This document shows positions 1 through 64,000 of a stretch of DNA of 64,000 nucleotides, one piece after another. Under the pieces are notes generated by a model that had not been told where the DNA came from, did not search any database, and worked only from the letters and a program-made list of their open reading frames with translations. How positions within the stretch are numbered: the first letter of the stretch is position 1; the number at the start of each line of letters is the position of its first letter. Source of the stretch: Telmatactis stephensoni. Taxonomy: Eukaryota; Cnidaria; Anthozoa; Actiniaria; Isophelliidae. Location: contig JALIZF010001721.1 of the NCBI GenBank assembly GCA_029948255.1, positions 310,001-374,000 on the forward strand. The letters run 5' to 3'. A program made the translations under genes and the position numbers.

Positions 1-3000
1 CAGCTTACTTCTCGTAACACCACGAAGGAATCGAAGGCCAAAACAAGGTGAAATAGCAATAGCCTTCAATGAACTTCTCGAAGCACGTGTAAAGGAGATC
101 GAAGTAATGGCGTCATGGTGGGCATATGCGTTCGGTTCAGTAACGCAGCATACGAAGTTGTACTGGAATGACACCGTATCGGAGCCTCATAGGTCCTTTA
201 GCTTTCAGTAGTAAAGGGAATATATATAAAATGATACCAACCAAACCCTATAGAAACAAAGTGAGTGCTCAGTTTCCAAGATACCAAGATACCAAGTCTC
301 TTGTAAACTGTATATCTTAGCTCCATTTGGCGCAATATGGAGTGTACTCGGGCTTCAGAACAAAACTTGAACTACCATATTACTCGGGCTGTTTTTCTTA
401 AGTTGATGAGCTACTAGTAAATATCTCACCTTCATGTACAGAATTTCTAAACACATCAAAATGTTTTATTTTCAAGGGTAAAAGCAAAGCAAAGAAATTT
501 CCACTGGACCGTGGTCCTACCGTAACAGTTTTGATGCGATCAGATTCGGAAGTAAAGGAGGAGAATGTCACGTATGTATTATGACATTAACGTAACTGTC
601 TATTGCGTTTCCGTAAAACTCATTACAAATAGCGCAATTGCAATTTGCGATTCGAGTCGAATGTAAACGAGGGAAATGTCACGTGCGTATTACAACGTAA
701 ATCTATCTATGTATTGCGTTTGCGTGAACCTCTCAAATGCACAATTGCAGTTTGATGCGAACGCATTTAGCAGTAAAGAAGGAAAATGCATACGTATTAT
801 GACGTAAACGTAGCTATCTACTGCGTTTCCGTAAAGCTATCAATTAAAAATACTGCAACTGCGAACTTTACACACTCTCTCCATAAGTGTTCCGTTTTAC
901 GTACTGTTATTGAAAGCTAAAGCTCGACGAGAGAGAACGGAAACAGAATGTTAGCCTCAGGCACTAGGGATCAAACTTCGATCTGGCTTAGAAAACTACG
1001 CACTAACTAAACGAGTTTTGCGTCACAGTTTATACGATTTTTACCTCTGATGTATTTTTTTCCTAGGAACGAGATCAAGAACCAACGTCGTACTTCTCTA
1101 CCAGATGCTTCACCCACGAACACAGGGAGCCCAAACTGATGATTATCACGAAAAGCTCACTCACGAGTCTTTATAAATTCCACCATTAATTACTCGGTCC
1201 GTTGGACCACTAAATAAACGCGGATTCATCTTATTTAATTCAAATTGAAAAATTGAGTGATGAAATTTAAAATGGCGATCACGACCTTGATCGGTGTAAG
1301 AATTGTCCGTCATCCCCAGTTATTTCAAATTTAGCTAATTTCTAATTCGGAGGGCGTCTCGGGGCGGCGTCTCACGTGCAGTTGCTGCTAACGGTAACAA
1401 GAAAAAATATATATAGATATGGAATTTGCTGTGGTATTTCTAGTTTAGTCAGGTCGAGTCTAACGCCCGACTCTTCGTGTAATAAGTTAATCGCATTGGA
1501 AATATGCGATCGTTTAAGTGGTGTAAACTGTACGCCTAGAAAATAAAAAAAAATGATTGTATACAGTTTCATTATGAATTTGCAATACACAATATGTTGA
1601 AACTTTATTGCGAAAATTAATTTCTTCTCGACCACAGCATTGTTCAGCTTTGCAACAGAACCCAGAACCTGAATAAAAAACAGGTCGAAAGCACCCAGAT
1701 GTGCCGTAAAGATCATGTATGCAGGGAAAGCGGGTTGTCGGCCGTTTCCAGAGATTACGTTAGATGTACGTTCTACTCGTGGATGGATGCTGGAATCGAC
1801 AGTGCTGTACGTAACATAATTAGGCCTCCTCGGGTAGACTTCTGAGCGAGGAGATGTCTGAATTAGGGTGCTCAATTCTCTGTAATGAAATCTCACTGGC
1901 ATGATAACACAGTAAAGCCAACGTAGACTATGTTAATAATCATTCTGAAGCAACCTCCTACTAGATGTCTACAATTCTCCTTTTTTTAACTCCAAGCATA
2001 CCCTGTAACACACCGGACAAACGGACACTTCGTCCAAAGCAATACATGACGATAATAATATTAATTGATAATTATTGACGGTGAAAATTACAACACCTGC
2101 AAACGCGTCCAATGGTGTCCATAGTAACGGTGTCCATAGGAACGGTGTGTATAGTGATAGCATTGCATGATGGGAAGGCAGAAAAATGAGGGATACGTGA
2201 AAGAAGAATTTCTTCAAGTAACTTCTTTTTATTTAATTTCTATAAGATTAGAATTTAATCGGCTAACAAGTGTAACTGTTACATGCAATTGACCAATAAA
2301 GAGAGATAGACAGAGGATATACACTGTTTGTTGATAAAGGTGAGAGAAAGTCGGTCGTCTAGTCCGACTGGGGGTTGTAATATTGAAATTATCAGCTCCA
2401 AAATACGTTTCAAAAAATTACAATTTAAATGATTGTATGAAAATGGAATACATTTCCATTCCACCAGGAATACATTTGAAAACTGAAAAGTGATGCAAGC
2501 AGAACCGGATCGAAGCAACAAACGCATACTCGGTGATGTACTGTCCATTATATTTTTTCACACCTAAGTGAATTAAAAGCGCAACACTGAGTCTGTGTAA
2601 TTGCTTCCGCTTCTGTTTCCCTCACTAGAGCGTTTTCACATTATTGATAGGTTCAGTCCAGAACAATAGTTATTCAAATCATCACCAGAACTTTAGTTAT
2701 TATGAGAGTTTTTTCTGTATCCTCTGTATTTCACAAGCAAACGTGAAAATGTGAAGTTCGATTCAATTATCACCTCTATAATAGTACAAACAATAGCACT
2801 CATTATATTAGGGTAAGCGAAAGCTAAAGTGTGATAGGCGGTAAATTTGAATATTGAAAATACGTTAAGTTCGCAAGCAGATTTCATTGAAAACTGATGT
2901 AGGTCTCCTCGTTCCCAGGTAAAAAATTGAAAATTCTTTGATAAACAATCATTCACTTGTTTACACTTTCACCTTTTCGCGTTTTAGATAGACAGGTCAA

Positions 3001-3580
3001 ACAGCTACTCACTCTTGCAACAAGAGGTAAAAAGTACCTGCGATTCCTGAATCTGCCTGACCTTCCTGGGATACTTCGGTATACTCTAAGGTCGTCGATG
3101 CTCCACTCTGACTCTTGCTCGAGAAATCTCAAAGTTTGCTTGTTGTTGATCCCGATTCAATGGTCTATGTCTTCTGAAAGGAGTAGAGTAACAAGAGGAT
3201 AAAGGGAGGGATAACCACCATCTGCCAGCAAGTAGGCATGGCGTGAGATTTGTAACCGCTGTCGAAATCCAATAAATGGTAAACGGTCATGCAAAAGAAC
3301 CTCAGTAGAATGACCCAAAAATCCACCTTCTAGTAGTAGTAAACCTTTATTTCAACAGGGTAATCCTTTATTATTACTAATTATTAAGATATAAAATATT
3401 TTAAAAATACAATAAAATCGCTGAAAATAACTATCATTATCGATTATGACATGGAACTTCAGAAAATGAAAACCCCGATCGCGTCTATAGTATAAATGTT
3501 GAGCTGCACATTGTCAGAGTCTCCTATACCTTTTGCGTGAAACGTAAATGCGTGGCTTAAATATTTGACGTGAAACGTGA
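1..3580. other. Gene-less repeat-rich interval
   Basis: No exon with a family resemblance was recognised. At about 530-880 there are three degenerate head-to-tail copies of a roughly 110-base unit, described separately. The longest open frame, 1372-1902 on the minus strand (176 codons), has no motif I recognise and contains low-complexity stretches, so it is not called a gene. Around 3337-3400 a TAG-rich run followed by CTTTATTT and TTATTATTA resembles the reversed 3' tail of a retroposon. Confidence 0.5.
530..880. repeat. Degenerate tandem repeat, three units of about 110 bp
   Basis: Three successive blocks, starting near 532, 647 and 753, share the same order of words. Each has a GCGA..C-rich start, then a GTAAA(G/C)GAGG-like word, then (T)CACGTRYGTATTAYGACGTAAACGTA, then TATTGCGTTTCCGTAAA. 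The copies differ by many substitutions, so this is an old tandem expansion. It is not coding. Confidence 0.6.
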
Positions 3581-4299
3581 CTTAAGGTAGTTCCGGAGCC
3601 TCAGATTTCATCAGTGAATTTCCTTTCAAATCCTGTCATTTAAAGATAATTGTTTGGCAAGTAAAAACCCGAGAAAAAAAAAGAGGGGGTCACCGCTGGT
3701 TTCTGAGCTGTAAGATGTCGTAATAGGTGGTATTTACAATGATTTTCATTTTTCTCAAAATGTACGTAATCCATATGGTCTGAAAAATGCGAACAATTTT
3801 TTTTCCGAGAAAAGGCCTGGACCGTCTCAAAAAATGAGATAGATCTAAGGTTTATTTAGCAGTTTTAATCATATGTATTGTTTGATGAATTGTTTGTTGT
3901 ATTATTTATTTTTTTAAATCAAAAAGGTGAGTACTGTCTTGAATTAAAAGGGGGTCACCGTATTAGTTCAAGAGTTATAAAAGCACAAAAGAGAAAAAAC
4001 ACCGAAAACAAAACATCCAATATCACCCATTTTAGCGAGTTTCTCGCCGGCTTTTTCGATGGAGAAGATTAACTAAATTTAAAAGTTCGAGGTTAAATAC
4101 CTACATTACATAGTCTACAAGGTTTCTTGATTAAAATTTTTCCGATATTTGTATTACAAAACATTATTTTTCTCTACTAAAGTTTGAGTTTCTACGTTTT
4201 CAATCGCTCGCTTACTAGTGCCCAGACTCCCCACGGTAATACCAATGCTCTCCAATAAAAGTGAAATGGGTCCGGAAATGGGTCCGGAGCTACCTTAAG
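3581..4299. mobile_element. MITE-like element with short TIRs
   Basis: The left end reads CTTAAGGTAGTTCCGGAGCC at 3581-3600, and its near reverse complement GGTCCGGAGCTACCTTAAG is at 4281-4299. The interior (about 720 bp) has two related words beginning GGGGGTCACCG at 3687 and 3951 but no transposase. The short TIRs and AT-rich non-coding interior fit a non-autonomous DNA transposon. No clear target duplication was seen. Confidence 0.5.
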
Positions 4300-4978
4300 G
4301 TCTAAAATCTTTTTGCGTCCACGTGAAAGCCACTTTTGTTTTCGCTTGTGAACGTAAAAGAGATTGTTTTAATTCTGGCTCCGTGACACGTGAGAAGACC
4401 ACAAATATTTTTGCGTGATGGGTATAGAGGACCTTGCCATGTGATCTGTTTATCTGAATGGCAACAGCATCAATGGCAGAAACACAGTTTGGTAGTTGAG
4501 CAAAAACGTTTCTCTGGGCATTCCATTCATTTTCGTTGTTCCAAGATATATACCGGTGGATATAGTGTTCATACAATATAGGTATTATACACCGAATCGA
4601 AATGTGGCGACCCAATTTGAATAACAGCTATTCTTGACTGACTACATCGTAGTCAAGTGAAAAAAAACCCGGGTCATCCACTACTGTTAGAACGAAGCTC
4701 GCGATTTGTTAAAACGACAAAAGCAAAGAATATGTGGATTACTCTGAACAATGTCTTTTTGTTCTACTTGTCGCCTGTGGCATTGTTTCCTTCCGACCGT
4801 AGTGTATTACTGAAAAAACACACGAGTGAGAGGCTAGTCAGACAAAAACAATGGTTATTCAAATTACTCGCCATATTTCGATTCGGTGTATAATATAGAA
4901 ATTTTCGCAAACATAACTTGCTGACACTGAGAGAGGATGAATTTTGATCAATGTGATAAAATATGGATAGGTAGCCCA

Positions 4979-5222
4979 AGCTTATATAATTTATAAGAGA
5001 ATGTATGGAGAAAAAGAATTTTTACTAAATGAATATATGAAAAATGACAAATCAGTCAGAAACTTAGTCTGAATGCTTAAATAATACTTCCTCTTTCACC
5101 CTGTGTTACTATTTAGTTATCATTACATTCAGACTAAGTTTCTGACTGATTTGTCATTTTTCATAGTTTTATTTAGTAAAAATTCATTTTCTCCATACAT
5201 TCTCTTATAAATTATATAAGCT
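4979..5222. mobile_element. MITE with about 96-bp inverted arms
   Basis: The left arm starts AGCTTATATAATTTATAAG at 4979. It is matched by the reverse-complement right arm ending TTATAAATTATATAAGCT at 5222. Both arms carry the same GTATGGAG, AAAAATGACAAATCAGTCAG and AGACTAAGTTTC-type words, with a few mismatches. The loop is about 50 bases. No coding capacity. Confidence 0.75.
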
Positions 5223-5732
5223 CTGGCTATACGTGTGGCTCAGTGCGACCGTTGGGAACGGGCTCAAGCATATTCGTACAGCGGTAAATAAAAAAAAACA
5301 AGATGGCGCGCGGATGAAGATAAAATACGTGCGTACGAAGACAGAGCGGAAAAACAGCTAAGCGGCTGTTTTCATAGTTTTTTCATGAATTAATAATGAA
5401 GCATGAAAAACAGTAACTGCTACACTTTTACTGGCTTTACTAAAAGCTTTTTTACAAAACCTTGTGACGTTACAGTAAAGCTTCGCGGGGATATCTATCA
5501 AAACAATGATTTTTCTGGCTGATCAAAATATCACTGTGCTCCAAATACAAGGCGTTATTATCTCAAATCGTATTCACTGAATTTTTGGTCACATTTGATA
5601 TTTTGTTCTTTGGCCCAAAAGAGCATGTTTACAAAATATTGAGCTTAAATACAGATAGATGTCCTTATAATGAGAGGGAATTAAACGTTTTTCCGCCCTG
5701 TCGCGCACGAAAACAAGAAAAGCGGGGGTAAG

Positions 5733-5837
5733 TACTTCATGGTTGAATGCCATATAGTCGTCTTCCTATAGTCATCTTCCTAATATTCACCCTAAACCTA
5801 ACCAAGAGCGACTATATGGACATTCAGCCATGAAGTA
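5733..5837. repeat. Short inverted repeat (MITE-like)
   Basis: TACTTCATGGTTGAATGCC at 5733 pairs with the reverse complement ending GGACATTCAGCCATGAAGTA at 5837. The CATATAGTCG word next to each arm also pairs. Total length is about 105 bp. Confidence 0.6.
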
Positions 5838-6792
5838 TAAACCAAAGCGGCTCTCCTCTGCTCCCTGTGCACAAACGACGACGTTTCGTTGTCATCTCGA
5901 CAACATCATCAGTTCTAGAAAAGTTATGCAAATAACTCTAAAGAAACTTATAAGAAGCAATGGACCACGCCAAGTCAAGCAATGGAACAAAAGTCTAGAT
6001 AAATACTTTGGCCTTGATTGAGTCAGATTGTTTAGGGAAGGTTTTAAATCCCTGATGTACATCATTTCATATATCAAGCAATCCAACTTCCCACGGCATT
6101 TTCTCGATCAGCACTGTGAAGTTCTTATAGATTTCTTGTGGTCCAGAGTGATGGCAAGTTTGTAAATCAGTTAACAATGGTCGAGCCAGGGAGTCAATGC
6201 TCGTCAATGCGTTGAAATAAGTGGCGGACGGTATCTCCCACGTACCCTGTATCATACAGTGACATTGATAGTTATACACTACGCATTGCTGATTGACGAC
6301 GTTAGGTTTGGGCTCACTAAAATGGAGGTCATCGATATTTTTCGACTTTTGAACACAGGTTGAATGGTTAGATTAATTTTCTTGGAGAGGGCGTTAAGTT
6401 GCTTTTTCAACACATCAGCGGATTGATGATCTTCTAAAGGGGGAGAATAATGCGTCCCACTTCGTCATCTGTACTATCGATTCTTTCTTCTGTTGCTTGT
6501 CTGAGGAAGGTCTCGAGTGCAGAATTCACTAGGTTAGAAGGGTACTTCAATTTGTGAAAGACGTGTTTTAGTCGTGGCATTCTGCTAAGAATAGCTCATG
6601 GTTGACGATAGTCGATATGCACGATTGAACATGGTATTGAGAAGAAATCTCTTATAGCGGTTATCCGAAACGTCGTCTTGTTTGTGTAATATTTATACTT
6701 AATATCCTTTGAACACATAGTGCATTAGGCCGGCGAGTTCTCTGAATTCGTTGCACGAGGTCGCCAAGGGTTTCGAACTCTTGATTCGATAC
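5838..6792. other. Gene-less interval
   Basis: The small open frames here (60-70 codons on both strands) have no recognisable domain, no consistent splice context and no family resemblance. No repeat longer than a few tens of bases was seen. Confidence 0.4.
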
Positions 6793-6982
6793 AATAGGCC
6801 ATTTGCATGATGGCATCATATACTACAACTACCAGAATGCTTTGCCCACTTTCTTTTGTAAAATAATTAGTGCCAATTGTTCGACTATTCTCATAAGGGA
6901 ATAAAAATCTAAATAAGAAAGAAAATTCGTAGAGCATTCTAGTAGTTGTAGTAAAATGACGCCATCGTGCAAATGGCCTATT
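6793..6982. mobile_element. MITE with about 50-bp TIRs
   Basis: AATAGGCCATTTGCATGATG at 6793 is matched by its reverse complement ending at 6982. The pairing continues inward through an ACTACAACTA/TAGTTGTAGT word and an AGAATGCT/AGCATTCT word. The element is 190 bp and non-coding. Confidence 0.75.
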
Positions 6983-7272
6983 ACCGATTCGGTCAACTAT
7001 GTGTAAAAGACTTCTTCAGTTGGCGTTTCTCTTGTAAGCAACCAAAATATTCTGGATCAACCGCTATCTGGTTCCAAACTGATTTGTTGATGTTGATAAG
7101 TCCTCTGTTGACGACAAAATGATTTCAAATGATGACATGCACTGGGCTTGAAGCTTGCAAAACACTAACTGAATTTTTCACAAGGATATTATCTTGCATT
7201 GGTAATTTCATAGCTCCCTTCTCAAAAATCCACTTAGAAAATTCATAGCTATCTAGCCATGTATTTATTTAT

Positions 7273-7380
7273 TGACTGACTGACTGACTGACTGACTGAC
7301 TGACTGACTGACTGATTGACTGACTGACTGACTGACTGACTGACTGACTGACTGACTGACTGACTGACTGATTGATTGAT
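7273..7380. repeat. (TGAC)n microsatellite
   Basis: About 25 copies of TGAC with two TGAT variants form the outer left edge of the foldback element. A shorter matching (AGTC)n run closes the right edge at about 9391-9412. Confidence 0.95.
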
Positions 7381-8125
7381 TGATTTTGTTAGTGGAATAA
7401 TTAGCAAAACAGGTCACGTGACCAGGACAAGCATTTGAAGGTTAAAGAACCTAGCAGCTGAATTCTTCACACAGGACCGGATCTTTTTTTTTTTGACATA
7501 AATTCTGAAGGGTTTATTATTTTCTCAAATGAATCGTGACAGAATTTGGTCAGGATCTTGTATAATAAAGTTTTGGGAGGTGAAGTTTGTTGAGACACAG
7601 GGTTCGTCGGATTTCCGGACGGCTATAAAAACCAAGGTAGGGTGTCGACAAGCTAGAACACACAGAGACATGTTTTGTTTGATACACTGATGATGTAGCG
7701 AATATTTAAGGAGGCTTCCTACAATTTCTCTAGTGCTCGACCGGTCAACTTGAAACGGCTGTAGTTTTTACATGAAAGCACCCACAGTTATGAACTTTTG
7801 TCCACTTACTACATAAAGACTGAAGTTTTTAATGGTAAATCTTCGGTTTACATCGGGGTTACTATAGCGACGACACGATGACGTCACTGTTTTAGATTCC
7901 AAGCAATTATACGCGTTTTTTGACCTAAACATTTAAAACGACACACAAGGCGTTGATGATTAGGACTTTGCCTAGCAGCATACGAATTTCGGACAATTAA
8001 TTTCGTATAAACGGATTTTTGAGTTATTCGAGGCGTAATTTTTGAACCCCCAAATCACAATTTCTTGTCAGTTTCGATTCAATAATTTTAAAAACAAAGC
8101 AGCATGACAACTCTTGGACAGTCCA

Positions 8126-8177
8126 AATGTTAGAAATGTGTTTGCTTCATCGATGAAGCAAACACATTTCTAACATT
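8126..8177. repeat. Perfect 52-bp palindrome
   Basis: The sequence from 8126 is exactly self-complementary around CATCGATG, with the centre between 8151 and 8152 and no loop. It sits in the left arm of the foldback element and its counterpart is absent from the right arm, so it was gained in one arm or lost from the other. Confidence 0.9.
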
Positions 8178-9412
8178 ATTCCGAATGACAATTCCATTCA
8201 TTTAGTCAATAAATGTTGCTCATATATCAGACTACTTCTCATGCCCACCAAAGGGAGAAAACAGTTGACGAAAAGAGTTTTCTTTAGGAGCACTAAACGT
8301 TTTTGTATGAATTTTGATAAAATAGTCCCCTTCACAGTTCCCTGCGCCATCTTGAAAAGTAGCCGTGCCTTTGCATCGAAGCGAGACGAATTAACGGTGA
8401 GCGTGCAATGATAGATACCTTTTTTAACACCTAGGACAATTATTCACAGGTCTCTATCATTGCACGCTCATCGTTCGTCTCGTTTCGATGTAAAGGCATG
8501 GCTACCTTTCAAGATGGCGCAGAGAACTGTGAAGGGGACTATTTAGCCCAATTTCATGCCTAACGTACGCTGACGGAAATCCAAAGCACTTTCTGACGTG
8601 CAACTTCGTTGAGAAGTAGTATGATATATGAACAACATTTGGACAGTACATGAGTTGTCATGTTGCTTTGCTTTTAAAATTACTGAATCGAAACTGACAA
8701 GATATTGTTATTTAAGGGGTTCAAAAATTACGCCTCGAATAATTCAAAATCCGAATATACGAATTTCTCCAAAATTCGTATGCTGCTAGGCAAAGCCCTA
8801 ATTATCAATGCCTTGTGTGTCGTTTTAAAAGTTTAGGTCAAAAACGCGTAAAATTGCTTGGAATCTAAAACGGTGACGTCATCGTTTCGTCGCTATGGTA
8901 ACCCCGATGAAAACCAAACATTTACCATTAAAAACTTCAGTCTTTATGTAGTAAGTGGACAAAAGTTCATAACTGTGGGTACTTTCATGTAAAAACTACA
9001 GCCGTTTCAAGTTGACCGGTCGAGCACTAGAGAAATTGTAGGAAGCCTCCTTAAATATTCGCTACATCATCAGTGTATCAAACAAAACATGTCTCTGTGT
9101 GTTCCGTAGCTTGTCGACACCCTACCTTGGTTTTTTATAGCCGTCCGGAAATCCGACGGACCCTGTGTCTCAACAAACTTCACCTCCAAAAACTTTGTTA
9201 TACAAGATCCTGACCAACTGAATTCTGTCACGATTCATTTGAGAAAATAATAAACCCTTCAGAATTTATGTCAAAAAAAAAGTGATCCTGTGTGGAGAAT
9301 TCAGCTGCTAGGTTCTTTAACCTTCAAATGCTTGTCCTGGTCAGGTGACCTGTTTTGCTAATTATTCCACTACCAAAATCAATCAATCTGCAGTCAGTCA
9401 GTCAGTCAGTCA

Positions 9413-9631
9413 TTCGACCTCCAAAATCGCGAAAAAAACGTGTCGCGAAAATTTCATGAAATAAGCTACGTCGCTCCACGTTTCGCTCATTGCCTCCGTC
9501 AAATCTCGTTCTCCCATAACTTAATCACGCCGAGACAATGAGCGGATGAATTTAGTAGTAAAAATGTTTTACTATCATAACGAGCGCCTGAGAGTGTGCA
9601 CGGAGCAGCTACTTGTCTTGTTTAATCTAAA
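9413..9631. other. Gene-less spacer
   Basis: Contains a short CG-bearing inverted word near 9425-9455 (TCGCGA repeated). No gene signal. Confidence 0.3.
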
Positions 9632-9670
9632 CATAGTTAATAGAGGGGAGGGTCCCCTCTATTAACTATG
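9632..9670. repeat. Hairpin palindrome, 17-bp stem
   Basis: CATAGTTAATAGAGGGG (9632-9648) pairs exactly with CCCCTCTATTAACTATG (9654-9670) across a five-base loop. Nothing suggests a terminator role in this eukaryotic context. Confidence 0.85.
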
Positions 9671-9690
9671 ATCTAAACTTGTTTTTTGTG

Positions 9691-9837
9691 TTAGAGTGGT
9701 TTTCATAAACCTGTGAAACAAAAGTTAATTATTAGCTAGTAATAGCCAGATTCAAACAATAGAAAACAAAGGAATTAGAGACTAATAGTACTAAATACAC
9801 TAAAATGTATTTCACGGGTTTATGAAAATCACTCTAG
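9691..9837. mobile_element. MITE with about 28-bp TIRs
   Basis: TTAGAGTGGTTTTCATAAAC at 9691 and the reverse complement of GTTTATGAAAATCACTCTAG at the right end match with about three mismatches. The interior is AT-rich and non-coding. Confidence 0.65.
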
Positions 9838-10558
9838 TCGAATCGTGCACATTTGTTAGACGAATATCGACCGCCGAGATGAATAAATATCTAGAGTAGT
9901 TTTATGACCGTGCGTTGTTACTTAGTACTGTGTAAATGAAAGGCTTTTCTCTAGCTTTTCTCCGTCTTAATTCCCCTTTTGAAAAAGTACTAAGATCAGG
10001 CGAATTAGCAAAGTGAGTGAGCCAATATATCAGAATTCAGTATTACAATTGAGTTATTGACATTAGTAACTGAACTTATTTTAATCTTTTGTTAGATTAT
10101 GTATAGAACTCAGCTAGGTTATTTGGTGGAATGATTCCTGTAATTAAGGTGGTCTTATACAAAAAAATGAGCATTTTGAAGGATATAATCAAAATTCAAT
10201 TAAAGATCACTTATAAAAGCCTGAATTAACTGAAAACTTATCATGTTATAGCGCCTTTATTTGAAAACAGCACTCCAAAGGCTTTTCAATTTTGTAAACC
10301 CAAATTTATGTCGTCTCACAATTTGAATACCATGTAAATAAATTCAAGTTTGTTTTGTTTCTGAGTGTAGAAAGCTGAGATTTTACAAATTCCGGCCTTT
10401 ACATATTTGCTTGACGAAATTCAAAAAGCATGGTTTAGGCTTGCGCAAAGTTTTCGAGGTCGCATAATTAAGAAAGGCGCCGTAAAGATTCAAACATTAA
10501 CATTCTTTTACAAAGCGTGTTTTATTTGAGTCGAGGTGAAAGATAAGAAATCAACCTA
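9838..10558. other. Gene-less interval upstream of the Ngaro element end
   Basis: AT-rich DNA with no supported exon or long repeat. Confidence 0.4.
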
Positions 10559-10659
10559 TTCATTCCTACACTTCGTACTGCGCAAACCGCAACTATTAAT
10601 TAGTACACAATGTGTGGAGTGTGACTGTGCCTTGTGCCTGGTGGACAGCACAACAAGCA
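10559..10659 (-). repeat. Ngaro split direct repeat Y2 (outer 3' copy)
   Basis: 101 bp matching 11223-11323 with essentially no differences. It begins TTCATTCCTACACTTCGTAC on the plus strand and ends ACAACAAGCA. This is the far 3' boundary of the element on the minus strand. Confidence 0.9.
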
Positions 10660-11021
10660 GTTTATTAAATACCTTGATAGTAATATTACATTTATTATTA
10701 ATTGATTGATTCTTAAGGCAATATGTATAAATATATGAGATAATTGTAAAGTATTTTGAAAGAAAAATATATGTATCCTAACAAGAAATTACATTGTATA
10801 TTACGCTGCCCGCTACGAAAAACCAGCAGGATAAAACCTCGTGGGAAAAAATCCTCTGGAAACGTAGTCCTCGACCGAATGCAACGTATAGTTCCGAGGG
10901 CTAGAACCACAAATTCTAATTCAATTTTCAATGACTAAACTTCCATTCAAAGCAAATTATTATCAATAGAAAAATGACTCAAGATGGTCGAAACTATTCA
11001 TAAGAAATTGGCTGACTCAAG
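10660..11021 (-). other. Spacer between repeats X2 and Y2
   Basis: 362 bp unique to this position in the window. In the standard split-repeat layout the three 3' repeat blocks are contiguous, so this is either an insertion or a lineage feature. Short overlapping frames on both strands (60-72 codons) have no recognisable domain. Confidence 0.6.
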
Positions 11022-11222
11022 TTTGGTCACTATCTTTGTGGAGGCTGTCCAACAAGCGAGAGAAAGTTCTTAACAACTCGACTTCTTAAATACTAATGGA
11101 TTAGCATATTAAATGATGCGTTAACTAAGAATAATAGAATTTTCATGAGAAAATACACAATCAACTCAGAACCGGAATGAAAACGCTTTCCAACTGCACG
11201 TTGTTACGTTGGAAAGCATCAT
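11022..11222 (-). repeat. Ngaro split direct repeat X2
   Basis: 201 bp matching 15381-15581 with about four substitutions. It abuts repeat Y1 with no gap at 11222/11223, as expected for the junction of the 3' block. Both copies contain a small hairpin: GCTTTCCAAC pairs with GTTGGAAAGC. Confidence 0.92.
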
Positions 11223-11323
11223 TTCATTCCTACACTTCGTACTGCGCAAACCGCAACTATTAATTAGTACACAATGTGTGGAGTGTGACTGTGCCTTGTG
11301 CCTGGTGGACAGCACAACAAGCA
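11223..11323 (-). repeat. Ngaro split direct repeat Y1
   Basis: 101 bp copy of 10559-10659. It lies immediately downstream, on the minus strand, of the recombinase gene and next to X2. Confidence 0.92.
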
Positions 11324-11473
11324 CGCGAGACAACAAAGACGAGAAACGAACCGCGCCGAACAACTGCCACCCTAGAACTAAACAAAATATCAAATGAATT
11401 CAGTCAATAATACGCTTACAAATTAATGGCGCGGGACACCGTAAGCTTATCCTTCGTAGAATACTTGATAGAA

Positions 11474-12444
11474 CTATCCATTACCGCGGATCAATCCATA
11501 TACATATACAGAACTATCTTTAGATTTGGACGACTTCCAACCTGCATGTTTATCGAGCAGATCACCAGATATGCCGGCAGCGCATGAAGCCGTGGCACCA
11601 CCCTTCTTAAGGCTATGAGTACCAAATCGATCTGAATCGGGAACAAAATGACAAAGAGTTTCGCGAAAAAGTTCGCGAACACGAGAATAACTGATAGGGT
11701 TTGGCGATGGCGTACCACGAGAAGATAACCTGCAAACTAAATGTTGTTCACAATCACAAGGCAATTTAGAGAAGAGTTTCTCTGGATGGAAACGGGACAA
11801 GTCACTTTACCAGATCGAGCAAAATAAATAGTATGACCTCGTGAATGCTGATCATTCTTACGTCGAGGGCAAAAAATCGTCATGTGATCGGGAAAAACGT
11901 TGACGTGCTTACGCTGAACTTGGAGGATTTCATTACAACGCATCAATCCTGCGAAAGCTATAACAAAAATAAAGCACATTCTCAGATTGAACAGAGAAGC
12001 AAAACAAGTATTAAACTTCTCCACAACTTGAACTATGATATCCACATTCAAAGACTCTTTGCCAACAACGGGCTTTCCCAATAATCTTTTACAAGATTCA
12101 ACTACTTGCTTAACCATTATGTGTTCTGTAGGGGAAGGCACTCCACTCATTTGATGAGCCCATCGAATGCCATAAATGGCACTCTCGATTGGGGAAGGGG
12201 AATAACACATCTCAAATTTCTCCCTTAAATAGAAACACACGTGAAAAGAAGATACTGGAAACTGATTCAAGCCAAAGTTCTCTTTTTCCCATTTTTTCCA
12301 GCTCAACCAAGCGTTCTTATACTTGACGGAAGTGGATTCTGCTTTGGAATGAAGGACGAAAGACGGAAGAGAATTAGCAAGCTGCTTTAACTTATCGGAT
12401 TCCAGAGTTTCTCTTTGTTTCCAAAATCCAGCTTGAAATACATC
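11474..12444 (-). pseudogene. Tyrosine recombinase of the Ngaro element (frame-shifted)
   Basis: This reading region encodes a phage-integrase-fold tyrosine recombinase, the enzyme that integrates DIRS-order elements by strand exchange. The amino half contains FAGLMRCNEILQVQ, where R is the expected first catalytic arginine. The carboxyl half contains THSLKKGGAT, then HAGWKS, then VYVYG, matching the HxxR, (H/W) and nucleophile Tyr boxes. Two departures are visible. The HxxR arginine is Lys (HSLK). The two halves lie in different frames, with the break near 11,800 (the halves overlap at 11737-11800). No ATG opens the frame: it is readable from at least 12444, after a pyrimidine-rich stretch ending TTTTAG on the minus strand. 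That stretch resembles a splice acceptor, but its phase does not join obviously to the RT gene. Most likely a decayed gene. Confidence 0.85.
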
Positions 12445-12499
12445 TAAAATGAAAGAAAAGAAACGAAAAGAAATACATAGAGCGCGGGTCTAGATCAAA

Positions 12500-14685
12500 T
12501 TAAGAAACATGGGAAAAATCCAGCTTTAAGGCGAGAACTCTGAATTTCGGGAGGCCCGAAAACACAGACTTGTTAGGGGAATAAATACGTGAAGAGCCCC
12601 TGCCAGGCAAAAACGTGCAAGGAATTGTCGGTAAGTACGTGACTTCTTGAATAAAATCTGCAAAAGAAAAACAAGATCCATAGGAACGTAACAAAGGCCA
12701 AAATGGCGCAGACTTCCACTCGGGAACAACAACAACTCCCTTGGCACGACAAAACTCCATGTGATACAGTACGTTACTAATCAAGTAAGGAGGGGGACAA
12801 ACATAATTACAACAATTCCCACCCCAATCCTGGGAAAAACAATCGACAGCTTCGGTGCCGGGACACCAAAATTTCCAGTTAAATCGAGGCAACTGACAAT
12901 TCAGATGACAAGCCATTCTGTCGATGTCGAAGGGACCCCACATGTGAGAAAGAAAATGAAAAAGACTAGGATTCAACATCCAGTCGTCGGGATCCACGAT
13001 ACGGCTCAGGTAGTCGGCTAGGAGGTTTTCGTCTCTGGGAATCCACTGCGCCTGAAAAGAAATGCAATTAGTCATGCAAAAACTAAAAATGTCTACAGCC
13101 AACTGCTGTAGTTCCACAACTGAACTGCCACAATGGACAATACGAACAACATTCTGGTTGTCACAAAACACTTTCACCTTACCACCATCGGTAAGAAAGC
13201 TTGAAAAGCTTTTCAAGGCCAATAAAATAGCCTTCAACTCTCTATAAGTTGAACTCTTCCCACGCTCACATACACTCCACATACCGGAACAAAATTTCCG
13301 ATCGTTACACACGCAAAGGTGTGCTCCATAACCAGATTCACTGGCATCACATGTTAAAATGGCACTGAAACACAAAGGTCTATTAATGGGATAGCCATTA
13401 AAGGCTTCTACGTGATTGAACCAAAACTGGAATTCTTGCAAAACACCTTCGGAAGCGGGAAGGATGTCGTTCCAAGACTGTCGAGACCGAATAAAAAAAT
13501 ACATTTGTCTGGTGAACAATCTGGCAACGGGTCCTAAAGCAAAACCGAGGGAAATTACAAATCCACATAAACTGGCAACATCTCTAACGCAAAGGTTAGG
13601 ATAATCGTTGATTAATCTAGCCAATCTAGATTTTAACTTTAAAACCTTCTTGTCGGGCATGACAAATAACATTCTAATAGTATCGATGGTAATACCCAAC
13701 CATTCGCCAATCTGACGAGGCTCCCAATCGGACTTCTGTTCATTACACTTCCAACCGGAATTCTCTAAGTCACGTCTAACCAATGAACTGGCAGACTTCG
13801 CATCGGCTAACGACCTGCAACCAAAAATACCATCGTCAATATAAAGAATGGCAAAAATACCAAATGATCTCCATCTTGCCACAAATGGCCTAAACATTCT
13901 GGTGAACAAATAGCAGGCGGAAGACAGACCAAATGGCAAAACTCTAAAGATAAAATATCTTGCAATACCTGAAAAACACCAAGAGAAACCTAAATATTTC
14001 CAATAATTAATATTAATATCTAAATGATGATATCCAGACTCTATGTCGAAAGTAAAGAACCAAAAGTTATCTCTAAACATAACAGACAAAGTAGGTAAAC
14101 CTTCGTATTTAAACTTAAAGGGCTTAATATAAGGATTTACTGATCTACTTAAATCTAAAACTAAGCGCAGTTTGCGTCCTGCAACAACAGACAAAGGATT
14201 ACAACAATAAGGAGGAGACATAACCTCCACAATACATCTATTAGTTAGTAATTCATCGCCAAAGCGCTTTGATTGTTTTGAATGAAACAACTAGGCGGAA
14301 CGAAAACAAAAGGAAGATAATACTCATTATTTAAAACACCTAACACTAAGGATGATAACTGCAAGTTCTTAAACCACCAATCCTTGTTAGCAGCTATACG
14401 CCCTTGAACTGACTGAGAACGTGAATCATTAACATCATAAGCAAGCTTGTATTGAAGACACTCAAACACATCAGAATTGCAAACATCTACAACTTGAGAA
14501 ATTGGATCTTCAACAAGGATACAATCATTTTGAGGGTAGTGCTGGAGGAACGATGGTAGGTAGTGAAGGAAGTGCGGCTGGCTGGAACTGCATAGGTCTT
14601 GTGGGCAAAGTTGGGATGGCTCCTGTTGTAGGAGAGACCCTTGAACGATAGATACAAGAACGCCAAAAATGGCCGGGTTTACCAC
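12500..14685 (-). pseudogene. Reverse transcriptase/RNase H of the Ngaro element
   Basis: A 596-codon frame (14290-12500) carries the RT fingers and palm: KLRLVLDLSR, FTFDIESGYHHLDI (motif A), LPFGLSSACYLFTR (motif B) and YIDDG (motif C). An RNase H domain follows, with CDASESGYGAH, ELKAILLALK and FCDNQNVVRIV supplying the acidic residues, then the Cys/Trp-rich tail usual in DIRS-order polyproteins (RFNWKFWCPGTEAVDCF region). The upstream part of the same domain, ending IQNNQSAL, lies in a second frame (14685-14245), so a one-base shift near 14,270 interrupts the protein. It copies element RNA into DNA. The upstream frame overlaps the gag-like frame by about 160 bases, so frameshift translation is a possible way of expression, but the second shift looks like a lesion. 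Confidence 0.9.
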
Positions 14686-15361
14686 AAATATAACAATTAA
14701 AATTCACGGGATAATTAGAACTAAATTCATTACGCATAGTGACATTGCGCCTAGAGTTCTCAAATTTGAACTTGTTCGCCTTCTTCGCTTTTTCCGCTTT
14801 CTTCTTCTCTCTTTGAGATTCGACAGATTTCAAAACTTTACGAATTCGTTTTTCATCCGAGTCGTCGTCGGCAATGGGATCAAGTTTATACTCGGTGACA
14901 AAATCCCAGCCATGCATATCAGCTAAGACGATATGCTTCATTCTTGTAGAAATTAAGTTCTTACCTTCTTCTAAGGCTTCTCTAACCTGAAATAGTTTTC
15001 CCGTTTCTAAACCACGAATGGCGGTGTCCACGTGTGCGGCGACCTTTTCTGAGTGGCGAAACTGTTCTTCGTTGCCCTTTGACTTAAATTGATGTCTAGA
15101 AGATTGTTCGAAGCGCATTCTCTTAACAGCATCGTTAATTGACTCATCATTTTGACGTTTAAGATCCTCTTTGAAAGTCTGAAGTTCAGACGACAGGAAG
15201 CGTTGAAAAGTAACAAAATCTGGAGGAACAGTGGAGGTACTAGTTCCACTCGTAGTAGTTGTTGTACCAGAAACAGAAGGAGTACTGACAGGACCAAAAG
15301 AAGTAATAGGAATAGCAGTAGAGGTCCCAGCAAAAGTTAAATCCGAGACTGGTTCCATCAT
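14525..15361 (-). CDS. Gag-like nucleic-acid-binding protein of the Ngaro element
   Basis: A 278-codon frame starting about 20 bases inside repeat X1. Residues 1-45 are Ser/Thr/Pro-rich. The middle is charged and probably helical, including a Lys-rich run (EKKKAEKAKKANKFKF). A CCHC zinc knuckle, CYICGKPGHFWRSC, lies near residue 225, followed by a Pro-rich end. The knuckle plus basic region fits an RNA-packaging Gag-like protein that coats element RNA. The frame is intact. The start was chosen as the first ATG after X1; a second ATG follows at once. Confidence 0.85.
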   Translation of the reverse strand: MMEPVSDLTFAGTSTAIPITSFGPVSTPSVSGTTTTTSGTSTSTVPPDFVTFQRFLSSELQTFKEDLKRQNDESINDAVKRMRFEQSSRHQFKSKGNEEQFRHSEKVAAHVDTAIRGLETGKLFQVREALEEGKNLISTRMKHIVLADMHGWDFVTEYKLDPIADDDSDEKRIRKVLKSVESQREKKKAEKAKKANKFKFENSRRNVTMRNEFSSNYPVNFNCYICGKPGHFWRSCIYRSRVSPTTGAIPTLPTRPMQFQPAALPSLPTIVPPALPSK

Positions 15362-15380
15362 GACGATACTTCTAACTCAG

Positions 15381-15581
15381 TTTGGTCACTATCTTTGTGG
15401 AGGCTGTCCAACAAGCGAGAGAAAGTTCTTAACAACTCGACTTCTTAAATACTAATGTATTAGCATATTAAATGATGCGTTAACTAAGAATAATAGAATT
15501 TTCATGAGAAAATACAGAATCAACTCAGAACCGTAATGAAAACGCTTTCCAACTGCACGTTGTTACGTTGGAAAGCATCAT
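15381..15581 (-). repeat. Ngaro split direct repeat X1 (5' end)
   Basis: 201 bp forming the 5' boundary of the element on the minus strand and presumably holding its promoter. It matches X2 at 11022-11222 from TTTGGTCACTATCTTTGTGG to GTTGGAAAGCATCAT on the plus strand. Confidence 0.92.
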
Positions 15582-16364
15582 AAAAGGTTTTTTAAACGAT
15601 TGTGAAGTTGCATTCACGGCTCATTAGCCAAGTCGGCATCTAAAGTAAATCTCAAATGAAATCTTTAATCAAACTGAAATGCATATGATTTGAAATTCAA
15701 GTATACACATTCTCTTAACGAACATTTAAGAAGATGGGGTAAAAGATCAAAAATCAGCGTGACGAACTTGTTGTTTAGAGTTTCCGGCATCACAAACTTG
15801 TTGTTTAGAGAGTTTCCGGCATCACAAGATATTTTAAACAAGCCCCTTGAGTTATAGATCTGTGAATGAAATCAGATTTATTGATTGTTAAAGCCACAGC
15901 TTCATGAATTATTTTCAGAAAGAAGTTCAAAACGTGGTAAAAAGCTTTGACACGGCAAGCAAGCGCTCCAGATTTGTCTTGAAATAAACAAACTAAAATC
16001 ACGTTGAAGGTTGAAACCGAAAACTTTTGTGATTGGACGCAACATCCATTAGACAAGTCTGCTGATGATTTTATTCTTTAACTGCCAACTTCGACGAGTC
16101 AAACATTTACTAAGTCCAATAGACGGAAAAAGTCTTCCATTTAAGCGAAAATTCCGCTAAATCGGAAAACCCTATTGTTTTCCTTAAGGCAACCAGAACA
16201 ATAGAATAAGCTTGATATGTGAAAAATCAATTCAAAGTTTACTTCCTAAGCCGTTTATGGAAAACAAAGGGACTTGACGGTTTAGTATTACTTTGACATC
16301 AAGTGTAAACATAGACTTTTGTATCCAGACCGCTATGTCAATTGATGGTACTCATGACTGAAGA
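15582..16364. other. Gene-less interval
   Basis: A short tandem word, TTGTTTAGAGAGTTTCCGGCATCACAA-like, is duplicated near 15770-15830. No supported exon. Confidence 0.4.
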
Positions 16365-16987
16365 TAGCCTGCGTCACATCCGGACTTTTCCTCCGTTAAG
16401 TCCGTCTGCGAAATAACGAACAAAACCGTGTTCTGAGACCCCCAGCAAATAGCAGGATTATAGATAATAGATCCTGATTGGCTGATGCATTTTTCAATTC
16501 TAACGAGACTCGTGATTGGCTCTATGATCACTGGTGTGTTTGTCTTCGCCATGACAACACTTCCGTTAGATTTACAGTGATTATGAAAACACAGACAGAT
16601 TTTTCAATCAAAACAACCTACCAGTTACATACATCGATTTGCCTGCTATAAAAGGAAACTTTCGAAACATTCCAATTGAACATATTGTTAAATAATAGCC
16701 TTAGTTAACAAAACATTCTCTCAAAGAGAAATTACGAGATTGACCCCGGGTCATGCTAGCAATAAAGTCTGTTAATAACTGGAGTCCATCAAGCTAGGTG
16801 TCAAAACATCGACACAACGAACATTAAGCGAGCCAATCACGAGTCTCGTTAGAATTGAAAAATGCATCAGCCAATCAGGATCTATTATCTATAATCCTGC
16901 TATTTGCTGGGGGTCTCAGAACACGGTTTTGTTCGTTATTTCGCAGACGGACTTAACGGAGGAAAAGTCCGGATGTGACGCAGGCTA
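16365..16987. mobile_element. Foldback element with identical 158-bp inverted arms
   Basis: The arm at 16365-16522 (starting TAGCCTGCGTCACATCCGGA) is, base for base by eye, the reverse complement of 16830-16987. The 307-bp middle is AT-rich and encodes nothing recognisable. Arms of this length with no difference indicate very recent formation or continuing arm-to-arm gene conversion. Confidence 0.9.
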
Positions 16988-17064
16988 GACTGAAGAAGGC
17001 CTGACTGACGGAACGCCAAAAAGTGTTACCATAATCTACCATACGGTCACAAGGTAGTACGTAA

Positions 17065-17278
17065 TAATAATAACTGTTTATTTAAGTGCCAATTCTGATT
17101 GACAAGATAAACCATAGTTAACTATGGATAAACTCAATATAAGACTCGATCGTTTCTGGTCACTTCTTTTTATTTGAATTATATAAAGATCATATACAAC
17201 AATGTCACTTTCACTGACTTCTCCATAGTAACACAGTATTTACAAATAAACTATCATCGCGCGTATCGACTTAGATAT
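17065..17278. other. Possible retroposon tail and gene-less DNA
   Basis: TAATAATAATAACTGTTTATTTAAG at 17065 resembles the reversed (TTA)n/AAATAA 3' end of a non-LTR retroposon. No coding part is attached. Confidence 0.35.
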
Positions 17279-17343
17279 CGGGCGGAGTGACCTAAACTTC
17301 GGGCGGAGTGACTTCGGGCGGAACGACTCTCGGGCGGAACGAC
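17279..17343. repeat. CGGGCGGARYGAC short tandem array
   Basis: Four units of TCGGGCGGAGTGAC or TCGGGCGGAACGAC occur within 65 bases. They are GC-rich against AT-rich surroundings and end just before the transposase remnant. Confidence 0.8.
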
Positions 17344-17527
17344 CGGTTACCCACTGTACTCTCACACACACTACCTCTACATTAAGTATTTTGCAAATAA
17401 TCACTCGACTCACATGTTGATTTTTGCTGCGGAGGGAGGAAAAACTGAAGAACCCGGAGAAAAAACCCTCGTGGCATGGTAGAGAACAAAACATCAAACA
17501 AACTCAATTCACATATGATCCATATGA

Positions 17528-18310
17528 GAATTACGGCGACGTCTCCCTGCCAAGCCTGATGACCGCACAGTTGCCAGAACGCTCGACGGAATGTTGTTTA
17601 GAGTAAAACTGGTGCGACCCCTTCCCGCGGATAGAAACAGACCCGATGTGATACAGAATAGAAGAGAGTACGCAACTTGGTTTATGAACCATGCCATACT
17701 GCGTCACTGTGTCTTTGTCGATGAGTGCGGATACAACGTTTGGACGGCCCGGAGCCACGGAAGAGCCAGACTGGGCGAGAGAGCGTATAGACAAGTATGT
17801 GGACAGAGAGGACGAAACATGACAGTCTGTTTAGCAGTATCCCCAGTCGTTGGCTTAGTGTTCCACACTGCTTTTCTTGGAGCAATGACTGCTGATAGAT
17901 TTGGTGATTTCCTGACACAGACGAGACTCAACCTTAATCCTGATGAAGATGTCATATTCATATATGACGGTGCCAGAGCACACAACAACCCACCCAACCC
18001 TGGTCCTAACACCGAAATGCAAAGGCTTCCTCCATATAGTCCATTTCTAAATATCGTTGAACAAGCGATAAGCGCCCTCAAAGCGGCCATAAAAGGAGAC
18101 ATTTCAAGACCGGAGATCCAAACACTGATGGGAAACAGAGAAGCTGCCAGAGATCGCGGACTACCTTTAGGGCAGTTCCGAACACATCTACTCCTAGAGG
18201 CTCTGCAGCGCTCACTCGGCACTATCACTGCAGCTAAGAGCGGCCAATGGTACCGATTCATGCAGACGTATCTGCCACGCTGCTTAAACGGCGAAGTCAT
18301 AGAGGGCTAA
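17528..18310 (+). pseudogene. Tc1/mariner-superfamily DDE transposase, 5'-truncated
   Basis: An open frame of 260 codons from 17528 (first ATG 17591) encodes the DDE catalytic domain. It shows a linker like those following Tc1-type helix-turn-helix regions (VARTLDGMLFRVKLVRPLPA), the first Asp in FVDECGYNVW, the second Asp in IYDGARAHN and the catalytic Glu in PPYSPFLNIVEQAI. I count 30 residues between the second Asp and the Glu, shorter than the 34 usual in Tc1. The amino-terminal DNA-binding domain is missing: an in-frame stop lies at 17525 and nothing recognisable precedes it. The catalytic part itself is unbroken. No terminal inverted repeats were identified, so it is probably an immobile remnant. 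Confidence 0.82.
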
Positions 18311-18879
18311 AGGACATTGTACTGTATATGCATTGAGTTTGAATCATTTAAGAATAGCACAAACAAAATCTTGCTACTTTTTGTATGTATTTTTTGTTTG
18401 TATTTTGACAAATAAAAGTTGTATAACCCTTTTGTCGATTCCATAAAAGAAGTTACATAAGAGTATTTGACCAAAATCGTGCGAATTAATGTCATGTTCA
18501 GTTGAAAAAAGATGTTTGTTTAATGAACCCTTTAACGATTCTCTTGTTAGTACAAGAACGCTAATGGTAGTGTGGATCACTGGGAAGACTGTCTATTCAT
18601 CTTATTGGCTGACAATTAGTGTACATCAATGTTAATGAACATGATATTCATTCACATAAATGTTTATTTGTCTCAAATGAATATTCTCTAACTCTTAATT
18701 GTAGTGATATTCATGCTCTTGAAAGTTTCTTTTTCCAAATTGATTGTCTCAGGACGCAAATGAATGTCTACAAACGTTAATGAATGCTTATGATTATGCA
18801 AATTTTGTTCTTGAACATTAGTTCCACGCAGTTGGGTGTTCATTTGGCCCCAATGAATGTATCTATGCATTATTGACTG

Positions 18880-19150
18880 GCGTTTGGCACAAATGATTGC
18901 GTATTTTCTCGTAATGAACAGCAAAAGGTGTAGTACCAATGTTTCTCTGCAGGGCCTCAAGTAGCAACTGAGTGCGTAAATTGCCTAACTCGATTCCTTG
19001 TCGTCTTGCCTCTAGCTCTGTTGTTCATTTTTCTTTTGTTTTTTTTGCTGCTCTGGACGACTTATGTCCGCTTTTATGGTTGCTTTTAAGACACTTATGG
19101 CTTGCTCCACGATGTTAAGAAACGGGCTGTATGGTGGTAGCTTTTTACTG
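18880..19150 (-). pseudogene. Second, related transposase C-terminal fragment
   Basis: On the minus strand a frame reads PPYSPFLNIVEQAISVLKAT, almost the same as the C-terminal catalytic block at 18,030-18,100 on the other strand. After stop codons and a shift there is a stretch like LLLEALQRNIGT, which parallels LLLEALQRSLGT in the plus-strand copy. Both Asp motifs are absent. It lies tail to tail with the other remnant. Confidence 0.75.
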
Positions 19151-22100
19151 TATTTCATGTCTGATTCCTTGAAAACTTTCTGAGTTCTAATATAATGAAA
19201 ATTCTATGTGGGAAACGTAGGAAATTTGAAGCTTCTTCCGGCTATTGATTTGGATGCTTATGACATCGAAAAATTTCCAGAGCCCTTTGTGAAATAAAAA
19301 TGATATCACTGTAAAGAGCAAGTAAAACTATGTAACTTAACAAATTTTCAAATTAAAATGAGCTTTTGTTGTGAAGATATTAACCTTTGAAGTACTTAAT
19401 ATTTAGTAAGAAATGTATGGCACTTCGCAGTTGGTGTCACCCCACAGGTCATCAAAATAACAACGGTGTTGCCACAATTGGTCTTACTGTGTCAAGTTTG
19501 GGTTTCCTGTGGCGACTGGCCAGCGGTTGAACATTGTAGAGCACGTTTTGAGTACGTCTGAGCCAATCTCGAACCCAGCGCCTGCGTTCCTCTTGGTCAG
19601 TACCGAGGAACGAAAGACTCTGGGGGAATCGATTTTTTTGCGGTCGGTAACACAGGACACCCACAACATTTAATTTAATTTTATTTGATTTTATTTCACT
19701 TCATTTTACTTCATTTTTAAATTATAAACAATAAAACTAAACATGGCACAACAGCAGTATTCAATGGAACAAAATATAATGAAGATATTGTGAACTAGTT
19801 CCATACAAAAAATAACTGGATATTTCTGCCTAGTTGGTATAGTTATGCTTTAGTTTCGGTTCCGCTGTAGAAATTCCACATATAATTTTCTTCCTCTTTT
19901 ATAGTGATGACTATTTCTAACAATAGAATTATATTGCTGCTCAGCTTGAATTGTCCACTGAGTTTTTTGGCTAATTCTGTAAACAGAAAGAATTTATGTC
20001 CGAGTTTGAAAAGAGTGCAGTCAATTTATTTTTGGCGTAATTAACTTAAAAACAGCGAAGCACTGAAGTGGAATCGATGGATACCTTTTCGTCTGTATTT
20101 GCATCTTCTCTTGGTATTTGTTACTAGTTTTCATGGCAACCTTAGACTGTTAGCAATGCTGTAAAAATAGAGAAAAAGTCATCTCAATACTGACTTTTGG
20201 AGTCGATAGAATTTGCCAAGCAGCGCAAACGGCTTTGATAATGAAAAATGCAGAAGAAAGAGGAAAGAAGTGTTTTATCAACAGCAAAAACTTACCGCTG
20301 CTACATGCTTTAGGTTGGAAAAGGATGAAAAAATGCTCAATGCTATGTCAACGGACTAAACCGTAGCCTTCTTTGCAGACTCAGACTATTAACCAAATAG
20401 CCAGGAGAAGAAAGCAAAAAAAGCAAAGAGAGGCGTTCTTCGTCTCCACTGAAGCCGACACTCGCTGACATCTGAAATGAAAAGTGGCAAATTGACATCA
20501 AAAATACAAAAGCCGGTTCCCTTGACACTCTTGAGAAAAACAACAAGATATTTTAGACATTGAAAATGGCAAAGTAAATCGATAAACGTGTACTTAACAA
20601 ACAGTGTAGTGATCCAGCTGGGTCAATGAGCTGAGTCGGCTTTGCTGTCTTTTCGTCTACTCCGCTCGCCCGTTTTTCGTCTTTTTCAGCTTTGAATTTG
20701 ATATTGATAAACCATTGGCACTTTCTTCATCGACAGTGCTTAAGAAGTGATATTTCTTCGCAAAAGTCACTAAATATCCACGAAACACCTTTGTAATTTC
20801 TAGCTCTTAGTCAGTAAACTTTTCAATTATTTTGGAGCATGCGCATTTGACTCGCAAACCAGAACCCCAGAAATCTGGGGAAAACAAATCGATTCCCCCA
20901 GAGCTTTGGCCGGGATCGCTTCCGCTGACCGGCAAAACTCTGGGCTCGAGATTGGTCTGAGCGAGCGAGTGTGCAGTGAAGCACTGTCTTGTTATCTGAT
21001 TTTAGTTGAGTTTTTAGTAGAGATTTTATGTAAAAATTGTTATCTAAGGCGATTAAAGTCTGAATCTGACAAGCAGTTGCGACCGAAACTCTGATGGCAG
21101 CCACAAGCGGATCTTACATCCCTGAGTAAAATCAGAGCACATCCTCTTAATGAGGAGAAAAAACTTTATAACTCCAGGGAATTTTTAGCCCACAAGATGT
21201 TGTGATGCAAAGATATCAACTGTTTCACAAACTCAGTCATTACAAAGAAATGTATGGAGCCGCCATATTGGTGTAGCACTTTGGTACACCAACATGGCGG
21301 ACAATAAATATGATTGGCAAAATCATTAAAAAATAACAACTTAATCATGTATTTTGTTACAGACACCCAATAAACAATGGTTTTATTTATGGGACAAGCC
21401 AAATGTGTGTTTACTTCTAAAGGCGCTGTTACACTGTGCAATTTTTCCAGCAACTTGTCTCGCAACGGCGTTTCAAAATAAGTTGCAGAGAAAATTATGG
21501 CGCTGTTACACTGTGCAATTTCCCCCAGCAACTGGCCAAAAATATTGCAAGTTGCTAGGGAAAATAAATTGCACAATCTCCAATCTTAAATTTACTGTCA
21601 TTTCTCCTGTATTACATCTTATGAGCTGAAAATTTGCACTTTTACTAATATCGAGGTGCTCTTTCTATTTTTGGAGTTCATTTTGATGGTACTGCTTGAT
21701 TTAGGGGAGATAGGGTCACGTGACCTGTTAGTGCATATGGCCTATTCCGTTGATTTAGTCTAGGCCTAGAAGGGTACTCAATCTAATTGCAATTTAGCAA
21801 TTCACCCTATCCCAAAAAATTCCGATCGTGCCTAAGTCCCTAAAAACAGGTACGTATAGTAGACCCATAGGCCCATTATAAAAAATACGCAGTCTATGAC
21901 TGCATGTGGCTGCTGCTTTGGTCTATGGTGCAATGAATAACACACTATGAATAACACGCATGCTTTTATATGAAGGGTATACTGGTTGCCTGCGTTGCAT
22001 GACGTTGACACTCCGACCAAAAATATGAACTAATCAAGAACTAATCATCTCACATTCAATTGTTACTCGAAAGAACCGAAGAACTTCGTAAACCGACGTA

Positions 22101-22870
22101 AACCGGCGTAATCTGCAGTTTCCATTAGTAAAGCAATTTGATGGGATTCCTGTGCCGAGCTACCTTATTTATGGACATTCAAGACGATGATATTTAAACA
22201 ATAAATTTTAGTGAAATGACGAGTTTTCATTTGAAGGCGAAAATATAAATCACCTACTACATCAACCAGAGACCCTTCATTAGATGAACGATAGCTTGCT
22301 TTCTCTTATCGCAATTTTAATTGCTTGTCTCAGTGCTTCAGGGCATTCTTGGTTAGGCCACGATCACTTTAGCTCGAATTACATAAACAAGCTACGTTTT
22401 CAGGGCATTTGTTTTTATTGTTGTAGCCCCACAAACAGCAAGGAGAAGCTATCCGAACGGGGTGTGTGCAGGAAAATATCGCTATGAATATAAAATCTCA
22501 GTCATACTAGACATTATGTAGCATAACGCAATCTGACGGTACTGACGGTCACTTGTCATAGACATAACTAGCGGGTCAGACTTGTACTACAGCCGTGCTC
22601 GGACTGGCTATTGCTTCAGATTAAAATGATAAATAAAATTCTAACTTTAAATCTCTCATTTTATTCTATCTGAAGTTTTAGTTAATGCCTTAATATATGA
22701 TGTCTCAAAGTATACAGTCAGTCGATTACAAGATTTGAAATTTAATAAAAAGCCAAGCCGTAGACGCACTGATTTCTTGCCCAGTTAATCAGAACCGGCT
22801 GAGGCGACATGAATTTTTCTAATTTCGGTGACGCGAATCTCTTGCCTACAGCCACAACTAATTTCTACCC
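19151..22870. other. Gene-less interval with repeat fragments
   Basis: No exon recognised. At 21420-21520 the word GGCGCTGTTACACTGTGCAA occurs twice in direct orientation (about 78 bases apart), next to AGTTGC words, like the end of a MITE. CCCCAGAG-type words near 19,615 and 20,895, each next to ATCGATT, are probably ends of one dispersed repeat family. A 30-base word beginning TTATTTATGGACATTCAAGA at 22166 recurs at 23257. Confidence 0.4.
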
Positions 22871-22872
22871 AA

Positions 22873-23255
22873 AAAAGTCTTGACTTTTATAAATCTGAAG
22901 TCATCCAAGGGCAGTTTCTGGTAGAATTCGAACTGATGTCCAGCTCTGAAATAGCGCTGACCGCGAGTCGCTCCATGTCGCTTGATATCAGCCAGATTGG
23001 TTCACCTCTCTTCTTCTCGTCCCCACCCTCCCCTCCCCTCCATGGACATGTTGAGCTAACAAAATAGTCTTGACTTTTATAAATTTGAAGTCATCCGAGG
23101 GCAGTTTCTAGTAGAATTCGAACTGATGTCCAGCTCTGAAATAGCGCTGACCGCGAGTCGCTCCATGTCGATTGATCAGTATCAGCCAGATTGGTTCACC
23201 TCTCCTTCTTCTCCTCCCCACCCTCCCCTCCCCTCCATGGAAATGTCGAGCTAAC
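22873..23255. repeat. Tandem direct duplication, unit about 190 bp
   Basis: The unit beginning TCTTGACTTTTATAAAT (22878) is repeated from about 23066. Both copies carry GTAGAATTCGAACTGATGTC, CGCTGACCGCGAGTCGCTCC, a CT-rich CACCCTCCCCTCCCCTCC run and GAGCTAAC. About ten substitutions and small indels separate them. Confidence 0.88.
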
Positions 23256-23682
23256 TTATTTATGGACATTCAAGACGATGACATAGTAGCTTCGCCTCGG
23301 CTTCGCTTCGAGGCAGCAGCCACAAAAAATCCTGGCACCCAGGGTAGGGCTAGCGTGCCTAAATAACGTTTCACCACCACCACCACCACATTACGGCACT
23401 GACACGGTGACGGTCCGGCGCAGTAAGTCTCCCACTCATAAGAAAACCGCTCTAGTAAAACTATGTGTATGGTGGAAATATGATTTGACCTTGGGATCAG
23501 GCGAAATTCTCAAGTGGCCGGAAGCTTTAATTTCACCGGAAGTAGAATGGAATCATAGCAAACAGAAGGCCTCAAGTTGAAATGCGCCATTTTTCTTTTT
23601 TCTTTTAGGATCAAAAGGCAATTAAAGCTCATCAACACTATTGAAGTTTATTTCATCTTGCAGTTCCGGAAATTGCTCCAAT

Positions 23683-24358
23683 ATGGACCCCCAAAAAGAC
23701 CAAGTGATGTTAACCAAGCTTGTAGAGCAGAGAACTGAACCTATGAACGGCTCGGCTTCACTAATTGTCGAACCGATTATCAATGCATTTAAAGACGTTT
23801 TATCATTAGATACAAATGATATTAGTGATAAAACGGAAACCCAATCACCTAGACATGTGACTAGTGTTCATGAATGTCCTTTCTCGGGTGCAAAAGCTGG
23901 AACCAAGCCTCCAAAAATTGTCAAGCTAAAAAACTGGGAAACTGGGAAGGTAGTAATGGATACATTACATCAAAAGGCTTATACGGTATGTAGAATATTG
24001 AACCCTAAAACCACTTAGAGTTATTTATTTCACCCGTGAAACAACTGAACCTGTAAATGAGCCGCATCTACAACCTCGTTCCCAGGTTCTTTTCCCTTAA
24101 AAGGGCCTGGGAACAAGGTTGCCGCATCTACACCCCTGGGGGACTCCTATATATTGGAAAAGGCCGCTGAGTTTTAAACTGATTTTGCAGTTTCTTTTTT
24201 TTTCAGTCCATACATTGTTCACCATTGAAGTGCAAAGGCGCTTTCATGAGACCAAACTTTGACACTCCACCAAGGCCTTATGGGATACCACGGCCAAAAG
24301 AGGAAGTAGCACAACACGCCGAAGACTTCATTGAACAGTACTACACCTCCATGAAATT
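23683..24358 (+). CDS. Nitric oxide synthase-like 5' exons (partial gene)
   Basis: Two exons can be joined. Exon a codes from ATG 23683 to 23985, before a GTATGT donor; the exon itself may begin after a TTGCAG acceptor at 23663. Exon b is 24207-24358, after a T-rich TTTCAG acceptor, and ends at a GTAAAT donor in phase 2. The product (about 151 residues) has a variable start and then PPKIVKLKNWETGKVVMDTL, the conserved lead-in to the NOS oxygenase domain. Next come C105-x4-C110 (CSPLKC), the zinc-tetrathiolate motif of the NOS dimer interface, and EDFIEQYYTSMK, matching the (E)FI(D/N)QYY block. If the donor is not used, TAA follows at 24360. No heme-ligand exon (WRNA..CIGR) or reductase exon was found downstream to 32.4 kb. 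The virus-like element begins 168 bases after exon b. It is either the 5' end of a split gene or a truncated duplicate. Confidence 0.72.
24074..24125. repeat. Short palindromic repeat in the NOS-like intron
   Basis: CCTCGTTCCCAGG and its near reverse complement CCTGGGAACAAGG flank TTCTTTTCCCTTAAAAGGG, itself partly self-complementary. This is typical of a short MITE end-to-end remnant. Confidence 0.6.
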
Positions 24359-24525
24359 GTAAATTTCTCTCTTTGCTTGGGTTCACTTTGTTTCAGACTA
24401 GAGTTGATATTTTTGATGCCAGTATATTGTAGACCCAATGTCCGAGACGCCATGGGCCCCCGTGAACGGGCCCAAACTTACTGAGGGCCTGTTGACATGG
24501 TAATAGGAAGACCCTCCTTGGTGGG

Positions 24526-25092
24526 AGTAGTAGGAAAGTGCCGGTTCTGGAACAGAGGTACGAGGTACACCCGGTACACCCCCCCCCCCCCCCCAACCCA
24601 CCCCACACCCCTAGCCCGGCAGGGCGGTACCTCCCCTCCTGGGGTATGGGGTACGACCCCTCCCCTGCTAGCCCGGTAGGGCTACCCCTTTCTGAGGTAT
24701 GATGAGGTACGACCCCCCCCCCTCCCCTTCGAGCCCGCTAGGGCTACCCCTTTCTGAGGTACGGTGGGGTACGAGGGTGGTACAACGAGACATGAATGGG
24801 GTACGAGCGCAGCGAGTTTCCGGTACAGCGATTACGGGGTCGATGACGTCATTGGTGGTGCAATAATCACCAGCCGGTCGAGCAATTTTTCCCTCTTTTG
24901 AATCCTCCTAAATCGTAAATCGTATCATATTAATATATTCTTCTAATTCTTAAATGGTATAGAATTAAAGAAGTAGCAAAAGTGGCCACAAAGAATCAAA
25001 ATTTTAGATTTTCTAAACATGCGTGACGCGTACGGTGCGTGACGGCTATTATTTTGGAAACGGCCATCTGCAAATCTGTTGTTTTAAACTCG
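24526..25092 (+). repeat. Left terminal inverted repeat
   Basis: About 567 bp. The outer half is GC-rich, with a long C tract (about 24580-24596) and repeated words of the type AGCCCGGTAGGGCTACCCC and GAGGTACGACCCC. The inner half is AT-rich and matches the right arm almost exactly from CTAAATCGTAAATCGTATCA through GGAAACGGCCATCTGCAAAT. A CRE-like octamer TGACGTCA lies at 24844-24851. Confidence 0.88.
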
Positions 25093-25302
25093 TGTTGATA
25101 GTTCGTACAAGAATTTGAAACTAGAATTGGAAGTTCCAGAGTCATTTATTCAATTCATTACAAGGGTAAATATTACAATCAAAATTATAGATTTAAAAGA
25201 CATAAGTGTCAGGATCTCGTATCGTTGACACTGTATTTTGAGTCACTAGTTCGTTATGTCTAGAACTTATGCAAATTTTACCAAAACGTTCTGCCTCATT
25301 GG

Positions 25303-25308
25303 TTTATT
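25303..25308 (-). promoter_or_regulatory. Poly(A) signal for the leftward unit
   Basis: TTTATT on the plus strand (AATAAA on the minus strand) lies about 50 bases beyond the stop of the 65-residue frame. A second AATAAA at 25766-25771 lies just after the stop of the acidic gene. Confidence 0.5.
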
Positions 25309-25355
25309 TAAGGCTCGTTCATTGTTTACACAATTGTCTCAAGAGGTATACATGA

Positions 25356-25553
25356 TTAAATTTTGTTGATTTCTTCTTCTTGTTGCTGTAGTCCCGTCAA
25401 TTTCCTTCGGCGCATTTGCTCTTTTAAGGGTACACCACCGAACTGCCCACGACCTGACGAAACCCCGTTTTGTGGTCCCACTTTAAATGTGAGTTCTTTG
25501 AACCAGTCAGGATGAGGTGACTTGCATGAAAAGTTGATCCTAACATCACCCAT
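25356..25553 (-). CDS. Small 65-residue protein of the virus-like element
   Basis: A frame starting MGDVRINFSCKSPHPDWFKE and ending in a Glu/Gln-rich stretch. It is the last of three leftward frames inside the element, 231 bases after the acidic protein gene and just before a minus-strand AATAAA. I recognise no family. It contains a Gly-rich middle (GVSSGRGQFGG) and a basic patch (KEQMRRRK). Position and orientation support it as a real gene; its size leaves doubt. Confidence 0.45.
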   Translation of the reverse strand: MGDVRINFSCKSPHPDWFKELTFKVGPQNGVSSGRGQFGGVPLKEQMRRRKLTGLQQQEEEINKI

Positions 25554-25784
25554 GATTATTTTAGTTCTTCAGCCACTCAGTTTTAACGTAACCTTTCCGT
25601 ACGATCGCCTTTGGGTTTGTGACTCGTAAAGTCAGTGAGAGAACAGTTTATACATGAGATCATAAAGAGATAAATAAATCACTCTGAACGGTTTCAACAA
25701 TGTAAATTCAGATCTTGAAAGGTAGTCAGAGAAACCACACACAAATTTAGTGTCAAACGTCCTCATTTATTAACGTTTGGGATG

Positions 25785-26600
25785 TTACAATTCGCTTTCG
25801 GATTCTTCTTGATTGTCATCGTGATCATCCATGAGTTTTAATTTCTTGAATTTCAACGACAATTGATGGACTGCATCACAGTCTCGACAACGACAAAACT
25901 TGACTTTCGTGGTATGATCATCTACGGCAAAGACGTGTGAGCAAATATCGCATTCAACCAGTTGGTCGTCACGACAATAGTAACCTTCGCGCCACAGGCA
26001 TCTGGGGCATTGCACTACAGGTATGGAATAGAACGATTTGAAGTCACGGCAGACGTGACACTCTAGGGGTTCATCGTCTGATTCTGAACTTTCCGGTTCT
26101 GAATGTTCCTGTGACTCTAAGCTTTCACCAACACTCTCCCTGTCCGACTCTGAAGTTTCTCTTTCAGAGGTTTGGTCACTAGTTTCGCTATCTGTCTCGT
26201 CCTCTTCCGGTTGCCTGGCAACCAAATCTGCCAGAACCCTTTTGTTACGGATCAGTTTCTTGTCAATACCAATCTCTGATAATCCTTGAGTGAACGTTTT
26301 CAACCCACGAGGTACTTTAACATCCAAATTGTAAGGTAACATGACATACTCAATGAGCTCTGCAATGCTGGTGACAGGAATTCTTCGCTCATGATACATC
26401 ATCTCCCCATGGGAGTTCCAGTATAAAATACTTTTCGAAGCTGACAGGGTGTGAAGAAATGCGAGCGCCTTTTCTTCGGGGATACTCTGGGAGAGTTTCT
26501 GCAAAACCTTTTCAATATCGTTATCGTCAAAAGTGGCCTCTTCGGTGTAAGAAGCAATACTGTCTACAGAATCAGTGGACTCGCTCCGTGCTCTTTTCAT
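25785..26600 (-). CDS. Acidic protein with C-terminal Cys-rich zinc-binding region
   Basis: 271 residues in an unbroken frame. Residues 1-30 are Ser/Asp/Glu-rich. Residues about 50-125 form a globular block with ILYWNSHGEMMYHERRIPVT and SIAELIEYVMLP. From memory this resembles a recurrent uncharacterised family in cnidarian and arthropod genomes, with the pattern LYWN..GE......G..I..LI. Residues about 130-178 are a Ser/Glu/Asp-rich disordered run. The last 90 residues hold CHVC, CPRC, CDIC and CRCRDC pairs, enough for two or three zinc sites. The tail after residue 255 is acidic again. It lies 57 bases downstream of the previous leftward gene. The role is unknown; a DNA- or protein-binding regulatory or nucleoprotein function is inference only. 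Confidence 0.75.
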   Translation of the reverse strand: MKRARSESTDSVDSIASYTEEATFDDNDIEKVLQKLSQSIPEEKALAFLHTLSASKSILYWNSHGEMMYHERRIPVTSIAELIEYVMLPYNLDVKVPRGLKTFTQGLSEIGIDKKLIRNKRVLADLVARQPEEDETDSETSDQTSERETSESDRESVGESLESQEHSEPESSESDDEPLECHVCRDFKSFYSIPVVQCPRCLWREGYYCRDDQLVECDICSHVFAVDDHTTKVKFCRCRDCDAVHQLSLKFKKLKLMDDHDDNQEESESEL

Positions 26601-26657
26601 GTTGCTTCCTCAAATGATCAACGTCGAAATGAGCTTCTTCTTTATGGACAGGAATAT

Positions 26658-26984
26658 TTAAAACAAAAACAACTTCAGAGCCGACACCAGGGGTGACATG
26701 ATATCGGACACAAAACCACCACCGCGTTGCGCTAGAGTTTGTTTCTTGGTTTTGAAAGGAACGGATGGGTCGGCCAATTCCCGTATGTCGTCCACATGCT
26801 TTCTCAGTCTTTCTTTTTGCACTTGTGACACTGGTATAGTGCCTTTGGATAAATTCGAGCAAACTTCACAAATGGCATGAACCTGTTCTGGACTAGCGGT
26901 GGCCAGTAAAAGCGTTCTCTGATGAGGAGGACAATTGGTTAAATGATACAAATACCCAAAATGGTCACGGATCAAACGACTCAT
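26658..26984 (-). CDS. Small basic protein with RGGG motif and hydrophobic tail (virion-associated-like)
   Basis: 108 residues. The order is a Leu-rich helical start, CEVCSNLSKGTIPVSQVQKE, a basic helix (KERLRKHVDDIRELAD), VPFKTKKQTLAQRGGG and a hydrophobic end FVSDIMSPLVSALKLFLF. From family knowledge, short proteins with the order C-E-x-x-x-N-L-x-K-G-x-I-P, basic helix, QRGG and a terminal hydrophobic helix recur next to packaging-ATPase genes in Polinton/adintovirus-like elements. They have been compared with small adenovirus core or membrane-active proteins; that comparison is from memory and unverified. It is the first gene of the leftward unit and starts about 90 bases from the minisatellite. 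Confidence 0.75.
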   Translation of the reverse strand: MSRLIRDHFGYLYHLTNCPPHQRTLLLATASPEQVHAICEVCSNLSKGTIPVSQVQKERLRKHVDDIRELADPSVPFKTKKQTLAQRGGGFVSDIMSPLVSALKLFLF

Positions 26985-27073
26985 GTTGTCAGTACGGAAG
27001 ACACCTTAAAATGAGATGTATAAGTTAAGTCAATACTTTTTATTCTCATTTTAAAATAATTGCATATGACTTA

Positions 27074-27505
27074 GATAGGATAGGATATAGAATAGGATAG
27101 GATAGGATAGGATAGGATAGGATAGGATAGGATAGGATAGGATATAGAATAGGATAGGATAGGATATAGAATAGGATAGGATAGGATATAGAATAGGATA
27201 GGATAGGATATAGAATAGGATATGATAGGATAGGATAGGATAGGATATAGAATAGGATAGGATAGGATAGGATAGAATATGGATAGAGGGATAGGATAGG
27301 ATAGGATGGGATAGGGATAGGATAGGATAGGGATAGGATAGGATGGGATAGGATAGGATAGGATAGGATAGGATAGGATGGATAGGATGGGATAGGATAG
27401 GAGGATAGGATAGGGATAGGATAGGATAGGATAGGATAGGGATAGAATAGGATAGGATGGGATATAGAATAGGATAGGATAGGATATAGGATAGGATAGG
27501 ATTGG
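27074..27505. repeat. (GGATA)n minisatellite between divergent genes
   Basis: About 430 bases of GGATA pentamers interrupted by GGATATAGAATA and GGATGGGATAGG variants. It occupies almost the whole intergenic space of the virus-like element, so both promoters must lie within or beside it. Long open frames through it on the minus strand are artefacts of the 5-base period. Confidence 0.97.
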
Positions 27506-27542
27506 ACAGTGAAATAGCAATAAATAGGATTGTTTTACGTTG

Positions 27543-29054
27543 ATGTTTCATTCTTTTAATAGACACAGGATGGGTCGGACGTGTCCTATGTGCAGCAAGT
27601 TTGTGCAAAATGTATCATGTCACTTAAGTCGTGTTCACAAAATTGATGGCCCAGATCGGACACGAATACTACGGGAAGGCAAATCACAGAAAGGTGTTCA
27701 GCGGTTTACTCCCTACCCTCAGACAAAACCTCAAGTGGAAACCAAATGTGACCGGTTTCAATTACTCCACCCATTCACAGCCTTAGTGGCTGGAATGACC
27801 GGCTCTGGGAAAACGGTCTGGGTTCAAAACCTACTGGAACATGCCAAACAAGTCATCCAACCTCCACCTCAACGTATTGTATGGAGTTACTCTCAATGGC
27901 AACCGGCCTACGACCGGATGCTCAAAACGGTCCCTGGGATCGAGTTTGTCAAAGGTATACCCCACGACCTGGATGAGGATTGGTATTTTAACCCCGAGAT
28001 CAACAATCTGATGGTCATTGACGATCAAATGACTGAGACCTCCAACGACAAACGTATCTTGAATTTATTTACCAAGGGATCCCATCACCGAAATCTCAGT
28101 GTCGTCTTCCTCTTGCAAAATGTCTATTTCCAAGGCAAAATCATGCGCACCTTGAGTCTCAATGCAGCCTACCTCGTCCTGTTTAAAAATCCCAGAGACA
28201 AACTACAAATGATGACGTTGGGAAAACAAATGTATCCAGGAAAAACAGACCAGTTTCTTCAAAAGTACGAGGCTGCTGTTCAGCGGCCTTACGGCTACCT
28301 GTTCGTCGATCTCAAACCCAACACCCCCGAGGGGTGTCGACTGCGTACCAACGTTCTTCCAAATGATGCTCGTCCATCGCAGACTGGAGGTCAATCGGAT
28401 GCCGTAAAGACCATCGCTAGCTTTTTTGAGCGTCAAGGGTACTTACAACCACCCCAACTGAAAGCCATGCAGGAACTAGAAGAACAGATGGACGCCATTT
28501 TGAAAGACCCCACCCTACCTCCAGAGGTGAAAATCAAAGAATATGGTCCACTGTTTAATCATTACCTTGCTCTACAACAACAACTCTCCAATACCGGTCC
28601 AGCGATACCGAGACTGGAACCCATCTCAACCGTATCAACATTGGTCGACCAGAGTCAGCCCCCAGCTAACGTGACGACTCCGAAAAACGTGTCTCCTACA
28701 AGTGTGACCAGTGACAGTGGTGTTGGCATGGCAACACCTAAAACACCCTCATTCCTAGAACGCCTGACATCCAAAGTCAGAACACCTTTTAAATCTAGTG
28801 TTCCACAGGGTAGAGAGGAGATACCATCGACTCCATTAAAAGTAGACCAACCCTCTACTTCCACTCCCATCACTCTGTCGAGTGTAGAGTTCCCTCTCAC
28901 ACCCCCATCCACTAAAGAAAAACCCCAAGCTGATCCCAGGTGGATACGTTATCAAGATGAACATAAGTATAGAGGACAGGTGTTCCAACCTCCGAGACGC
29001 TCACAACGAATAAGAGCCATGATTCAGTCCATACCCGGTTGGGAAAAATATTAA
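27543..29054 (+). CDS. Zinc-finger/P-loop packaging-type ATPase of the virus-like element
   Basis: 503 residues from ATG 27543 (a second in-frame ATG at 27570 gives a start just before the finger). A C2H2-like finger, CPMC...H....H, occupies about residues 13-33. The ATPase core follows: Walker A GMTGSGKTV near residue 85, Walker B LMVIDD near 157-162, then FTKGSHHRNLSVVFLLQN (sensor-type Asn/Gln) and LNAAYLVLFKNPRDK. The order fits FtsK/HerA-type DNA-packaging ATPases as found in Polinton/adintovirus-like elements of invertebrates; such enzymes pump DNA into capsids. Residues after about 360 are Ser/Thr/Pro-rich and disordered, ending in a basic patch (PPRRSQRIRAM). It is alone on the rightward side, facing three leftward genes. 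The frame is unbroken and all nucleotide-binding motifs are kept, which argues for selection or recent arrival. Confidence 0.85.
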   Translation: MFHSFNRHRMGRTCPMCSKFVQNVSCHLSRVHKIDGPDRTRILREGKSQKGVQRFTPYPQTKPQVETKCDRFQLLHPFTALVAGMTGSGKTVWVQNLLEHAKQVIQPPPQRIVWSYSQWQPAYDRMLKTVPGIEFVKGIPHDLDEDWYFNPEINNLMVIDDQMTETSNDKRILNLFTKGSHHRNLSVVFLLQNVYFQGKIMRTLSLNAAYLVLFKNPRDKLQMMTLGKQMYPGKTDQFLQKYEAAVQRPYGYLFVDLKPNTPEGCRLRTNVLPNDARPSQTGGQSDAVKTIASFFERQGYLQPPQLKAMQELEEQMDAILKDPTLPPEVKIKEYGPLFNHYLALQQQLSNTGPAIPRLEPISTVSTLVDQSQPPANVTTPKNVSPTSVTSDSGVGMATPKTPSFLERLTSKVRTPFKSSVPQGREEIPSTPLKVDQPSTSTPITLSSVEFPLTPPSTKEKPQADPRWIRYQDEHKYRGQVFQPPRRSQRIRAMIQSIPGWEKY

Positions 29055-29299
29055 GTAGTATTTAACTCATGTATTAATTGTAACTAAAAAAAAAAAGAAA
29101 TTAAATGAAATAATATTCAAACATTTACTGGTGTCTTGTTGTTTAATTTATTACACTTTTTCAAATGTTTTTAGTACATTCGTAATCTTACTTTTTTTCA
29201 TGTACACTCATGATCCGAGTTTAACTGTTTTGTTCTACTCGATGTATAAGTTACTTGCACTCTCCTCTTTTCGTGAAGAGCTGAACTTTATGGTCGATT

Positions 29300-29908
29300 C
29301 GAGTTTCAAAAACAATAGATTTGCAGATGGCCGTTTCCAAAATAATAGCCGTCACGCACCGTACGCGTCACTCATGTTTAGAAAATCTAAAATTTTGATT
29401 CTTTGTGGCCACTTTTGCTACTTCTTTAATTCTATACCATTTAAGAATTAGAAGAATATATTAATATGATACGATTTACGATTTAGGAGGATTCAAAAGA
29501 GGGAAAAATTGCTTGCCCGGCTGGTGATTATTGCATCACCAATGACGTCATCGTACCTCGTAATCTCTGCACCGGAAACTCGCTGCGCTCGTACCCCATG
29601 ATACCCCAATGTGTCGTAATATACCTCAGAAAGGGAGAGGGGTAGCCGTACCGGGCTAGAGGGGTAGCCCTTTCGGGCTCGAGGGGAAGGGGTCGTACCT
29701 CATACCCCTTATCGTACCTCATCTACCGGTGTCGCCCTGTCGGGCTCGAGGGGGGAGGAGTAGCCCTACCGGGCTAAAGGGGGAGGGGTCGTACCTCATA
29801 CCCCTTATCGTACCTCACCTACCGGTGTCGCCCTGTCGGGCTTGGGGTATGGGGGGGGGGGGGGTGTACCGGGTGTACCGGGCGGTGAACTGTCCTTTTC
29901 CTACTACT
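29300..29908 (-). repeat. Right terminal inverted repeat
   Basis: The reverse complement of the left arm, about 609 bp, longer because of additional GTAGCCCTACCGGGCTA/CGTACCTCATACCCCTTATC units in the GC-rich outer half. A G tract (about 29852-29864) mirrors the C tract of the left arm. The CRE-like TGACGTCA is at 29543-29550. Confidence 0.88.
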
Positions 29909-32417
29909 TACATCATTAGATACAATTACCACTTACTGAGAACTGTAACAAAACGTGTTTATCAATGTCAAGGTTGATTTGGGGAATTCCCCTACTTTAA
30001 AAACAGCTAGAGATATGTTTACAAAAATGTAACTAAAGTCTCATTTACACGACACCATAAAACGGCAAGGCAAGAATGATATTCGGCAAGGATGAACTTG
30101 CTAACTTAAATGTGCAGAAAAGCGTGGCATATTATAAACATACGAGGTAGATCTTTTCAAAATTTCCGACCCATCATAGGAGTTCCCCCCGGAGGTGCAA
30201 CACACACAGGCAAGTACTACTGGGGACTCAAAAAGACCATCCACACCAAGAAATTCAACTACAAGGTGTCTTCGAAGTTCGTGTCGTTTTCTTTTCATTA
30301 TCATATCTTGATAATGGAAAAGCATTTTCTGGACATTTCATGAAAAATCTAGTAGTTTGTTCTTAGTTTTAAAGTGCCCCTTACCCCTTGAACACTTCAA
30401 ATAACACGCGTTCTACACTATGTATACATATGACTGGAACAACATTTCTTGATTTGAGTATGGCGATGGTAAGCTGCGTCGGTTTAAATTTGTCATATCC
30501 TAAATAGATGACGTCTACCAAGGAATTATTTAAGAGGGGATTTTTTTCAAGTTCGAGCAGTGAATGACAAAAACTCCTGAGTTGAAGAATAGCTGTTGTA
30601 CAAAACTAAAATCATTTCTGTCAGAAAGTTGAAGTTGTTCGTAAGTAGTTTTGGCCGATGAAAGTTGAATCAAAGTGTTAATCCAAAGCGAAAATTTGGA
30701 TCGAAAATGAGGTTTAGGCCTTCATTTGCTCATTTGCTATACGTATTCTTTATATTCAGCTTGAAAAAGCTTAATCCTAACAACTTAAATTGAAGAAAAA
30801 GTCTTTGTACAGTTCAAAAATTTGTTTTAAACAGGTATTTCATCTTGGTACATCAGTTTTTAATCGGTAGAAAAAGGATTTGAGTGTTAATCCAGAACGA
30901 AAATTTGGATTAAAACTCGCACGAAAGTCTAGTTTTTGGCGCTTTTCGCCATTATTGCTCGTCATTGAAAAAAATCTCCTCTTAATATACAAAAAGCCTT
31001 TGGTGTAAATGAAAGCTCTTTTGACATATCAATGTTTTATTTTGTTTGTATATACAGGACGTCTAGTATGTTTTATTTTGGGTATCAGTATCATGAAGCG
31101 CACGGCTTCTAAAGCGCAAAACAAATATTGTCAATTCATGGGTAGCTGTCATTAATTAGCGTAGACTCCTTGATAGCTCACGAGTATAAAGCTCAAATGA
31201 AGAAATATTGCACCAGTCAACTGTTTACACGGAGTACAAACGTACAGTCAAATCCGGGTTCAGGGGCACTTTTAATGGTCTTACAAAGAAGTTTTAAAAA
31301 AAGCAGAAGTTTTAAAAAAACGTTTTTCATTTGCATTTTAATCTAAAAACGAGCTCTTTTCAAATATGCCCATTGTCGTGTGCTCCCATTTTGTTCACAA
31401 TTAGCTGTCCTGAGTTTCTCCACCTTTTTGTCTAGTTATTTATTTTCAAAATATAACGAAGTCAATTTACAAAGATATATGGACTTTCTGAAATTGCTGC
31501 TAAAGAAAAATTATTTTAAAAAAGTTTCAGGCATGTCAAAATGTGCCATTTTTCACCGACTCCAAGAGTCATCATAGTTGTTGATGCCGCAGTTGCTGGT
31601 AATAGAAGCTTGAGCACGAGACGTTTTTCTCAACACGAACTCACGCGTTCTGATGTTTTTGTTAGTGCGCGCGCCGTCATCGATGAAATCTCGAACGTGA
31701 GAAAGCCCTAACTGACGTTCTGGCGAGAATGGGAACCTCAAAGGAGGCCACGTACGTACGCTACTGAAATTCCTCAGATAACTAGTGGATAGCATAGAAG
31801 AAATCCTAAAAGTTAAAGGGGCACGAACGTTTTTACTTGGTTGAACTTTATCTTATCAGTGACTGGTCAGCATAATAGGGCCTGGAGACAAATGGAAAAA
31901 CTAAAAAGCTACAAACCTGGCCTTGAAACCTGGTTTGGTTAAACTAGTTTAGCTGATATGAATGGGGTAGATGATCCTCAAGGGGAGAGCAATCACGGGA
32001 TACTATAGGCTGTCTGGCAAGAGATCGAAAAACTGTTCCGGCCTAAATGGTCGAATAAGTCCTCTATATTAGTATTTTGCTACGGATGGCCTCTCGTTCA
32101 CACTAAAACGGCGTTTTCCTTCTGTTGAAACGCCGCTTCAGTTTGGACAAGAAAAACAATTCGTCAATAATTGGTGTTGTGTGACGTTCCGGCGGGGTAC
32201 TAACGAAGTTGCGTGATTTGGCGTCTGGGCGGCTTTTTATGCACAAAGTTGTCGACCAGCTCGAGGTAAGGGAAAAAGAACACTGCACACATTCTGACAT
32301 ACAAATCCTGCCATTTATTAACACACTATGAATTCTTACTAATTGCTTTATATATACTCGAGTAGATTGAGGAAACGTTCCATCGTCAGCATACAACTGG
32401 CTTCTCGTGGTTTCAAA
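29909..32417. other. Gene-less interval between the virus-like element and ECI1
   Basis: Searched by eye for further NOS exons (heme-ligand and downstream oxygenase motifs) and none was found. Around 30,660-30,910 two related words of the type AATCCA(A)AGCGAAAATTTGGAT occur in direct order. The ECI1 promoter should lie in the last few hundred bases; no TATA element is clear close to the start codon. Confidence 0.4.
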
Positions 32418-35400
32418 ATGGCGTCCCTGTATGCACGACTTGCAAGGAAAGGAACAGGTCAGAATAAATTAACTTCTTGGCTTTTTATTTCATAAGATTC
32501 TTTTTTAAGACTTACTGGTGCTAATGTATGGTTGTGAGGTGTTAATTCAATTACGATAGGTGATAGAGTACTTAGCGTGACTGATCGAAACGCTTACCTA
32601 CTTCTTTGTATAAAGCAATCACAGTTAATTATATTAATTACTTTTTCAGCTCGACTGTTTTCTGTGTTTCGCCCAATAGTCAAAGCCCCAGCACCTCTTG
32701 TATGTGCTACAGTTAACCAAGTCAGGCATAGCAGTATTTCAGTTGAACGAAAAGACAATGGAATCGTAGAATTGAATATGCACAGGGAGCCTTCAAATTC
32801 TTGGAACCTCGAGTTTCTGGCGGAATTCTGCCTCGCACTTGAAGACCTGGAACACAGTCGTGATTGTCGTGGAGTCATCATTGGCTCTGTAAATATTGCT
32901 ACTATTATTAACAGTTTCGATTCTTTGTTTTCCCATGTGCATTTTTAAAAACAGTTGACAGTCAAATGATGCTGATTAGAATTGATTTGTACATCATACC
33001 TTGATGAATCATTTATTTGCTTCCTCTAATATGATTTTATACATTATTTAACAGAACTAGTCAATCTTTAGCCATTATGTACAATTTACATTCTAGGAGG
33101 CATTTTATACCACTTAAAAAGATATGTGTTACTTTTAATTCATTTCAGAGTATACCCAGGGTATTCTCATATGGTTTGGATATCAATGAATACTATCAAG
33201 CTAAAACAGAGAGACTAAGGGTATTTCGGCGCAAATATCAAGAATTCTGGTTCCGTCTCTATGGTTCACGCCTTGCTACTGTTGCAGCAATTTCTGTAAG
33301 AGCCCTTTGGTTAGCCAAGACAAACATACAGCCATGCAACCATTACAGTGCAAATTGAAAAACTGTGGGCACCTAGAAATATTTCTGATCAGAAATATCA
33401 CTTGACCAATCAGAAACTTGATTGTAATTTTTGTGGTTAGAGAACCATTTCTGATTGGCCAAAAAACAACAAAAACATTCCTGAAATATTTCTAGGTGTG
33501 CATGGTTTTTCGATATGCACTGTACAACGTTAGACTATTACAAATATCATGTCTCATAATTTTGAATTATTCACTATTCTTACGGGGTGTTTACATGTCA
33601 CTAGGATCATCCTACCTGCTATACATTTACTGCATTCTGTTTGGTAGGACGATCCTAGTACCCGAAGTGAAGACACACATTTCCATGTAAACAGAAATAT
33701 GCAGTAAATGTATAGCAGGTAGAATGATTTGCCTGCTAGGATGATCCTAGTGCCATGTAAACACCCCCTAATACATTCAGAAAGAGCTTGCTTTGATGTA
33801 TTTGCTTTGATAACTAATACTATCAAAAATTCATCAAAAATGTTTCCAAGTGACTATGGTAGCCTCCCACTGTAATCCATATACATCCAATCAGGTTCAA
33901 TGCCTTTGATTCCTTAATACAAAGTACATAATATACATATAATAGGTGGCTTTGATTGTCTACTCACCAAATGACAACAAAAAGATATCATTACAGATGA
34001 CAGAGAACAATCATAGAGTCATTTCTGTATGAGTGGGAACACTGTACTGTTATGATACGATACAGTTACCGGCAGTAGGAATTTCGAATGTTTTTACAGA
34101 AACTATGATACTGATACAGTTACGATACACTACAGTAAGTTTCCCACTCATACGAAAACGACTCTATCACACTGTATCATTGTCCACTTCTACAAACTCT
34201 TCAGTATGAGTAGCTGAGTTTAAAGTTATGTAATGCTCTCACAGTGTAACTCCACTATTTTGTTACATCTCAGGGAGACAGTCCAGGGGGTGGATGTATG
34301 ATAGCCTTGTCATGTGACTATCGCATTATGGCCCCAGGATACAAGATTGGATACAATGAAGTTAAAGGGGTAAGTTGGGTTTACTCAGGATATTTATGTG
34401 GTTATAGGCTCACCCCTGAAGGGATACCTTTTTTGCAGTGGAAATATAGACAGGTAGGAATACCTTTTTTTACTTTGGAGGTATATAAAAGGGTTGAGAT
34501 TTCACAAAATTTAGTACAGACCTAAAGATGGAGTCTGTTACTCAACTTGTGAAATCTTCAGTGGAGCTCCACAAGTTGAGTATCAAACTCAGTCTTTCAC
34601 AAAGGGTGCCATCATTCATCTTTGAAAACTGGTATACAAAAGGAGTAAATTTTCTCCTGGTATATAAATGGTATATAAAAGAGTTAGAGTTTCAAATTTA
34701 GATGGAGCCTCCCCATGTAAGATGTTGTTGAGTACCCCCATCCCCTCCCCTCAAGTAGGTAACATTGTGCATTTAATTCACTAGAAATAGCTTAATTTCA
34801 CAACTCTGATTTCAGGGTCTGCTGGCACCAAGTTGGTAAGTCAAAAACTGAACATAAATTTAATCATCAACACTTCCATTGATGTTTATAATAATCCATT
34901 ACTTCATGAATATTCATCATTTTACTGATTATATTTGCATTATTTTAAGTGTGTACATTACTATATCACAGGTTTATAGACACTATGAATGCAGTTGTTG
35001 GTCCACAAATAACAGAGAGGTCAGTGCAAGTTGGTCTCATGTTTGGCTCAGAAGATGCCCTGAAAGCAGGGATGGTGGACCAAGTTGTGCCTGCAGAAGA
35101 GATTAATGCTGCAGCCCATGAAGTCATGAACTTTTGGCTGTCTGTCCCAGGTAGGCATTTTTTGCAACACAACATGTGTCATATCATACATTTATTTCAT
35201 TCCAACAATAATTATTAGCTATTAAATCAGGATGAGGAAAAAAAATTAAAAGATCTCTTGCTCCACCCTTTGCTGGTACTTTAAATTTATTGCTTGCCCA
35301 ATCAACACCTCGAGAACATACACCATATCTTCGAAACGAAATGCTTGTAACTGCAATTGGCTCTTAGTATTCATTGCAAGTAGGGTATGCGGGTATATGG

Positions 35401-35799
35401 TCAACAGGAGGGATCTTACAACCAGAGTTCTTATAATTATTAATAATTAAATAATTATAAGTAGGCTGTGGTTCAATAAAGGCATGTGTTTGAGGCATCA
35501 TTGCCTGTTATCAGAAAAGAAAAAAAATCTCACAAACTTACAGTACATCTGATTCACTGAATTGGCAGGTTTACATTTCTAACATAATTTGTAATCATGT
35601 TTTAGACAATGTACGTGGTAAAGCAAAATCTATAATGCGCCAAAAGAACATTGAAAAACTACAAGCATCAAGAGAGGATGATATCAGAGATTTCATAGCC
35701 AGAGTGCAGAAAGACTACACTCAACAAGCCATTGAAAACCTGCTCAAGAAAAGACAAGAGAAAGGCCATGAAGTACCATTCATATGGGGAGACGAGTGA
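32418..35799 (+). CDS. ECI1: Enoyl-CoA delta-isomerase 1, mitochondrial (7 exons)
   Basis: Exons: 32418-32457, 32650-32888, 33149-33295, 34274-34369, 34816-34835, 34972-35150, 35606-35799. All have GT..AG borders and compatible phases, giving 304 residues (human ECI1 has about 302). The first 40 residues are rich in Arg and Ala and lack acids (MASLYARLARKGT...), a mitochondrial presequence. The crotonase fold follows: RVFSYGLDI and GDSPGGGCMIALSCDYRI supply the oxyanion-hole segments, and E171 in IGYNEVKGG aligns with the catalytic Glu of ECI1. Then come LLAPSWFIDT and AGMVDQVVP. The enzyme moves cis-3/trans-3 double bonds to trans-2-enoyl-CoA for beta-oxidation of unsaturated fatty acids in the matrix. 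Exon 5 is only 20 bases. Intron 3 holds three different MITEs. Assignment over ECI2 rests on length and the lack of an ACBP domain. Confidence 0.93.
33346..33522. mobile_element. MITE with TA target duplication (ECI1 intron 3)
   Basis: The left end CAGTGCAAATTGAAAAACTG and the right end (reverse complement CAGTGCATATCGAAAAACC) pair over about 39 bases, including CACCTAGAAATATTT. TA flanks both ends (33344-33345 and 33523-33524), which points to a Tc1/mariner-type non-autonomous element. Confidence 0.78.
33594..33768. mobile_element. MITE family A, copy 1 (ECI1 intron 3)
   Basis: Terminal repeats GGGGTGTTTACATGTCACTA and the complement of TAGTGCCATGTAAACACCCC pair over about 30 bases. The interior has ACATTTACTGCATTCTGTTT and GTACCCGAAGTGAAGACAC. 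A second, right-truncated copy lies at 63736-63905. Confidence 0.85.
34013..34167. mobile_element. MITE family B, copy 1 (ECI1 intron 3)
   Basis: ATAGAGTCATTTCTGTATGA at the left end and the reverse complement of TCATACGAAAACGACTCTAT at the right end form about 27-bp TIRs. The interior contains GGAATTTCGAATGTTTTTA, shared with 42021-42243. Confidence 0.78.
34816..34835 (+). other. ECI1: 20-nt microexon of ECI1
   Basis: GGTCTGCTGGCACCAAGTTG lies between a TTTCAG acceptor and a GTAAGT donor. It supplies G-L-L-A-P-S-W (the last base of Trp comes from exon 6), equivalent to the conserved GIIAPFW segment of human ECI1. Without it the frame is lost. Confidence 0.85.
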
Positions 35800-36056
35800 A
35801 CAGAATGGTTGAATTAAGGGATCTCAAAGCAGAAGGACATTAAATAACTGACTTAATGTGATTCTAAAACAGTTACTTGACTATTTTAATACACTCTTAC
35901 ATGTAAAACATTAAGATTGCTCAAAGTTCCTTTTAAACTACATGTAACTATAAGTTATTCAGAGTACTGAATTTTAAGTGTAACTGAGATAGAAAGCTAT
36001 ATGAGAATTGCAACCAAATATTCCCACAGAACTAAGCATACACCGAGAAAACATGT

Positions 36057-36064
36057 TAAAATAA
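36057..36064 (+). promoter_or_regulatory. Probable ECI1 poly(A) signal
   Basis: AAATAAAAA about 260 bases after the ECI1 stop codon is the first AATAAA hexamer downstream on the plus strand. Confidence 0.5.
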
Positions 36065-36085
36065 AAATACATGTAGGAGAAAATC

Positions 36086-36819
36086 TTGTATGTCTCTCTT
36101 TTTTAATTAAGGCCAAGCTCAGACGTCAAACTTTTGCTGACAGTATCAAATTTATAGTTGCATTTTGTAGATAAGAAACTTGTGTGGTGTCTGTACCTAT
36201 TGTATTTGACAGATTGATTAATAGGTTTGATTGAAAAATTCAGTTTGAATCAAATTGTAAAATTTATTTGGTTCAGAAGCTGCACTTCTCATCTACAATA
36301 AGCAGCTCTTTACTGTAGGTGAGAATTGATGTAACTACAAAAGAAAGGTCTCAATTTGGCTTTTTAAAGTGGATTTATCAGTTGTGATACACAACACATC
36401 TACACGTACATGTACTTGAATTATTGCCTTGGTTTACTCTATAAAAAAATCTCATCACAAAAGTAAATGTCATTTAATGATGATTGAGATTATCCATATT
36501 GTACCTATTAGAGCACTCACTAATGTTGCTATGGTAACAACAGGTCTGTGGTGTTCCATACCAACTGGAACATTTAAACTAAGAACCTCTGCAGACAGAT
36601 TTGCATCCTGGAATAAATCCACACCATAAAGTCTTAGATGCAAATTTACCTAGTACTGCACATTTTTTTAAAATCAATATTTAGACAGGACATCTAATTT
36701 AGCATGGCTAGTTTGAATAAAGCCCTGTTTTACCTTTAACTACATTAAGGGTTGCTGGTATCAAAAATGTTAACTTGTCTTTATGTAAACATTCTACCTA
36801 CGGTGTAACTACAGCCATG
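36086..36819. other. Gene-less interval
   Basis: AT-rich, no exon recognised, no long repeat seen. Confidence 0.4.
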
Positions 36820-37725
36820 CCACTCTAACAACAATCTACTGGCACCCTACCACCATCTAGTGACAAGCTATCAACTCACACCCTGCCAACAACTGACACC
36901 TTGTCAACAACCTAGTGACATCCTACCAACAACTTTCTGACACCCCTACGAACAACCTGCTGACACCCCTACGAACAACCTACTAATATCCTACCAACAA
37001 CCTAGTGACATCCTACCAACAACCTATTGACATCCTACCAACAATACACTGACGCCCTACCACAACCCACTGACACCCCTACAAACAACCTACTGACATC
37101 CTACCAACAACCTAATGACACCCTACCAATAACCAGGGTCCGTGCAGGGTATCAAAAACGAAATTTAAGGACTTTTCAAGGACTTTTCAAGGATCAAAAT
37201 TGTATTTTCAAGGAACATCAAGATCATGTTAATTGTACATTCTCATCTCACAAACGTCTTACTTCCAATGTAATGAAAAATAACTTCATATTTCAGCGGA
37301 ATCACATGTGAATTGTCTTTTTTTTTTTTTACTGGCAAATCCGAATCAAACTTCAGCCGAACGGAATAATTCAGAGATTGCTTGGTGATAGATCTTTTTC
37401 AAGGCGTTTTCAAGGACTTTTTCGAAATTTTCAAATTTTCAAGGAGTTTCAAGTGCCCTTGAAAATGAGTTTTCAATTCAAGCACTTTTCAAGGATTTAA
37501 GGACCTGCACGGACCCTGAATAACCTACTGACACCTGATGACCAACAACCTATTGACCTCCTACCGGTACCAACAATACACTGACGCCTTACTGATACCC
37601 TACAAAAAAGGACTGTACCCTACCAACAAAATTTATGATACTACAGTACACTAACAACCCACTCGGACAACCTAACAACAACTGACACCCTACCAACAAC
37701 CTACTGAAAACCTACCAACAAACCT
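36820..37725. repeat. Degenerate minisatellite, CCTACCAACAACCTACTGACA units
   Basis: Units of about 21-24 bases built from CCTACCAACAACC and TACTGACACC words run from about 36830 to 37133. They resume from about 37519 to 37725. The strand bias is strong (almost no G). The gap between the two parts is exactly the MITE at 37134-37518. Confidence 0.9.
37134..37518. mobile_element. MITE inserted in the minisatellite
   Basis: Terminal repeats CAGGGTCCGTGCAGG and CCTGCACGGACCCTG enclose 385 bp with several AAGGACTTTTCAAGGA-like words. The flanking AATAAC on both sides (37128-37133 and 37519-37524) looks like a 6-bp target duplication. The interruption of the minisatellite dates the insertion after the array formed. 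Confidence 0.85.
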
Positions 37726-38537
37726 ACGGTTGACATTCTTTTGAATCGTCAAGTCACTAAATTGTCTTTCCTTGTGTGATGGTTCCTAGGTGAGCATTTT
37801 AAGCATTTCCAGCAAGCACTTAAAGCAATTAATCCTTTAATTTGTATTCATGTTGCATGCAATCAAAACATGCTATGAATACATCAATTACTTGAAAACT
37901 ACCAAAATCCTTTGCAGTCTTGGAGTGTGCACTCAGTGGACTTGCTGCATAATTTAACGTTTTTTGAAATATAATTATATCTATTAATATAATGATACTA
38001 ACCAGAGTCACATCTGTCCATTCACATATTTTATGTCCATTTTCTTGACAAGGTGCTTTGACATTTTTCTCTTTACAGTGGTTTTGACCTTGTTTTTCTA
38101 TTTCAGATCAATATACTTGGTAAATAAATTATACAGTTCAATAAACGAGTGCTGCTATATACAGGGTGTCCTGCCCTTTTTTAAACTGCAATTATTAATA
38201 GCTTTTTATTACTGGCCCTTAATAACCCTAATTCTAGGGTTTTCTTCTATGTATATGGCCCCTATATTTACAGTATATGAGGAATTTCAACAGCCTAGTA
38301 CATTAAACAACCATGGTATCAAATGTGATAACTCTTGGAGTGGATAAAAAATGGCAAATTTTTGCATGATTGCTTAATAAAACATTCAGTTTCTTCATTC
38401 AAGTATTTTTGAGTTTCATTGGCTGACAATCTACAAAGTTTCTCTGTAGATCTTTGAGCTTGTAATTCATGTGGTTTGTTTACATTATATTTTGAAAATG
38501 AATAAACAGGAAGTTCAAGAAATAAGTAAATCTGCTA

Positions 38538-38833
38538 ATAGACCATGTTACAGTTACATCTTGGTCAACCACAGCCTTGACTGTGTGTAATATATTCTTT
38601 GGAGTTCAGTAACAGCCTGTGAAAAGGCAGTGAATGTACAGGTCTGGAAGAAGTAAATGAACAAAGCAAATACTTTCGATTTCGACAGGTTTGTTCTTTG
38701 TTCATTTACGCCTCCCTGGCTCATTTGTGTGCATTTCTTGCCTTTTCACGAGCTGTTACCAAACTGAAAACAATATATAGCTTACATGCAGTCGAGGCTC
38801 TGTTTGACCAAGATGTAACTGTAAAATGGTCTA
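38538..38833. mobile_element. Foldback MITE with about 140-bp arms
   Basis: Left TAGACCATGTTACAGTTACA pairs with right TGTAACTGTAAAATGGTCTA. Pairing continues inward through CTTGGTCAA/TTGACCAAG, a (T)GTAACAGC/GCTGTTAC word, and GAACAAAGCAAA next to TTTGTTCTTTGTTC at the centre. A 62-codon plus-strand frame inside (38698-38886) is not supported as a gene. Confidence 0.78.
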
Positions 38834-39477
38834 TTGTGAACAAAATGGTGGAACATGAAATAACTGAAAAGAGCCTACAGATTTGAGATTAAAATGCAAA
38901 TGAATAATGTGTAACTTTTAAAGCCATTAAAACTAAGAACAGACTACAAGATTTTTCATGAAATGTCCAGAAAAAGTCATGTGAAATGTCCAGAAAACAG
39001 TTTCTATAAACCAAAATAAGATAATGAAAAATCAAAACATTTAAGACACCTTGAATGTAATATTTATTATAAGTTATCTACAAAAAGTTAAACAATATCT
39101 TTACTAAATGTGAATTACCCAACTGTAAAAATTTCGTCGTACTTACTACAGTTGACCAGCAGTCTGGGTTGTTCTATTGTCACTATTTGAGATGTTTTAC
39201 CAGGTAATGGTCTATGGTACCTCAAGTGGATGGGTAATGTTACTAACAGATTATGGAAATTCTTTCTGAAATATAAGCAAGATCATTTATTTAGTGAATA
39301 GTTAAAAGAAATGAATGGATGGTGAAAAATTGATATTTAAATTAATATAATTTAACCGAGTTTTTTATGAAAAACAGAGTCAGAATGGATTGGCAAATAA
39401 GGATTTATTGATTATTCTTCAATAAGAATGGTCATTTCGCTATACAGTGTACTGTATGAGTTTTGACTTGTTAGAAT

Positions 39478-39484
39478 AATAATA

Positions 39485-39520
<36 letters not shown>

Positions 39521-39600
39521 TGCTTGTATAGCGCTTATACAAAAGTTCTAAGCGCTTTAACACAAAATGATAAAATATATAAAACTAAAATTACAGATTA
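39478..39600. repeat. (TAA)n and AGCGCTT retroposon-tail-like repeat
   Basis: About 40 bases of TAA repeats are followed by TTGCTTGTATAGCGCTTATA and AAGTTCTAAGCGCTTTA. From memory, very similar tails occur in dispersed repeats of marine invertebrates. No coding sequence is attached. Confidence 0.5.
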
Positions 39601-39981
39601 AATGCAGATTTAAACAAATGAGAATGTGCACAGACATGCTAGCACTCTGCACCGGACAATGGTATTATTACGACATGGCAACATATAGGCTATGTACTAC
39701 ATTAGATCTCACTAATGCAAATTACCTCATTGATGAATAATGCATCTGATTAGTGTAAATCCATAGTGTGTGTGGCAACGCTTTGTGAGCAATAAGTTCC
39801 ACATCAACTTTTACACTGCTTCTCACCTGAATATCAAATTCATGCATTATTTTATTTATTTATTTACATATTATATAATTTAATAAACCTGGATCATTCC
39901 CAGGCCTGAGCAGTAGCAAAACATGCCACCAAGATTGGCCATTGTCCAGAATGGGAGGAATTCAAGAGCATCAAATGGCAT

Positions 39982-40020
39982 CAGGCAGGCAGGCAGGCAG
40001 GCATGCAGGCAGGCAGGCAT
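39982..40020. repeat. (CAGG)n microsatellite
   Basis: CAGG repeats with one CATG interruption, about nine units. Confidence 0.95.
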
Positions 40021-40294
40021 AATATGAAAGACCACCCATCCTGTATATACTGTACATGTATATACATGTACCTGTGTTCCATTATATTTGTTCTGGCTTT
40101 TCACTTGATCTATATCTATATACATTCCAGAAGGTATAGATTCCATTAACATTACTTGGCAATCTTCCCCATCTTGCCATTCAACAGTAGTTGTCAGCTC
40201 TCTGAATTAGAACATGAAACCATATTTAAATGTTTTGTGTCATTTACAAATAAATGTCCATTAAGCTAACATTTTATAGCCATAATTTTCAATA

Positions 40295-40508
40295 GACGAG
40301 TTTCAAATTCCATTTTGCTCATGCAGGCTTATAAGCCTCAAATCCAAGAAAAATATTCATTAATTTTAGCAAAAAAAAACCCATGGAATTCTAAAGTATT
40401 CTCTTTGTTTGTTCACTGCATTCCATCAGACTGTTGCTAAAATTCTATGGAATATATTTCGCGTAATCAAGGCTTAGCCTGAGCAAAAAAGGAACTCAAA
40501 AATGGAGT
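40295..40508. mobile_element. MITE family C, copy 1
   Basis: The left end GACGAGTTTCAAATTCCATTT and the right end TAGCCTGAGCAAAAAAGGAA (followed by CTCAAAAATGGAGTA) are imperfect inverted repeats. The interior shares AATATTCAT, CATGGAATTCTAAAGT, TTTGTTTGTTCA and CTGTTGCTAAAATTCTATGG with 44772-44976. Confidence 0.83.
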
Positions 40509-41188
40509 ACTCTTTACCCTCATCCATACAAAGAAACCATTTAATTTATAATGATATATTTTATGAACTATACTGTATTTTGCATAAATCATAATTTATG
40601 TGTCCTACCAGACAAAAGTCTCTCTCTAGTGGTGTGGTGGTAAAGATAATCTGTTTCAAAATTCATAAGTTTTGTGGAGGGGGAACAACAACATGCTGGG
40701 GAAGTGAGTCCAAATTATTGTGCATTTCCCCTTTTTAGTCACTGTTTTGCCTTACACAACTAGAACCACTAGAAATAAGTGCACAATCTTTTACATATCG
40801 TGTATATATAGAATTTGTATTATTTATCGTCATTATCATTTATTTTATTCATTCATTTGTTGTTTGTTTATTTGTTTAATCCTTATTATGCACTTGTCAT
40901 TGTTTAGCCCGGAGGTGGAGGGAGGGGGGTGGGGCTACCATGCCTGGTTGGGAATTTGACATTGTCAACATCTTGAACTAAAAACTTCATAATTGTTCGA
41001 TATTTGTGATCTGATTTGATTCAATATCCTGTTCCACTTGAACTTAAAAATGATTATCCCTCAATCAAAAGAAGAAGACAGGTTTTCTGAGTTAAGCTTA
41101 CCCTTACCATAATATCATATACTAATAATATACATCAATAGTATGAAAAGTATACTGCAAGCAGTATACTTTTTGTATACTGTTATGA

Positions 41189-41450
41189 TATACTAAAAGT
41201 ATACTAAGAGTATACTGTTAGTAGTATGAATTTCGTCCTTTTTCATATACTTTTTCTATACTTTATAAAGTATAAAAAAAGTATACTACACACACAAAAA
41301 AATATACTTTTAGTATAATATACTAAAAGTATACTAAGAGTATACTGTTAGTAGTATGAATTTCGTCCTTTTTCATATACTTTTTCTATACTTTATAAAG
41401 TATAAAAAAAAGTATACTACACACACACAAAAAATATACTTTTAGTATAC
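41189..41450. repeat. Tandem duplication, unit about 128 bp, TATACT-rich
   Basis: The block ATATACTAAAAGTATACTAA through a (CA)n run to TACTTTTAGTATA is present twice in a row (41189 and 41317) with a couple of indels. AGTATACT palindromes are spread through both units and their neighbourhood (41140-41520). Confidence 0.85.
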
Positions 41451-42020
41451 CTTTCTTTTCCTTGGTGATTTGGAAGCATACAATATACTTTTTGTATACT
41501 AATCTAACAAACTTGCATACTTTTAACTCAGTTCGCGTAGTGAATCATTCTTACCTATGAAATCCTTCCTTAGAGATCGATCTATTGATACGGATGTCAT
41601 GGAGGGGTTGTGAACATGTATCTGAAGCATGAGCAAAGTCAGTCCAATCCACAACACAAAGGAAAAAGCAAATTAAAAGTCGTAGAAGAGTCCCATGAAA
41701 GTTTGCCGACTCGTCCACCATATTTACCGTGACACAAATCGAAGACTGGGTACTACCAAGAATCCAAAGGTATTCCAAATCTAAAGTCATGTATCACTTC
41801 AAGACTTCCAGGTGACGCGTTGTTATGGCTGCAAAATCATCTGTGCGATGCATGATCGAACTCAAGCGAGGTACGTGATTTGCCATTCTAAAAAAGTACG
41901 GCTTCACCAAAATTTTCCGGATGATATTGTCTGCCCCCTTCCATTGCCTGCCATGTATCGTCTTGTAGCCATTCTCAAAATGTTGTCCCATGCATTATAT
42001 GCGGCGTGACTACATGTAAC

Positions 42021-42243
42021 AGTTTTTGTATGAGTGTGAAACGGAGCGCACCTTGCTGTGACCATGCCAGTGTCGATACAGTAGATTTCGTATGACTGTG
42101 AAAACGACACCGCACGGTCACGACACGGTTACAGCAGGAATTTCGAATGTTTTTATAGACAACAATAGACATCACGGCACTGACTCGGCCACGTGACGGT
42201 GCGTTCCGTTTCACACTTATACGAAGGCTGCTCTGTGTCTGTA
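42021..42243. mobile_element. MITE family B-related element
   Basis: AGTTTTTGTATGAGTGTGAA and the reverse complement of TTTCACACTTATACGAAGGC form imperfect TIRs. GGAATTTCGAATGTTTTTA inside is shared with 34013-34167. The repeated CACGGT(C)ACG words suggest nested or duplicated ends, which continue to about 42320. Confidence 0.65.
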
Positions 42244-42836
42244 AAACATTCAAAATTCCTGCCGTCACCGTGTCGTTCCGTGACCGTGACGTTTTCATGC
42301 GAAAGCTGATGTGCATGTCATACGAAAGGTGCCTTAACTGCTGACAGTCATGTGAATACATCGCCCTGACTGTAGAAAGTACAGTTGTTATATTATTATA
42401 CCAACTGTCAAAGTCAATTTTTTCCGTGCTCTGATTGGGCGAGAGCGCATCACGTGAACGTCAACAAATTTTGCTGTTTCCCCAGCAACAACTCTCAGCG
42501 GGCAACAGTGAGTTTTATTGACCGGTAATAACAAAACCGGAAGTTGATTGAGCTTTGAAGGCGCGTTTTTGGCAGCGCGCGTTTACAAATTCATTCATTC
42601 GGACATGCATGAGGCAAAACTCGTGTTTATTGTCAAACTTTTAAGACCAATATACAACATTTATTCCAAAAAAAGATGATAACCAACCAGGAATGTCACC
42701 AAAAGAGCTGCAACAATTCTCCGAAAAACTGTGTGTGAAAAAAGGTCAGTTTTGTGTGAATTTTGATTAAAAACTTTAACTGTAGGCAGCGACGTTTTGC
42801 TTTTTATTTTGTTCTTTGACAGTTGGTATATAACAA

Positions 42837-42962
42837 AACACTTATTGACTGGGACCTCGGGAAAGCAGTATGTTTTGTGGTCCCTCGACCGGCAATGTTT
42901 CCCTCGGCCGGTCTCGGGATCACAAAACATACTGTTTCCCTCGGTCCCAGTCAATAAGTGTT
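42837..42962. mobile_element. Near-complete palindromic MITE
   Basis: AACACTTATTGACTGGGACC pairs with GGTCCCAGTCAATAAGTGTT. Pairing runs nearly to the centre through CAGTATGTTTTGTG/CACAAAACATACTG and CCGGCAATG/CGGCCGG words. 126 bp. Confidence 0.85.
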
Positions 42963-42999
42963 AAATGTACAACGTCTACTCCAGAAATTAATTGGTTGT

Positions 43000-44770
43000 T
43001 GCATTAGCAATGGTATGACTGAAATAAGCTCCAAAACAGATTCCGGTTTTTAACGGATGACGAATATAACTAAATCCGGTTCTTAGTCAGAAAAAAGGAA
43101 ATGTAAAAATCAAAGTATCAACTATAACTATAACTTAGAGGATTAGAGTAAGTCTAGATTTCAGAGCATGCTTTTTTGGTATATCTGGGTGCTGGACCAG
43201 TATCACACAGCCAACACAGCCTATCCTCGGGGATCAAGGTTGAAGGGGGTTGGGAGAGGGGTTGGTCGCAGGAAGGGAAAAGGGGAAAACTGATGATACC
43301 CCTCCCCTTTCGCCTTGGGTACCCAACAATTTTCTGATTCCCGGCATTGCGTTTTATTTGATATTTGGTGTTGATCATAATGTCCAATGCACACCACTGA
43401 TTACATAAACCACTATGCCTACTAGTTACATCCTTCTGACTTAAATTTTTCTTTCCGTATTTTCTGACGCTGAGCGTTTTTCCAAAGCATAGGTACCGTT
43501 TATGTTTTCTGTGCAAGCTTGCCTGCATGCAAAGATTGATTTTGGAATTTTTCCATAAGATCCCTATGGTGAAGTCATAATCAGCACAATATCACCCCTT
43601 ATCCTTGATATAACAACTGATATAATAATATGGATTTGTATATCTTAAGTGAGGATTTCCCGAATAAGGATAAAAATCACCAAAAACTGACAAGGATCAT
43701 GCCTTGGCTCAGTACCTTGATGTTGGATGGAATTTTGTTAAGTGTAGGTTAATCTTTCCAAATAATTCGCGAACTCTCCCAAACATTGACAAACATTGAC
43801 CTCTTTCAAAGCGTAGAAGCTGAACCAAATTGTCAAATCTGTTGATTACATGGTTTTAAGAAGCCCATGCACGTGAACGTTTCATACAGCGACTGAGACA
43901 TATTTTGGTATTAATTCCAGAAGTGATTATGCAACACATTTATGAGATGAATATATGAAAATCCAATTATTACTATAGTGGTCCCATCAACCATTTCGGT
44001 CTCAGCTTCTATAGATTCGATAATTTTGAAAGGCAACGTTTGTGCAATAGCTATAGATGCTGGGCGATTTATTTACAATATTATTTACTTAAATTAGTGA
44101 ACGGCGGTTCTTTAGTTAATATGGGTTTTCGTTGCCTTCGCACCGTCCAACAACATCTTTCTCACTAAATACTTTTAAGTTACAATGCGAGTAAGAACTA
44201 GCTAGGGGACTTGAAATCTATTGTTCTGCGGAATATCGCTTTTCCCACGGCAGAATTTCTTGGTTTCAAGATCGAAAATATATCATTCTATGGATAACAT
44301 GTTTTCAAAATAAAAAGTACAAAAACTCCCTTTTGAAGCCTAGTTTCTTTTGTGTTAAAAGATTTCATCCTATCATAAGCTTTCAAAACAATACCCAAAC
44401 TACACTTCGAATTTGCCATGTTCCCCACGGTGAAGTTTTGTGATAATAAGACTAGCGAACGTTTTTGTTAAATTCAGAAGCAGCTAATAAATAAATAAAA
44501 TTGAATTAAATGTCCAAAATTGAAAAGTTACGGGAGATTTTCATGTTTTAACCAATGAGATAAGTGCTTTAAACAATACCGATATGAGGGCCTAACGGTT
44601 TTTTATGCCGCTAGGTTCCCTATAGTTCTTACGCGCATCGTCACTTAAAAAAGTGATAATCTTATGAGAACGTGTCTGCATGTTAATTATAGGATCTTTT
44701 AACGTCCAAAAATCCGGATGGATTTGAAAACATATCTTTTTCTACGGTCAGGCCTTCCGTCAACACTAGA
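43000..44770. other. Gene-less interval
   Basis: A 124-codon minus-strand frame at 43528-43154 has no motif I recognise and no clear splice context. No long repeat. Confidence 0.4.
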
Positions 44771-44771
44771 A

Positions 44772-44976
44772 TAGACCAGTTTCGAGTTCCTCTTTGCTCA
44801 GGCTAAGCCTCGAATCCAAGTAAAATATTCATGAATTTTAGCAAAAACCCCGTGGAATTCTAAAGTTTCTCTCTGTTTGTTCATTGCATTCCATCGGACT
44901 GTTGCTAAAATTCTATGGAATAAATTTCGCGTAATCGAGGCTTAGCCTGAGCAAAGAGGAACTCGAAAATGGAGTA
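44772..44976. mobile_element. MITE family C, copy 2
   Basis: Inverted ends AGTTTCGAGTTCCTCTTTGC...GCTAAGCCTCG and CGAGGCTTAGCCTGAGCAAA...GAACTCGAAAATGG pair over about 40 bases with few mismatches. It is better preserved than the copy at 40295. Confidence 0.87.
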
Positions 44977-45132
44977 TTAACAGCGTTCTTCTTTTATCTA
45001 AAGCCGTCTCATTATCAGTGTAGATATACATTGAAAACGGATGAGGAAAAACGCGTTTTCGATTTTGATTAATGGGAATGATTACTGTGGGCGACGGCCG
45101 GAAGCAGAAGCGGGCTCAGTTCGTAATTCTCA

Positions 45133-45403
45133 TACAGTCATTCTCAAAAAGGTTGTCCAGATGAAAAGACATTTAGTCCGATTAATAAAGACATTTGCAT
45201 ATATCACATTTTCAATTTTCTGATAAGAATTTCAACTTTAGCTGCAAAACTGCAATCCGTTATGCACAATATATAATATGCAATGTACTTTGGTATTTTG
45301 AATTGAAATTCCTGCGAGAAAATTGAAAATATGATATATGCAAATAAGTTTATTAACGACTAAACGTCTTTTCATCTGGACAACCTTTTTGAGAATGACT
45401 GTA
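45133..45403. mobile_element. Foldback element with about 100-bp arms
   Basis: TACAGTCATTCTCAAAAAGG at the left is matched by CCTTTTTGAGAATGACTGTA at the right. The arms share GATGAAAAGAC, TTTGCATATATCA and TTTTCAATTTTCT words. The loop is about 65 bases. Weaker pairing continues outward (GGAAGCAGAAGC/GCTTCTGTTTC). Confidence 0.8.
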
Positions 45404-45504
45404 TATCGAGAAAAGAAAATGCATGAACGGTCCGTTACCGACTGCATGACCCTAAGTATGTTGCTTCTGTTTCTGTTTCCGCCTCTCGTGAGAACCGGGG
45501 GCAT

Positions 45505-45565
45505 GCATACATACATACATACATACATACATACATACATACATACATACATACATACATACATA
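45505..45565. repeat. (CATA)n microsatellite, possible LINE tail
   Basis: About 15 CATA units. Read on the minus strand this is (TATG)n, directly downstream of the 3' untranslated part of the non-LTR element that starts at about 48.24 kb, so it may be the element's own 3' tail. Confidence 0.9.
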
Positions 45566-48243
45566 ATTTGTTAATGCAGGTTAAAAGTCAGGCAGCCGTA
45601 GCTGATGTGGACCTGCCTATTACTAAATTAAAAAAGTTAATTACAATAATTGAGAAACTTTTACAATGTCAATTAAAATATCTATATATCAATTTACAAT
45701 CACTAAATTTCTCCGGTAGAAATAATACATAGCTCTATAGTACATATATATAGTTAAATTCAAATATAAACAATCATAAAATCTTATAGATTAGTGTGCT
45801 GAGAAAATGGGATGTGTTCGAATTGATTACCACCTGTTTCTTTAGCTAGGTACAAACCAAACACATATCATGTATACACAGAGGATTAAGAGATTCAGCG
45901 ATTTCAAACTACGGACATACCTTAATGTCGCTAAATATCCCAATGCTCTAATATCTAATCCCAAAAATATAGTAAAGAAATAAATATCAGATATTATGCT
46001 AAAATATCATTTACTATATCAAATCATTATCTTCAATAATATTGAAAGCATTCATCCTTATTCAAAATAGATGAGCTTTCTTTCTCAAAGGTAAAGTTAT
46101 TAATGTCCTAATGAATATGTTTTAATTGGCCTTTAAATGTGTTGATGTTCTCATAGTTTTTTACTCGATTTGGCATAGCATTCCATGACAATGTTCCTCT
46201 ATGCTTAAAGGAAAGTCTTGGAATTTCTTTATTGGGTCTTTCAATCTCAAACTGCTTACTTCTTCTGGTCTCATACTTCGTCTTTTTTATTGTAAACAAG
46301 TCTTGGATCTGTGCTGGAGCTGTCTGATAATACACTTGGTGAACGTGTTTCAGGAGTGATTTTTTATAGATATACGAAAGTGGATGCCAATTTGCCCGTT
46401 TAAACATGATGTTATCAGTTTGATGTTATCAGTTAGTATTCTGTGAATATATCTGGCTGCTGTAGAACAACCACCCCAGACAGAGATACAGTACGTAATT
46501 CCTGGTAAAATTGTTTTAAATTAAATCTCTTCAAGTGTTCTAGATGGAAGGCGAGACATTCTTTTCAGAGTTCCAAGTTTCTTTGAATAACTCTTACATA
46601 AGTTATCAATGTGGCACGACCAAGACAGTTAACTATCAATCTCGACACCAAGGCAACGCGTTGACGTGACAAATTTCATACTATTGGAGTTGTAACTAAG
46701 TTCTTGCAGTGGGCCAATAAAGGATGATGTTGAAGTTAACATGGCTTCACTATTACCTAAGTGGATCGAGAGCCTGTTTCTTTTCGAACACTTACAAATT
46801 TGTTTAAGAACTGAGTTCAACAATAAGATGACTGTGTCCACGTTATCACCAATGCAATAGGCAGTTGTGTCGTCTGCGTACATTTCCACTACACCGTCAG
46901 CTGATACTGCATCAGGCAAATCATTCACATAGATGGAATACAGCCCCAATAATGAGCCTTGAGGAACGCCGTAACGAATATTTTTGATTGTTGATTTTGA
47001 GCCATTAACTACAGTGCATTGTGATCTATTATTGAGGTAATCCCGTAGCCAGCTGTAGGAGTTACCCATTATTCCTGCTGCTTGGAGCTTATGTGGAAGA
47101 AGTTCGTGTGAAACTGTATCAAATGCTTTCCTGTAATCGGTGAAGATTACTCCAATGACTTTATTATTATCCAAAGCCGCCCTCTATCTTTCAGTCATAG
47201 AGAGCAGAAGGGTCTCCGTTGATCTACCCTTTCTGAATCCCCATTGATTGTCACTCTATATATTGTGCGTTTGAAGGTGGTTGTCAAGTATGGAGCAGAA
47301 TTGGCTCTCTAATAATTTTCCAGGAGATTGAGCATGGAGAGTGGACGATAATTGGCAGGATCCAATGAGTTTCCTTGCTTGAAGATGGCTGAGACACGAG
47401 CTAGTTTCCACATTGTTGGGAACCTTGAGGATTCAAAGCTTTTACGAAAAACTATGTCAAGCTCAATAATCAGGATTAATAATTGTTGGTGTGACTCTAT
47501 GGAAGAGCATTACTGGGTTGTCTTCATTATCAGAATAGACATTTTCAGCCAGAACGCTTCCGATGTTGACAAAATAGTCATTAATCAATTTAGCTTTTTC
47601 AATATTACTTGTAGAGATTTCCTGTGAAGAGTGCTGCTGTTGCAGTAGCCCAATTCTTTTGTGTTTATTAGAATTCTTATTCTGTATCTTGTTCACTAAA
47701 TTCCAGAAATCACTTGGAATTTTGGCGCTTTTAAACTGTTTATGCCAATATGCTGTTTCTGCCTCACGTAGCATCTTGGTTACTTTGTTTCTTGACTTTT
47801 TATACTCCTCCCAGATGTTTGAGGTTTTGGATGTCCCATCACATTTTTTGAGAAGCTTATATCTTCTGTTCATCTCCTTTCTAATTTCACTAGTCATCCA
47901 TTAATGGCTTTCTTTCCTGATTTTAGCCATACGAGTGGGTATGTGAGCGTTGAGAATGTCTTTGAAGAGCAAATCCCAATGACCTGGTGACGTCGTCCAG
48001 GTCATCGAAGGTGGAGGTAATCCACCAAGGCGATTCTTGTAATTCCCTTTGGAACGACTGTTTATCAAAGTTCTTGTAATTTTTCACCTTGTTGATCAAT
48101 TAGAAACCAGGATTTTTAGCCTTTAGTTTTAATGTCATATAGATGACTTTGTGATCGGCAATACATAGTTTCAAGACACCTGAAGTCATTACTTTGGATG
48201 GATCATTGACAATGACGAGGTCGATGATTGATTTTGTTGTTTG
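45566..48243 (-). mobile_element. 5'-truncated non-LTR retrotransposon (Jockey/CR1-like)
   Basis: The minus strand reads, in order, the end of an apurinic-type endonuclease domain, a linker, reverse transcriptase and a C-terminal domain, then about 540 bases without genes and a (TATG)n run. Truncation at about 48,243, inside the endonuclease, is the usual result of incomplete target-primed reverse transcription. The clade is judged from motif style only. Confidence 0.82.
46108..48243 (-). pseudogene. LINE endonuclease/reverse transcriptase ORF2, decayed
   Basis: Several frames carry the pieces. At about 48,243-48,105 KSIIDLVIVNDPSKVMTSG and IADHKVIYMTLKL form the end of the endonuclease (the D-H pair of the SDH motif), then a stop. 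At 47897-47463 lies the charged linker (MTSEIRKEMNRRYKLLKKC). At about 47250 GFRKGRSTETLLLSM is followed by an in-frame stop. At 47174-46629 are RT motif A (FTDYRKAFDTVSHELL), motif B with a small deletion (GVPQGSLLGLYSIYVNDLP) and motif C (YADDT). At 46407-46108 is the C-terminal domain ending with FKHRGTLSWNAMPNRVK. Stops and shifts between these blocks make it non-functional. Confidence 0.85.
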
Positions 48244-51200
48244 AGGAGGGTTGTCCAATATAGACGAACTGATACGGATGGTAAAACCTGGTTTACCATC
48301 GGTACAGTTGGTGAAAGTTCGACGTTAACAGTAACGTCCAACGTGCATGAAGTTTTATGCAACTGGTCCCAGGTCTTACAAGTACCTGAGTTCGTAAGCC
48401 ACCGTCAATTTTTCTGTATAAGATAAATATCATACGAACTGTATATAAGGAGCGGATTGTGAGAAACATCTCGAATATATAGCTAGGGAGGGAAGTAATA
48501 AGGCGGGGTTAGTTAACACGCTCAAAAGCGTGGAGTGGTTTGAGAGATGGGACTGACATTTCCTTTTTGCCTTTCCTGTTCTTGTTCTTGTTCTCTTTCT
48601 TGTTTATTGTTCTTGTCATTCTTGTCGCACCTCCCGACAAAGGCTGCCCTCAATTAACACTCTGCAACTCTCCTTTACTTGAACACCATCATTTTCAACA
48701 CAAGACCTGTGCAGCTCTTTCCAAAAACCATTGGAAGGAGACAACCTGAAACTAGTTTATTAGTCTCGCTCCAATTCCCCCGAGCGCGATCCATTGCCGA
48801 CTAACCTGAAACGGGCCATCCGGAAACTAAACTAATTTTTTTCTGATAATACGAAAGCACACAATTCTAACACACTGCCTTCTCCGTTACTAAAATGCGA
48901 GGCTTTCTCACGCGGTATTTGAGTATCCATTGCAGCTATATCTACTTTTATGAGATACGTACATAAACAGGCTTGAGCAGTACATAAAAGTAATTCAAAC
49001 TATTTTTTTATGTTAGAAAAGCAGCTAACTTAGACAATGTAGCCATTCACGCAAGAAAATCAAACCAATTTGCCACTTCGGTTTATAATTACTTTCTTCG
49101 AATTCCGCTAATTCTTCAATACTATACAACCCGCTGTCAATGACTTCACATCTACATTTGAATTACACGTGCGAATCAGGAGCATGCCAAATGTAATTAG
49201 CATCATGTCTCACTGCATTTTAACCCAAAACAGGCCTAATCATTGCAGAACACAAACAATCCGTTTGATATGGATAAAGGATTTGAGTTGAAAACTCCAT
49301 TATCTGTTTCTACGCCTGAAGACATCGTATAATCACTAGGATACGTATCCAAACAACCACACTACTCAACCAGAAAAACTAAAACAAAGGCTTAACAATG
49401 ACTAGCATCTAAAACTTGTATGATTAATTAAAAACATAACTCGGCAGTACATGATCACCTCTTGGTCAGCTTCGATCTCTGTCTAAAAAATACAGCAGTG
49501 GGGCAATTTATACTGAAACACGTGGCATTACAAAGGTAACATCATATTTTACATAGTGTCTTTCATATAGTGTATTCAAATCATATATCACCCTCAGTTG
49601 TGAACAAACTGTGTAGGCATACTGTACTATACTATATCGAGGTACAAGAGTTTGTATACGTGATACTAACCAACTGTGGACCCAGTCTGTGTATATCGTT
49701 TTTGCCATGTATAAACTGCTCTGGTAAATTTAATAGTATAAGTGATTTCAGTTAATAAGTGATTCTAATAAGTGATTTTAAATGAACTTAGTAAGTGATT
49801 TTCATTTGTAACATTTCTGGAATTTTACTAACAGTTACGGTAACCAACAGATTTAAAACACACATACACATCAGTCGCATATCAAAATCATATTAGCATT
49901 TCTCAAGCTTTCCTACAATGTTGATATATAATATAATATACGAATTAATTATACATTTAGCGGGCTTTTCATATCTTAACGACTGCAAGGTATTGTGGGG
50001 CTAGGAGAGTGGTAAGGACTAAAAACAAATTTTCAAAAATAAGGCTTCTTCCAGTGAATATTGTCATGTGATCTAGTATCTTGTCTAAAGCATGATTGCA
50101 CCTTCTTTGCCTGTCGTCCAAATATTAAAGCAGTTGATTTTAGTGAGGCAAGAGTTAGTGAATATTTGCTGCGCCGCGTAGAGGACCAGTGCGGTGAAGT
50201 AACTGATAGTTTCATTGTTTCCCAGATTTTCTTTTCACTCTGCATATTTGTCTGACACTACTTTTCCCTGTACGTTTTTAAAACGGATGTTGAGTAGTTT
50301 GAATTGATAAAGTTATCCTATCAGTATTTGGAATTTCAAGATCTACACTGACCACCGCATCGACGTAATCTATTCATGAAGAATCACTCACAAATTCAAA
50401 CAAAATTATTTACTGCTTGTAAATAGCTTTTTTGACATTTTTCCTGTCGGTTTACGACTATCCACAGACATCGAAATTCAGTTCCATGCTTCATGGTATT
50501 GGTTGTTATTTCTTTGTTTGAAGTTATTCATGCATTTCTTTAACCACGCGACTATCCATATTGATAATTTGTTACTGTATCACTCACACTTTAGCAGTGA
50601 CCTTTTGATGCATACTTTACTTTCTCTAATAAAATACAAAGATTTATTTCATGTGGCATAGCACTTTGCACTGACATCTCAAATTAATTTGTCTTAATGG
50701 CAAACAACTAAGCATGTTTTCCTAAAACAAGTTTTGCAATTGGCGTCTTCAGTGTTGAGTCAGGCTACTTTCACACTAATCAGTGAAAGCAAATTTCAAA
50801 CCAATCCTTTTTCTCCGTTTTCACGTCACGGTTCCAACTGAAACAGCTAGCGTTTTATCGAACAAAAGAAAAGCGCCGTTTTAGTGGACAAAAGGCCTAT
50901 CCACAGAAAAAAAGACGCATTTTTTTTATTTATCTAGCTGGGTTAGGGTGCATGGAAGAACTCTCGGAGACAGTCAAAAGCATCCTGTTTGACAGCTGAT
51001 TGTGTATATTGCTCTAATTAAGCGTGTTTTGGAAAAACGATTTTCGGTAACTTTGAACTCCTGCATACTCTGCTTGAAGCGGGTCTAAATTCTGTTTGTT
51101 AATAGTTTGCTGTATTATATCCTTCTAATTAACATCTCTGTATAGTTATTATAGTAAACAACAAATAAACTGAAATAGTGCCTTTCAAACCAGGAGAAAA

Positions 51201-52387
51201 TAAAAGTCTCCTACTGGAAGGATTTTCAATTAGTAATAGCTTTCTTTCAATCGCCATCCAAAATATTTCTTCTCCAAGCTAATTATCGACCGGTAGTAAG
51301 GTGTCTTGTTTTTTAAATAAGACCTTCAATTTAATAAAATGTTGGCAGTACTTTTTGGGTATGTTTAGGTTGTAAAGAACAGCGCTAGAGTAGTAAGGAA
51401 ATTGCTTGGAACTTAATAATTTGTAGGTCGTTTTTTTAACAAAAACCATTTCAATAATTTACTTGGTCAAAGACGACGGGACTTAACTTTGATTGCATAG
51501 AAGAAAAACAACTTATTTATTCAATTCAGTCTTAAAAATCCGTTTCAATAATTGATGCCTGTTTTCACTAGGACTTGTAGCTATAGAACGCTATATCAAT
51601 GAAAAACAAAAGCAAGAGAAAAAAATGTGATTGATTTATATTTATTTGATGTGTTTTCCAGGGGACATTCTTTTGACAAGATTTTCGTTTTACCCAGCAA
51701 CCAAAATTGTTAACAAATTACATTGACGAATAGAGCACCAGCCAGTGCAAACACACAATGACAAATCCTCTCATCATTCATGAATTAATCATGATGAGCT
51801 AACAAAAGATGTGCTCAAGGCTTGCACATCAAAAACATCAAGATATCTGCCGAAGAACGATAAAATCGTCTGTGTTCGTAAAGAACTACTTGGAATCAAT
51901 CGCATCTTCAACTGTGGTAAGTAAAGCAGCAGATGCTTTTCTCCTCTACATTCTATTTCTTTTTTTGTTGAATTCCTAAAAGAAACAAATGATATTTGCA
52001 AACGTATGGTGTTGACCCTCGAAAAAAAACTTCATCCCTTTCTTGAGCTGCTTTATCATGTCTCATTAAAAGAAGTTTTGTAAATTAAAGAAAAAACTCT
52101 CGCACAAGATATGTTGCCAAATTTAGCCGCTAGATTCGAGGCCCTTTATTTTGTCAACAGTGTCGAGCCCCTCGTATGCTAAGTAGGCAATGAACTTTAT
52201 AAAGTCCATCATAACGTATGCAATTCGAACCTTTTTGTTGTTCAAACAAATGTTAGGTCCGGCCATACTCTCAAGGGAATCAATTATTTCACTGTGATTG
52301 GTGGACGAGCCTTAAGGGTTTTTCGTGCCGCGTGCCAAGCATCAACATACTGCTGTAGTGATTTCCAGTCTGTGGATGTGGTTCACC
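48244..52387. other. Gene-less interval upstream of the meteorin-like gene
   Basis: AT-rich. Near 48,270-48,345 there is a short inverted pair (GGTAAAACC/GGTTTACC). Small frames of 60-80 codons show no domain. A TATAAAG hexamer at about 52,198 lies 190 bases upstream of the meteorin-like ATG and could serve its promoter, but no other core element is obvious. Confidence 0.4.
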
Positions 52388-55300
52388 ATGAAAGACAGTC
52401 ACTTAGCATTAACGATTGTGTTGAGTTTTGTGGTGAGTGGGATTCTATGCGGACATCAAGATAATGAAGTCGAAGATGAGTGCATTTGGGAAGACAGGTA
52501 AGTCTTACTAGTTTTATTCTGCTCAAGTTGATTGAAAGCAATGGCCTATTTCTTTCATGTACAAAAACCTCTTGTAATGTCAGGCTGTGTACATGATATT
52601 TAATGGAGTAGAACTGCACACTTTTTGATGTTGTTTATTCGTTGAGCTTCAGTAGATTTAATGACTGCGATGTTTGTCATGAATCTAATGTACAAAAAGC
52701 AATCTTTCCTTTAGTTAACTTAATTAATTTTTTCGTTATCTGGTACAAAGATCTTAAAAGGAACGTCATTTTAGTTCTTCGACGATGTTTTTCAAAAAGA
52801 CAACTTAAATAACATTGCAAAGTTAAAGCAATAGAAAAGAGTTTTCCAGTACGAAATTGCTCAACAGATACACCTGATTAGGAAGCCATGAAGGCCACAC
52901 GTGTTGCTACGCTGACATTCTATATGTGGGTTTTCATCGAGGCACGTGTGGCTGTCTTTGTCTAAGTCCAATGTATTGTTTTACCCCACCACAATAACTA
53001 AACAACACCATATTGAAATGCCTTTTCAAGTGTGCAACGTGTCTACCACGCTTTTCGACCCTTGAATATTGGCAGACAAACGAATGAGATCAAGTTGTTC
53101 TTTTTCTGCTTTGAAACTGAAATTTGGTCAGTGAAAAGTTGTCCTTTTTCCATGGTTGAAACAAGCGAGACAATAGAAATCAAATCATTCATTGTTGACT
53201 GGTGCTTCGTTTGCCTTCTCGATGTTCTTTCTTGTTTAAACATGTCGGTCAACATGTCTTCTTAGTTGTATTCATAAGTTTTATCGGTTAGTTTCATTAT
53301 AAGGAGTTCATAAAGCACCGTCGTTCAATTCTTCATCGTTTTCCTCTTCAATAATTACAAGGAGCTACATAAAACAAAGACTCAAATGCAAAAACAAAGA
53401 CTCAAATGAGAACTTGACTATGTTTACTGACGTTAGTGCTCAGTCTAGTAGTCTATGACAAACGAATATTTATTTCAGTATGAAGCTGTCTTGATTTATG
53501 GTGGCTTTTCTTTTTAAAAGAGATTTTTCGATAACAAGATGACAACGCAGTTGAATAGATCTTTTGATAAAAATAGAATGTCTCTATTGTAAAGAGCAGC
53601 TCTATGTCGTCACGAATGTTTTGATGTAGGACTTCAAACCTAACGAGAATAGTTCAGATGGTCCAGTGATATTTATATTAAAACCTGTCAGAAGCCTATA
53701 TTTTCTGCTTATAAAGTACGTTTTAAGGAGAGAAAGAGTGCTGTGTTTGCATTGACTTTTACATAATTCATACATTCTCTCCAATGAACTTTATCCATCC
53801 GATAAACAATTAAAAAACGTTTGTTTTGTTGGATTTTTGACAAGTTTTCATGACGCAAAACCTTTTAGGATATGATTATAATAAACAGATAAGAATCTTA
53901 ATGTTTGGTCGTTGCACTTTGTGAACCCAAAGCGGGTTAGCCTCAACGGCTTTGATATTAAGCTTCAATTGTGCTTATTAAAGGGAAAAGTCATTAACGT
54001 TAATTAAACTCTAAACGCTGTTTGGATTTCACTGTTGAATTTCCTGCTTTGGTCGCGTTAATGACATACCAATATAAAGCTTAATTCAAAAAATGGCGCC
54101 AGAACAAAACTTTTACTCCGCGCCTGCACGAATTACTTGATTTGAGTTTCCCGCCTTTTTGGCATTCGCAATTAACAGTTGTTGTTGTAATGACTGAAAA
54201 AGCCGTGATTCGATGTACCTGTGTTTTTTTGTCCGTTAGACTCAGTAGTTGGCCTCGTGTTGGACATGCAGCACGTGGTTTTTCTTTGTGAATGCAAACA
54301 GCAGGTCCATCTATGGGTTCTACACGACATCTGCTGTTTCATAGCTGCTTAGAGAAGCAAAAAGACACCACGAAAGAATTTGATCCGATAGAGAAAACTA
54401 AAATGCGCAATTCAAAACAATTTGAACTGCACAATAAATGTATTGTTGGTGTGTGAGCCGCATTGTAAAACTGAATCAAACGCTCATTTTCTCCAAATAA
54501 CTATTCATCAAGGTAGTTTTTACTCAACCTGCTGATTTATCATTTTGTAAATTTGAAATTGAAAGCTCATACTCGTGTAGGCTAAATGAAATATTCACAG
54601 TTTGAAAAAAAAAACCTTTAAAGTGAGTAACTTGCTTTTAAGATAGACACATTATACCATCATGCTCCTTAGATATGAAGTGTAAAACATTATCTACAAA
54701 AAACAGACTGTGCCGGGAATTTAGTATTAAGGTGCATGAAACCTCGCTTACCAGACAAACAGGCGCCAATTTAGTAGCGGCGTCAGTAGAATATATGCCG
54801 ATCACTACTTACTATTAGCTACAACAATACTTTTTTAGGCTAACTGGGTTGCGGTTTTATGTGCGCATCTGTTATGAACTCTTTCCCATTGTTGGTCATA
54901 CAAGATAATTTTGATCTGGGTTATCATTAAAACTAAAAAGTACGGGGATTAATTCAGCAGATTTAAATTAATTTTGTCTTTTCATCATTTGTTTTAACAG
55001 TAGTTACAAAGGCGACAAACCTCCAGCTGTAATGAGCACCCATACAGAATGTGAAAAGGGTAAACTGGTATGGCATCATCCTTACGGTGGCTTAAGAGCG
55101 TCATTTCATCCTGGTTCAAACATCAAAGGAGGTTTCAAACTCTGTTTTACATGCAAAAACCCTGGTATAACCGTGTTTCGTGAGGGCATCAACACTATGA
55201 CTTTACTGAAAAGTGATCATGATACTAAGCCTAAAGGACGCATTTGCGTTCACTCTTCCAAGGAGCACATTGTTTTGTACATTGAAGCTGCGAAAAAAGA

Positions 55301-56710
55301 CGAAAAAATGATGAACATAGACTACACAATGGAGCCACATAAGAAGAAGTTCAGACAACACAGAAACAAAGGTTTGTGATTACAAAACTGATGAAATATT
55401 GATGAAAATGGACCGCTGTGAAGTATTTCTAGCATGATCAAGTGACAATTTGTCTGCTTCCAAACTCTAGATTCATGGATAAGAAGTGATTTGAATTAAC
55501 TTTTGGTGTCATTGTTTTCCAGCATGTAGACCATGCCCGTATGACAAACTCTTTGATTCGGTCTGCAAAAGCTGATTTCGGTAAGATAACGCATGTATAT
55601 TACATATTGAGTATTTGTTTCTAAATTTGTTCTCTTAATGTAATTCTCCCTGTTAATGATGAACCCTACTTCATCTTACAAGTACTCTCCGATATATTCA
55701 AAAACATTACCGCAAAGACAGCCACTCAACTAGTGACACACAATATGAAATTTTGCAAGTTCACACTAGTAAAGATAAATTGCCACAATCAGGCTTTCCG
55801 TGCACACTTAAGGCCTGGTTTTCACAAGCGACGCAAACAGAAGCGGAAGGATCATACGCAGACTCAGTAGGTGTACTGCTCATTAGCGGTGCTTGTCTTT
55901 TCTCACACCTCGGTGATAAATGCAGTACTGAGTCTGCGTATGTTGCTTACCTTTCTGCTTCCGTCGCTCGTTAAAACCAGCCCTAAATCAGCGCTTGTTT
56001 TTGTCTTAGGTGTGAAAACGGAGGGGAAAATACGCGTTTTCAAATTTATCGTGATTAGTGTTAATTCAAATAGCCGACTTCCGAGGTACACTGCACTTGC
56101 CACATACAAAAGTATAAAGACGAGGCTACGTATACAAAGCTCAGTCATTCGTAACAAGACAAAACTTTTAACACGTAGTTTCATTCTAAATCCTTTGTAT
56201 GAGATAGGTGAAGCACATCTCGGAACTGGACTATTATTATGCGAAATTAATGACGTCATTCTTAAGTGATTCAGAAGGTATCAGACACGCCGGTCTATAT
56301 GCAAAAAGGCGGGATCTTTGACAAACTGTAGTTGCAGGTAAATAGTTCATGCGCCCTTTTTATCATAACTAGTCAGCAGAAAGCTCACCAAGCGTACTTT
56401 TTGTGTTACTGTTTCAGCAACAAGTGGATACATCAACTCATCTGTCCTGGTCCCTCACACTCAATACAAGCATATTGAATTTATTGCAAAACAAGTGCTG
56501 CAGCAAAAGGGTGGATTATTTGTAAAGCCGACCCAGGATGCAACTTTTTACAAGGGACAGCTTAAGTTTCCCGTGGGATGTGGTGGGAAAGGCAAACACA
56601 ACCAACTGCTAATCACAGGCAAAGGCTCAACGGTCACGTGCTTCACACGTGACAAATATCTGGTCCACATGATCAGGAAATACTTCAAACATCTTTGCAT
56701 GAAAAATTAG
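52388..56710 (+). CDS. Meteorin-like secreted protein (4 exons, frame lesion in exon 3)
   Basis: Exons: 52388-52497, 55001-55371, 55523-55580, 56418-56710, all with GT..AG borders. The product starts with a signal peptide (MKDSHLALTIVLSFVVSGIL) and then shows meteorin landmarks: CIWED (the C-x-W start), CEKGKLVWHHPYGGLRASFHP, FKLCFTCKNPGITVF, RICVHS and, across exons 2-3, CRPCPYDKLFDSVCK. The C-terminal part includes GQLKFPVGCGGKGKHNQLLITG, like the C-G-V-x-x-G-x-G-D-F-L-F-T-G block of vertebrate meteorins. Length would be about 276 residues (meteorins have about 290). Exon 3 has 58 bases where 57 keep frame. As read, TGA occurs at codon 178, where the family has a conserved Asp-Phe pair. The A4 run at 55567-55570 is the likely site of the extra base. 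It is either an assembly error or a real truncating variant. Meteorins are secreted neurotrophic and immune-metabolic ligands in vertebrates; the cnidarian role is not known to me. Confidence 0.85.
55811..55984. mobile_element. Foldback MITE in meteorin-like intron 3
   Basis: AGGCCTGGTTTTCACAAGCG and the reverse complement of CGCTCGTTAAAACCAGCCCT pair at the ends. CATACGCAGACTCAGTA pairs with TACTGAGTCTGCGTATG further in. Small frames here are not genes. Confidence 0.83.
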
Positions 56711-57295
56711 TGATGTATAAATATATATAAATATCATTTATTTATTACGAATGGCCGTTGGATCAAATTCGACGAATAACTGTGAATGGTTGTTCCATTC
56801 ACAACACTATTGGATCTGCGAAATCTCAAAGAATGTTGATTGGATAAAACGCATCACGTGAGATGAACTCATCGTCCAATAGCTGTACAGCTTTAAACAA
56901 TGTATTATATAAACCAAAAGGGGACAGCAAGTGTACCAAATACATTGAAAGAAAGTTAAAGATTTATCGTCAAACGAATACAAAATACGAGAAAATTAAT
57001 ATAAATAATATAAACAAGTAGAAGCATAGAGGTTTATAGAAACACCTCTATATCCAAGGGGTAAAATTTTATTGAATATCCAACTAAACAATAAATGAAT
57101 TGGTTTCAATATAAATATATGAGTTTGAAGTATATAAAGACATTGTACTAAACTGGATGAAAAGTCATAACGAATCTTTGCAGTAGTTAATAATTCGATA
57201 AAACTGCATTATCGAGCCGCGTTCACAACGGCTAATTTTATATTTGCACTCAAATGACTTCGAACAACGGTTTCAGGTAGAGGTATTCTGGTTCC
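56711..57295. other. 3' flank of the meteorin-like gene
   Basis: AT-rich with TATAAATATATATAAATAT directly after the stop. No further exon. Confidence 0.4.
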
Positions 57296-57657
57296 GGGGG
57301 GTAATCTATTGTAAAATGATCGGGTATGCTCGTCGTATCTCTTAGGGGTAAAAATTAGCGATTTGGTATCTTTTAGGGTATTAAAATTGAAGTTTAGAGT
57401 TTTAGTATTTCCTGGTCTCTCTTAGGGTATCAAGAGATCCCATCGCTTATTATATTGTTTTCAAATGGAAGAAATTTGCCCAACAAAAGCGTGTTGACCG
57501 TTCAATTCTATGGTCATCATAATAATGTTCGCTGATATCTCTTAGGGGTTAAAGATCGTCCCAGCCACGCCCTTCTTAAAAGACTTCCGGTATCTTTTAG
57601 GGGTATTTTTTAAAATTTCTGACGAGCATACCGGATCCTTTTACAGTGGAGCCCCCC
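57296..57657. mobile_element. MITE with about 36-bp imperfect TIRs
   Basis: GGGGGGTAATCTATTGTAAAA...GGGTATGCTCGTC at the left pairs with GACGAGCATACC...TTTTACAGTGGAGCCCCCC at the right. Inside, TATCTCTTAGGGGTA-like words recur four to five times in direct and inverted order. Confidence 0.8.
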
Positions 57658-58510
57658 TCGGGATTCTGGTAGGGTTTCTGTTACGTTCGTTTCGTGCGCA
57701 TTACAAGCTTGACGTTCACAAAACCTTTGTTCAAGGTCATTGGAAAGCATTTGCAGCTTTTTGATCGGCTGATTACAGCATTTGCACTCGTTCTCCAGAA
57801 ATTATAAATCAATCGCTGTTGCCCTGTATATGTATTGTAACTTATTAGTACATACTTTATCTATATAAATATACTGCAAATACAAATAAATTTCAATCTA
57901 AAACAATTTAAAAGCGACTAAACGACTCTCTTTTGTTCTGCAGCATTTGGCATTCTATGCGTATCCGTATGCGGTAACTTGAGATAGTTTCATTTTTGTT
58001 AAAAGAGCTCATCTGATTTTAAATAATAGCCAAAACAACGCTTCAAATTTGCCATGTTCCCCACTGCAGAATTTGTGTAATATTAAAAAGGAAAGTGTTC
58101 ATTAAAAAAGGAATCGGTTGATATGAATAAAGTAGAAATATATGTACAATGTATACATGCCACACATGTCACAATTAGCACCTTTCTGCATACTATGACA
58201 TATGCCCCCTAGTTTTTACTCCAAGCATAAATATAGTAGAGTGATCCACTTAACAGCAATTGTTGTTTTGGCATGCAGTCAATGGATCGTGCTTGTAATC
58301 TCATATAATGGTGTCATTTCTAAGACTCCTGGCACTTGTAGCTTTTCACTGTTTTCATTGACTCTGCGTGCTTAAGTATGGTTCACCTTAGCATCGGAAT
58401 CGGTATCGAGGTTGGTACAATTCGGTGTTAATATGACCAGTGTATAAACTGAAAATCGGAGTCGCACTCAGAGGCAGAATCACGATGGAATCGGAATCGA
58501 TTCTTGCCCA

Positions 58511-58619
58511 GGGCCCGGTTGTTCGAAAGTGGATTAGCGTTAACCCAGGATTAACTCCAAATGTTTTCTTTAGAGTTAACCCCGGATTAGCGCTAATCGG
58601 CTTTCGAACAACCGGGCCC
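58511..58619. mobile_element. Palindromic MITE (GGGCCCGGTTGTTCGAAAG)
   Basis: GGGCCCGGTTGTTCGAAAG at 58511 and CTTTCGAACAACCGGGCCC ending 58619 are exact complements. The interior GGATTAGCG(T)TAA and TTAACCC(C)GGATTAGCG words also pair. 109 bp. Confidence 0.9.
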
Positions 58620-59459
58620 AGGTCATTTTGAAAACTCGCCACAAAAACTAGCCGAAGCGAGGCTTATTCCTCTTGCGTTGTTTTGATTCGTACGAGATAG
58701 TAACCTTCTTGAGATTACGACGCTTACGACACTGGTGTGAACCAGGTTTTACTCCGTTTCACTAACGTGGACGAAGAATCAAAGTACGCGTGCCTGATAC
58801 AAATAAAATGCGCATAAAATTGTCATTTGCCGCTGGTAAGATCTTGCATGCAAAGAGGAAACGCTGAGCTTTAAAGCAGCCATGTGGCCAGAAATGTAGG
58901 ATGGAGATCAGTAACTCAATTAACAAGGAAGAGTTAAGAACGAAATATATATATTGAACTTTATTGGGTTTCTCCAGCATTAAAAACTAAAATTATGGAT
59001 AGAATATCAAATCAAGCTTTCGGCCGGACTAAGCGTCCATCATCAGGCCATGCTTGGATGCATTGCTAAGAATAGCTAATAGAAACAATAGAAGAACATT
59101 GCCAAATTTATACAAAGCTAAGTTTTGAAATGAACACTTTTAGGCTTATTGTTTTCTTTCAAGTTACTATTCTATTCTCTTCCTTCTTTCGTTTGCGGAG
59201 AAGGTAAAAAGGAGACTCTGCTCGCAGGGTAGTTTCAACTTTAACGAGTAACCAAAAGCAGACAAACAATTAACAAACAAACAACTAAAGGTTAAATTCC
59301 TAAATATAAAGAAAATTTAGAAAGAATGAAATGAAAACGATAAATAAATATTACTAGGTAATAAAATTGTAGTTTCTGATTAGAATTTGTTTTGAATAAG
59401 CTAATTAAGATGGATACTTAGGAATCAAACCAGCAAAATAATTGACTATGAAGACGTGG
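58620..59459. other. Gene-less interval
   Basis: No exon recognised. AT-rich, no long repeat seen. Confidence 0.35.
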
Positions 59460-59812
59460 AGAAGTGCGGACTAAAAAGTAAGAAAAACAACTTGTATAGT
59501 TTAGCATGGTGACTGTTCAAACGAGCCAAAACTTGCATCAACTTGCGATCAAATTAGAGCACGCTCAAACTGCGTGCAAGTCCTTGCACGTCGAAACAAG
59601 TAGCCGCAAGTCGACGTAAGTTAGCAGTCAAACGAACGAAAAGTCAAAGCTTGCGTTGCCTTGCCCCTCCTTGCGCTCTCGTTTGATCGGGGCCTAAGTT
59701 TGGCTCGTTTGAACGGTATGCACGCTAGAGTTCCCAAGTTGTTTTTGTTTTTGTTTTTGTTTTTTCATTTTGTTTTTTCTATTTCTTTTTTTAGTCCGAA
59801 CTTCTACACATT
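59460..59812. mobile_element. MITE-like inverted repeat with CTTGC-rich interior
   Basis: The outer arms AGAAGTGCGGACTAAAAAGT and TTTTTTAGTCCGAACTTCT pair. An inner pair, GTTCAAACGAGCCAAAACTT and AAGTTTGGCTCGTTTGAAC, encloses a segment rich in CTTGCR words (CTTGCATC, CTTGCGAT, CTTGCACG). Similar words recur to about 59,990. Confidence 0.65.
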
Positions 59813-60427
59813 ATTGCTTCTCACAAATAATTCAAACAAAAAATAAACTGATTTTCTCCTTGTCCCTCAGGTAGCTGATTTTTATTGAAAGTTTTTGAAA
59901 AACTTGCGTTGGCGTTGCGTTGAGCGGTGTTCAAACGAGACGAGCAAGTCGCAAATCCGCCTTGCATGCGTTGTCGTTTGATCGGGGCCAAAGATTTTTG
60001 CCGAGCGGCTCGCGCTTAGCGCTCGCAACTTCTAGCTGTACAGCATTTATGTCATACTGTGATTTATAGATATATATTTTTCCTATGTATTTTATTTATA
60101 TGTTATTTGATGGCCCAGTGGTAGATTAGTCTTTGACTAAACTGGTCATCATCGTTAAATACAGTATATTATTACAGTAAACATTAAGGATATACGGGAT
60201 ATTATGAACCGCTCTAATGGGGCCTCTTTTTTAACACCTAAAACTGCAATTAATATGTTGCAAATGTCCCTCAAAACGCTGGAAATGGCAGTTTCGAAGT
60301 TTACAGTTTCAATTTCCGGGGACATGCCCTAGTTCCTTCTGCCTTCTGCGGTCGATAGCTCCCCAATAAAAATTATGCACCGCTGTCCCTGAAGCTTCCA
60401 TTTATACAATCTCCTTAGGTTGTTATT
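59813..60427. other. Gene-less interval downstream of the CLN3-like gene
   Basis: Contains additional GTTCAAACGAGACGAGCAAG and CGTTTGATCGGGGCC words related to the preceding repeat (59,930-59,990). No coding evidence. Confidence 0.4.
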
Positions 60428-61801
60428 CTAGCAATGAGTGGTAGTATTCCAACCTACCTCTCTTGTGAAACAAAACTTTGCGTTGGAATGGATAGAAATA
60501 TCCAAGCAATGTGTCCTTAGTTGCGGTTCGATGATCAGTCCACTAAACCCTGCAAGAGTTAATCCCAGTCCACTACCGAGGCTCACAAAAGCGCGGGAAA
60601 ACTCTCTGCCACGCGCGTCTTTCTCCTTATTTCCCGCCATCGCAAATGTATTCAAATAAAGAGCACCTGCTGCAACTCCATGCTCAAATAAGATAAGAAA
60701 AACGGGCCAGACGGATGGCAAAAATCGATGCCAGCTAGCGAAAAGAGAAAACAGTAAATTTGCTCCCATAATTATTGTAAAAATCCATGTTCTTTCAGTT
60801 AAAACTGAACGAGAAGAGCACATGTAGTATGCAACCATGGAATACGATCGTCCCAATAGCTCTCCTACTGAAAAGCAAAAGAAGTAATACTGATAGTGAA
60901 GAGTTGGTGTGAAAGGCGAATCTGCGAAAGCCAATGTCGTCACGACTGCCTGTACCGTCAGATATTCACAAAAAACTCCCAGGATGAGTGACAGTACCAA
61001 AGGAATAGCCCGCTTCATTATCATTAGTTTATCTTTCCAATTATATTGTTGTTTTTCCGTTTGGCTGGGTGTTATCTCCGTGTAGGGCACTGACTGATGA
61101 GTCGTTGGCTTATGGCTTGTTGAATGTCTGTTTATGTAGAGAAAGATTAATAGAATGAGAAGTGGGATTCCTGACGTTGTTAGAAGAGCTGTCATGGGGC
61201 TAGTACAAGCCCATGCTGTCAACGCTGAAAGATAGATAGAAAAGGAATGAAATAATGTCAAGGAAAACAATTTCCAGAATTAGCATTACTAACCTGTATA
61301 ATAAAATGGTCCAACAGCAAAACCCGTCCCTGTTCCCCCACAGTACATCTTTATGGCAACGTCATCAAAGAATGCCGTCAGACATAGGAAGCTCGTTTCA
61401 GCGATGCCACAACCAAGAGATATCAAACAAACGCCAGTTAACTTGACTCCTACAGCTTCTGCTAGCGCTACCATTAGTATCCCGGATGTACATAGAAGTG
61501 TTACTAAAGGTATTCTGACTATGGCTGGAACAGCGGGAATGAAGTACGGTGCAAGCGCTGTAGCGGCGAAGAATGGAAGAGACGTACACAAAAGAACAGT
61601 GGTTGTTGGGATGGACGTTCCCGCCAAAATGTCTTGCGCGGCGGCCATTCCCAGGTACAGCACGGTAAATACCAATAAACCCAGAAAATAAAACAGCCAA
61701 GGATAGCTTGGTGGATCACTGGAATTCATTTCTTTGGTGTGTGCATCCGTGTTACCCTTTTTGAGAATCATCTCTTTTTCGTCTTTTACCTTTTTCCGCA
61801 T
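60428..61801 (-). CDS. CLN3/battenin-like multi-pass membrane protein (2 exons)
   Basis: Exon 1 is 61801-61294 and exon 2 is 61224-60428. The intron is 69 bases with a GTTAGT donor and TTTCAG acceptor in phase 1, and the joined protein has 434 residues (human CLN3 has 438). A short charged start (MRKKVKDEKEM) precedes about ten hydrophobic segments. Family landmarks: VLYLGMAAAQDIL near residue 45, the polar loop between the halves (HKPTTHQSVPYTEITPSQTE), HYQYYFFCFSVGELLGRS, FLPSVWPVFLILFEHGVAAG, ALYLNTFAMA and EFSRAFVSLGSGLGLTLAG near residue 390. CLN3 proteins reside in the lysosomal membrane. In mammals CLN3 loss impairs clearance of glycerophosphodiesters and causes juvenile Batten disease. 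The divergent sequence could mean a CLN3 paralogue rather than the orthologue. The frame is intact. Confidence 0.85.
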
Positions 61802-62143
61802 TGTTTTTGTTTTCGTTCACTGACAGGAGGTGAAAACTGTAAATGAAATATAAAGGATGTTATTATATTTTGAAAATAATTCAAGAGTTTAATTTTGATT
61901 GGCTAAGAGCCACCGGATAAATTACCATAGTCGCCGGCTAGCTGCCCAAATTTGGAGTTATGAAAATGTTGAAAACCATTATTCGAAGTTATGACGTAAT
62001 TTTCTCGAATATGGAAAATTAGCTTGCGGTATGACGTCACGCTAATTTATGCGATTCATGCCAAAAGCGGGAAAACAACAACAACATGTATTCTTGTCAA
62101 CAAAGCACAACTGAGAAAGAATTATTTTCAAAAAATAATAAAA
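61802..62143. other. 5' flank of the CLN3-like gene
   Basis: Presumed promoter side of the minus-strand gene. No TATA element close to the start. TATGACGTCA-like CRE half-words occur near 61,992 and 62,030. Confidence 0.35.
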
Positions 62144-62289
62144 CAATTATTGAATTCGTTTCTCGTAGGATATGGGGAATTATCAAGGCCTCGGTTTGTG
62201 TTATCTGCCTCAGCCTTCCGCTTCGGCAGATAACACAAATCTCGGCCTTAATAATTCCCCATATCCTACTCGAACTCATCCAATAATTG
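62144..62289. mobile_element. Near-perfect 146-bp palindrome (MITE)
   Basis: CAATTATTGAATTCGTTTCT at the left and the reverse complement AGTTCGAGTAGGATATGGGG in the right arm align through GATATGGGGAATTAT and GGTTTGTGTTATCTGCC. The centre near 62,217 has almost no loop. Frames on both strands through it read nearly the same protein, as expected of a palindrome, and are not genes. Confidence 0.85.
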
Positions 62290-62513
62290 CTTATTGTCAC
62301 CAAAAGCAAACTTGAAAACGTCTATTTTCCTATTTGTTTTGCAAGGTCCCATATGTGGAATTTCGTAAGGTTTAACTGAAATAGCAATACCACAATATAT
62401 TATACAGTGCACACACTTAATCCGTGAAATAGTTTTTAGCGCGTACAAAGAATTAAGTATACAAAGTCTTTAGTCAGTGTTTACATGGCACTAGAATCAT
62501 AGTGGATGGTTTC

Positions 62514-62580
62514 CACTAATAATAATAATGGAAACTTTATTTTATATTTATACAACAATTACAAATCTCTCTACTTACAG
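62514..62580. repeat. Retroposon-tail-like sequence
   Basis: ACTAATAATAATAATGGAAA followed by CTTTATTTTATATTTATAC resembles a reversed (TTA)n poly(A)-signal 3' end of a non-LTR element. No coding part is attached. Confidence 0.45.
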
Positions 62581-62792
62581 GCAATTTGCAATTGACTACT
62601 CGAGTGATACATGCATTTAAAAATGTAAACGACAAATGATAATGATTAAAAAAATATATATTATATATATATGTATATCAAAATTTCAATAAGTCTGGGT
62701 TATTCCATTCTTTGTTTCGACAGCAGAAAAGGTAATACGTTGATCTGATTGTAATGTTGATAATTTTTTTACAATATAGTTTTGTTGTTTCT

Positions 62793-62893
<101 letters not shown>

Positions 62894-62896
62894 GAC

Positions 62897-63205
62897 AACA
62901 AGAAGTGGATCCTACTAGAAGGAACAGTATGTCAAGTAGGCAAAATCCAAGAAAAAACAACAAATAAACAAGAAAAATACAATGACCTGCGTCAAGGATT
63001 GAAAAACATCTATAAAGATACAGAAGTCACGCAAATTAACATCGTCTTCGACTTCCTAGGAGGATACAACAAAGAACTACAAAAAGCACTTGGAACAATT
63101 ACATCGAATGAAAAAGAGCAAGACTACCTGATTCAAAAATGTCAAAAGTGGATACAATCACAGAACACTGAAATCGTGAAAACATTTTACGGATTTGTTA
63201 AGTAA
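62897..63205 (+). pseudogene. C-terminal fragment of a retroelement or LINE-type ORF
   Basis: A frame open from the edge of the (AAT)n run reads KKWILLEGTVCQVGKIQEKT, then EKYNDLRQGLKNIYKD, VTQINIVFDFLGGYNKELQK, and ends EIVKTFYGFVK at 63205. From memory, this order (EKY.DLR, then ..NIVFDFLGGY, then a short helix ending in a VK-type tail) resembles the extreme C-terminus of reverse transcriptase ORFs in invertebrate non-LTR elements. The start is cut at the microsatellite, so the rest has been lost or never copied. The family assignment is tentative. Confidence 0.45.
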
Positions 63206-63294
63206 TTATACATGTACACATGACGTTAAGTACAAATGTCTTAGGTCGAGAAACCCGCTTTGTACTGAATATGAAAAGGAGAAAATAAAGATTC

Positions 63295-63672
63295 CATAAT
63301 AATAACACTTTATTTGATTAGGGTAACTAGAATTACATTTAAGTAATTTTCATCCAGGCCCTAAAAAACATGCAAGAATAATAAATAATAACAATAACAG
63401 TTCATTATAAATAACATATAACATAAGATTTTTTTTTGGGGGGGGGGGGGAAATATTTTAAAATGTCATTCAATGTCGCTCTTTAATTCCTTAAACTTTG
63501 CGTTTAAGTACAGTCTTTTGAATGAAGCTATACTGTTTGCATTTCTGAATTCTTTTGGTAGGCTGTTCCATTCTTTGGCGCCAGTGAAAGCAAAAGTTCT
63601 CATACCAGCATTAGTGGTAACCATAAGTGGAACCTTTAATATTTTTTGGTCAGCGCCTCGAGTATTTTCCAC
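63295..63672 (-). pseudogene. 3' end of a second non-LTR retrotransposon
   Basis: The minus-strand frame 63672-63466 contains AGMRTFAFTGAKEWNSLPKE and ANSIASFKRLYLN. This is the common C-terminal signature (R-T-F-x-x-x-x-A-x-x-W-N-S-L-P) of coral and other LINE ORF2 proteins, and resembles the end of the element at 46.1 kb. Downstream a C/G homopolymer and AATAATAACACTTTATTTGA on the plus strand look like its 3' tail. Only the last 65 or so codons remain. Confidence 0.7.
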
Positions 63673-63735
63673 TAATAGTGGAATAGACCGGGCTTACGCG
63701 AAAGATCTCTATTAGTCACAAAATAAGAACTATAA

Positions 63736-63905
63736 GGGGGAGTTTACATGAGACTAGGATTATCCTAGCACTAAGATCATCCTAGCAGACGAATCATCCT
63801 ACCAGCTCTACATTTACTGCATTCTGTTTAGTAGGATGATCCTAGTACCCGAAGTGAAGACACAAATTTCCATGTAAACAGAATGCAGTAAATGTATAGC
63901 AGTAA
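63736..63905. mobile_element. MITE family A, copy 2 (right-truncated)
   Basis: GGGGGAGTTTACATGAGACT begins an element sharing ACATTTACTGCATTCTGTTT, GTACCCGAAGTGAAGACAC and GCAGTAAATGTATAGCAG with 33594-33768. The right terminal repeat is missing. A further short piece of the same left end occurs at 62477-62500. Confidence 0.82.
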
Positions 63906-64000
63906 TTGTTTTTAAGTTTGGGAGCTTTTGGAATTACACGAAAAAGCCGTTAGTATGAAATGACTGTAGCAATTCACAAAATACGTCATTTACACGTATA

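Follow-up and report, generated by a model that had tools for sequence, protein, structure and literature searches.

What kind of genetic element occupies positions 24526-29908 of the 64-kb stretch of Telmatactis stephensoni DNA analysed here as a whole (the window), and how could it spread with so few genes? The element spans 5383 bp and is bounded by terminal inverted repeats of 567 and 609 nt, close to the termini of about 570-610 bp given in a preliminary description made from the sequence alone. Aligned to each other, the repeats are identical at 485 of 526 columns, and their inner 245 nt are 98% complementary. The left repeat (24526..25092) consists of GGTACGACCCC/AGCCCGGTAGGGCT-type units in its outer part and about 250 nt of unique sequence in its inner part, and opens on the plus strand with AGTAGT (24526..24531), the (AGT)2 Maverick end motif as given in PMC8097293; the right repeat (29300..29908) has ACTACT at its end. 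Between the repeats lie the four unbroken, divergently arranged genes expected from the preliminary description, that is, open frames of 503, 108, 271 and 65 aa, of which the last three run leftward from the element centre and the first runs rightward, with a GGATA/GATAG-type microsatellite (27071..27513) between the divergent genes. Searches for Rfam families and tRNA genes returned none in the window.

The preliminary description had suggested a search for further copies, and the host genome was found to hold a family with common termini. Among 663 candidates in the 483.5-Mb host assembly, 86 ATPase matches were scored, of which 68 have full length and no stop, 16 contain stops and two are partial. 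We fetched the ends of 16 further copies (10, then 6 more) and recovered both ends in 13; in the other three, ends were not found, one of them having a repeat that extends beyond the stretch fetched. The window copy and these 13 copies start with AGTAGTAGG and end with CCTACTACT. Maverick/Polinton ends were defined as (AGT)2//(ACT)2 or (AG)3//(CT)3, and the element carries the former, which is described in PMC8097293 as the commonest end motif of vertebrate Mavericks/Polintons. A perfect 6-bp target-site duplication flanks 12 of the 13 copies with both ends, and a 5-bp duplication flanks the remaining one. The window copy has no duplication at its flanks, which would be explained by rearrangement after insertion. 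Ten copies measure 5279-6189 bp and three more 5728-5822 bp. The right end is visible at 24 of 30 loci, with 21 distinct flanks, so that a few loci probably represent one site on duplicate contigs. Repeat interiors vary between subfamilies, whereas within a single copy the left and right repeats are 98-99.9% identical. We also asked whether the terminal repeats are those of an ordinary transposon with host genes beside it, and they are not. Thus, the ends and the 6-bp duplications of the sibling copies show that the family is mobile.

The rightward gene (27543..29054, plus strand, with a likely start at 27570) encodes the 503-aa protein, in which a C2H2 finger is followed by an A32/FtsK-HerA-type packaging ATPase, a helical hairpin and a proline-rich tail, bearing out the initial reading as a finger/P-loop ATPase. 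Both the Walker motifs and the fold of viral packaging NTPases, the hallmarks of the FtsK/HerA type, are present. In profile comparisons, the ATPase domain matched the Polinton ATPase with E 7e-75, and the hairpin resembled the first half of the third protein of the Polinton ATPase block (probability 82, E 1e-5). The ATPase was matched by 399 database proteins, the best named relatives among the matches listed being those from Actinostola and Exaiptasia. No convincing relative of the ATPase or of the 271-aa protein was found in the PDB by sequence search, PHROGs yielded no convincing match, and protein scans of the IMG/VR viral contigs gave no relative. A 17-base word of the terminal repeat occurs in 63 IMG/VR contigs, as expected by chance for so short a word in so large a collection.

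All three leftward frames lie on the minus strand. The 108-aa protein (26658..26984) has a conserved Q-x-G-G-x tail and is a homologue of the small GG protein encoded beside the Polinton ATPase (probability 98.6, E 1.2e-15, profile comparison), PM-like by gene order; a degenerate GG-tail pattern run on the window gave a single match, within this gene. The 271-aa protein (25785..26600), PZ-like by gene order, combines an N-terminal domain resembling the second half of the Polinton third protein (probability 73, E 3e-5, hhalign), an acidic middle and four CxxC pairs at the C end, the cysteines of which are invariant across species. Its predicted structure is poor (pLDDT 53.7), and a Foldseek search with this low-confidence model returned nothing at E<=0.001. 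The putative fourth gene, a 65-aa frame (25356..25553), is open in other copies, including the diverged copy L113, with 91% identity over 55 aa, and its identity in four further copies is 97-98%.

As reference Polintons we used three GTDB contigs (L064-L066) found by a scan with the ATPase alignment, which we interpret as DNA of animals or protists that was binned into bacterial MAGs. One of them, L065, comes from an Escarpia tubeworm endosymbiont MAG and encodes, in order, PolB (Pfam DNA_pol_B_2), the ATPase, a 103-aa protein, a 273-aa protein, an rve+chromo integrase and a short frame; its last frames, which had no Pfam match, we take by their position to be the penton, pVI-like and capsid proteins. 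The block of ATPase, small protein and third protein is also found in L064 and L066. When ten L065 proteins were compared with all 64 kb, three (ATPase, small GG and third protein) matched below E 0.1, all within the element. As controls, the scores of the 108-aa protein, the 271-aa N part and the hairpin were reached in 0 of 60 column shuffles each, and an unrelated profile pairing gave a probability of 0.1. A packaging ATPase with neighbouring small and third proteins, as in Mavericks/Polintons, is thus present in the element, and these comparisons indicate that the three genes derive from a contiguous Polinton block. Vertebrate Mavericks, as described in PMC8097293, carry the module ppolb-atp-pm-pz; of its four genes the element has atp, pm and pz but lacks ppolb, PM and PZ being equated by gene order.

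The other L065 proteins gave no match below E 0.1 in the window. The L065 PolB had no tblastn match there at E<0.1, and no Pfam PolB was found in the five frames scanned; the best window E value of the integrase was only 5.7, with none in the Pfam scan of the same frames. The capsid frame reached a best window E of 0.13 and the penton frame had no match, at a sensitivity that very diverged capsids could escape. For the adenovirus-like protease, sought by Pfam scan only, no protease family was found in the five frames. A parvovirus-like reading, with 5 kb and inverted termini, was rejected, given that the Pfam scan found no superfamily-3 helicase or parvoviral family and that the genes are Polinton-derived. 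The preliminary description had pictured a miniature, probably non-autonomous relative of Polintons or adintoviruses that keeps morphogenesis genes rather than replication genes. This picture is supported by the Maverick ends, the 6-bp duplications of the siblings and the three Polinton-derived genes, and by an ATPase block that matches Polintons while polymerase, integrase and capsid had no match in the window; the profile comparison of the proteins proposed at the time tied the 503-, 108- and 271-aa products to the Polinton ATPase, small GG and third proteins, respectively.

We estimated dN/dS by the Nei-Gojobori method in bins of dS, leaving out pairs with dS <0.001; the pairs are not independent. 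The 28 ATPase sequences give bin values of 0.22-0.42 and the 27 sequences of the 108-aa gene 0.14-0.50; both genes show purifying selection. For the N part of the 271-aa protein, values of 0.86 and 0.44 from 16 truncated loci give a weak signal, and its conservation across species is the stronger evidence.

Could the missing functions be supplied by other elements of the same genome? The host genome contains 88 PF03175 polymerase matches. The contig on which the window lies (C234) also carries a 1482-aa polymerase frame, after which comes a capsid gene that matches the L065 capsid frame with E 2e-24, and a sub-threshold tyrosine-recombinase match; this Polinton-like element is interrupted by the contig end, and the part covered has no ATPase match. 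On a second contig (C821), polymerase, ATPase, capsid and penton matches lie together with a frame resembling the small GG protein (probability 93.9), and none of the C821 frames tested matched the third protein. The C821 ATPase is 40% identical to that of the element and stands apart from the fused ATPases in an ATPase-domain tree, on which we do not rely because the support for the fused clade is 0.23. The two Polinton-like stretches, with their ends incomplete, had no match to the element repeats.

Taken together, we favor, with a probability of roughly 0.6, the reading that the element is a non-autonomous mini-Maverick that would borrow the polymerase, integrase and capsid of a helper and supply its own packaging module. 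In this reading it derives from the Polinton block of ATPase, small GG protein and third protein (in gene order, atp-pm-pz). The third protein was divided, its first half becoming fused behind the ATPase and its second half to an acidic, zinc-ribbon-like protein; a C2H2 finger was added in front of the ATPase, and the Maverick ends were retained. Three functions would then come from a full-length Polinton sharing the cell: copying of the linear DNA from its ends by a protein-primed polymerase, insertion by an integrase that leaves a 6-bp duplication, and provision of capsid proteins. The ATPase of the element, guided by the finger and the small proteins, might load element DNA into helper capsids or divert these capsids. 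Judging from the ends and the 6-bp duplications, the element is a substrate of a Maverick-type integrase; as it has no polymerase gene, its replication would occur in trans; and the selection seen on its packaging genes implies that its spread benefits from packaging its own DNA or from controlling helper packaging. Packaging by its own motor into helper capsids is the simplest reading; the use of capsids of Polintons from the same genome, specificity guided by the finger and the roles of the small proteins are parts of it that we infer. The broader proposition that animals harbor high-copy packaging satellites, with a dedicated, selected motor and accessory proteins but no genes for their own replication, insertion or enclosure, that capture the capsids of resident Polintons or adintoviruses is more tentative, and we hold it somewhat short of even odds.

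An alternative is that the element is a passive internal-deletion derivative of a Polinton, MITE-like in that Polinton enzymes act on its ends and its genes are leftovers. Maverick ends, 6-bp duplications and a block that is contiguous in Polintons could all be deletion remnants, and among close pairs the 271-aa N part has a dN/dS close to 1. However, 68 of the 86 scored ATPases are intact, the ratios for the ATPase and the 108-aa gene are well below 1, the domain fusions and splits are absent from L064-L066, and the gene families of the element are conserved in Actinostola and Exaiptasia, so that the layout is old. MITEs and deletion derivatives are recognized by having no selected coding capacity, whereas here the ATPase and 108-aa genes are intact with dN/dS of 0.14-0.50, the 271-aa N part being less clear. 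Because two genes have domain arrangements absent from the Polintons compared, the copies are not simple deletions, as foreseen when the element was first called the opposite of a MITE-type deletion derivative, and we regard passive origin as unlikely.

The many intact copies, the selected genes and the PolB/capsid elements in the same genome would also fit one segment of a multipartite virus-like system, in which the packaging genes reside here, the polymerase, integrase and capsid on another segment bounded by terminal inverted repeats, and each needs the other; two-segment linear ssDNA viruses, the bidnaviruses, do exist. The Polinton-like element on C821, however, has its own ATPase beside the capsid gene and thus needs none from the element; the contig-end-cut element on C234, with no ATPase match in the part covered, leaves some room for mutual dependence, which on balance seems quite improbable. 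Least probable, in our judgment, is a benefit to the host, whereby the packaging proteins would be decoys that jam Polinton or adintovirus assembly and the family would be kept as an antiviral reservoir, a role that has been proposed for virophages in protists. An intact, selected, high-copy family residing beside potential targets is compatible with such a role, but the copies are scattered and have the ends and duplications of a mobile element, which suggests selfish spread.

The mini-Maverick reading invites comparison with satellites of other viruses. Phage satellites such as P4 and PICIs are small, encode their own packaging specificity factor and use the capsid of a helper. The likeness of the element to them, with own packaging and a helper capsid, is hypothetical, as is its helper dependence; P4 and PICIs employ terminase parts in bacteria, whereas the element has a full FtsK/HerA-type motor in an animal. 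With virophages, the element shares an A32/FtsK-like packaging ATPase (a match to Sputnik V3) and possibly hyperparasitism, but virophages encode their own capsid proteins, whereas no capsid match was found in the element. Mavericks/Polintons are alike in (AGT)2//(ACT)2 ends, repeats of a few hundred bp, the 6-bp duplication and the block of ATPase, small and third protein. The element copies nevertheless measure 5.3-6.2 kb (13 measured), in contrast to 12.7-24.6 kb for the intact vertebrate Mavericks described in PMC8097293, PolB, integrase, penton and capsid had no match in the window, and the genes are fused and split otherwise. Adintoviruses have a packaging ATPase of the same superfamily and occur in cnidarians, a Stylophora coral adintovirus being named in PMC11071308; they carry PolB, integrase and hexon (covered in part by PMC11071296), none of which was matched in the element.

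Within the open-access literature, a scope outside which subscription journals and Repbase notes fall, we found no report of non-autonomous, mini or miniature Polintons or Mavericks and no paper linking Polintons/Mavericks with defective interfering elements. As far as open-access searches go, a high-copy, coding and selected packaging-only branch of Polintons devoid of capsid and polymerase is new, and with 399 database matches to its ATPase, the family accounts for a large set of unnamed cnidarian proteins. Whether animal Maverick/Polinton elements form virions is a long-standing open question. A family with a selected motor but without polymerase, integrase and capsid makes little sense unless capsids come from another source, and it thus argues indirectly for live assembly of Polinton capsids. 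If the packaging-satellite reading is true, the Polintons of this host do form particles, and the element would be the animal equivalent of PICIs, P4 and similar phage satellites, extending packaging satellites from bacteria to animals.

A polymerase-capsid element, a candidate Polinton-like helper, lies on the same host contig about 250 kb from the window (C234:621000-632984, covered by stretches L119 and L120). The element contains a sub-threshold match to Phage_integrase (tyrosine recombinase; E 0.033), and no rve integrase is visible in this region, where the element is cut off by the contig end. In Actinostola, the annotated protein of one gene model (P0016) consists of an ATPase, related to that of the mini-Maverick/Polinton element, fused to a polymerase-B-like stretch that matches the PolB of the reference Polinton contig L065 (27% over 108 aa, E 4e-9), and such genes are thus close together in at least one place. 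L065 and the other two reference Polinton contigs, L064 and L066, sit in MAGs labeled either as a tubeworm endosymbiont or as a Zixiibacteriota bacterium; the contigs themselves are probably eukaryotic or viral DNA mis-binned into these genomes.

Elsewhere in the window, inspection by eye pointed to a set of long, DIRS-like frames containing reverse transcriptase and tyrosine-recombinase-like stretches (11737-15376, minus strand), an IS630/Tc1-type transposase-like frame (17528-18310, plus strand), broken LINE-type reverse transcriptase frames (46629-47900, minus strand), and two frames resembling a battenin (CLN3) gene (60428-61816, minus strand).

Among the further genomic copies of the element, the ends were not found within the stretches examined from C145 (L123-L124) or from C384 and C51 (L125-L128). 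In the C145 copy, the inverted repeats exceed 1.3 kb and contain tandem units of ~100 bp. For copy L067 compared with copies L077 and L090, the dS values of the ATPase and the 108-aa gene are discordant (0.072 versus 0.159; 0.166 versus 0.069), which suggests recombination between element subfamilies.
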